From the NCBI GenBank assembly GCA_030550775.1, contig JAUQOS010000015.1:1-35568 (forward strand): a stretch of 35,568 nt of DNA. The letters are read 5' to 3'. The notes below the pieces were generated by a model, which saw only the letters and a list, made by a program, of their open reading frames with translations, searched no databases and was not told the DNA's origin. This document shows, piece after piece, positions 1 through 35,568 of the stretch. The DNA is from Armatimonadota bacterium (GTDB lineage: Bacteria; Armatimonadota; Fimbriimonadia; Fimbriimonadales; GBS-DC). The translations under genes and the position numbers were made by a program. Numbering within the stretch: position 1 is the stretch's first letter; each line of letters begins with the position of its first letter.

Positions 1-84
1 CGCACTCACCGCTGCACAGAGCATGCATGCGCGTAATCCCAACTCGCCTTTCAAGGCGTGCATATGCCTATTGAGTTGCATCAT
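1..84 (-). CDS. 5' end of a leftward gene for a probable secreted or membrane protein (partial)
   Basis: Only the first 28 codons lie in the window; the gene continues beyond base 1. Two adjacent ATG codons (at 84 and 81) follow a perfect AGGAGG ribosome-binding site at 95-90, spaced 5 and 8 nt, so either could be used. The visible peptide begins MMQLNRHMHALKGELG and continues into a short hydrophobic, small-residue stretch (ACMLCAAVSA) after several basic residues. This looks like the n- and h-regions of a signal peptide. Function cannot be told. The gene is divergent from the truncated DUF1559 gene next to it, and its ribosome-binding site sits only a few bases from that gene's broken 5' end. 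Confidence 0.6.
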   Translation of the reverse strand, partial: MMQLNRHMHALKGELGLRACMLCAAVSA

Positions 85-100
85 CAGCACCTCCTAAGTT

Positions 101-745
101 TTGGAATATCCACCCTATCATGACTCACTCCTGACGCCCGATACATTACAGGAACATTACAAAACCCACGATATTGCAAAAACCCACCATAATGTTGCGT
201 GCTTGGACTCCAACAACCGCGTGTTCACCGTGTTTGACGCGGTGCAACCTTACATGAAAAATGCTGACATCTTGGTGTGTCCGTCGAATCGTCCGGGAAT
301 TGACTTTGTGGCGATTCTGCGGAGTTTAGGCTTGCGGGGCAGCGGCAACTTCCGCTATGCTTCGTACGCGCTCAACTTCGCATTGTTCCAAGACCCAGCG
401 CTGCCGCCGGGCTTGTTTGCGGACGACCCAGTGGTGCCTTTAGCCGCCATTCAGGATCCTGTGAACACCACGATGTTCTACGACTCAGTGTACAAGCGTC
501 CTACTGACCCGCTGATTGACCCGCGCTGCCCGCGCCCCGTAGGGCTGTTCGGCTGGGATAACTTCCCTGGCGACCCGCGCCACAAGGACGGCATAAATAT
601 CAACTTCGTGGACGGGCACGCCAAGTGGTACAGGCGCGACGGCAAGATTCCGGGCAAGTCCATCGATTCCAACGGGCGCGAAGTAGACACCTATACCTTG
701 CCGTGCGACCTGTCGGGCATTCCCGGGGGCAAGCCAAACACTTAA
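101..745 (+). pseudogene. DUF1559 / H-x9-DG prepilin-like protein lacking its N-terminus
   Basis: The frame opens at a TTG at 101 after an in-frame stop at 95-97 and ends with TAA at 743-745 (about 214 codons). The C-terminal two thirds matches the DUF1559 pattern. A QPYMKNADILVCPS segment corresponds to [14 protein letters not shown] in the intact relative at 11691-12530, and near the end is an H-x9-DG motif ending NFVDGHAKW. What is missing is the hallmark N-terminus: the prepilin cleavage site with FTLIELLVV and the following helix, roughly 55-60 residues. No such coding is found upstream in any frame; instead the 5' region of a divergent gene begins there. No ribosome-binding site serves the TTG. 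I infer a gene decapitated by deletion or rearrangement. A short cytoplasmic product is possible but unlikely. Confidence 0.6.
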
Positions 746-755
746 GGTGGAATTA

Positions 756-777
756 GGGGCAGGCTGCATCCTGCCCC
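756..777. terminator. Bidirectional hairpin between convergent genes
   Basis: GGGGCAGG (756-763), loop CTGCAT, CCTGCCCC (770-777) form a perfect 8-bp GC-rich stem. It lies in the 60-bp gap between the stop of the truncated DUF1559 gene and the stop of cheX. No strong U-tract follows on either strand, so efficiency as an intrinsic terminator is uncertain. Confidence 0.55.
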
Positions 778-805
778 CATCCCGATTCCTGCAGCACCCC
801 AAGCA

Positions 806-1273
806 TTACTTCGCGCGCTCCATTAGCCCTACGTTGATTTCCACATCGCCCAGCTCGGTTTGTAGCGGCACCACCAGCGTCGGAATCTCTAGCGTGCTGA
901 TGCGTACATTGGTGCCTCGGATGAGGCTTGGGGGTGAAAGGTTGCAGTTGATGCCTTTGGATGCCAGTTCCGTGAGCGCCGCGCCCGAAATCATGTTGCC
1001 CAACTCGGCAATCGCGCTGGCTGCCAGTTCGTCGAAGGTGCGAATCGTGGTGCCCAGCATTTTGGACGCGATTTTGTCGGCGGTGAACACCGACATGCCG
1101 ATGATGATTTGCCCCTCCAACTGCCCAGTGACGCCCAAAACGATGTTGCACTGCTGCGAGGTGAAGATGCCCTTGCGCGCGCTCAACTGCCCGCGCTGAG
1201 GCGTGACGCCCAACATCATCTGAAACACATTCACCGCAGCCCCAACGAACGGATTGATATACTCCGCTTTCAC
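806..1273 (-). CDS. cheX: CheX-type chemotaxis phosphatase
   Basis: This is a cytoplasmic protein of 155 residues that would remove phosphate from CheY-P. The diagnostic CheC/CheX/FliY phosphatase motif is visible once: S86-x3-E90-x2-N93-x3-G97 (SAIAELGNMISG). Glu and Asn are the catalytic pair of the family. A single motif and the length fit CheX rather than CheC, which has two. The start is a GTG at 1273, preceded by AAGGAGG 9 nt upstream. It is the last gene of the leftward cluster, 14 bp after cheY, so enzyme and substrate are made together. The operon also encodes a CheC, so two CheY-P phosphatases of one superfamily appear to coexist. CheX has also been found outside flagellar chemotaxis; no flagellar gene is in view. 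Confidence 0.85.
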   Translation of the reverse strand: MKAEYINPFVGAAVNVFQMMLGVTPQRGQLSARKGIFTSQQCNIVLGVTGQLEGQIIIGMSVFTADKIASKMLGTTIRTFDELAASAIAELGNMISGAALTELASKGINCNLSPPSLIRGTNVRISTLEIPTLVVPLQTELGDVEINVGLMERAK

Positions 1274-1287
1274 CGTCGCTCGCCTCC

Positions 1288-1647
1288 TTATGCGACTTTT
1301 TGAACTGCTTCAATAATCCGCTCAGGCTGGAACGGCTTGACGATGAAGTCTTTTGCGCCTGCCTGAATCGCTTCCACCACCATCTGCTTTTGTCCCATCG
1401 CGGTGCACATCACCACTTTGGCGTTTGGGTCGCGGGCGCGAATCTCTTTCAGTGCCTGCAACCCATCCATTTCGGGCATGGTGATGTCCATAAACACCAA
1501 GTCGGGTTTGTGTTGCTCGTACAGTTCCACCGCCTCACGTCCGTTCGAGGCTTCTGCCACCACTTCGTACCCGTGCTGCGTAAGGATATTCTTGAGCGTC
1601 ACGCGCATGAAAAGCGCGTCGTCGGTAATCATGATGCGTTTCGCCAT
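1288..1647 (-). CDS. cheY: CheY-like single-domain response regulator
   Basis: A 119-residue receiver domain with nothing attached, as in CheY. The acidic pocket is D9/D10, the phospho-acceptor is D54 (FMDITMP), the switch threonine is T82 (CTAMG), and the conserved lysine is K104 (VKPF). The phosphorylated form would bind an output such as a motor switch or another target. The ATG start has AGGAGG 8 nt upstream. Its first 19 bp overlap the 3' end of cheR, suggesting coupled translation. Sequence and neighbours place it as the CheY of this cluster, but its kinase (CheA) is not encoded in the window. Confidence 0.93.
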   Translation of the reverse strand: MAKRIMITDDALFMRVTLKNILTQHGYEVVAEASNGREAVELYEQHKPDLVFMDITMPEMDGLQALKEIRARDPNAKVVMCTAMGQKQMVVEAIQAGAKDFIVKPFQPERIIEAVQKVA

Positions 1648-2492
1648 TGTTGCACCTCCTGTAGCGGTTTGCGGTAGAAGAACGCGCTGGGGTTTTCGAA
1701 TCCGATTTGCGCGTAGTTGAAGATGCGCTCCGTGTTGCCCAAAAATAGGTAGCCACCGGGCTTGAGCGCGTCGTAGAAAGCGCGAAAGACGCGGTCTTTC
1801 GCCTCGTCGGAGAAGTAAATCACCACATTCCTGCAGGCGATGAGGTCGAACCCGCTGGGGTAGGGGTCGGAGAGCAGGTTGTGGTGTTCAAAGCGCAGGT
1901 AGCGTCTGAGCACAGCGTCAGCCTCGTAGACAGTGCGTCCGTTTTCGGTAATGGCGCGGAAATACTTAGACTTGAACTCAGCGGGCACATAGCGCATATC
2001 GCTTTCAGCAAACACGCCTCGTCGCGCCCGCGAGAGCACATCTGCGTCGATGTCAGTGCCTAAGATTTGGTGCGAACGATGGGGCGCCAACTCATGCAGC
2101 AAAATCGCGATGCTGTAAGCCTCGGCACCGTAGGAACTGCCCGCGCTCCAGCATTTGAGCGCCAAATTGCGCCGCAGCAACTCGGGAAGCACCTGTGTGC
2201 GCAAAATCTCGAACTGCTCGGGGTTGCGAAACAGCTCCGAGACATTGATTGCCAATCGGTCGATGAACTGGCGCAGGCGCGTTTCGTCGGCGGCTAAGTA
2301 GTGGAAGTAATCAGTGAATTGGCGGAAGCCCCCACGCTCCATCATCGTATAGATGCGCCGATAGGTTTGCTCGAACTTGTACTGGTCTAAGTCCAGCCCG
2401 GTGCGCCGCTTGAGCAGTTGTTTGAACTGCTCGAAGTCGCGGAGCAGCTCGGGCGTTTTAGGCACATTTAGGCTGCTCTGGAACTGCTGCAT
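1629..2492 (-). CDS. cheR: CheR methyltransferase for chemoreceptor glutamates
   Basis: 287 residues. It is expected to methylate receptor glutamates using S-adenosylmethionine, opposing CheB. An N-terminal helical domain (to about residue 75) contains the segment FEQFKQLLKRRTGLDL, followed by NVSELFRNPEQF. The SAM-binding region is WSAGSSYGAEAYSIA, a variant of the usual GEEPYS. Further conserved pieces are LGTDID, FDLIACRNVVIYF and GGYLFLGNTE. I chose the ATG at 2492, which has AAGGAG close upstream and begins MQQFQSSLN. A longer frame extends to 2600 but lies inside cheB. The start overlaps the cheB stop by 25 bp and the end overlaps cheY by 19 bp, so the three genes are translationally linked. 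Confidence 0.93.
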   Translation of the reverse strand: MQQFQSSLNVPKTPELLRDFEQFKQLLKRRTGLDLDQYKFEQTYRRIYTMMERGGFRQFTDYFHYLAADETRLRQFIDRLAINVSELFRNPEQFEILRTQVLPELLRRNLALKCWSAGSSYGAEAYSIAILLHELAPHRSHQILGTDIDADVLSRARRGVFAESDMRYVPAEFKSKYFRAITENGRTVYEADAVLRRYLRFEHHNLLSDPYPSGFDLIACRNVVIYFSDEAKDRVFRAFYDALKPGGYLFLGNTERIFNYAQIGFENPSAFFYRKPLQEVQQWRNAS

Positions 2493-3535
2493 AGCTCCTT
2501 CACCCCCTCTGTGATTGCCTGCGCGACTTGATCTAACGGCACCACCCGCTTGACGCATCCAGTTTGGATGGCGGCGCGTGGCATACCGAACACGACACAA
2601 GTGCTCTCATCCTCGGCGATGGTATACGCGCCTTTGGCATAGAGCGCGCGCACCCCTGCTGCTCCGTCGGACCCCATGCCCGTGAGGATTGCCACAACCA
2701 CTTTGCCTGGGTAGTTCTGCGCGATGGAAAGCAACGCCACATCCACCGCAGGGCGCACGCCGTGCACGGGTGGGTCTTGCGTAAGCACCAGCCTGCCCCC
2801 GCGCTCGACCTTGAGGTGCTTGCCTCCTTGCGCCAAGAATGCCACACCGGGCTCCAGAACCTCGTCGCCCTGCGCCTCACGCACGATAAAGGGGCTGTTG
2901 CGATCCAACCGCTCCGCCAGAGAGCGTGTGAACCCTTCTGGCATATGCTGAATCAACAAGATTTTCGCTTCAAGGTCAGCAGGTAAGCTGCTCATCACCA
3001 CGCTCAGGGCGCGTGGACCGCCTGTGGAGGCGCCAATCACCACCAGCGGTGCGTCGCCTCCGCGGCGCGCAATCACCGCGCGGGCAGGTGAAACAACAGC
3101 AGTGGCTTGCGTTGGTACTGACGTGGCTGCCACTCGCGCCTGCGCGGCTGCCTTGACCTTCTCAATAATCTGCGACGAAATCTTGTAGATGTCCAGCGAG
3201 ATGGAGCCAGAGGGCTTGGTTATAAAGTCCACCGCACCGAGTTCCAAGCACTTGAGCGTGATTTCTGCGCCTTCAGTGGTGAGGCTGCTGAGCATCAGCA
3301 CGGGCGTAGGCTGCTCCTGCATCAGTTTTTGGAGCATCGTGACGCCGTCCATCACGGGCATTTCCACATCCAGCGTAATCACATCGGGCTTGAGTGCGCG
3401 TGCTTTTTCCAGCCCCTCTTGCCCGTTGCGGGCGGTGCCCACCACCTCAATCGCGGCGTCCTGGCTGAGCAGGTCGCTAATCATCCGCCGCATAAACATC
3501 GAGTCGTCAACCACTAGCACCCGAATCTTGCGCAT
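2468..3535 (-). CDS. cheB: CheB protein-glutamate methylesterase/deamidase
   Basis: 355 residues in two domains. The N-terminal receiver (1-120) has D10/D11, phospho-acceptor D56 (TLDVEMP) and K107 (ITKPSG). A flexible Ala/Val/Thr-rich linker (about 128-160) follows, then the CheB_methylest domain with catalytic triad S170 (GASTGGP), H197 (QHMPEGF) and D290 (GMGSDGA). It removes methyl groups from receptors and may deamidate glutamines; phosphorylation by CheA normally activates it. ATG at 3535 follows AAGGAGG at good spacing. The gene lies 12 bp after cheD and overlaps cheR. The full-length architecture and intact triad indicate an active enzyme. Confidence 0.95.
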   Translation of the reverse strand: MRKIRVLVVDDSMFMRRMISDLLSQDAAIEVVGTARNGQEGLEKARALKPDVITLDVEMPVMDGVTMLQKLMQEQPTPVLMLSSLTTEGAEITLKCLELGAVDFITKPSGSISLDIYKISSQIIEKVKAAAQARVAATSVPTQATAVVSPARAVIARRGGDAPLVVIGASTGGPRALSVVMSSLPADLEAKILLIQHMPEGFTRSLAERLDRNSPFIVREAQGDEVLEPGVAFLAQGGKHLKVERGGRLVLTQDPPVHGVRPAVDVALLSIAQNYPGKVVVAILTGMGSDGAAGVRALYAKGAYTIAEDESTCVVFGMPRAAIQTGCVKRVVPLDQVAQAITEGVKELCSSSRAA

Positions 3536-3547
3536 GATTGCCCCTCC

Positions 3548-4072
3548 TTAGGCGGCTTTGCGCAGCATGCCCAACGCCGCCGCCAAGTTGTGCTCCACAG
3601 GTGGAGTGCCCACTACGCGCACGCGGATTAGCCCCGTCGCCACATCAAACTCAAACGATCGCCCCAAGCTGCCGCGTGTTTGCTCGAACACGACGCTAAT
3701 CCGCAACTCGCGCAGGAGCCGATGAAGTGTTTCCACATTTCGCTCGCCGATTCGCAACGCTTGGCTGCGGTTTTTGAACAGTTCACCCCCGCCCACCAAA
3801 ATCGCTTTGAGGCGTGATGCGTGTGCAGGAGGCGTATCTAACAGACGCAGCAGTGCAGGCACCGCCGTCGTAGCATACTTGCCCGGCATGGCGTTAGCAT
3901 CGACTGCACTCGCCTCGGGCAGCATCACATGTGCCAACGCCGCCATTTGCTTTGTTGGATCAAAAAGCACTGTGCCCACGCAGGAGCCTAAACCAATGCA
4001 CCCAATCACACCGCTGCCACGCGCCACCACAATCTCACCCATGCCAGCTAACTGGATTGCCGAAGCTGCCAT
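3548..4072 (-). CDS. cheD: CheD chemoreceptor glutamine deamidase
   Basis: 174 residues. CheD deamidates receptor glutamines, and in CheC-containing systems it binds CheC and stimulates its phosphatase activity. The catalytic Cys is C31 in GLGSCVG, the His is H48 in LAHVMLP, and the typical C-terminal block GRSFEFDVATG is present. ATG at 4072 follows AAAGGAG. It is placed 11 bp after cheC, which agrees with a CheC-CheD partnership as described in Bacillus and Thermotoga. The N-terminus is a little longer than in minimal CheD proteins. Confidence 0.93.
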   Translation of the reverse strand: MAASAIQLAGMGEIVVARGSGVIGCIGLGSCVGTVLFDPTKQMAALAHVMLPEASAVDANAMPGKYATTAVPALLRLLDTPPAHASRLKAILVGGGELFKNRSQALRIGERNVETLHRLLRELRISVVFEQTRGSLGRSFEFDVATGLIRVRVVGTPPVEHNLAAALGMLRKAA

Positions 4073-4083
4073 TGCGTGCTCCT

Positions 4084-4692
4084 TTAGATGCCCAACACTT
4101 GAAAGAGCTTTTCCAAGTTGCCCACCTCAGGCAGGTACAAGAAATAACCTGTGAACTGATGGTGAGGTGTTTTGAAGGCGGTCTCAATCGCCAGCACCTC
4201 GCGCTGACCGTACATCGCTTCCACCACAACCGAACTGAGCACTGCCATTGCCATATCGGCAGCAAAGGCAGGTGGCTCCATGTTCAGCGTAAAGCCCGTC
4301 ATCTGGCTAATGGCGCGCAGGTAGTTGCCCAGCATGATGTTGCTGACCTCATTGATGACCGACTGGTAGAGTTCGTTGAGGTCTGCTAAGCCGTTGGGCT
4401 GCATTTGCACAAGCAGTTGCCATAACACGCACGCGCTGTCCCACGGAAACAGGAACGTGCCCTCGCCGGGCCAATCGCCCGTGATGCGTGAGATAGTGCC
4501 CACCACTGGCGATTCAGGGGCGAGTTGCCACACTTGGGGCAGCTGCGTGCCTTCCACAGGCAGCACTTGGGGCGCCTCCAAAGTGAACAGCACGCCTGTA
4601 AGGTCAGACAGTGCCGTCACAGCACCCCCCAAGCCGATATTGCCCAACTCGCGCAGGGCATCTGCGCGAAGTTCCGAGAGTGGGTTCATCAT
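4084..4692 (-). CDS. cheC: CheC-type CheY-P phosphatase
   Basis: About 202 residues with two copies of the CheC/FliY active-site motif: DALRELGNIGLGGA near the N-terminus and SVINEVSNIMLGNY in the middle, each with the Glu-x2-Asn pair. Two motifs at this length fit CheC. It would dephosphorylate CheY-P and partner with the adjacent CheD. The start is uncertain. I take the ATG at 4692 (next codon ATG at 4689) because about ten residues then precede the first motif, as in known CheC proteins, and GGCGG lies 6 nt upstream. An ATG at 4719 and an open frame to 4818 are less likely because the longer version would run past the start of the divergent glycosyltransferase. It is the first gene of the leftward operon; no clear promoter was found. 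Confidence 0.88.
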   Translation of the reverse strand: MMNPLSELRADALRELGNIGLGGAVTALSDLTGVLFTLEAPQVLPVEGTQLPQVWQLAPESPVVGTISRITGDWPGEGTFLFPWDSACVLWQLLVQMQPNGLADLNELYQSVINEVSNIMLGNYLRAISQMTGFTLNMEPPAFAADMAMAVLSSVVVEAMYGQREVLAIETAFKTPHHQFTGYFLYLPEVGNLEKLFQVLGI

Positions 4693-4764
4693 CGCCATCC
4701 GCCAAGAGATTGTTGCCATACTGGCAGGGCACGGTTTATCGCAGAGATACGAGGTTTGGGCAGG

Positions 4765-4770
4765 TACAAT
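4765..4770 (+). promoter_or_regulatory. -10 box TACAAT just upstream of the GT9 start
   Basis: TACAAT ends 6 nt before the ATG at 4777, with no ribosome-binding site between. Transcription would start at or within a few bases of the start codon (leaderless). No good -35 hexamer is seen 16-18 nt upstream. Confidence 0.5.
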
Positions 4771-4776
4771 CGGAAT

Positions 4777-5874
4777 ATGCAATGGTTCAACAATCAGCCG
4801 TTGCGCCCGCGCCCGCATATCGCCGTGCTGTTTTACGATGCGATTGGCGACTTTGTCATCGTTACCCCTCTCCTGCGCGGGCTAAAGGAGAAATATCCCG
4901 ACTGCACCCTGGATTACTTCAGCGGCGAGCGCACGCGCGAGCTGGAAGAGGCGTTGCCCTACATTGATGCCCGCTTCTCAGTGTTTGGCAACCCGAACGC
5001 CTTGCAAGAGTTGCCCAGATTCATCGCCGAGCGGCGCGCACAAGCAGGCGAGTATGACTTAGTCATCAACTGCGACTTCCACCCCACGATGGCGTTCGTA
5101 GCGCACATGTTGCAACCGCGCTATGTGGTGGGCAGGTGCTTTGGACCCGACTTGCGCGAGGAGGTGCCCAAACCACCCGACAAGCTACACCGCTTGCACG
5201 ACGAGTTCTGGTCCGCTCCCGACATTTTGCAGCGCTACGGCGACATCCTCAACAGCACTTACATAGGCGAGATTTGGTGTCGCTTGGCGTTCGTGGTGAC
5301 CGACTTCTACCGCACCGAAGTGCCCACGCGCGATCCTGAGCGCGAGATTCCAGAGGTACTCATAGCCACAGGCGGGCGACGCAGCGCGAAACTGTGGATT
5401 CGCGACTACTGGAAAGCGGTAATTGACTGGTGTTTTGCCAACGGCTATCGCGTGGGGCTGATTGGCGACAAGCCCCAACGCCAAAGTGAGGTGTATCACA
5501 CAGGCGCTACCGAGTCGTGGCTGTTGGCGCACACGGAATTGATTGACTTGCGCGGGCAGTTCAGTTTGCCGCAGGTGGCAGGCGCGTTGGCACGCGCCAA
5601 AGCATGCGTGTCGGTAGATAATGGCATCATGCATATCGCCTACAGCGTAGGCACGCCAACCATCGCGATTTTTGGGGCAAGCCCGTGGATGGTGTGGGCA
5701 CCTCCCGTGCCCCATCTGCACTTGGTGTTGCCTACAGAACCCTGCAGCAAATGCTACGAGAACCGCTTCCGTAACGCTGACTGCCTGCTGGAGCGTCACC
5801 AGTGTATGCTAAGCATTCACCCAGAGCGCGTGATTAACAAACTGGCTGAGGTACTTGCCAATGGTGCGGCGTAA
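4777..5874 (+). CDS. Glycosyltransferase family 9 (heptosyltransferase-like)
   Basis: 365 residues. Family 9 enzymes are GT-B fold transferases that move a sugar, classically ADP-heptose, onto a surface glycan. The N-terminal Rossmann half contains LFYDAIGDFVIVTPLLRGL, the family's G-D-x-x-x-x-T-P/L-R signature. The C-terminal half has IATGGRRSAKLW and SVDNGIMHIAYSVGTP with IAIFGAS, the donor-binding segment. A run of four Cys at the C-terminus (PCSKCYE, then C and C before the end) is common in non-LPS members and may bind metal. The start is the ATG at 4777, right after TACAAT; a frame open from 4525 is antisense to cheC. It overlaps the deacetylase gene by 14 bp, so both probably modify the same surface polysaccharide. 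The substrate is unknown. Confidence 0.85.
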   Translation: MQWFNNQPLRPRPHIAVLFYDAIGDFVIVTPLLRGLKEKYPDCTLDYFSGERTRELEEALPYIDARFSVFGNPNALQELPRFIAERRAQAGEYDLVINCDFHPTMAFVAHMLQPRYVVGRCFGPDLREEVPKPPDKLHRLHDEFWSAPDILQRYGDILNSTYIGEIWCRLAFVVTDFYRTEVPTRDPEREIPEVLIATGGRRSAKLWIRDYWKAVIDWCFANGYRVGLIGDKPQRQSEVYHTGATESWLLAHTELIDLRGQFSLPQVAGALARAKACVSVDNGIMHIAYSVGTPTIAIFGASPWMVWAPPVPHLHLVLPTEPCSKCYENRFRNADCLLERHQCMLSIHPERVINKLAEVLANGAA

Positions 5875-6643
5875 ATGGTGGCTGTGGCTGGACGGGCTGC
5901 TGCTGTTGCTGACCGTCTACTACTACCTGCCCGACCTTACTGGCGAGTCGCGCGAACGGTTGCTCAGCCCTGATTACTGGCGCGCTCGCTGGCGTAGCGA
6001 GCACCTTATAACCCCCGCGGGCGTGCTGTGGCGTGGCGACCCCCATCAGCCTGTTGTGGCACTCACCTTCGACGATGGACCCGACCCCAACACCACCCCC
6101 CGCATTTTGGAAATCTTGCGCCAAGAGGGTGTTCGGGCGACTTTTTTCGTGGTGGGCACCAAACTCAAGCGTTATCCTGAGTTAGCCAGGCAAATCGCTC
6201 AAGAAGGGCACGCGATCGGCTGCCATGGCTACGACCACCAACGCCTGACACAGCTCACCGAGGCGCAGGTGTGGCGACAGATACGCGACTGCAAGGTGTT
6301 GGCAAAGCGGGCAGGAGTCGAGCTGGTGGCATTACGCCCGCCCTATTTGGCATTAAATGAGGCGGTATCTCGTGCAGCTCAGCGCCACCGAATGCCTGTG
6401 GTAATGGCAACTGTTTTGGGCGAACCAGAAAGCTTGGCGCACTCCAGACAATGGGCGTGGCGGTATGCCCGCCGTGCGCGCAACGGTAGCATTCTGCTGC
6501 TGCATGACACCTATCCGCACACGGTGGAGGCTCTGCCCGAGTTGATTCGCGCCTTGCGCTGGCGGGGCTATGAGTTCGTCACGATTCCTGAGATGATTCA
6601 ACGGTTACAGCAGGCGGGGCTTGCGCCTGGAGAAGCGAAATGA
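5861..6643 (+). CDS. Polysaccharide deacetylase (NodB homology domain), membrane-anchored
   Basis: 260 residues from the ATG at 5861, which overlaps the GT9 stop; GAGG lies 9 nt upstream. A basic n-region and a hydrophobic segment (about residues 6-24) form an uncleaved anchor or signal. The NodB domain follows with motif 1 TFDDGPDP (D71, D72), the metal-binding H122-x3-H126 (CHGYDH), RPPY (R159) and the late LLLHD. These are the metal site and catalytic residues of CE4 enzymes that remove N-acetyl groups from peptidoglycan, chitin-like or exopolysaccharide chains. The substrate is not deducible. The 3' end overlaps the convergent ABC ATPase gene by 65 bp. Confidence 0.88.
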   Translation: MVRRKWWLWLDGLLLLLTVYYYLPDLTGESRERLLSPDYWRARWRSEHLITPAGVLWRGDPHQPVVALTFDDGPDPNTTPRILEILRQEGVRATFFVVGTKLKRYPELARQIAQEGHAIGCHGYDHQRLTQLTEAQVWRQIRDCKVLAKRAGVELVALRPPYLALNEAVSRAAQRHRMPVVMATVLGEPESLAHSRQWAWRYARRARNGSILLLHDTYPHTVEALPELIRALRWRGYEFVTIPEMIQRLQQAGLAPGEAK

Positions 6644-7868
6644 GCGCGCTTAGGCTGTTAGCAGTACGCATGCCGTTGTCAAGCAAAGCGCTCCACAGTT
6701 GGGTGGCAGCCCCTTGTGTGAAGTCGCGTTTTTCGATGGGTATTGTGGCGAGGGCATAGACGGGCTTGCCTTGTGTTTGTGCCCACGCTGCCAGCTCTAA
6801 GTTGCGCAAGTTGCCCCATCCAAACGGCGTTTCGGCAATCACGAGGGCGTCGGCGGTTTGGGCGAGCTGTTGGGCACGCTGATAGGCGTCGTCGCCAATC
6901 GGTGAGAAAGGTTGCTCGGTGATGTGGGTCAGGCGCAGGGCGCGCGCTACTTCCTCGTCGGTATCCAGCAGGTTGAGCACGCCCGTGCTGATGCGCCAGC
7001 CTGCGGTCATCAGGGCGTAGTACACGACCGCACCCGCCCCACCTCCAGCAATCACGAAGGCATGCGGCGCGTCGGGGGCGGTAGTTGGCGTGCTGTTGGG
7101 GCTAAGCGCAAACACCAGCGGTTTGCCTGTAAGCGGATTGGTTTGGCAAAGCACAGGAGTCTGGTACACCTGCTCCAGCAGGGTTGGCTCCAGCACGGTC
7201 TCGGGCGCGCCTTGCGCCACTAGCCGTCCTCGATGCATCAGCGCAATCCAGTCGGCGTATTGGCTGGCTAAGTTCAGGTCGTGCAGCACCACCAGCACGC
7301 CCACGCCTTGCTGGCGCGCATGGTGCTGGAGCATGTGCATCAGCTGGGTTTGGTGGTGCAGGTCTAAGTGGGCGGTGGGTTCGTCTAACAGCAGGTAGCG
7401 TGCGTGCTGGGCAAGGGCGCGGGCGAGGTTCACGCGTTGGCGCTCGCCGCCGCTTAGCTGGCTGATTGTGCGCTGTGCCAAGTGGCTGATGCCTGCTTGC
7501 GCCATCGCGTGGTGCACCGCTTGCCAGTCGGCGCGGCTTGCGCTCCCGAAGCCCTTTTGGTGGGGGTAGCGCCCCATCATCACCAGCTCAGCGACGGTAA
7601 AGCCCATCTCGGCAGGGGTCTCTTGGGAGGCATATGCCACCAAACGGGCGAACTCCGTGGGGCTATATGCCTCGTAAGGGTGTTGCTCCAGCCAGCGCGC
7701 GCCCGCAAAGGGCTGTAGCGTGCGGGCTAAGGTACGCAAGAAAGTGGTCTTGCCCGAACCGTTGGGTCCCAGAAGCGCCACTACTTGCCCCGGGGGCACT
7801 TCCAGCGTGACATCGTGCACCATCGGGGTGTGGTTGTAGCCTGCTACAATCGCTTCCGCACGCAACAT
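6579..7868 (-). CDS. ABC transporter ATPase (BtuD/FepC/HmuV type) with extra C-terminal domain
   Basis: 429 residues. Residues 1-255 are a complete ATPase: Walker A GPNGSGKT (34-41), Q82, signature LSGGE (138-142), Walker B LLLDEP (D162/E163), H-loop H196. The VMMGRYPH segment after the Q-loop is typical of importers for cobalamin, heme or ferric siderophores. A Pro/Thr linker leads to a second region (about 268-413) beginning FVIAGGGAGAVVYYAL. It has an alternating beta/alpha look and contains TDEEVARAL and TPFGWGNLRNLELA. I recall similar extensions on other cobalamin-type ATPases but cannot name a function. No permease or binding-protein gene is present, so partners must lie elsewhere. The gene starts 3 bp after the SAM hydrolase stop and is probably cotranscribed with it. 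Confidence 0.88.
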   Translation of the reverse strand: MLRAEAIVAGYNHTPMVHDVTLEVPPGQVVALLGPNGSGKTTFLRTLARTLQPFAGARWLEQHPYEAYSPTEFARLVAYASQETPAEMGFTVAELVMMGRYPHQKGFGSASRADWQAVHHAMAQAGISHLAQRTISQLSGGERQRVNLARALAQHARYLLLDEPTAHLDLHHQTQLMHMLQHHARQQGVGVLVVLHDLNLASQYADWIALMHRGRLVAQGAPETVLEPTLLEQVYQTPVLCQTNPLTGKPLVFALSPNSTPTTAPDAPHAFVIAGGGAGAVVYYALMTAGWRISTGVLNLLDTDEEVARALRLTHITEQPFSPIGDDAYQRAQQLAQTADALVIAETPFGWGNLRNLELAAWAQTQGKPVYALATIPIEKRDFTQGAATQLWSALLDNGMRTANSLSALISLLQAQAPPAVTVESSQES

Positions 7869-7871
7869 CGC

Positions 7872-8675
7872 TTATAAGGGCACACGCACAGTGGTTTCGA
7901 AATCTACACCCAGCTGGCGCGCTGCCGAACCGCCGTTGATAGCCACTTCCAAGTAGTCGCTGCTGCCCCAATACGCCAGCGGCGTGCCCCACGGCACCTC
8001 GCCGAAGGTGCGCACCATTGGCAACTCCACCAGTGTGCCCGCGCGGCTAAGGTACACGCGGTCGGGGGCGGAGCGTTGCGTGGCGCGCGCATACACGGCC
8101 CGCCGCAGGTTGAACACCACATTGCCGAAATGGTCTATGTGCAGCGGGTGGCATACGAAACCCTCTGCCTCGCGGATGGGGGTTAGGTGAGGTAGTTGCG
8201 TCAGCGTGTCGGGGGGCGTGGGGGTGCCCAGCTGCTCCAGTGGCACGCCGTTTGCAAAATGCGCGGCACAGGGGGCAAAAATGTCGCGCCCGTGAAAAGT
8301 CGCACTCACCTCGGGCAGGTGATAGCGAGGGTTGTCTAAAACGACGGCGCGTTGGGGCGGGTCTTCCAGCAGGGCGAGGCTGAGTAAGCCGTTGTCGGGA
8401 GCGAAGTAGATGTGGCGTGTGCCTTGCACGCCAATCGCGCGGCGGGCTGTGCCCACGCCAGGGTCAACCACCGCGATAAGGACCGTGCCGTCGGGCAGAT
8501 AAGGCACCGCGGTCGCCAACTGGTACGCGCCGCTGCGCACCTGCTGCGGCGGAATGCCGTGCGTAAGGTCTAACACCTCACAGGTGGGGCACAGGCGCAG
8601 CAGCACTGCTTTCACCTGGGCTACATAGGTGTCGGTATAGCCGTAGTCGGTCAGCAGCGCAATCAGCCGAGCCAT
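7872..8675 (-). CDS. S-adenosylmethionine hydrolase (DUF62, SAM hydroxide adenosyltransferase)
   Basis: 267 residues. The family splits SAM to adenosine and methionine and is homologous to fluorinases/chlorinases. The N-terminus reads LLTDYGYTDTYV; the water-activating triad is visible as D71 and R78 (VVDPGVGTARR) with H128 (TFHGRDIFAP). This corresponds to the Asp-Arg-His triad described for the hydrolases rather than the halogenases. The C-terminal beta domain carries IDHFGNVVFN. The ATG start at 8675 lies 7 nt after a TATCCT box and has no ribosome-binding site. It is the first gene of a two-gene unit with the ABC ATPase. In many bacteria genes of this family sit near cobalamin/ECF-type transport or other SAM-linked genes; the physiological role remains unclear. 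Confidence 0.9.
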   Translation of the reverse strand: MARLIALLTDYGYTDTYVAQVKAVLLRLCPTCEVLDLTHGIPPQQVRSGAYQLATAVPYLPDGTVLIAVVDPGVGTARRAIGVQGTRHIYFAPDNGLLSLALLEDPPQRAVVLDNPRYHLPEVSATFHGRDIFAPCAAHFANGVPLEQLGTPTPPDTLTQLPHLTPIREAEGFVCHPLHIDHFGNVVFNLRRAVYARATQRSAPDRVYLSRAGTLVELPMVRTFGEVPWGTPLAYWGSSDYLEVAINGGSAARQLGVDFETTVRVPL

Positions 8676-8682
8676 CGCTCTG

Positions 8683-8688
8683 AGGATA
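8683..8688 (-). promoter_or_regulatory. -10 box TATCCT 7 nt upstream of the SAM hydrolase start
   Basis: On the minus strand TATCCT is followed by 7 nt and the ATG at 8675, with no ribosome-binding site. Seventeen bases further upstream is TTGTAC, a partial -35 that overlaps the -10 of the divergent DinB promoter. Confidence 0.45.
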
Positions 8689-8706
8689 CCTCACAAGCGC
8701 AGAAGG

Positions 8707-8712
8707 TACAAT
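8707..8712 (+). promoter_or_regulatory. -10 box TACAAT for the DinB-like gene / pgk unit
   Basis: TACAAT lies 16 nt upstream of the ATG at 8729, leaving a leader of at most about 10 nt with no ribosome-binding site. It is back to back with the SAM hydrolase promoter. Confidence 0.45.
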
Positions 8713-8728
8713 CTTGTGCCAGCAGACG

Positions 8729-9226
8729 ATGAGAACGCGTGTGAACTTTCTGCGGGAACTGATTGTGCGCAACTACGAAGGCAGTCCTTGGCACAGTTTC
8801 AAAGCGGCGGTGCGCAACCTTACCGAAGAAGAGGCACTATGGGTGCCCCCAACGGGCTACAAGGGCTATCGCTGGGCAGACGGCACCATCTTGAAAATCA
8901 TTTTCCACTTGGGTGCCGATAAACTGGTGCAGCTTTCCACCGCATTTGGCGAAGGCAGCACCGACTGGGTGGCGATGGAGCATCGCTTCCAGGCGATGGG
9001 CGCTAACCTAAGCGCCGCGCTCCAAATCGCCCAAGAGGGCTACGAAGCCACCTTGGATGCGCTTGCCCCCCTCACCGACGACGACTTGGAGGTGGAACGC
9101 CCCTACTGGGGCGGCGGGCGCATGACCACAGGCGAGCTGTTCCTAATGCTCGCCGAGCACGATGTGTACCACGCAGGACAGATCATCTACATCCGCGGTA
9201 TGTATGCCGCGCAGAAGGGGAAGTAG
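8729..9226 (+). CDS. DinB-family protein (putative metal-dependent four-helix protein)
   Basis: 165 residues. DinB/YfiT-like proteins are four-helix bundles with a three-His metal site; many act as thiol-dependent transferases or hydrolases. The candidate ligands are the His in IIFHLGADK (about residue 61) and the two in [12 protein letters not shown] near the C-terminus, the latter in the family's HxxxH spacing. A segment [12 protein letters not shown] precedes the first His. The ATG at 8729 is preferred. A TTG five codons upstream (8714) is in frame, but it starts only two bases after the -10 box. The gene ends 2 bp before pgk and is probably cotranscribed with it. The reaction cannot be inferred, and no low-molecular-weight thiol genes are adjacent. 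Confidence 0.75.
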
Positions 9227-9228
9227 CC

Positions 9229-10398
9229 ATGCACAAGAAAACCGTTCGAGATGTTGACGTAGCCAATAAGCGCGTGCTGGTGCGTGTGGATTTCAATGTG
9301 CCGATCCGCAACGGACAGATTAGCGATGACCGACGCATTCGTGAGGCGCTGCCCACGATTCAGTACCTGCTAGATCGAGGCGCTACGGTGATTTTAATGT
9401 CGCACTTAGGACGCCCCAAGGGGCGCGATCCTGAGTTCAGCCTGCGCCCTGTGGCGGAGCGGTTGAGCCAGCTGCTGGGGCGTCCTGTGCACTTTTTTGA
9501 CGATTGCATTGGCGAGGCAGTAGAGCAGGGCGTTCTCAATCTGCCCCCGAACGCCGTCGCCTTGCTGGAGAATGTGCGCTTCTATCCGCAAGAGGAGGCG
9601 AACGACCCCGAGTTTGCGCGGGCGTTGGCGCGCTTGGGCGAGGTGTATGTGAATGATGCGTTTGGCTCCGCCCACCGCGCCCACGCCTCCACCGAGGGCG
9701 TGGCACACCACCTGCCTGCCGTTGCGGGGCTGCTGATGGAGAAAGAGCTACGCTACTTGGGGCAGGCGTTAACCGACCCTGAGCGACCGTTTGTGGCAAT
9801 TTTGGGCGGGGCGAAAGTACACGACAAAATCGGTGTCATCCGCAACCTGCTGCCCAAAGTAGACAAGCTGCTCGTCGGCGGTGGCATGGCGTTCACTTTC
9901 CTCAAGGCGCAGGGCTACGAGATTGGCAAGTCGCTGTTGGACGCCGAGAGTTTGGAGTTCGCGCAGCAGATGCTGCAGCAGGCGGGCGACAAGTTGCTGC
10001 TGCCTGTGGATGTAGTGGTAGCCCCCACATTAGAACCGAACGCCCCCACACAGACCGTGCCCGCAAGCCAGATTCCGCCCGAGCAGATGGGGCTGGATAT
10101 TGGACCCGAAACGGCGCGGCAGTTCGGCGAGGTGGTCAAAACCGCGCGCACTGTGGTGTGGAACGGACCGCTAGGCGCGTTTGAAACGCCCCCGTTTGAG
10201 GCGGGCACACGCGCCGTGCTGCAAGCCGTTGCCGAATCGGGCGCGATTGCTATCTTGGGCGGGGGTGACACCGCCGCGGCTGCCGAACAGCTGGGCTTCG
10301 CGGGCAAAATCACGCACATCTCCACGGGCGGCGGGGCAGCGCTGGAGTTTCTGGAAGGGCGCGTGCTGCCCGGCGTGGCAGCGCTGCTGGATGCATAA
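9229..10398 (+). CDS. pgk: Phosphoglycerate kinase
   Basis: 389 residues, the usual bacterial length. It catalyses 1,3-bisphosphoglycerate + ADP to 3-phosphoglycerate + ATP in glycolysis and the reverse in gluconeogenesis. Diagnostic blocks include [11 protein letters not shown] near the N-terminus, [57 protein letters not shown] and the nucleotide-binding [10 protein letters not shown]. The ATG at 9229 has a purine-rich AAGGGGAAG ribosome-binding site located in the end of the upstream gene. A strong hairpin follows the stop. In many genomes pgk sits with gap and tpi; here it sits with a DinB-like gene instead. Confidence 0.97.
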
Positions 10399-10403
10399 CA
10401 ATC

Positions 10404-10429
10404 GCGGGGGTAGCAGGTGCTATCCCCGC
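10404..10429. terminator. Hairpin terminator between pgk and gcvT
   Basis: GCGGGGGTAGC (10404-10414), loop AGGT, GCTATCCCCGC (10419-10429) form an 11-bp stem with one G-U pair. It occupies the 36-bp gap between convergent pgk and gcvT and could end transcripts from both sides. No long U-tract follows. Confidence 0.65.
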
Positions 10430-10434
10430 ACTGC

Positions 10435-11511
10435 TCAACTGCCCTTCAAAAACCGCCGCGTGGTAATCACAGCTGGCACAGGCTTGCCGCGGATCTCCAC
10501 TGCGCAAGGCGTGCCCGCTTTGGCATAGGCGGTGGGTAAGTACGCCATTCCGATGCCTGCCTCCAAAGTGGGCGAGTAGACTCCACTGGTGAGGGTGGCA
10601 ACCACTTGCCCCTCTATGAGCACAGGGTAGCCCTCGCGGGGCACGCCGCGCTCCTGTAGGCGGATGCCCATCAACTTGCGTGAGACGCCCTCCTGCTTTG
10701 CTTTCAAGATTGCTTCCGCGCCCAAGTAATCGGTGCGCTCACTCACTAGCCAGCCTAAGCCCGCCTCAATCGGGTTCGTGTCGTCGGTGAGTTCGTGCCC
10801 ATACAGGTGTAGCCCCGCTTCTACGCGCAGCACGTCGCGCGCGCCCAAGCCGCAGGGGGTTGCTCCTGCTTCCAGCAGCGCATTCCACAGGGCGACGCCC
10901 ACCTCGGCGGGCGCAATCAGCTCGAAGCCGTCCTCACCCGTGTAGCCTGTTCGCGCTGCAAACAGGCGTGCGCCACGCCACTCCACAAACGCCGCGCCAA
11001 AGCGCGGCACCAGTTCCAACTCGGTGCCCAGCAGCGTGCTGAGCCGTGCGGTTGCCTCAGGTCCCTGCACCGCCAACATCACGGTCTGCTCGGTTTGGTC
11101 GTCAATTGCCACCTGCATGCCCCACGCCTTGTGCCAACGGTGAAACCACGCCAAATCTTTCTGCCGATTGGCAGCATTGAACACCATCAGGTACTCATTG
11201 GGTGCCGGCTCATAAAGGATGATATCGTCCACCACGCCGCCGCGCTCGTTGGTGAGCACGGTGTACAGCCCCGTTGCAGGGGTGAGCTTAGCGAGGTCGG
11301 AAGGCACCAATCGGCTGAGAAAGGTGCGGGCATCGCTACCCCGAAAGTAGGCACGCGCCATGTGGCTTACATCAAACACGCCCCAGTGCTGGCGCACAGC
11401 GCGCACCTCTTGCACCGTGCCCCCATATTGCACGGGCATCTCCCAGCCCGCAAACTCGACCATACGCGCGCCTGCCCGCAGGTGCGCCTCGTATAACGCC
11501 GTGCGTTGCAT
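10435..11511 (-). CDS. gcvT: Glycine cleavage system T protein (aminomethyltransferase)
   Basis: 358 residues. GcvT transfers the aminomethyl carbon from lipoyl-GcvH to tetrahydrofolate, releasing ammonia. Recognisable blocks are MVEFAGWEMPVQY near the N-terminus, FDVSHMAR, GGVVDDIILY with the catalytic Asp, LAVQGPEA, ARTGYTGEDGFEL and GLGARDVLRVEAGLHLYGHEL. The C-terminal domain ends with AVITTRRFLKG. The start at 11511 matches the family; no good ribosome-binding site precedes it. The upstream region has a GCGTATACGC palindrome and an inverted repeat but no recognisable glycine riboswitch. gcvH and gcvP are not in the window. YgfZ-like paralogues are excluded by the complete folate-site motifs. 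Confidence 0.95.
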   Translation of the reverse strand: MQRTALYEAHLRAGARMVEFAGWEMPVQYGGTVQEVRAVRQHWGVFDVSHMARAYFRGSDARTFLSRLVPSDLAKLTPATGLYTVLTNERGGVVDDIILYEPAPNEYLMVFNAANRQKDLAWFHRWHKAWGMQVAIDDQTEQTVMLAVQGPEATARLSTLLGTELELVPRFGAAFVEWRGARLFAARTGYTGEDGFELIAPAEVGVALWNALLEAGATPCGLGARDVLRVEAGLHLYGHELTDDTNPIEAGLGWLVSERTDYLGAEAILKAKQEGVSRKLMGIRLQERGVPREGYPVLIEGQVVATLTSGVYSPTLEAGIGMAYLPTAYAKAGTPCAVEIRGKPVPAVITTRRFLKGS

Positions 11512-11528
11512 AGGGCTGTGGTTCGGCG

Positions 11529-11565
11529 GCGTATACGCAACTCCTACCGATGGTCTGTAAGACCA
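11529..11565 (-). promoter_or_regulatory. Two small palindromes upstream of gcvT
   Basis: A perfect 10-bp palindrome GCGTATACGC (11529-11538) lies 17 bp upstream of the gcvT start. A second inverted repeat TGGTCT-GTA-AGACCA (11551-11565) lies a little further upstream. Either could be an operator or a short RNA hairpin in the leader. No matching regulator is known to me. Confidence 0.3.
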
Positions 11566-11579
11566 AGCAGCCGATACCT

Positions 11580-11672
11580 CTGTAGTGTGGGTGTCCCCGC
11601 CGACGACTCTCCGCGAGATGTGGACGCCTCAAAGCAACGCCGAAACTGCGAGAACCTGTACCCTCGCTACAG
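11580..11672. repeat. Short inverted-repeat element between DUF1559 gene and gcvT
   Basis: CTGTAGTGTGGGT (11580-11592) and ACCCTCGCTACAG (11660-11672) are inverted copies matching at 10 of 13 positions. The interior includes GTCCCCGCCGA and GAAACTGC, which also occur inside the MITE-like element near 16600-16635. This may be a small degenerate member of the same family of intergenic elements. Confidence 0.35.
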
Positions 11673-11690
11673 ATGCGCGCGTTGACGTGT

Positions 11691-12530
11691 TTAGTCCCAC
11701 TTCTCCCACAAGTCGGGGCGTTGGGTGCGCGTATACTCCAGCGTGGAGCAGTAGGTGCCGTTGTCGCGGTCGCACTCGGTTTCAGGCAAGCCATACAGCG
11801 CCTCAAATGGCGTGGCTTTGGTATGCCCGTCCGCAAAGGTTACCACCACCTGTTTCTGGTGGCGTCCGTGCGGGCGCTGGTGGAACGCTGGACGACCGGG
11901 CTGCACGCTAAAACCGTAATGCTGCCACTCAGGGCGCATAAAAGGCGAGTGCACCACATTCATATAAAACCCGTTGTTCTCCCACAGCGGCCGACTGGAG
12001 GTGCCCGACGGCACGGCATCCATGACCATCACATGGTTTGCGGGCGCGCTCAGCTGTGCCAGCGAGCGACTGGGAGGATACACATTCGGCGGGAACTGAC
12101 ATCCAGCTGAAAAGCCCATCGGCGAAGGATACGCAGCACCATACCCGATGCGCCCCTCACACAACAACCGACGCCCTGTAGGGCTGTCAGGCACGCTAAT
12201 CGGCTTGGCAGAGGGACAACGGGAATAAAGATTGTCTTTGGAATACGGCTGCAACCAGTACAAATAACCGATGGAAGTGCACGAAGTGTAGCCACCGCCA
12301 CAGAAGTTGGGGGGCGGTATCAACTGGTTTTCGGCTAAGGGGAACACCTCATCGTAGTCTTGCACATACATCATCGCGGCGATGCCGATTTGCTTGTTCT
12401 GGCTCAAACACTGCGTTTGACGTGCCTTCTCACGCGCTTGCGCAAACACGGGGAATAGAATCGCGGCAAGGATGGCGATGATCGCGATTACCACCAGCAG
12501 CTCAATTAGCGTAAATCCGCGCCGTTGCAT
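11691..12530 (-). CDS. DUF1559 prepilin-type protein with H-x9-DG motif
   Basis: 279 residues from the ATG at 12530 ([12 protein letters not shown]). I prefer this start because GGAGG lies 9 nt upstream; a nearer ATG at 12536 leaves too little space. The N-terminus is a type IV prepilin signal: basic RR, cleavage after G, then [13 protein letters not shown] and a hydrophobic helix to about residue 28. QAREKARQ and [11 protein letters not shown] are typical of Armatimonadota/Planctomycetes DUF1559 proteins. Near residue 220-235 is H-x9-DG (TFADGHTK). Such proteins are probably exported pilin- or pseudopilin-like surface proteins processed by a prepilin peptidase; their job is unknown. A second, headless copy lies at 101-745. 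Confidence 0.9.
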
Positions 12531-12550
12531 AACCATATACCTCCAAGTCA

Positions 12551-12556
12551 ATTGTA
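12551..12556 (-). promoter_or_regulatory. -10 box TACAAT for the DUF1559 gene
   Basis: On the minus strand GGTACAAT lies 20 nt upstream of the ATG at 12530, with GGAGG between. The -35 region is not recognisable. Confidence 0.4.
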
Positions 12557-12618
12557 CCTATCGTGGCTCGCTCTTGCGTTGGTGCACCGCCATCCGTTGG
12601 AGCAGAATTGGGCGTGGG

Positions 12619-12654
12619 GTGGCAGAGAGGCACAGTTCTTGCGCCCCCTGCCAC
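12619..12654 (-). terminator. Possible weak terminator after hppA
   Basis: GTGGCAG (12619-12625) and CTGCCAC (12648-12654) can form a 7-bp stem with a 22-nt loop directly downstream of the hppA stop. There is no U-tract, so the assignment is tentative. Confidence 0.3.
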
Positions 12655-12662
12655 TGATACAC

Positions 12663-14660
12663 TCACTTCCCAAACAGCGGCGCAAACACCAGCGCCACGA
12701 TGCTCATCAACTTGATGAGGATGTTCATGCTGGGACCTGTGGTGTCTTTGAACGGGTCGCCCACGGTGTCGCCCACAACGGCGGCTTTGTGTACATCGCT
12801 GCCTTTACCGCCCTCGTGCCCTTCCTCGATGTACTTTTTGGCGTTGTCCCACGCGCCGCCCGCGTTTGCCATCATCAAGCCCGTGACGACACCCATACCT
12901 AGCGCGCCTGCCAAGAAGCCGCCCAACGCCTCCGCACCAAGTAGGAAGCCCACTGCCAGTGGCGCAATCACGGCAATCGCTCCTGGCAGGATCATCTCGC
13001 GCAGCGAGGCTGCGGTCACGATATCAATACAGCGGTTGTAGTCAGGCTTGCCCTTGCCTTCCAGCAGCCCCAACTCGCGGAACTGGCGACGCACCTCGTC
13101 CACCATCTGGTCTGCAGCGCGGCTCACCGCTTTGAGTGTGAGCGCAGCAAACAAGCTCGGCATCGCGATGCCAACCAGCAGCCCAATCAGCGTGAAGGGG
13201 TTGATGAGGTTGATTGCCTGCAGTCCCGTCTGGCTCTGGTAGGCAGCGAACAACGCCAACGCGGTCAACGCTGCGCTGCCGATGGCAAAGCCCTTACCGA
13301 TCGCCGCGGTGGTGTTGCCCAGCGAGTCGAGCTTATCGGTGATTTGGCGCACGCTCTCGCCAAAGCCTGCAACTTCCGCGATGCCGCCCGCGTTGTCGGC
13401 GATCGGTCCGTAGCTGTCGGTGCTCATCACAATCCCAATCGTCGCCAGCATGCCCACGCCCGCCAGCGCAATCCCATACAGCCCGTTGGTCTCATAGGCA
13501 ATCCAAATGGCAGCGGCGATGCCCAGCAGAGGCAACACCGTGCTCAGATAGCCCACCGCGATGCCCGACAGGATGTTGGGCGCGACCCCGAACCGCGACG
13601 ACTTGGCGATACTGCGAATGGGCGGACCACTGGTGTAGTACTGGCTCACTGCGCCGATGAAGACGCCCGCAAACAAGCCCGACAGCACCGCCCAGTAAGG
13701 TGCAAGATTGCCCACCAACGCGTTGGTAATTGCCGCAGCACCAATCACAAACAGCACAACCGCAACAATCGTGGCGCTGTTGAGGGCGATTTGCGGCTCC
13801 ATCGCCCGAAACACGCGAATTGAAAACACACCCAGCACCGAGGCAATCAGCCCAAACGCAATCAGCGCAATCGGCAAGATGATATATGGGATGGGATTGT
13901 CCTTGAAGAAAGTGATGGCAATTACTGCCGCCGCGACAACTGAACCGACATAGCTTTCGAATAGGTCTGCGCCCATCCCCGCGGTATCGCCCACATTGTC
14001 GCCCACATTGTCGGCAAGCACAGCGGGGTTGCGTGGATCGTCCTCAGGGATGCCCGCTTCTACTTTGCCCACGAGGTCGGCACCCACATCAGCCGCTTTG
14101 GTGTAGATACCGCCCCCCACGCGGGCAAACAACGCCACCGACGATGCCCCCATCGAGTAGCCCGTAAGGTACTGTGCCAGCGTGGCGAGGTTCGCTTGCC
14201 CCAGCAGCACAATCACACCGATGCCTAACAAGCCCAGCGCCGCCACCGACAGCCCCATCACCGAGCCACCCGTGAAGGCGACCACCAGCGCCTCGCCCAT
14301 ACCGCCTGTGCGCGCTGCCTCCGTCGAGCGCACACCGCTGCGCGTAGAGGCTTTCATCCCAATAAAGCCCGCCAACATCGAACTGAATGCGCCAAAAAGA
14401 TAGGCAAACCCGATTAGAGGCGCCACCTGATAAAATGCTACGGTAAGCACTACAAATAACACAATCGCAAACAGCGTAATCGCTATATATTCTCGCTTGA
14501 GGAAGGTCATCGCGCCGTCGTGGATTGCCTGCGCGTAGGTGCGCATCGTCTCGTTACCGTCGGGACGGCGTGTGACGAGCCAATAATTGAGTCCCGCTAA
14601 CAAAATACCTGCCCCGCCCAGCACAGGAGCAGCATATGGGATCAGTTGAGTCGCGTCCAT
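12663..14660 (-). CDS. hppA: Membrane-bound ion-translocating pyrophosphatase (probably K+-dependent)
   Basis: 665 residues, nearly all in about 15-16 hydrophobic helices. It hydrolyses pyrophosphate and pumps H+ or Na+ across the cytoplasmic membrane. Substrate-site blocks are complete: [40 protein letters not shown] and, near the C-terminus, [19 protein letters not shown]. At the site that decides potassium dependence the sequence is [10 protein letters not shown], with Ala rather than Lys, the state known for K+-dependent enzymes. Which ion is pumped cannot be settled by eye. ATG at 14660 follows AAGGAGGAGG; an in-frame TTG-type start at 14693 lacks this. It is transcribed alone, divergent from the CAP-domain gene. 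Confidence 0.95.
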
Positions 14661-14704
14661 AGTCGCCTCCTCCTTCGCAAGCAGTGTAGTCAAGTGCGCC
14701 TACA

Positions 14705-14710
14705 AGTATA
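14705..14710 (-). promoter_or_regulatory. Possible -10 box TATACT upstream of hppA
   Basis: On the minus strand GGGTATACT lies 44 nt upstream of the hppA ATG, compatible with a short leader that carries the AAGGAGGAGG ribosome-binding site. No clear -35 was found. Confidence 0.3.
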
Positions 14711-14808
14711 CCCATCACTTGCGGGGGGCGATTTCTACTGGGCGAAATGCCGTAAAGAACTCTCATCCCCGTGCCGACAATCCCCACTGGAGGGCAAGGA
14801 CAGCAGCC

Positions 14809-15807
14809 GTGTGGAGTGGGAAGTCAGGGATGGCGATTGCAGGGATGTGTTTGCTGATGCTGCCGCTGGCGGCGGAGACTTCTACTTTCCACGCACAACT
14901 CCCTCAACTACACGCCTGGACGGTGCTGGTCAATCGCGTTCGGCTGTGGTATGGGGCGCCACCACTTAAGCTCAATGTTCAGTTGTGCGAGGCAGCGTAT
15001 GCCTACGCAGAGGAGCTTGTCCAGAACGGTCGGCTCAGCCATGTGGACGCTCAAGGACATCGCGCTGATTACCGCGTGAGTGCAGCGGGCTATTTCTATT
15101 GGCGTTTAGGCGAGAACTTGGCAGCAGGGCAGCCTTCGTGGGAGCGTGCCGTGCGTGCTTGGCTCAATAGCCCCAGCCACCGCGCGAACCTACTTGCCCA
15201 TGAATATCGCGAATTGGGGATTGGACACAGTTTCAACGACGACCGACGCTACCGCACTGCGTGGACGCAGCTGCTGGGGACGCGACGGCATGTGTACCCT
15301 GTCGTAATCAACTTAGATGCCTACGCCACCGACACCCCTGAAGTGATTGTGTATGTGCATGGGGCACGCGAGGCGGTGGCGATGCGCTATCGAGTGGATG
15401 AGGGCGAGTGGTCGGAATGGATTGCTCCGATGGAGTGGTTTCGCTGCTATCTGCCTGCGGTTGAAGGCTGGCACACGGTGAGCGTACAACTGCAGATAGG
15501 TGACCGTATCTTCGAGTCGTCAGATGAGATTTGGCTAAGTAGGGAGTTCGTGGAGGTCGCGGGCGAGCGCGAGAGCAACCACGAACGCTGCGCCCCCTTG
15601 CTTGAGGGCTTCGGCGCAAGCGTTGAGTGTACTACCTGTGGTGAACACATCGTCCACCAGCCATATCACCTGCCCCTGCACTTGCTCGGGGCGGACGACT
15701 TCAAAGGCATCGCGCACATTCTGTTGGCGTTGCACTTGGCTCAAGCCCACCTGCGGGCGTCGGTAGAAACGGCGGCGCACCGCACTCTGCCACACGGGGA
15801 TACCTGA
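14809..15807 (+). CDS. Secreted CAP/SCP-domain protein with a C-terminal beta domain; 3' end runs into comF
   Basis: About 332 residues as read. The start is either GTG 14809 (AAGGA 8 nt upstream) or ATG 14830; both give a signal peptide with h-region GMCLLMLPLAA. The CAP domain (roughly residues 30-170) shows RLSHVDAQG, LGENLA, WLNSPSHRANLL, ELGIGH and WTQLLG. These are the conserved blocks of bacterial CAP proteins (YkwD/SCP type), an extracellular family of mostly unknown function. An Ig/Y_Y_Y-like beta domain follows and seems complete at SSDEIWLS (about 15540). From there the open frame continues to 15807, but only as the antisense of comF. Both other frames have stops exactly at the boundary (15536-15538, 15540-15542). 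A frameshift that removed the natural stop, or a sequencing error, is likely; the real protein probably ends near 15540. Confidence 0.75.
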   Translation: MWSGKSGMAIAGMCLLMLPLAAETSTFHAQLPQLHAWTVLVNRVRLWYGAPPLKLNVQLCEAAYAYAEELVQNGRLSHVDAQGHRADYRVSAAGYFYWRLGENLAAGQPSWERAVRAWLNSPSHRANLLAHEYRELGIGHSFNDDRRYRTAWTQLLGTRRHVYPVVINLDAYATDTPEVIVYVHGAREAVAMRYRVDEGEWSEWIAPMEWFRCYLPAVEGWHTVSVQLQIGDRIFESSDEIWLSREFVEVAGERESNHERCAPLLEGFGASVECTTCGEHIVHQPYHLPLHLLGADDFKGIAHILLALHLAQAHLRASVETAAHRTLPHGDT

Positions 15808-16260
15808 GAGTTGGCTCAGCGTGTGCGCCAGCAGTTCAGCTTGGTTGAAGCCGCGCTGTGCGCGCCGCATCGGATGAATAGGCACAGGCACAATTCCATC
15901 CGCGTGCGGAACCCCCCCAAGCTGCTCCAGCGCTTGCCACAGGAGCCGCGCCAAAGGCGTGGCAGCACGTTTCCAACGGCGGAACTTTAGGTGAACAATT
16001 GCGCGGCGCACACTGCCTTCATACACGCTGGCGCAGACGGCGCGATCAAACGCGAACACACGCCCCCAACAGTACCGACACTCGCCAAACGCTCGCATGG
16101 GGGCCCCACAGCGCTCGCACGCAGGAGGTAAGATGGGTACCCAGTGTAGCTGACACGCAGCACACAGCGGCTCACGGTGGAACCGCCCACACGCCACGCA
16201 GCGCGGTGGATACAGCCAGTCTAGTATCCGATGGAACGCAGCTTTAGCGATAGATGACAT
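15535..16260 (-). CDS. comF: ComF-like phosphoribosyltransferase (competence / amidophosphoribosyltransferase family)
   Basis: 241 residues. Two zinc-finger-like Cys clusters at the N-terminus (CVACGRFHREPLCAAC, then CERCGAPM...ECRYC) are followed by the type I PRTase fold. Its PRPP-binding loop is WLVDDVFTTGSTLNACAEAL and it has VPVPIHPMRRAQRGFNQAELLA. ComF proteins are required for DNA uptake in several bacteria; the substrate is unclear. I take the ATG at 16260, overlapping the end of the upstream BON gene by 17 bp; a TTG one codon earlier is also open. Frame and composition are intact through the TAG at 15535-15537. Its last 273 bp are overlapped in antisense by the CAP-protein frame. Confidence 0.9.
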   Translation of the reverse strand: MSSIAKAAFHRILDWLYPPRCVACGRFHREPLCAACQLHWVPILPPACERCGAPMRAFGECRYCWGRVFAFDRAVCASVYEGSVRRAIVHLKFRRWKRAATPLARLLWQALEQLGGVPHADGIVPVPIHPMRRAQRGFNQAELLAHTLSQLSGIPVWQSAVRRRFYRRPQVGLSQVQRQQNVRDAFEVVRPEQVQGQVIWLVDDVFTTGSTLNACAEALKQGGAAFVVALALARDLHELPT

Positions 16261-16477
16261 CAATCACCACATCGCGAATACCAGGGCGCTGACGCAAAAT
16301 GCGCCGTATCAACTCCATCTCGGCTTTGATATCAATGTTGTGCCCACGCAGCGCGCTCACCGTGCCGCGCAGATACACCACCCCGTGATACACCTGCACA
16401 TCCAAGCGCGAAACATCTACATGGCGCTTGCTGATTTCGCGCAACACCATTCGCCGGGTCTCAGCATCGGCTGCCAT
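16244..16477 (-). CDS. BON-domain protein
   Basis: 77 residues, essentially one BON domain: ETRRMVLREISKR, then DVSRLDVQVYHGVVYLRGTV with the conserved central glycines, and IRDVVIDVIYR at the end. BON domains bind lipids or other ligands in envelope proteins, but this one has no signal peptide or lipobox, so it is probably cytoplasmic. ATG at 16477 follows TGGAGG at good spacing and is preferred to an in-frame TTG at 16492 that overlaps that ribosome-binding site. It overlaps comF by 17 bp and is the first gene of that unit. The function is not known. Confidence 0.75.
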   Translation of the reverse strand: MAADAETRRMVLREISKRHVDVSRLDVQVYHGVVYLRGTVSALRGHNIDIKAEMELIRRILRQRPGIRDVVIDVIYR

Positions 16478-16496
16478 CGTGTTTGCCTCCAAAGGT

Positions 16497-16502
16497 ATTA
16501 TA
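16497..16502 (-). promoter_or_regulatory. -10 box TATAAT upstream of the BON-comF unit
   Basis: On the minus strand TTATAAT lies 19 nt upstream of the ATG at 16477, followed by the TGGAGG ribosome-binding site. The -35 region is weak. The MITE-like element begins about 20 bp upstream of this box, so an insertion could have replaced the original -35. Confidence 0.5.
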
Positions 16503-16523
16503 ACCCAAACCGTGCCCTACGTT

Positions 16524-16772
16524 GAGGGACTGTTTGAAAAATAGATGGCTCAAGCCATTCCTGAGCAAGCCAAGCCCTCCTACGCGAGCTAAAGCGTCGC
16601 ATCGGCGTCCCCGCCGAGGAACCTCAGAAACTGCCCCCGAGAAGTCGGGGCGCAGGCATGCAGCAGAGCAAAACCTTATGCACACACGAAGCCAACCTGT
16701 GTCGGATTAGCCCGCGCAGGTAAGCTTGGCTTGCGAAGGAACGGCTGGAGCCGTATACTCCTGAACAGCCTC
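16524..16772. mobile_element. MITE-like element with long imperfect terminal inverted repeats
   Basis: This noncoding stretch has inverted ends. Best matched are 16565-16592 (GCAAGCCAAGC...GAGCTAA) and 16707-16734, identical at 23 of 28 positions after reverse complementing. The match continues outward through GGCTC-AGCC-TTCCT blocks to the outer ends: GAGGGACTGTTTG at 16524 and the reverse complement of GAGGCTGTTCAGG ending at 16772. That gives arms of about 68 nt around a core of about 115 bp. CTGTTTGAAAAA-like termini resemble those of some IS families. There is no transposase and no open frame of note. The core also holds a CCCCGA-GAAG-TCGGGG hairpin. No target duplication could be fixed. 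Confidence 0.55.
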
Positions 16773-16790
16773 TTAGCAGACAAAAACACG

Positions 16791-16869
16791 AGATTCCTCG
16801 CTCCGCTCGGAATGACAAAGCTGCTCTCGCGAAGATGAGCGTGTCATTCCGAGCCGAAGGCGAGAAATC
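16791..16869. repeat. Dispersed repeat AGATTCCTCG..TCGGAATGACA, inverted pair
   Basis: AGATTCCTCG...CGGAATGACA (16791-16817) and its inverted near-copy starting TGTCATTCCGAGC (16842-16869) form a long hairpin with a 24-nt loop. The same unit recurs at 30121-30323 and 35385-35460. It lies right after the MITE-like element and downstream of the PEP-CTERM gene's stop, where the hairpin could also end transcription. Confidence 0.7.
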
Positions 16870-16890
16870 GCTATTCACAATCTCAGGCGA

Positions 16891-18069
16891 TCACGACTGC
16901 CTGCGTCGGCGAATCAGCCCCAGCAGCGCGGTTCCTGCGCCCAGCGCGAGCAAGCTACCCGGCTCTGGCACGACCTCATAGATATCGAGGCGGTCGATGT
17001 AGGTACCTGTCGCACCGCCGCCCTGCACAACAAAAATGAACAGCCGCCCGTCGCTGGTGATGTAGTGGCTGTAGTTGAGCAGCGTGTTGGCGTAGCCGCT
17101 GGGGGGCGTGAAGTTGTCCGCGGTAGGACCGACGCCTGTCAACTCGGCAATCGGATTGCCTGACACATCGCGGACAAATACTTTACCCGTGCCCGACACG
17201 CGCTGGTTATACAGAATCACATCCAGCAGATGCCCATACGCCTGCGACACGGGCACATAGGCGACAGTGGACTGCTGTAGCGCGCCTTCAGTGAAGGTGA
17301 CGAAGTTGCCCGCGTCGGTGAAGGTGGTTGCGCCTGTGCGTGTGAAACGGCGCACGCCCGCCGCGTTGTTCTGACCGCCGTTCCACTTGTAGAACATATC
17401 GCCGTTCGGGGCGAAGGTGATGTCGCGCACGGCGGTGGGCGCGTTCGATACTGCGCCCGTGTTGCCCACATTCGCGCCCGTGTTCAGGTCGAAGCGGCGG
17501 ATAATCGTGCTGCCGAACACGCCAACGGCTAAGCTCGCGCCGCCGCCCGAGCCGGGGTCAATCTCCAGCGTGTCGTAGCGCGAGACGCCCGCCTCAGAAA
17601 GCGACAGCACGCCGTCGCCCGCCCAGCTGGTATCGAGGTTGCCGTTCGTGTCGTACTTGCGGATGCCTGTGTTGGCGGCGTTGGTGCTGCCCAGCCCCGT
17701 GCCCAGATAGAGCGAGCCGTTGTAGTACACAAGGCGCGTATCGCGCGAGCCGCCATCCTGCTGAAGCTGCACTTTCCACGCCTCCGTCAGCGTGGAGTTG
17801 CTGGGAAGGAAGTTCGAGCCGTCGTAGAAGTTGCTGATGCGCGCCATGCCGACGGTCTGCAACCCACTGCCGGTGTGATAGCCCGCCACATAGAGGTTCG
17901 TACCGTCGAACGCCACATCGCCGATGTTCGAGCCTATACCGTTCGCCGTACCGTCGAACAGGTTCGCGAGCGAGTAGCTCCGTAAGTGAATAATCGTGTA
18001 ACCACTGGCTAAAGCAGTAGTAACCAAACTGGTAGCACATCCCAAAACCGCGATGAGCCTACCTTTCAT
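16891..18069 (-). CDS. PEP-CTERM surface protein, possible beta-propeller
   Basis: 392 residues. An N-terminal signal peptide (MKGRLIAVLGCATSLVTTALA) and a C-terminal sorting signal, VPEPGSLLALGAG followed by a hydrophobic stretch and RRRR, define a PEP-CTERM protein. These are recognised and processed by an exosortase during export, usually with exopolysaccharide. The body has repeated short blocks such as DVAFDGTNLYVAGY, VYYNGSLYLGTGLG and DITFAPNGDMFYKWN, which suggest a beta-propeller fold. No enzymatic motif is seen. ATG at 18069 follows AGAGGAGG. The gene stands alone; no exosortase gene is in the window. The second PEP-CTERM gene (31717-32373) is unrelated outside the sorting signal. 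Confidence 0.88.
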   Translation of the reverse strand: MKGRLIAVLGCATSLVTTALASGYTIIHLRSYSLANLFDGTANGIGSNIGDVAFDGTNLYVAGYHTGSGLQTVGMARISNFYDGSNFLPSNSTLTEAWKVQLQQDGGSRDTRLVYYNGSLYLGTGLGSTNAANTGIRKYDTNGNLDTSWAGDGVLSLSEAGVSRYDTLEIDPGSGGGASLAVGVFGSTIIRRFDLNTGANVGNTGAVSNAPTAVRDITFAPNGDMFYKWNGGQNNAAGVRRFTRTGATTFTDAGNFVTFTEGALQQSTVAYVPVSQAYGHLLDVILYNQRVSGTGKVFVRDVSGNPIAELTGVGPTADNFTPPSGYANTLLNYSHYITSDGRLFIFVVQGGGATGTYIDRLDIYEVVPEPGSLLALGAGTALLGLIRRRRQS

Positions 18070-18451
18070 AGGTTCACCTCCTCTGTCTAGTCCGTGGGGA
18101 GCCCAGCATCCCTCATGGTCGACAGACTCGCCTGCGTTCTAAAAGCGGACAGCGGAGCGCGGATTCTGCAGAGGGTTGGTGCTCTTTAGGCAAGCCAAGC
18201 CTATTCGCGTCGCGCGGGCGAATTGTCGGCATAAACACCCGTGCTACTTGAGTTGTAGTGTCCCGACTTGTCGCCGTTTAGGAAATCGTGGCGTGGGAGC
18301 ACCGCAAGGCAGCCCTTGGGCAAACAGCTAAAGAGGTTCTTCTACAAACCAAGCCCCTTTGCACAGGCTATTAGTCACGCGGGTCGGCTTCGCTTGTACA
18401 GGAATACTCGAGCCCTCTATTGTCAAACCGCCTCTCTGCTTCTCGGGGTAT

Positions 18452-18475
18452 TTGAGGCAGGAAACTTTGCCTCAA
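18452..18475 (+). promoter_or_regulatory. Inverted repeat upstream of the M23 peptidase gene
   Basis: TTGAGGC (18452-18458) and GCCTCAA (18469-18475) are perfect inverted copies separated by 10 bp, ending 5 bp before the proposed -10 box. The position suits an operator or a terminator of upstream transcription. The spacing of half-sites (17 bp centre to centre) is not one I can assign to a known regulator. Confidence 0.35.
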
Positions 18476-18480
18476 GCAAG

Positions 18481-18486
18481 TATTTT
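18481..18486 (+). promoter_or_regulatory. Candidate -10 TATTTT for the M23-dacF-cdaA genes
   Basis: TATTTT ends 6 nt before the GTG at 18493 and no ribosome-binding site intervenes, matching the leaderless pattern seen at other genes in the window. Confidence 0.35.
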
Positions 18487-18492
18487 AGTAGC

Positions 18493-20232
18493 GTGAGACG
18501 CTGGGCGTGGGCACTGTGGGCGATACTTGTTGTTGCCTCCGCGGCGGTGCAAGCCGCAGGCGAGCGTGTCGGTATCACTGCAGCAGGCAACAATCTTCCC
18601 ATATATGCCGCTCCTTGCAGCTCCACCCCCCTGGGCACCTTACAAGCAGGCATGGATGGCATGGTGCAGGGGGCGACTCAATCCTGCGGCGCGAGCCTGT
18701 GGATGCCCACCCTGTGGGCAAACGGACTGCAAGGCTGGATTAGCGCAAGTGCAGAGCAAATTGTGCCTCTGGCAGGGCAAGGCGTCTACCCAAACGTCGT
18801 TGCGCCGCTGGCGTACCCTGTGCGCGTGGGACCCAACGCTTCCGCACTGAATGTGCGCACTGGACCAGGCACGCAGCACAGCATCATCACCACAAAGCCT
18901 GCGGGGGCCACGGGCTGGGCGATTGAAGTGTTCAACAACACCGCCACCAACACTGTGTGGTGGCGCATCTACTGGGATGACGGCACGGTGGGCTGGTCAG
19001 CGGAGGGCGTGCGCGGGGCGGGCATCTACCTCGCGCAGGCGGGCACGCCGCGCCTCAAACAGACGCTCAGCGTACAAGTGCTTGGGGCACCCAGCGTAAG
19101 CATCCGCGTCAGCCCCGCCGACTTGTACTACGGTACCTCTGAAGTCAGCCTACCTGCCACTTTGGTCTACCTGGCAGGGCAGACCATCCAGCTCACCGCG
19201 CCTGAAGTGGCTCCTAACGGTGCGCGCTTCAGCGGCTGGCTGGTCAACGGTGCGCCCTATCGAGAGCGCACCCTTCTCATCCGCCGTGCCCAAAGCCTGC
19301 GCCTCACCGTGTTGTATAGCCCCAGCATCCCCGCAAGCGAAGACGAATTCCTGCGCAACTTGGTCGCGCCGTTTGCGCGGGGACAGCTGTGGCTGCCCTC
19401 CACCTACGACACCCACGCCAGCAGCAACCCCCTCTTCGCAGTGGACTTCAACCGCGTTAGCAGCGCACGCAGCAGTTGTCCTTTCCAAAACGGCTTCCTG
19501 CAAGATTGCAACGAGCCAATCGTAGCCTCACACTGGGGGCGGGCCTACACGCGTGCCCAAAGCGGCTGCACCGGCTACGGCAACTATGTGGTGGTGGTCA
19601 GCAACGTGCTCCGAAGCGGCAGCACCACTACCTACCTCGCCACGATTTACGCGCACCTGAACTACTTTCTGGTGCCCAACGGCACCCTGGTGGACGCTGG
19701 CACCCCCATCGGGCGGCTGGGCAGTACAGGCAGCTCCACGGGCCCCCACCTGCATTACGAAGTGCGCTATGTGACGGTTTCAGGAGGCACGCTGACGCTG
19801 GGGGCGCGCTTGCAAGTGCTAAACAACCCGCGTATCCGCCTTAGCGGGCAACCCCTCCAAGTGGATTTGAACTGCCGCATTAGCGGCTTGGGCTACGGTG
19901 GACCTGCCATCGTGGGCACCGCGCCCTTGCCTCCTCTGCCCCCGAATATTGAACCGCCGTGCATGCCCTACAACTGCCCCAGCGGGCTCCTCAGCGACCC
20001 CACCACCTCGTGGCCATCCGACCATTGCGCAGGCGAACTGCCGGATACACTGACCCTCTACCTCGCGGATGTGGACGGAAACGGGTGCGTAGACCTCGCC
20101 GACCTTCTGCAAGTGCTCCTGTACTTTGGAGCCGCCCACGACGGCGCGGAAGATATCAACTGGGACGGCATCGTGGATGATGCAGACCTCCTGTTGGTGC
20201 TTGCCGACTTAGGACGCGGCTGTGAGGAGTAA
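18493..20232 (+). CDS. Secreted SH3-domain / M23 peptidase with dockerin-like C-terminus
   Basis: 579 residues from GTG 18493, chosen because it begins a signal peptide (RRWAWALWAILVVASAAVQA); the frame upstream is not protein-like. Two SH3-like regions follow (about 25-90 and 105-185, the latter with LNVRTGPGTQHSII), then a beta domain. The M23 metallopeptidase domain (about 300-440) has candidate zinc ligands H308, D318 and H421 in GPHLHYEV, with H388 in YAHL as the catalytic His. The C-terminus has two Ca-binding loops, DVDGNGCVDLADLL and DINWDGIVDDADLL, like a type I dockerin. It probably cuts peptidoglycan cross-links, bound through the SH3 domains. What the dockerin-like module binds is unknown. 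It is followed 3 bp later by a D-Ala-D-Ala carboxypeptidase gene. Confidence 0.85.
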   Translation: MRRWAWALWAILVVASAAVQAAGERVGITAAGNNLPIYAAPCSSTPLGTLQAGMDGMVQGATQSCGASLWMPTLWANGLQGWISASAEQIVPLAGQGVYPNVVAPLAYPVRVGPNASALNVRTGPGTQHSIITTKPAGATGWAIEVFNNTATNTVWWRIYWDDGTVGWSAEGVRGAGIYLAQAGTPRLKQTLSVQVLGAPSVSIRVSPADLYYGTSEVSLPATLVYLAGQTIQLTAPEVAPNGARFSGWLVNGAPYRERTLLIRRAQSLRLTVLYSPSIPASEDEFLRNLVAPFARGQLWLPSTYDTHASSNPLFAVDFNRVSSARSSCPFQNGFLQDCNEPIVASHWGRAYTRAQSGCTGYGNYVVVVSNVLRSGSTTTYLATIYAHLNYFLVPNGTLVDAGTPIGRLGSTGSSTGPHLHYEVRYVTVSGGTLTLGARLQVLNNPRIRLSGQPLQVDLNCRISGLGYGGPAIVGTAPLPPLPPNIEPPCMPYNCPSGLLSDPTTSWPSDHCAGELPDTLTLYLADVDGNGCVDLADLLQVLLYFGAAHDGAEDINWDGIVDDADLLLVLADLGRGCEE

Positions 20233-20235
20233 GCT

Positions 20236-21420
20236 ATGCGTAGGCAGATGGGGCTTTGGCTGCTAATGGGCTGGGGGCTGCTGCTCGGTTGGACGAACCC
20301 GCCCAGCATCAAGGCGCGTGCCGCCGTGCTGATGGACGCCGACACAGGACAGGTGCTCTACGCCAAGAACGCCCACCAACCGCTACCGCCCGCCAGCCTT
20401 ACCAAAATCATGACCGCCATCATCGTGCTGGAACGGTGCGACTTGGACGCGGTGGTGCAAGCCTCTGCGCGAGCCGTCAATGCCAAGCCCAGCTCGATGC
20501 ACTTGCGCGAAGGCGAGCAGGTGAAAGTGCGCGATTTGCTCTATGCGCTAATGCTGCGCTCGGCGAACGATGCCGCGGTTGCCCTAGCAGAGCACACTGC
20601 AGGTTCGGTGGAAGCATTTGCTGCGCTGATGAACACAAAAGCCCGCGAACTCGGCGCAAAACACACCCACTTTGTGAACCCACACGGCTTACACGACCCC
20701 AAACATCTCTCCACCGCTTATGACCTTGCACTTATCACGCGTTACGCGATGCAAAACGATACCTTCCGCACTATTGTCAAAACACCCTACTACATTGTGG
20801 AGCGCTCGCACAATCAAGACGACTTGTGGATGGTCAACAAAGCCAAGTTCCTGCGCGACTATCCATATGCGGAGGGCGTGAAAACGGGCTACACGCGCGC
20901 GGCGGGCTTTTGCTTTGCGGGGGCAGCGATGCGCGACGGACGCAGGCTCATCAGTATTGTGCTCAACAGCGAGCAGCGCGAAGCCGACACGATTGCCCTT
21001 ATGGAACATGGCTTCAACGACTGGACGCGCATCGAGCTGGCGGCGGGCACGCGCGTGGGCGAACTCGCGGTGGAAGGAGGTGAGCCAGAGCGCGTGGCAC
21101 TTTACCTTCAGCAACCCCTGCGCTGGGCAGTGCCTAAAGCCCAACGCGCACGCTACCGCTGGACCGTGCACACACAATCGGTGCAAGCGCCAGTGGAAGC
21201 AGGCACCGTTGTGGGCACATTGGTGCTCTACCGCGATAACCAGCCTATCCTGAAGTCGCCTGTGGCAACCGCGAGCGCGGTCGCGCGCCGCCCGAATCCA
21301 ATCCCCACAATTATGTGGGTGCTGGCAGGAGGCATTGCGCTGGGGGTGGTGCGCTGGCGCGCGGTTTGTGGACGACGCCGCGTGCGCTTCTACCGCTCCA
21401 CACGCGCTTATCGTGCATAA
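20236..21420 (+). CDS. dacF: D-Ala-D-Ala carboxypeptidase (penicillin-binding protein, S11 family)
   Basis: 394 residues. It trims the terminal D-alanine from peptidoglycan stem peptides. All three active-site motifs are present: S54-x-x-K57 (ASLTK), S109-A-N111 (SAND) and K216-T-G218. A signal peptide (about 1-27), a C-terminal PBP5-like beta domain (about 260-350) and a membrane-spanning segment (IMWVLAGGIALGVV) with a basic tail follow. The tail suggests anchoring by a helix rather than an amphipathic one. GAGGAG ribosome-binding site; it begins 3 bp after the M23 gene. The symbol follows general similarity to DacF/DacA and is not certain. With M23 and CdaA it forms a cell-wall module. Confidence 0.92.
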   Translation: MRRQMGLWLLMGWGLLLGWTNPPSIKARAAVLMDADTGQVLYAKNAHQPLPPASLTKIMTAIIVLERCDLDAVVQASARAVNAKPSSMHLREGEQVKVRDLLYALMLRSANDAAVALAEHTAGSVEAFAALMNTKARELGAKHTHFVNPHGLHDPKHLSTAYDLALITRYAMQNDTFRTIVKTPYYIVERSHNQDDLWMVNKAKFLRDYPYAEGVKTGYTRAAGFCFAGAAMRDGRRLISIVLNSEQREADTIALMEHGFNDWTRIELAAGTRVGELAVEGGEPERVALYLQQPLRWAVPKAQRARYRWTVHTQSVQAPVEAGTVVGTLVLYRDNQPILKSPVATASAVARRPNPIPTIMWVLAGGIALGVVRWRAVCGRRRVRFYRSTRAYRA

Positions 21421-21426
21421 TATAAT
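21421..21426 (+). promoter_or_regulatory. -10 box TATAAT upstream of cdaA
   Basis: TATAAT starts one base after the dacF stop and lies 14 nt upstream of the TTG at 21441. A preceding TAA gives TAATATAAT. No -35 consensus lies at the right distance. It could give cdaA its own short-leader transcript. Confidence 0.4.
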
Positions 21427-21440
21427 AGCGGGGCAACGAA

Positions 21441-22331
21441 TTGAGCGAGTGGCAACAAGTAGCGGAGCATATCGCGGCACGCTGGATAATCTTAGCCATC
21501 GACACGCTGCTGGTGGCGTTTCTTATTTATCGCCTTCTGCTGCTGGCGAAAGGCACCCGCGCCTATCAAGTGCTCATCGGGCTGCTGGTGTTTGTGCTCG
21601 CGCTGTATCTTAGCGATGTGCTGCGCCTGGAAACCATCCACTGGCTGCTTGACCGCATGACCACGCTGGGACCTGTGGCGTTGGTGATCCTGTTTTTCCC
21701 CGAGTTGCGGCGCGTGCTGGAGACCATCGGGCGTGTGGAGTTTTGGCGCAGCAGTTTTGGAGTTAGCCCAGAGGTTGAACCCATCCAACGCGCCATCAAC
21801 GAGGTGGTGAACGCGGTACAGCAGATGGCCCGCGACCGCATCGGCGCGCTGATTGTGTGGGAGCGCAAAGACCGCGTCGCCGAAGGCAACGGCGTGGAAC
21901 TGCAAGCTGAAGCCAGCTCGCCCCTGCTGCGGGCGATTTTTTACCCCGGTTCGCCCCTGCACGACGGCGCGGTTATCTTGCGCGGGGCACAAATCGTGGA
22001 AGCCGCCGTCTACTTCCCCGAAATCAGCCAAAATCCCGACATCCCCAGCACAATGCACACTCGCCACCGCGCGGGCATCGGCGTCACAGAAACCTCCGAC
22101 TGTATCGCTATCATCGTCTCTGAGGAAACAGGGCAGATTACAGCAGCCGTAGACGGTACGTGGACGCAAAATATCGACGCTGACCATCTCCGACGGCTGC
22201 TGAGCGACCTGCTCACAGGCGAGGCGCGTCCGCGCATCTTGGCGCGTATGATGGGCACGGCACTTTCGGGCGTGCGCAAAAGTCGTATCGAGCGCAAAGC
22301 CGCTCACCGCGCCGAAGAGAAAACTGCCTGA
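21441..22331 (+). CDS. cdaA: Diadenylate cyclase CdaA (c-di-AMP synthase)
   Basis: 296 residues. It makes the second messenger c-di-AMP from two ATP at the membrane. Three N-terminal helices (about 13-30, 38-58, 70-90, the last ending VILFFPELRRVLE) precede the DAC domain. That domain has the active-site motifs SPLHDGAVIL and TRHRAGIG, and SEETG. TTG is the only plausible start, since an in-frame stop lies five codons upstream and TM1 begins soon after. GCGGGG may serve weakly as ribosome-binding site. Usual partners cdaR and glmM are absent; instead cell-wall hydrolase genes lie upstream, fitting the known link between c-di-AMP and wall or osmotic balance. It is convergent with the nuclease gene, separated by one base. 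Confidence 0.92.
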   Translation: MSEWQQVAEHIAARWIILAIDTLLVAFLIYRLLLLAKGTRAYQVLIGLLVFVLALYLSDVLRLETIHWLLDRMTTLGPVALVILFFPELRRVLETIGRVEFWRSSFGVSPEVEPIQRAINEVVNAVQQMARDRIGALIVWERKDRVAEGNGVELQAEASSPLLRAIFYPGSPLHDGAVILRGAQIVEAAVYFPEISQNPDIPSTMHTRHRAGIGVTETSDCIAIIVSEETGQITAAVDGTWTQNIDADHLRRLLSDLLTGEARPRILARMMGTALSGVRKSRIERKAAHRAEEKTA

Positions 22332-22332
22332 A

Positions 22333-25167
22333 CTATCGCCGTGCCTGCCGACACAAATCCGCAAACGCGCAGTGGCGGCAGTAATCGCCAGGAAGCGGCG
22401 CAATCTCTGCGCGGCGCAACCGTTCAATCGCCTCGGTTAACTTTTCTTGCAGTCGCTGCTCCGCCTGACGCCAGTGTGCCTCCCCCATGCCGATACACTG
22501 CTCGCGATCTTCCCACGCTTGAGCACGAAAGCGCTGGAGCAGAGCTGGATGATTGGGCACAAACCGTACGCGCCTGCCCGCTTTCAGCCGATCATACGCC
22601 AGCACCACATGGGCGTCGCGCAACAGAGTGCGCACAGCGTGCAGGTACAGCAGCCCTTGCACAGCACGCCCCTCTAAAAGGTCGCTGCGTTCAGGCACAC
22701 CGCCCAGTTTGTAGTCTAACACCACTGCCACTTGACGGTCGGGGCTTAGGTCAATACGGTCAATCACGCCCGCTATCGCGATCTGGCTACCGTTGTTTAG
22801 CGGATAGAATACTGCGCGCGGCGCGCCAGAGTTGTGCAGCGGCTCAAGGCGAACACGCTCGTCGTCATCGCTTAGGGGCGCACCGAACGCCCACTCACAT
22901 GCATGAGGCACCACGCCGAACGCAGCGAGGTATTGCGGCTCGCGCCAGCCGAAGCGACGCACCAGCCGCTGCACCAGCGCGTACAACACCTGCAACTGCC
23001 ACTCGGGCAGGTCGGGGCGCTCGTCTTCTAAGAGCTGGGCAAGCTGTTGGGTCAGCGTCTCGATCCAGTGGGCGGGGTCAAGCGTGCGCGGGCGTTGGCG
23101 AACCGCGCGACAAAGGGTAGCATGGGCGATGGTGCCCACCTCGGCGAGGCTTAGCCCGCGCGATAGCAGGCGCACCTTCAACACATAACGGGCGAAATGC
23201 TGGAACGGGCAACGCACCAGCGTCTCCAGCTCGGTGGCGCTGAAGGGGCGGTCTATGGTCGCCACGCGGGCGCGATGCGCTTGATTGCGCAACAGCAGCG
23301 GCGGCTCGGCGTAAGCAGGCGGAGCACTCAGCGACTGGTCATAGGGGTGCAGGCAGGCTTCTGGATGGGGGGCAATCTGCTCCAAGCTATAAAAGCGCAC
23401 CTCCACCCTGTACCTGGCTTTCAGTTCTTCCAAGTAAAACGAGGGCAAGGCGTCGCTTTCGCCGTGCTGGGTGCGCGGATAGCTAAGATAAAGGCGTTCG
23501 CTGGCGGCGCTTAGGAGGCGCTGAAACAGCATTGGCTCGCCTGCTTGATAGTCGGCGCGTGTGGGCAGGTAGACGCGGTGAGTGCGGAGAGCTTGGTTGA
23601 GCGCGTGTCGCTCCGCCTCGCGCAAGAAGGGGTCGTCTGGATGGCGACGGGGCAGGGTACCTTCCAGCACCTGCAGCGCACACCCAACGCGAATTGGTGC
23701 GAAATCAGCATACTCCATCGGCAGCAGGCGCACGCCTGTGTCGCCCAGTGTGTGTTGATAGCGCGCCGTGCCCACCAGCCGTTCCAACAGGTGCAGGGTT
23801 TGTGTGGCGTTGCGCCGTTGCCATTCGTGTGTATAAGCATCCACCAGCTGCACGAAATTGACAAGGTCGGTGTCGTGTTCCTGGGTGGAAGTGACGCCCT
23901 CCAGCATCAATGCAAGGTTGCGTACGACTTCGGGCAGCTGCGTAGGCAGCCTCTGACGCCATTCGTTCAGCCGTTGCAAGAGGCGTTGCACCTCTTGGCT
24001 GGCAGTGCGCTGCATCGCCAGCTCCAGCCATGCGATGGCGGGCAGCCGCCGTCGCACGCGCTCGCGGAGCGTGTGCAGGGCTTCGTGGCTTAGCGCCAAC
24101 ACGGGGTGTGCCAACCACTGAAGCCAATCCTCGCCGTTACCTGTGCCCAACAACAAGCGCAGCCCGCTCATCAACCAGCGCACGCGCCACGAGTGTGTCA
24201 GCGGTAGGCTCAGCTCGCCCTGCAGCGGAATCTCGTAGCGCGCCCCAATCACCATGAGCGTCTCCGCCAGCGATTCAGGCTGACGCACCAACAGCCCAAT
24301 TTCGTGCCAGTGCAGCCCCTCGTGGCGCAGGCGCAAAATCTCGCGGGCAACTACTTCTACCTCCGCCAAGGGGTTGGGGGTATCCAACAGCACCAGTTTG
24401 GGTGCGGGCGAGGCGGTGACCACCACGCGCTGCGTTTGAAACGCTAGCCCCTGTTGCGCCAAGCGTTGGAGAATGACTTGCGTGGGCGCGTAGCGTTCGG
24501 GGCGTTGCGGATCGTCCAGTAGGGCGAGTGCCACTTGCGTGTGCCGACCGAGTCGCTGAAGCGCTTGCAAGTCAAAAGTGGTCAACTCGGTGAAGCCTAC
24601 CAGCAATAGCGGGGGCAGCGGTTCAGTGAGGCTTTCGAGAGCGCGCAGCACTTGCTGGAGCGTGCGTTGCGGTTCGGGCAGCCCGCCGGTCTGGAGGGCG
24701 CGTTGCCACTCCCGCCATAGCAGGCACAACTCGCTGGTTTTCACGTGCCACTCCTGCAGCAACTCAGGCTCGGTGAGTTCTGCTAAGAGGGCGTGGTGCT
24801 GCGCCACTGCAGCGGCGCCTTGCTCCAGCAAATCGGGGGTCAATCCATCAAGGCTCCAGCGACAGAAGTTATGTGCCAACGCGTTGTGGAACTGGGGCGA
24901 GGTGCGCACCTTGCCAAAATAGGCGTTGGGCTGAAGGAGTTGCTCGGCTAGGACGCCTAGCAGGGCAACCATCTCGGGGGTCGGCTGCGTTAGGAACGGT
25001 GCGCCCGTGATGGTACGCAGGAAACCGTGCCAGTCGGTAGCGGTATGTTCAGTTTCCTGAAGCAGGCGCGCCGCTCCTGCAGGCGCCACTAGGCGGCAGT
25101 TCGCTCCCACTACGCGGCGCGCCTCCTGAACCAAAGCCCTCATCGGCGCGCCTAAAAAGACCTGCAT
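22333..25167 (-). CDS. AddB/RecB-like PD-(D/E)XK nuclease with Fe-S cysteines
   Basis: 944 residues. The C-terminal part is a PDDEXK_1 nuclease: D803 in GVIDRID, D818-Y-K820 (the D/E-x-K pair) and QGLLY (837-841). Four Cys, C653 (RCPFQHF), C930, C933 and C939 (CRHCAFADLC), match the iron-sulfur staple of AddB-type nucleases. The N-terminal region resembles an inactivated UvrD-like helicase, with VGFTELTTFDLQAL and LDTPNPLAEVEVVAREI. There is no Walker A GxGKT motif at the N-terminus, where AddB normally has one, so it is unlikely to bind ATP there. AddA is not in the window. Likely role: end processing in recombinational repair, alone or with a distant helicase. Start ATG 25167, or 25143. Confidence 0.82.
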   Translation of the reverse strand: MQVFLGAPMRALVQEARRVVGANCRLVAPAGAARLLQETEHTATDWHGFLRTITGAPFLTQPTPEMVALLGVLAEQLLQPNAYFGKVRTSPQFHNALAHNFCRWSLDGLTPDLLEQGAAAVAQHHALLAELTEPELLQEWHVKTSELCLLWREWQRALQTGGLPEPQRTLQQVLRALESLTEPLPPLLLVGFTELTTFDLQALQRLGRHTQVALALLDDPQRPERYAPTQVILQRLAQQGLAFQTQRVVVTASPAPKLVLLDTPNPLAEVEVVAREILRLRHEGLHWHEIGLLVRQPESLAETLMVIGARYEIPLQGELSLPLTHSWRVRWLMSGLRLLLGTGNGEDWLQWLAHPVLALSHEALHTLRERVRRRLPAIAWLELAMQRTASQEVQRLLQRLNEWRQRLPTQLPEVVRNLALMLEGVTSTQEHDTDLVNFVQLVDAYTHEWQRRNATQTLHLLERLVGTARYQHTLGDTGVRLLPMEYADFAPIRVGCALQVLEGTLPRRHPDDPFLREAERHALNQALRTHRVYLPTRADYQAGEPMLFQRLLSAASERLYLSYPRTQHGESDALPSFYLEELKARYRVEVRFYSLEQIAPHPEACLHPYDQSLSAPPAYAEPPLLLRNQAHRARVATIDRPFSATELETLVRCPFQHFARYVLKVRLLSRGLSLAEVGTIAHATLCRAVRQRPRTLDPAHWIETLTQQLAQLLEDERPDLPEWQLQVLYALVQRLVRRFGWREPQYLAAFGVVPHACEWAFGAPLSDDDERVRLEPLHNSGAPRAVFYPLNNGSQIAIAGVIDRIDLSPDRQVAVVLDYKLGGVPERSDLLEGRAVQGLLYLHAVRTLLRDAHVVLAYDRLKAGRRVRFVPNHPALLQRFRAQAWEDREQCIGMGEAHWRQAEQRLQEKLTEAIERLRRAEIAPLPGDYCRHCAFADLCRQARR

Positions 25168-25182
25168 CCCCGTGAGAGCTCG

Positions 25183-25188
25183 ATTTTA
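25183..25188 (-). promoter_or_regulatory. Possible -10 TAAAAT for the AddB-like gene
   Basis: On the minus strand TAAAAT lies 15 nt upstream of the ATG at 25167. No -35 match. Confidence 0.3.
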
Positions 25189-25317
25189 CCACAAACTGTC
25201 ACCTCCGAAACCCATGCGCAGGGCAGGGGCGCTTTATAAAGACTCAACTGCCAACAATGCCCCAACCAAGCTATCACGAACGTGTGGGGTGATTCCGCTG
25301 AGCGGTGCTAAAATGCC

Positions 25318-25403
25318 TTTGTAAACCCTGCCAGCTATTGTATGATTGCGTGCCCGCGAGACGTGCTACCCGAGCCGGTTGTGCTTTAGCGTTGCGGGCA
25401 GGA
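25318..25403 (+). other. Possible small structured transcript in the intergenic region
   Basis: TTGTAA and TATGAT (25341-25346), 16-17 bp apart, look like a promoter. Downstream, TGCCCGC (25351-25357) and GCGGGCA (25394-25400) can pair across 36 nt. CCTGCC (from about 25327) could compete with it by pairing with GGCAGG (25397-25402). There is no coding content and no similarity to an RNA family that I know. The evidence is weak. Confidence 0.2.
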
Positions 25404-25482
25404 TTGTTGGCTGTATGTCAAGGAGAAACTTACAGCAGAAGGAGCGGGATCACAAAATCAACTCGTTCTGCCCCTTCCGTAA

Positions 25483-25604
25483 GGTTCCCCGCACGTCGGG
25501 GGAACCGACCTCGGCACGGTTCCCCCTCCTCCGTAAGGTTCCTCCCGCGGAGCGAGGGGAACCGAAAAAACGCACTCGGTTCCCCCTACGGCGTAGGGGG
25601 AACC
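25483..25604. repeat. Cluster of three GGTTCCCC/GGGGAACC hairpins
   Basis: Three inverted repeats share the ends GGTTCCCC and GGGGAACC: 25483-25506, 25517-25564 (with an inner CTCCG/CGGAG stem) and 25578-25604. The last is a perfect palindrome with 13-bp arms around one base. The units are separated by 10-13 bp. They lie in the 654-bp noncoding region between the AddB-like gene and the quinoprotein gene. The rest of that region (25168-25480, 25605-25784) shows no gene that I can support. Confidence 0.7.
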
Positions 25605-25784
25605 TGAAGGAGGGGGTTCGAGAAAAATCCGTCTCTGCCTTCTGCTTGAGGGGCTGCAAGTGGGGAAAATGCGCCCGCGGCGCCCGAGTTTGGGGTAGAA
25701 CCGTGTACCCTTATCAGATCTCAGGGAAGAGGATTGGCAAAACTCAAGCGGCGGCGTTGGCAGTTGAAGCAGTGCCGCGTACCC

Positions 25785-25812
25785 TTGTCAGGGGGGTGGA
25801 GCAGGGTATAAT
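25785..25812 (+). promoter_or_regulatory. Sigma70-type promoter of the quinoprotein dehydrogenase gene
   Basis: TTGTCA (25785-25790), 16-bp spacer, TATAAT (25807-25812). The start codon at 25822 lies only 9 nt after the -10 box and no ribosome-binding site fits between. The transcript would have no leader or one of 1-3 nt. Confidence 0.7.
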
Positions 25813-25821
25813 CCCCGCGTT

Positions 25822-27069
25822 ATGAACCGGCAGTTCGTGCTCGGTTTCGGCTTAGGCATGCTAACCACAGGCGTTCTCATCGGTTGTTTGACTGCCCAAC
25901 GCCCTGCAGCGCCGCGTACACCCCCCACAGCCTCTGTGAGCACCGCCACACAAGGCGTGCGTGGACCTGGCGTGCCAGCGTTTTGGGTACGCCCCGGCTA
26001 TCGCGTAGACCTCGTTGCAGAGAACCTCGGCAACGCGCGCTTTATGGAGTTCGACGACAAGGGCAATCTGTACCTCAGCCGCCCGCAACGCGGTGATATT
26101 CTGACCCTGCGCTGGCGCGGCAACCGCTACGAGGTCGTCAATACCTTCGTGAGTGGGTATCCCACCGTGCACGGTATGCACTTTGCCGATGGCTGGCTAT
26201 GGTTTGCCCAAACAGGCGCGATCCACAAAGCGCGTGACCTCGATGGCGACGGCAGAGCTGATGAAGTGCAAACCGTCATTCCCGAAGGCAAGCTGCCCAA
26301 AGGTGGCGGACACTGGTGGCGACCAATTTTAGTGACGGACAAGTACATCTACACAGCGATTGGCGACTCAGGCAACATCAACGATGAAACTGCCACCGAG
26401 CGTCAGAAAATCTGGCGGTTCAACAAAGATGGGACGGGCAAAACGCTGTTTGCCAGCGGCATCCGCAACACCGAAAAGCTGCGCCTGCGCCCTGGCACCA
26501 ACGAAATCTGGGGAATTGACCACGGTAGCGACTGGTTCGGGCGCACTCTGGGCGAGCAACCCTTGCGCTTTCAGCCCATCACCGACTACAACCCCCCAGA
26601 CGAACTCAACCACTACCAAGAGGGCAAGTTCTATGGGCATCCGTTCATCGTGGGTAACAAGCTGCCGCGCATCGAATACCAGAATCGCAAAGACATCCTC
26701 GAGTTAGCCGACAAAACCGAGCCGCCCGCGTGGAGCTTCGGGGCGCATTGGGCCGCCAACGGTTTCACGTTCGTCACGAAAGACCACTTTCCAGGACATA
26801 AAGGCGACATGTTTGTGGCGTGTCGCGGTTCGTGGAATCGTGTGGTGCCCGACGGCTATCGCGTGGAGCGCGTATTGTTTGATTCCGTCACGGGCAAGCC
26901 GTATGGAAGCCTCACGATTGTCAAAACGCTGACTGCCGACAACCAAGTGTTGGCACGCCCTGTGGACTGCGCAGAAGCCCCTGATGGTACAATTCTGTTC
27001 AGTTGCGATACCACAAACCGCATTTACCGCATCTCTTGGGTTGGAGGTCGTGATGCGAAAGGCAATTAG
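25822..27069 (+). CDS. Quinoprotein-type sugar/sorbosone dehydrogenase (beta-propeller)
   Basis: 415 residues. A signal-anchor (VLGFGLGMLTTGVLIGCL) with a possible lipobox-like Cys is followed by a Pro/Ala/Thr-rich linker and a six-bladed propeller of the PQQ-dependent glucose/L-sorbosone dehydrogenase type. Markers are a calcium loop DLDGDGRADEV, GGGHWWRPI, SGIRNTEKLRLRP, EIWGIDHGSDWFG and GHKGDMFVACRGSWNR. Members oxidise sugars or aldehydes in the periplasm; the substrate is not deducible. It overlaps the next gene, a c-type cytochrome, by 17 bp, which fits an electron-acceptor pairing. The ATG is fixed by the promoter next to it. PQQ synthesis genes are not in the window. Confidence 0.82.
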   Translation: MNRQFVLGFGLGMLTTGVLIGCLTAQRPAAPRTPPTASVSTATQGVRGPGVPAFWVRPGYRVDLVAENLGNARFMEFDDKGNLYLSRPQRGDILTLRWRGNRYEVVNTFVSGYPTVHGMHFADGWLWFAQTGAIHKARDLDGDGRADEVQTVIPEGKLPKGGGHWWRPILVTDKYIYTAIGDSGNINDETATERQKIWRFNKDGTGKTLFASGIRNTEKLRLRPGTNEIWGIDHGSDWFGRTLGEQPLRFQPITDYNPPDELNHYQEGKFYGHPFIVGNKLPRIEYQNRKDILELADKTEPPAWSFGAHWAANGFTFVTKDHFPGHKGDMFVACRGSWNRVVPDGYRVERVLFDSVTGKPYGSLTIVKTLTADNQVLARPVDCAEAPDGTILFSCDTTNRIYRISWVGGRDAKGN

Positions 27070-27583
27070 CGTGGCAGGGTTGTTGGCTGCTTGCGTGGGC
27101 GCGAGTGTGGGCGTAAGCAGCGTGCGCCCTGCGCCCCTCAAGGCGGTTGAGGTCTACGAGCGCAAGTGCAGTTCCTGTCACGGCAAGGAGGGTGAACTGC
27201 TGGGGCGCAACTTCGAGAAAAAATACGCCTCCGATAGCGAGTTGCGCGAGGTTGTGGAAAGCATGCCAGGCGCCATCGGCATGCGCCCGCAGGAACTGGA
27301 TACGATGATAGCATATGTGCGCGCGATTAGTCGCGGCGAGCCGTTCCTCGTGTGGACGGAGCGCAAGGGAGACATTTTAGAGGGCGAAGTATCACCCGGC
27401 AGGGCGACCGTGCGTGCCCAAGTGGGACGCACATCACTCAAAGTGGAACGCCCAACGCCCAATCGCTGGCGCGTGGAACTACCGAAGGGTATCCAGCCCG
27501 GCGCCGTCGAAATCATAGCGCAGAGTGGCAAGGTGCGTACCACGCTGCGCCTCAAGGACTCCCCCTACAGCCACACGCGATAG
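27053..27583 (+). CDS. Small c-type cytochrome, probable electron acceptor of the dehydrogenase
   Basis: 176 residues from the ATG at 27053, preceded by GGAGG 5 nt upstream; the longer open frame from 26984 lies inside the previous gene. A signal peptide (RKAISVAGLLAACVGASVG) is followed by one heme-binding CSSCH (in YERKCSSCHGKEGE) at about residues 41-45. The sixth ligand is probably a Met in SMPGAIGMRP. After the cytochrome domain (to about residue 95) is a beta-rich segment of about 75 residues with no family I recognise. It lies next to, and overlaps, the dehydrogenase gene. It would be exported and receive covalent heme c. Confidence 0.85.
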   Translation: MRKAISVAGLLAACVGASVGVSSVRPAPLKAVEVYERKCSSCHGKEGELLGRNFEKKYASDSELREVVESMPGAIGMRPQELDTMIAYVRAISRGEPFLVWTERKGDILEGEVSPGRATVRAQVGRTSLKVERPTPNRWRVELPKGIQPGAVEIIAQSGKVRTTLRLKDSPYSHTR

Positions 27584-27586
27584 TGT

Positions 27587-28504
27587 TTACGCGGCTAAAT
27601 CGGTGAGCGCGTTGCGCGCGATTGCGTTCTCAGGGTCAATATCCAGCGCGACGCGAAAATGCTCGCGTGCCTCATCGGCGCGCCCCATGTCGCGCAAGGT
27701 GATTGCCAAGTTCAGCCGCGCCTCCAGATAGCGTGGGTTGATCTCCAACGCCTTTTGGAACTCCTCAATCGCTTCTGTTTCGCGCCCCAGCGCCGCTAAC
27801 GCCATCCCCAAGTGGTTGCGGATGTCGGCAAAGTTCGGTCGGATTGCCAGCGCCTTGCGATATTCGGCAACGGCTGCCTCAAAATCGCCCCGGCGGTAGC
27901 ACTCGTCGCCTAGCCGAGCGTGATAGAGCGCGTCGTCGGTACTGGTGGCGCTGAGCGTTTCAAACAGCGCGATTGCTTGGTCAGTGCGCCCCGCGCGGTC
28001 GTGTTCCAGCGCCTGCTCAAAGCGCGCGCGGTCAAAGCCTGAGTCGAGGGCCAGCGCTTCCTCAATGCGTCGCAGCCCCTCGTCGCGGCGCCCACTTTCA
28101 TACCAAAGAATGCCCTGATACAGCACCGCTTTGGCGAAGCGCGGGTTAATCTGCAACGCCTCCTTCAGGTGATGGAGAGCGCGGTCATAGTCGCGCAGTT
28201 TGCGCAGTGCCACCGCGATGGAGAAGTGTAAATCGGCGTAGTGCGGGTGGATTTCCAAGGCGCGCTCAAAGTGCTGAACCGCGACGGCATACTGCCCCCG
28301 ACGCAGCGCGGCTTGCCCTAGCTGCGCATGCGACTCGGCAATGTAAAAGCGCGCCAGCTTTTGCACCATCACATCGCGCGTCTCGGTCAGCGCGTGCTCA
28401 AAAAGCTTCAGCGCGTCTTCGAACTGACCGTCGTCGTAGCACTTGATACCCGCGTCATACGAGGGGCTTCGACCAATCCCTAAAATCTTTTGTAAGAACG
28501 ACAT
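27587..28504 (-). CDS. Tetratricopeptide-repeat protein
   Basis: 305 residues made almost wholly of about eight TPR units, e.g. GQYAVAVQHFERALEIHP, RDYDRALHHLKEALQINP and GDFEAAVAEYRKALAIRP. No signal peptide or membrane segment is present, so it is a cytoplasmic scaffold of unknown partner. Start ATG 28504 with GGAGG 7 nt upstream is preferred to an in-frame upstream start at 28588, whose sequence is not conserved-looking and runs into the ubiD stop region. It lies 62 bp after the UbiD gene in the same direction and may share its transcript. The 3' end is 3 bp from the convergent cytochrome gene. Confidence 0.85.
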   Translation of the reverse strand: MSFLQKILGIGRSPSYDAGIKCYDDGQFEDALKLFEHALTETRDVMVQKLARFYIAESHAQLGQAALRRGQYAVAVQHFERALEIHPHYADLHFSIAVALRKLRDYDRALHHLKEALQINPRFAKAVLYQGILWYESGRRDEGLRRIEEALALDSGFDRARFEQALEHDRAGRTDQAIALFETLSATSTDDALYHARLGDECYRRGDFEAAVAEYRKALAIRPNFADIRNHLGMALAALGRETEAIEEFQKALEINPRYLEARLNLAITLRDMGRADEAREHFRVALDIDPENAIARNALTDLAA

Positions 28505-28566
28505 CCGCACGCCTCCGTGTGTATGGAGATTATCGGCACAGAAGGCGGGCGTTTTTAGAGGCGTAC

Positions 28567-30045
28567 CTACAGCCCCAGCTGATCCCAAATGGCGTCAATC
28601 TTCGCCTTGACCTCTGGACTCATGCGAATGACTTCGGGCCACTCGCGGGTGAAGCCCTCTTCCTTCCATTTGGTGGTGGCGTCAAAGCCGATTTTGCTGC
28701 CGTAGCCCACATAGGGGCTGGCATGGTCTAACACATCCACAGGTCCTTTAACGATAAGCGTGTCGCGTTCGGGGTCGACATTTGCGCCCCAACGCCACAG
28801 CACCTCGCCCAAATCGTGCACGTTCACATCCTCGTCGAACACCACGATGAACTTGCTGAACATCAGCTGCCCCAAGCCCCAAATAGCGTTCATCACCTTA
28901 AAGGCATGCCCCGGATAGCGTTTGCGGATGCTCACAAAGCAGAAGTTGTGGAACACGCCCTCCACGGGCAGGTTCATATCCACGATTTCAGGCACAGTGA
29001 GGCGCACCAACGGTAGGAACAGCCGCTCGACCGCTTTGCCCATCCAGCCATCTTCCATCGGGGGCACGCCCACAATCGTGGCGGGGTACACCGGCTTTTG
29101 CCGATGGGTGATTGCCGTCACATGAAACACGGGATAGTAGTCGGCAAGGCTGTAGTAGCCCGTATGATCGCCGAAGGGGCCCTCCAAACACCGTTCGCCA
29201 GGGTTGATGTAGCCCTCAATAACAATCTCGGCGTTAGCGGGCACTTTGATGTTGACCGTTTTGGCGGGCACGAGCTCAACGGGTTTCTTGCGCAAAAAGC
29301 CCGCGAACATCAGCTCATCGATGGCGGGGGGTAACGGCGCGATGGCGCTAAAGGTAAGCGCAGGGTCATCACCCAGCACCACCGCCACCTCAATCGGCTT
29401 GCCTTGCTGCTCGGCGTGGTGGTAATGTTCCGCGCCTACCTTATGGATTTGCCAGTGCATTGCGGTGGTGCGCTTATCCAGCACTTGAATGCGATACATG
29501 CCCACATTGCGCTTGCCCGTGTTGGGGTCGTGCGTAAACACCAGCGGCAGCGTGATATATCGCCCGCCGTCTTTGGGCCAACAATGCAAAATCGGAAACT
29601 CGAACAGGTCTACCTCATCGCCCGTTTTGACTACCTCTTGAGAAACGCCTTCCTTCACGGTGGTGGGGGGCACGCTGCGGGCAACCTTGAGCAGCTTGCC
29701 CAGCTGAGGCATAATCTCGGGAATGGCGCGCAGCTTGCCCAGTAGTCCACCTTCCAGTTGGGGTAGTTCGGGCTTAGTAAGCTCCTCAATCTCGCGGGCG
29801 ACAGTTTCGTAGTCATCAACGCCTAACGCAAGGCTCATGCGGCGTTTGGACCCCATCGTGTTGATGGCGACCGCGATATCATAGCCCTTGGGACGCTCAA
29901 TCAGCAGCGCGGGACCGCCCGATTTCATCACGCGGTCTGCCACTTCGGTAATCTCAAGGTAAGGGTCTAACGGATAGTGGATGCGCTTAAGTTCGTTCTC
30001 TTGCTCCAGCCGCAGCAGGAACTCTTGAAAGTCACGATATGCCAT
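28567..30045 (-). CDS. ubiD: UbiD-family decarboxylase (prenylated-FMN type)
   Basis: 492 residues, the normal length. UbiD enzymes reversibly decarboxylate aromatic or alpha,beta-unsaturated acids, using prenyl-FMN made by UbiX. Visible blocks are the N-terminal MAYRDFQEFLLRLE, GGPALLIERPKG, ILHCWPKDGGRYITLP, a segment with GPFGDHTGYYSLADYYP containing active-site acidic residues, and VNVHDLGEVLWRWGAN. Menaquinone-pathway UbiD proteins look like this, but substrate cannot be told from sequence. ATG at 30045 with GGAGG 7 nt upstream. ubiX is not adjacent. Confidence 0.93.
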   Translation of the reverse strand: MAYRDFQEFLLRLEQENELKRIHYPLDPYLEITEVADRVMKSGGPALLIERPKGYDIAVAINTMGSKRRMSLALGVDDYETVAREIEELTKPELPQLEGGLLGKLRAIPEIMPQLGKLLKVARSVPPTTVKEGVSQEVVKTGDEVDLFEFPILHCWPKDGGRYITLPLVFTHDPNTGKRNVGMYRIQVLDKRTTAMHWQIHKVGAEHYHHAEQQGKPIEVAVVLGDDPALTFSAIAPLPPAIDELMFAGFLRKKPVELVPAKTVNIKVPANAEIVIEGYINPGERCLEGPFGDHTGYYSLADYYPVFHVTAITHRQKPVYPATIVGVPPMEDGWMGKAVERLFLPLVRLTVPEIVDMNLPVEGVFHNFCFVSIRKRYPGHAFKVMNAIWGLGQLMFSKFIVVFDEDVNVHDLGEVLWRWGANVDPERDTLIVKGPVDVLDHASPYVGYGSKIGFDATTKWKEEGFTREWPEVIRMSPEVKAKIDAIWDQLGL

Positions 30046-30090
30046 AGTGAACCTCCATAACGGTTATCAACACACGCTACAACAGCAAGG

Positions 30091-30323
30091 AGTATACCTA
30101 ACCCGGTTGCTACTGCTACCAGATTCCTCGCCTGCGGCTCAGGATGACAAGTATTGTAGGCAAACAACTTTGTCATTCCGAGCGCAGCAAAGGGGCTCAA
30201 CTGGGTTTTGCCAGAGATTCCTCGCCTGACGGCTCGGAAGGACAATTTCGTCTCACCTGCAGCTCGGAAGGGCAAGCACCTTTTGCGCTAAAGCCTCGTC
30301 ACCCCAAGCGAAGCAAGGAACCT
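30091..30323. repeat. Block of dispersed AGATTCCTCG / TGTCATTCCGAG repeats
   Basis: In this 340-bp gap between ubiD and DUF2905 there are several copies: AGATTCCTCG...AGGATGACAA (30121-30150), the inverted TGTCATTCCGAGCG (30171-30193), AGATTCCTCG...CGGAAGGACA (30214-30243) and degenerate pieces at 30257-30275 and 30299-30323. Similarity to the copy at 35385 extends upstream (TATACC, TTGCTAC). No gene is supported here. Confidence 0.7.
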
Positions 30324-30373
30324 TGCCTCCCAAAACGGATGGGCAGCACTGGGGTCATACCTGAGGGGTTGGG

Positions 30374-30379
30374 TAGAAT
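30374..30379 (+). promoter_or_regulatory. -10 box TAGAAT 7 nt upstream of the DUF2905 start
   Basis: TAGAAT is followed by 7 nt and the ATG at 30387; no ribosome-binding site, so leaderless transcription is suggested. Confidence 0.45.
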
Positions 30380-30386
30380 TCGAGTG

Positions 30387-30620
30387 ATGGGCACTGTGGG
30401 CAAGTTGTTGGTGGGGCTGGGCGCGCTGCTAGTGGTGGTGGGCATAATGCTGATTGGTTTGGAGCGATTGGGCATGCGCTCGTGGCGTATGCCGGGCGAT
30501 ATCGTCATCCAGCGCGACGGCTTCCAGTTCTACTTTCCGCTGGGCACCAGTATCTTGCTTAGCCTTGTGCTCACGGTAGTGCTCACTTTTTTGGCGTGGC
30601 TGTTGGGACGCGGACGCTGA
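30387..30620 (+). CDS. DUF2905 small membrane protein
   Basis: 77 residues with two transmembrane helices (about 5-23 and 52-72) and a short loop holding the family marker RMPGDIVIQRDGFQFYFPLG. DUF2905 proteins are widespread small membrane proteins without known function. The frame continues upstream to 30144, but that part is repeat sequence. The gene ends 2 bp before queA and is probably cotranscribed with it. Confidence 0.85.
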   Translation: MGTVGKLLVGLGALLVVVGIMLIGLERLGMRSWRMPGDIVIQRDGFQFYFPLGTSILLSLVLTVVLTFLAWLLGRGR

Positions 30621-30622
30621 CA

Positions 30623-31633
30623 ATGGAAGCGGGCTTATTTGAGTATGAGCTGCCTGAAGAGCTGATTGCTCAGGAGCCGATAGAGCCGCGCGACCATGCG
30701 CGGCTGATGGTGCTCCACCGCGATACACAGACAATAGAGCATCGTCGCTTTTACGAGCTGACGGACTATCTGAAGGCAGGCGACACGCTGGTGCTCAATG
30801 ATACGCGCGTGTCGGCGTGGCGATTGTACGGGCGCAAACCTACAGGCGGGCAAGCGGAGATTTTTCTGCTGCATCCGCTGGCGGATGGGCGTTGGCAGGC
30901 GTTGGTGCGTCCGGGACGACGCTTGCCCGAAGGCAGCCGCGTGGTGGTGGATGACTTGCTAGAAGTGCACATAGAGTCGCGCCTCGAGAGCGGGTTGCGT
31001 ATTGTGCGTTTGGTTAGCAGTGAGCCCGTAGAGCAAGTGCTGCCGCGTGTGGGGCAAGTGCCGTTGCCCCCGTATATCCACAAGCAACTTACCGACCCCG
31101 AACGGTATCAAACAGTGTACGCGCGGCAGCCCGGCTCGGCAGCAGCGCCCACTGCTGGACTGCACTTTACGCCTGCTTTGTTGGAGCGTCTGCAGGCACA
31201 GGGGGTTCAGATTGTCTACATCACCCTACATGTAAGCTTAGATACTTTTCGCCCCCTGCAAAGCGAGCAGGTAGAGCAACACAAGATGCACGGTGAATGG
31301 TACACCATTAGCCCTGAAGCAGCCGAAGCCATCAACGCCACGCGCGGACGCATCGTGGCAGTGGGCACTACCTGCGTACGTACCTTAGAAAGCGCCGCAA
31401 TTGCTAAGCGCACTGTGCAGCCCGGCGCGCGCGAAACGCACCTGTACATTACACCAGGCTACGAGTTCAAAGTGGTGGAGGCGATGATTACCAACTTCCA
31501 CTTGCCGCGCACCACGATGCTGGTATTGGTAAGTGCGTTTGCGGGGCGGGAGTTTGTGTTGCGAGCGTATCGGGAGGCAGTTCAGAAACGCTATCGCTTC
31601 TTGAGCTTTGGCGACGCGATGCTCATCCTGTAG
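30623..31633 (+). CDS. queA: S-adenosylmethionine:tRNA ribosyltransferase-isomerase
   Basis: 336 residues. QueA adds the ribosyl part of SAM to preQ1 in tRNA to give epoxyqueuosine. The N-terminal FEYELPEELIAQEPIEPRDHARL, NDTRVSAWRL, PGSAAAPTAGLHFT, YITLHVSLDTFRP, MHGEWYTISPEA, GTTCVRTLES and FHLPRTTMLVLVSAFAG are all classic. ATG at 30623 lies 2 bp after the DUF2905 stop; no strong ribosome-binding site, so coupling to the upstream gene is likely. No tgt or queG is nearby. A strong hairpin follows the stop. Confidence 0.96.
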   Translation: MEAGLFEYELPEELIAQEPIEPRDHARLMVLHRDTQTIEHRRFYELTDYLKAGDTLVLNDTRVSAWRLYGRKPTGGQAEIFLLHPLADGRWQALVRPGRRLPEGSRVVVDDLLEVHIESRLESGLRIVRLVSSEPVEQVLPRVGQVPLPPYIHKQLTDPERYQTVYARQPGSAAAPTAGLHFTPALLERLQAQGVQIVYITLHVSLDTFRPLQSEQVEQHKMHGEWYTISPEAAEAINATRGRIVAVGTTCVRTLESAAIAKRTVQPGARETHLYITPGYEFKVVEAMITNFHLPRTTMLVLVSAFAGREFVLRAYREAVQKRYRFLSFGDAMLIL

Positions 31634-31654
31634 AAATTACCAGCCTAAAAAAAT

Positions 31655-31681
31655 GGGCTAAGGAGCTAAGCTCCTTAGCCC
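31655..31681 (-). terminator. Intrinsic terminator of the PEP-CTERM gene, also behind queA
   Basis: GGGCTAAGGAGCT and AGCTCCTTAGCCC form perfect 13-bp arms around one base. On the minus strand the stem is followed by ATTTTTTT, a good U-tract, so it ends the leftward PEP-CTERM transcript. It may also stop queA transcription from the other side. Confidence 0.9.
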
Positions 31682-31716
31682 GAGTCTGTTACGCCCGGAA
31701 AGGAAATCGCTGGGGA

Positions 31717-32373
31717 TTACTTCTTGCGGCGGCGTAGTGCGAGTGCGCCTAGCCCAGTTGCCAGCGCTAGCAGGCTTGCGGGCTCAGGCACCCAGTCTTG
31801 TTCTACCAGCAGCAGCCCTGCGGTGTCGATGCCAGGTGCTTGAGCATCGGCGATGTCCAGCACGAACACCTCGAACACGGTGAAGTTGCTGGAGGGTGCG
31901 TTCAAGGGGATGAACACATTGTAGCTGAATGAGCCATCGTTACCGCCCTGGTAAGCGCCGCCCAGAAACACGCCCGAACCATCGAACAAGATTGCGCTGG
32001 TGTTGCGGTCAACGACTTTCTTGAACCACACGATACGCCCAGTACCCTGAACAAAACCGCTCACCACAAAGTTGAAGCCAGTCAGAGCGCCCTTCGAGTT
32101 CGATGCGTCGTTTACCGAGTAGACCGCCGTAAAGGTACCGTTGGTGAAACTGGTACCGTCTCCTACCAAGATCGGGTTGGGATTCGCGATACCGGCGTTG
32201 AAGGTTACCTGGGGCAGCGGGTTTGCGATTATAGTGGCGGGAACCAAACTTACCACCGAACCGGGGTTCAAAACTCCCACGCTGGTGATAACATTCACAT
32301 TCCAGCCCGAGGCGTAAGCTCCTACCACAACAAGGGTTGCGCCTACGCTCATCAGCAGCTTTCCAAATTGCAT
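31717..32373 (-). CDS. Small PEP-CTERM surface protein
   Basis: 218 residues from the ATG at 32373. AAAGGAGG lies 9 nt upstream of it; the upstream in-frame ATG at 32382 abuts the ribosome-binding site. A signal peptide (GKLLMSVGATLVVVGAYASG) and a C-terminal VPEPASLLALATG + hydrophobic + RRRKK sorting signal are present. The middle is Gly/Asn/Val-rich with beta character (TFTAVYSVNDASNS, SGVFLGGAYQGGND) and no recognised domain. Strong promoter and terminator suggest high expression. No exosortase gene is seen nearby. Confidence 0.88.
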   Translation of the reverse strand: MQFGKLLMSVGATLVVVGAYASGWNVNVITSVGVLNPGSVVSLVPATIIANPLPQVTFNAGIANPNPILVGDGTSFTNGTFTAVYSVNDASNSKGALTGFNFVVSGFVQGTGRIVWFKKVVDRNTSAILFDGSGVFLGGAYQGGNDGSFSYNVFIPLNAPSSNFTVFEVFVLDIADAQAPGIDTAGLLLVEQDWVPEPASLLALATGLGALALRRRKK

Positions 32374-32433
32374 CACAACCATCCTCCTTTCTAGGGCTAC
32401 CACGCTGAGGGCGAATCAGCGCAGTGCACTAAC

Positions 32434-32462
32434 ATTATAGCACATTTTACAGGGATTGTCAA
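32434..32462 (-). promoter_or_regulatory. Perfect consensus sigma70 promoter of the PEP-CTERM gene
   Basis: On the minus strand TTGACA (32462-32457), a 17-bp spacer and TATAAT (32439-32434): every position matches consensus. The start of transcription would be near 32427, giving a leader of about 54 nt before the ATG at 32373. Confidence 0.9.
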
Positions 32463-32551
32463 GGGGCTGACGAGATGTGTTGGAAGTGGTGCTCTCTTGT
32501 ACACATCCAAACGGCGGGAATCAGAAGGCTTCCATCGAAACACTACTCTTG

Positions 32552-34039
32552 ATGGTAGTGCCTGACTTGACAGACTATATGGCTGTGGCGCGGCGCGGGT
32601 ATGTGATGCCAGTCTATCGCGTGGTGCTTGCGGATTGGGAGACGCCTGTATCGGCTTTTTACAAGGTCGCTGCGCAAGAGCCCTATGCGTTTTTGCTGGA
32701 AAGCGTGACTGGTGGCGAGCAAATCGCCCGCTACTCATTTATTGGTTTCGCGCCAAAGTTTATCCTGCGCACGAAGGGGCGCACGGCGCGCCTTTGGCGA
32801 CGCACCGCTGAATGGCAAACCCAAGAAATCGCGCCCCCACAAACGCCGTTAGACCTCGCCCGGCGCTGGCTCAAGCGGTTCCCCTATCACGCGGCGCCAA
32901 ACCTACCTCGCTTCACAGGCGGTCTGGTAGGCTACTTGAGCTACGACCTCGTGCGCTTTTTTGAGCGGCTACCCAACCCCCCTATGGACGACCTACAAGT
33001 TGATGACAGCTGCTTGATTGAACCAGAAGTATTGTTGATTTTTGACCATGTGATGCACACCGTCACGATTCTGGTGAACCCCGAGCCAAGCGACGACCTC
33101 GAAGCTGACTATGTTGAGGCAACAGAACGCATTCAGCAAGTATTACATCGCCTGCGTGCACCCACCCCGCCTCCGCCGCCCTTCGAGGAGCCCTACTTCA
33201 CGCTCGACCCACAGCCCAACATCACGCGCGAGGCGTTTGAGGCTGCCGTATGCAAAGCCGTGGACTACATCCACGCAGGCGACTGTATCCAGGTGGTGCT
33301 TTCGCAACGGTTTAGTCAACCTGTCAGCGCGCCGCCGTTTTACATTTATCGCGCCCTACGCCACATTAACCCCTCGCCATATATGTTCTATTTACAGTTT
33401 GACGACCTCACGCTGATAGGTGCCTCACCCGAGGTGCTGGTGACCGTAGAAGATGGCGTGGCAATCACGCGCCCGATTGCGGGCACGCGCCCACGCGGCA
33501 AAACCCCCGAAGAGGATGCCCAACTTGCCCGCGAACTGCTGACCGACCCTAAAGAGCGCGCTGAACATATCATGTTGGTTGACTTGGGACGCAACGACCT
33601 CGGGCGCGTGAGCGTTTATGGCACCGTGCGCACCACCGACTTGATGGTGATTGAACGCTACTCGCATGTGATGCACATTGTGTCGGAAGTGCGGGGGCAG
33701 TTGCGCCCCGATGTGGATGCGTTTGATGTGCTGCGGGCGTGCTTCCCAGCGGGCACAGTGTCGGGCGCGCCCAAAGTGCGCGCGATGGAGATCATCGACG
33801 AGTTGGAACCGACCCAGCGCGGCCCTTATGCAGGCGCCGTGGGCTATTTCAGCTACACCGGCGACATGGATACCTGTATCACCATCCGCACGATTTTGGT
33901 AAAAGACCATATCGCCTATGTGCAGGCAGGCGCCGGAATCGTTGCCGACTCGCTGCCCGAACGCGAGTACGAGGAGTGTTGGAACAAAGCGCGCGCTGCG
34001 CTTACTGCCATCGAACGCGCCCACCAAGCGCTGGAGTAG
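32552..34039 (+). CDS. trpE: Anthranilate synthase component I
   Basis: 495 residues from the ATG at 32552 (MVVPDLTDYMAVARRGYVMPVYR), chosen because family members begin like this; an in-frame TTG at 32477 adds 25 doubtful residues. It makes anthranilate from chorismate, with ammonia delivered by TrpG. The tryptophan-binding LLES (LLESVTGGEQIARYS) is present. So are the catalytic blocks IAGTRPRGKT, LVDLGRNDLGRV, HIVSEV and PAGTVSGAPKVRAMEIIDELEP. TrpG, trpD and other trp genes are not in the window, so the pathway is dispersed. I saw no leader peptide with Trp codons. No convincing promoter or ribosome-binding site. PabB is less likely given the full LLES region. Confidence 0.9.
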   Translation: MVVPDLTDYMAVARRGYVMPVYRVVLADWETPVSAFYKVAAQEPYAFLLESVTGGEQIARYSFIGFAPKFILRTKGRTARLWRRTAEWQTQEIAPPQTPLDLARRWLKRFPYHAAPNLPRFTGGLVGYLSYDLVRFFERLPNPPMDDLQVDDSCLIEPEVLLIFDHVMHTVTILVNPEPSDDLEADYVEATERIQQVLHRLRAPTPPPPPFEEPYFTLDPQPNITREAFEAAVCKAVDYIHAGDCIQVVLSQRFSQPVSAPPFYIYRALRHINPSPYMFYLQFDDLTLIGASPEVLVTVEDGVAITRPIAGTRPRGKTPEEDAQLARELLTDPKERAEHIMLVDLGRNDLGRVSVYGTVRTTDLMVIERYSHVMHIVSEVRGQLRPDVDAFDVLRACFPAGTVSGAPKVRAMEIIDELEPTQRGPYAGAVGYFSYTGDMDTCITIRTILVKDHIAYVQAGAGIVADSLPEREYEECWNKARAALTAIERAHQALE

Positions 34040-34053
34040 TAGACAAAATTCGG

Positions 34054-34059
34054 TATCCT
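34054..34059 (+). promoter_or_regulatory. -10-like TATCCT upstream of rarA
   Basis: TATCCT is followed by 8 nt and the ATG at 34068. AGGGG abuts the ATG, too close to act as a ribosome-binding site. It is the same hexamer as before the SAM hydrolase gene. Confidence 0.4.
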
Positions 34060-34067
34060 TACAGGGG

Positions 34068-35342
34068 ATGCAATCGGACTTGTTTGGGGAGCAGCATGCG
34101 CCCGTGTTGCCGTTAGCCACGCGCATGCGTCCGCGCACCTTAGAGGAGTATGTGGGGCAACAGCACCTGCTGGGCACGGCAATGCCCATCCGCCGTGCGA
34201 TTGAGCAGGGCACGCTTGGCTCTGTGATCTTGTGGGCACCGCCTGGGTGCGGCAAGACTAGCCTCGCGTACTTGATTGCCCACTACGCAAACGCCTACGT
34301 GGAGGCACACAGTGCTGTGGTCATCGGCGTGGCAGAACTCCGCAAAATAGCCGAACGCGCCCGCCAGCGACTGCGCACCACAGGGCAGCCCACGCTCCTG
34401 CTGCTGGACGAAATCCACCACTTCACGCGCACCCAGCAAGATGCGCTGTTGGGCTATCTGGAAGACGGTACCTTCACTTTGGTGGGGGCCACCACCGAGA
34501 ACCCGTTCTTGGTGCTTAGCAACGCTTTGCTTTCGCGGGCGCGTGTGCTAACCCTCAAGCCCTTAAGCGATGAAGAAGTGCAAACACTGGTTGTGCGCGC
34601 CTTATGCGATGCCGAGCGCGGCTTGGGCGGGCGCAACCTCCAGCTGGCGCCCGATGCGTTACGCCATCTGGTGCACTGTGCTAATGGCGACGCCCGCCTT
34701 GCACTCAATGTGCTTGAAACTGCCGCGCTGCAGACTCCCGACGGCGGCACAATTACCCTGCCGTTGATTGAACAACTGCTCCAAAAGCCGATGGTGCGCT
34801 ATGATCAGCAAGGTGACTATCATTACGACACGATTTCGGCATTTATCAAGTCGGTGCGGGGCAGCGACCCCGACGCCGCGCTGCACTATCTGGCGCGGAT
34901 GCTGGTGGCGGGCGAAGATCCGCGCTTCATCGTGCGACGGCTGTTGATTTTGGCTAGCGAGGACATTGGGAACGCGAACCCGATGGCGTTGGTTGTGGCA
35001 GCCGCTGGGGCAGAGGCTGTGGAGCGCGTCGGCATGCCCGAAGCGCAGATTATCTTGGGGCACCTCACGACTTACTTAGCCACCTCACCCAAGAGCAATG
35101 CGAGTTATGTCGCGTTGCAGCGGGCGTTAGAAGACGTGCGCACCAAACCTTTGCCGCCGATTCCGATGCATTTGCGCAATGCGCCCTACCCGCAGTTGCG
35201 CGCGCTGGGCTACGGCGAGGGCTACATTTACCCCCACGACGACCCGCGTGGCTGGAGCGAACAACGCTACATGCCCGAAGGCGATTGGAACACGCCTTAC
35301 TACACACCTCGCTCCAATGAGGCGCACTCCAGAGACGGCTAA
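34068..35342 (+). CDS. rarA: RarA/MgsA-type AAA+ ATPase (replication fork maintenance)
   Basis: 424 residues, the normal length. RarA acts at stalled or gapped replication forks. Markers are the N-terminal SDLFGEQ, LATRMRPRTLEEYVGQQHLLG, Walker A APPGCGKTS, Walker B LLLLDEIHHF, sensor 1 GATTENP and SNALLSRARV. The C-terminal tetramerisation part has AFIKSVRGSDPDAALHYLARM, LASEDIGNANP and the end with GYGEGYIYPHDDP. The ATG at 34068 is fixed by the family's N-terminus; an open frame from 33918 lies within trpE. It starts 28 bp after the trpE stop and has its own -10-like box. Confidence 0.95.
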   Translation: MQSDLFGEQHAPVLPLATRMRPRTLEEYVGQQHLLGTAMPIRRAIEQGTLGSVILWAPPGCGKTSLAYLIAHYANAYVEAHSAVVIGVAELRKIAERARQRLRTTGQPTLLLLDEIHHFTRTQQDALLGYLEDGTFTLVGATTENPFLVLSNALLSRARVLTLKPLSDEEVQTLVVRALCDAERGLGGRNLQLAPDALRHLVHCANGDARLALNVLETAALQTPDGGTITLPLIEQLLQKPMVRYDQQGDYHYDTISAFIKSVRGSDPDAALHYLARMLVAGEDPRFIVRRLLILASEDIGNANPMALVVAAAGAEAVERVGMPEAQIILGHLTTYLATSPKSNASYVALQRALEDVRTKPLPPIPMHLRNAPYPQLRALGYGEGYIYPHDDPRGWSEQRYMPEGDWNTPYYTPRSNEAHSRDG

Positions 35343-35359
35343 AACGCTGCGAAAGTGGA

Positions 35360-35460
35360 TATACCCAAGTTGCTACGTATACCGAGATTCCTCGCCTTCG
35401 GCTCGGAGTGACATTAGCTGTAGCCGCGCAGTTTGTCACGCCGAGCGCAGCGAGGAGTAT
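35360..35460. repeat. Third copy of the dispersed palindromic repeat
   Basis: AGATTCCTCG...CTCGGAGTGACA (35385-35413) and the inverted TGTCACGCCGAGCG...GAGGAGTAT (35434-35460) form a hairpin between rarA and the tRNA gene. Upstream TATACCCAAG-TTGCTAC resembles the start of the block at 30091. Confidence 0.65.
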
Positions 35461-35488
35461 CGGCTGTGTGGGTGGGGTTCTATAAGGA

Positions 35489-35568
35489 TGGTGCCCGGGG
35501 TGGGACTCGAACCCACACGGGTTGCCCCAGAGGATTTTAAGTCCCCCGCGTCTACCATTCCGCCACCC
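35489..35568 (-). tRNA. tRNA-Leu(UAA), 5' end cut off by the window
   Basis: Reading leftward: GGGTGGCGGAATGGTAGACG (end of acceptor stem and D arm), anticodon loop CTTAAAA with UAA at 35539-35537, a long class II variable arm TGGGGCAACCCG, the T arm with GGGTTCGAGTCCCACC, and the 3' end CCGGGCACCA with an encoded CCA (35491-35489). About four bases of the 5' acceptor strand lie beyond the window. The class II arm and the UAA anticodon give leucine. Confidence 0.95.

Follow-up and report, generated by a model that had tools for sequence, protein, structure and literature searches.

A BtuD-like ATPase with a Rossmann-like C-terminal domain as a candidate component of corrinoid import in Armatimonadota

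Described Importers and Related Domains

BtuCD-F of E. coli is a type II importer with a FecCD permease and a PF01497 binding protein, and its ATPase, BtuD, carries to our knowledge no C-terminal domain comparable to that described here. Importer ATPases bearing a substrate-sensing C-terminal regulatory domain are represented by MetNI and ModBC, which respond to methionine and molybdate; the likeness lies in the presence of a C-terminal domain on an importer ATPase, whereas the regulatory domains of MetNI and ModBC have other folds and belong to type I importers. We know of no type II importer described with a domain that receives or senses the substrate, and none was found in a literature search that covered titles and abstract openings. 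The corrinoid BtuD described by the model PRK09536/NF007082, which was presumably built on haloarchaeal proteins, belongs to the same ABC family as the ATPase reported here, which differs from that type in scoring below its cut-off, in being bacterial and in being encoded apart from btuC. The Moco carrier protein of Rippkaea orientalis (6y01), reported to be a stand-alone homotetramer that binds Moco (PMC7470044), was the top structural match of the C-terminal domain (CTD), which differs from it in having no significant sequence similarity and in matching other Rossmann folds nearly as well.

The ATPase Gene and the Importer Genes of Its Genome

The window, that is, the whole stretch of 35,568 nucleotides analysed from an Armatimonadota genome, contains on its reverse strand a complete ORF of 429 aa with its stop codon (6579..7868), which encodes a FepC/BtuD-type ATPase. 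The motifs GPNGSGKTT, LSGGERQR, LLLDEPT and HDLN were visible in its nucleotide-binding domain (NBD; residues 1-255, 7104..7868), and PF00005 (ABC_tran) was matched over its cut-off of 25 (3.7e-32, 112.2 bits). The top NCBIfam match of the whole protein was the corrinoid ABC transporter ATPase PRK09536 (2.6e-84, 283.7 bits), below the curated cut-off of 537, which was passed in none of 14 control genomes; PRK13548, a model of haem ATPases, was matched above its own cut-off (267.7 vs 261). The CTD, at about residues 268-416 (6621..7067), also matched PRK09536 when scanned alone (8.2e-9, model positions 265-348 of 402), followed in NCBIfam by shikimate dehydrogenase (4.0e-5). The earlier note had pointed to a C-terminal extension of about 150 residues with VIAGGGAGA and TPFGWGNLRNLELA, and this extension proved to be real and conserved across genomes.

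It had also been remarked that no permease or binding protein was linked to the ATPase, which holds for the window (contig C129), where neither FecCD nor PF01497 was found. The genome-wide permease search that the same note suggested revealed a single FecCD permease, on contig C54, and two PF01497 genes were located on contigs C112 and C44, neither product displaying an obvious signal peptide at its start when inspected by eye. Compared with E. coli BtuCD-F, the importer genes are therefore scattered in this genome, and the ATPase gene is not linked to btuC or btuF as it is in some relatives. The other PRK09536 matches of the genome reached at most 142 bits, against 284 for the window ATPase. 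A second, weaker ATPase, on contig C133 (142 bits), may conceivably be the partner of the FecCD permease instead; no FecCD was adjacent to it within the 5 kb inspected.

Fold, Conservation and Losses of the C-Terminal Domain

The AlphaFold2 model of the window CTD, with a mean pLDDT of 85.5, displayed alternating strands and helices. In VIA-align, the Moco carrier protein 6y01 was the top row (Z 12.1, rmsd 4.1, 136 aligned, 16% identity), nearly tied with an NAD-dependent dehydrogenase (Z 11.5) and MurG (Z 11.0), and LOG, DNPH1 and Moco carriers were among the best structural matches. For the archaeal CTD, a TIR domain ranked first (12.0), followed by 6y01 (11.7), while Foldseek placed DprA on top for the window CTD and dehydrogenases next. 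The fold-relative search on the predicted structure, which had been advised beforehand, thus leads to a domain that models well as a Rossmann-like fold near Moco-carrier, LOG and DprA proteins, with other Rossmann folds tying.

By sequence, nothing in Pfam was over the cut-off for the window CTD, including PF03641 (LOG), which reached 11.8 bits for a cut-off of 27; the CTD of locus L044, from family f5, passed PF03807 (F420_oxidored; 23.0 vs 21.6 bits), which was taken as general Rossmann similarity. No PDB profile search with the CTD gave a significant match (DprA, E 0.13), and with a wider CTD alignment fragments of topoisomerase I (0.016) outranked DprA (0.67). Using hhalign, the CTD gave 20 to 47% against a mixed set of LOG and Moco-carrier-like proteins, and 0.1 to 0.8% against the Moco-carrier-like set alone. 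In a single-sequence test on 446 proteins, the top Moco-carrier-like sequence, one of 14 that are close relatives of each other, reached 20%, and the best unrelated protein among the best 80 rows reached 5.7%; the two best raw scores tied (26.8 and 26.7), and two of three LOG sequences ranked low (128 and 182).

In profile alignments to Moco-carrier-like proteins, the motif PFGWGNLRNL (residues 348-357, 6798..6827) was set at the position of the LOG motif PGGxGTxxE, whose Glu is one of two catalytic residues of LOG (PMC5379747). The window CTD departs from this motif, reading PFGxGNLxN, in which both the Thr and the Glu are replaced by Asn. A second motif, RDFTQG (residues 381-386, 6711..6728), lies just before the model helix 143-153. 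Across the alignment, the conserved features comprised glycines after strand 1, a D-x-D after strand 2, PFGxGN and RDFTxG, all in or near loops that follow strands in the model. These motifs were common to bacteria and an archaeon among 31 diverse sequences, in which D39, D41, N90 and D119 (numbering from ATPase residue 264) were invariant.

Of 291 Armatimonadota genomes, 103 gave a match in a profile search for the CTD; plasmid sequences yielded no CTD match. The domain is absent from several related genomes belonging to families f2, f3 and f5, and there the nearest NBD match was an ORF of 251-311 aa, except in G038, where a 507-aa open frame extended 17 residues beyond the NBD match. In a FastTree phylogeny of the NBD, the CTD-less sequences occupied three positions (a group of six from f3, L202, and L199), L201 being left out of the count since a contig end cuts its sequence. 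These three placements were read as three losses, and the CTD thus appears, judging by the tree, to have been lost three times.

Corrinoid Context of the Relatives

Several CTD-bearing relatives stand in a corrinoid context. In archaea, where two loci were considered, L060 comprised btuF, btuC, the CTD-bearing ATPase, a cobQ-type gene (PF07685) and a DMB phosphoribosyltransferase gene (PF02277), the last two confirmed by Pfam, and L061 presented the order btuF-btuC-ATPase. The latter order was also observed in two of 20 distant Armatimonadota loci (L123 and L135), and two others (L128 and L129) displayed a cobalamin riboswitch followed by btuF-ATPase, an arrangement repeated in G207 (L220). 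For the remaining 16 of the 20, neither a btuC nor a btuF homologue was detected next to the ATPase at the limits used. At least 7 of the 103 genomes (G217, G218, G219, G099, G100, G195 and G198) have, by coordinates, FecCD as the immediate neighbour of the CTD-bearing gene. A PduO-type adenosyltransferase (PF01923) was found in 36 of 41 related genomes, which therefore use B12. Since many of these genomes also carry the CTD, the domain was rejected as a replacement for that enzyme.

Cobalamin Riboswitches and Pilin-Like Genes

A separate observation concerns the genes behind cobalamin riboswitches. With a regular expression describing prepilin N-termini, a prepilin motif was detected within 700 nt after 58 of the 82 cobalamin riboswitches examined, a sample that excludes weaker riboswitches, including those of family f3 and of other f1 genera, and in which G009 and G203 were counted as misses although less than 700 nt of sequence remains there. 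The control gave 8 of 4000 random stretches, drawn from loci fetched for other reasons and not from whole genomes. The 82 sites were composed of 42 plus 40 further rows from among the riboswitch matches listed. The set of 42 included ten of the twelve same-genus rows among the matches listed (G008 and G011 were left out because of contig ends), upper-list rows with some skipped, and sites picked for their neighbourhood, either beside a CTD-bearing ATPase (L128, L129 and L220) or beside FecCD (L248, L249 and L250). In 18 of the 58 riboswitch-prepilin sites, btuF follows. Pfam scans, which covered four of the riboswitch-linked proteins, gave PF07963 in all four and PF07596 in three.

The genome of the window holds one such riboswitch-pilin pair; its cobalamin riboswitch is located outside the window, where the Rfam scan detected no riboswitch and a tRNA as the only match. 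It seems that a pilus-like protein is under B12 control in Armatimonadota.

Alternative Explanations

It had been proposed in the earlier note that the ATPase forms, with the adjacent SAM hydrolase gene, one module handling SAM, adenosine or methionine. This neighbour (7872..8675, reverse strand, 267 aa) encodes a SAM hydroxide adenosyltransferase with PF01887 (SAM_HAT_N, 1.2e-52, 178 bits) and PF20257 (SAM_HAT_C, 3.2e-20, 72.7 bits) both over the Pfam cut-off, although NCBIfam equivalog cut-offs were not reached (255.9 vs 350 at best). The two ORFs do share a strand with 3 bp between them, as claimed, and are also adjacent in a second species, G004, which would favour a module. However, in the co-occurrence count suggested by that note, the fused ATPase was present in 21 of 41 related genomes (E <= 1e-60), the SAM hydrolase in 13 and both in 12, and, within the 1.5 kb of flank inspected, the genes adjoined in 2 of these 12, the window's genome and G004, which belong to one genus. 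Moreover, 9 of the 21 ATPase-bearing genomes gave no match in the SAM hydrolase search, about 1.36 Mb separates the two genes in the single contig of G010, and in some genomes relatives of the ATPase neighbour cobalamin genes instead. Because of the adjacency in 2 of 12 genomes, the coupling was rejected; a common module is extremely improbable, and the SAM hydrolase gene looks like an unrelated neighbour, outside the module and paired by local accident. It is also improbable, to a lesser degree, that the importer takes up a FecCD-type substrate other than corrinoids, such as an iron-siderophore or haem, and that the CTD serves this substrate: the ATPase passes the cut-off of the haem model, but cobalamin riboswitches and cob genes adjoin CTD-bearing relatives, and the widespread PduO-type adenosyltransferase indicates that B12 is used.

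As for the CTD itself, its absence from several genomes of f2, f3 and f5 would suit a folded but functionally neutral relic, an explanation made very improbable by motifs kept from bacteria to an archaeon over 31 diverse sequences. Less remote, though still unlikely, is an enzymatic role for the CTD, which, in analogy to ribohydrolases of the LOG type, would act on the corrinoid after import, for instance at the lower nucleotide loop. The Rossmann-like fold, whose top matches include LOG, DNPH1 and Moco carriers, and the four invariant residues would agree with catalysis, but the catalytic Glu of LOG (PMC5379747) is Asn in the CTD, and there are clades that keep the rest of the ATPase without this domain. 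Because of this Glu-to-Asn replacement, we consider catalysis less likely than a putative binding function that serves regulation or carriage.

Proposed Role

With moderate confidence, we regard the ORF at 6579-7868 as the BtuD of a type II corrinoid importer with a cytosolic ligand-binding CTD. The suggestion of a transporter ATPase with a ligand-sensing domain is upheld as regards the importer ATPase and, probably, a ligand-binding domain, cobalamin having been among the ligands named, with operons, the archaeal cluster and riboswitches as evidence; its SAM hydrolase part is not. The ATPase would most likely drive the only FecCD permease of the genome, encoded on another contig, so that BtuF, BtuC and BtuD would be scattered in this lineage. 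The CTD, cytosolic and perhaps of SLOG/Moco-carrier type, would bind the imported corrinoid, perhaps by its nucleotide loop, or a nucleotide, at the exit of the substrate's channel. In this position, it could act as a brake on transport at high ligand levels, by analogy with the C-terminal domains of methionine and molybdate importers, or it could keep the corrinoid bound until the following enzyme takes it over.

A wider scheme, possible but doubtful, is that a riboswitch-controlled pilin-like surface protein, often DUF1559, guides or catches corrinoid for BtuF and BtuC, and that the Moco-carrier-like domain of BtuD receives or senses it on entry; Armatimonadota would then import corrinoids by a previously undescribed system. 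That the first gene after many cobalamin riboswitches is pilin-like suggests a part in vitamin uptake for DUF1559, a family without known function. If the CTD binds imported corrinoid, it would provide a type II importer with a domain that receives or senses the substrate, and the intracellular hand-on of B12 would become directly testable.

ATPase and SAM Hydrolase

The ABC ATPase (429 aa; 6579-7868, minus strand) and the SAM hydrolase (267 aa; 7872-8675, minus strand) are open reading frames separated by 3 bp, and both family assignments were confirmed by Pfam. The earlier note had proposed that the two formed one functional module, a coupling that the count of co-occurrence did not sustain. 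Among 41 related genomes, the fused ATPase was present in 21 (E ≤ 1e-60), the SAM hydrolase in 13, and both in 12, and the genes adjoined in only two of these 12, the window's genome (152 contigs totalling 2.43 Mb, with a completeness of 96.67%) and genome G004, whose locus L029 matches locus L049. In genome G010, which consists of one contig, they lie about 1.36 Mb apart. The earlier note had given random association in related genomes as grounds for dropping its reading, and for the coupling this is the pattern seen. At its other end, the ATPase frame converges with a plus-strand polysaccharide deacetylase frame, their 3′ ends overlapping by 65 bp (6579-6643).

Corrinoid Context of the ATPase

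The best NCBIfam model for the ATPase was the corrinoid ATPase PRK09536, whose cut-off of 537 it did not reach (283.7 bits), and the haem model PRK13548 was narrowly passed (267.7 against a cut-off of 261). The substrate is read as a corrinoid, and not as haem, because of the genomic context of relatives. At the archaeal locus L060, btuF and btuC precede the ATPase, which is flanked by cobQ-type and DMB phosphoribosyltransferase genes, and locus L061 has the order btuF-btuC-ATPase. Distant families of the phylum supplied 20 further loci; btuC or btuF homologues adjoin the ATPase in four of them (L123, L135, L128, and L129), and none was found beside it in the other 16. A cobalamin riboswitch stands at the start of L128 (94.3 bits) and L129 (92.8 bits), and genome G207 shows the same order. 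By coordinates alone, a FecCD permease gene adjoins the gene bearing the C-terminal domain (CTD) in at least 7 of 103 genomes.

Importer genes are scattered across the window's genome, which holds two PF01497 proteins, one PduO-type adenosyltransferase, and one FecCD permease in the order ABC ATPase-FtsX-FecCD-biotin carboxylase, where the ATPase before FtsX is read as FtsE. The PRK09536 score of the window ATPase is twice that of any other ATPase in the genome, and we infer that it drives the one FecCD permease. The PF01497 proteins (L082:1414-2169 and L208:2629-3513) have no signal peptide obvious by eye; their domains start at residues 6 and 3, respectively, versus residue 60 in the riboswitch-linked BtuF of L128.

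The C-Terminal Domain

Of 291 genomes from the phylum, 103 matched a profile built from 17 CTDs (E ≤ 1e-5), and nearly all the corresponding open frames, among the matches listed, have full-ATPase length. In a set of 13 loci carrying related CTDs, those named are mostly Fimbriimonadales or Armatimonadetes. No Pfam family of its own was found, and PRK09536 covers it only partially, the CTD scanned alone still matching model positions 265-348. No paper on the domain was found in the literature searched, which misses most subscription journals. Six residues are invariant in 31 diverse CTDs: G27, D39, D41, G87, N90, and D119, in a numbering that starts at residue 264 of the window ATPase.

The predicted models of the window CTD (mean pLDDT 85.5) and the archaeal one (87.6) are both Rossmann-like. 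For the window CTD, the best PDB matches in Foldseek were DprA chains (5.1e-5), and VIA-align ranked the Moco carrier protein 6y01 first (Z 12.1, rmsd 4.1, 136 aligned), a rank nearly shared with a dehydrogenase (11.5) and MurG (11.0); with the archaeal CTD as query, the top score went to a TIR domain (12.0), and 6y01 reached 11.7. Since these other folds score so near 6y01, the modelled domain is called no more than Rossmann-like, perhaps SLOG-like. In sequence comparisons, the CTD aligns at PFGxGNL..GKPV with Moco-carrier-like proteins from these genomes, which agrees weakly with a SLOG-like fold; some results of these comparisons speak against it. The window's genome also encodes a SLOG cluster 4 (Moco-carrier-like) protein that stands alone (L145:1408-1893, contig C21; PF18306, 2.3e-43) and has relatives in 13 further genomes of the family. 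PMC5379747 describes the LOG motif PGGxGTxxE as a binding site for nucleotide phosphate with a catalytic Glu. In the window CTD, the Thr and Glu are both replaced by Asn, which makes LOG catalysis less likely than binding.

The CTD is dispensable. Nine sequences apparently devoid of it were examined for residues after the match to the nucleotide-binding domain (NBD): eight carried only 4 to 38, and the ninth (L201) contained a CTD start cut by the contig end. The eight belong to families f3 (six), f2 (L199), and f5 (L202); only short frames were found in further f3 genomes and in G021 (f5), where the weaker matches may not be orthologues. In a quick and rough NBD tree, these eight fall in three separate places within the CTD-bearing sequences, which suggests repeated loss of the domain.

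Cobalamin Riboswitches and Pilin-Like Genes

The window contained no riboswitch at the gathering score, and one cobalamin riboswitch was found in its genome (contig C122, 14508-14674, 87.4 bits), followed by a pilin-like gene of 257 aa that matches PF07963 and PF07596 (DUF1559); the site is at L207:1509-2583. Of 82 such riboswitch sites in the phylum (L128, L129, L207, and L211-L290), picked partly by score and neighbourhood, 58 (29/42 and 29/40) had a prepilin N-terminal motif in the 700 nt that follow on their own strand, versus 0/42 and 0/40 on the opposite strand, 8/4000 random 700-nt stretches, and 2/638 background ORFs. A btuF homologue comes next in 18 of the 58 (8 + 10), followed in several by an ABC ATPase, and genomes G205, G206, and G207 show the order riboswitch, pilin-like gene, btuF, and CTD-bearing ATPase. 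The motif was missing at 24 sites; some of these lie, by reading, in front of TonB-receptor-like genes (G222, G225, G047, and G066), and others in front of btuF without a pilin (G188, G264, G260, and G261).

Adenosyltransferase-like genes were recognized, by reading only, behind some riboswitches (G221 and G225); loci with TonB-receptor-like or adenosyltransferase-like genes are L236, L246, L280, L285, and L286. Behind the pilin-like gene, at L222:1306-2829 and in L226, L229, L256, L276, and L287, lies a gene whose product looks secreted and, in the cases measured, has about 450-510 aa; the one scanned had no Pfam match. A second DUF1559 pilin-like gene of the window's genome lies in the window itself (11691-12551, minus strand), upstream of the gene for a glycine cleavage T-protein.

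No paper combining "cobalamin riboswitch" with "DUF1559" was found in the literature searched, most subscription journals lying outside it, and a wider search gave no "DUF1559" among the matches listed; the papers found with "DUF1559" concern, by title, Planctomycetes.

Proposed Mechanism

BtuF or another surface protein would hand the corrinoid to BtuC, and the two NBDs of BtuD would power its passage. On the cytosolic side, the CTD may bind the corrinoid or a nucleotide, and could either slow the transporter when the ligand is abundant or keep the corrinoid for the next enzyme. The pilin-like protein is a candidate surface component of corrinoid uptake, and its pairing with the riboswitch, a side result here, may outweigh the main finding in importance.
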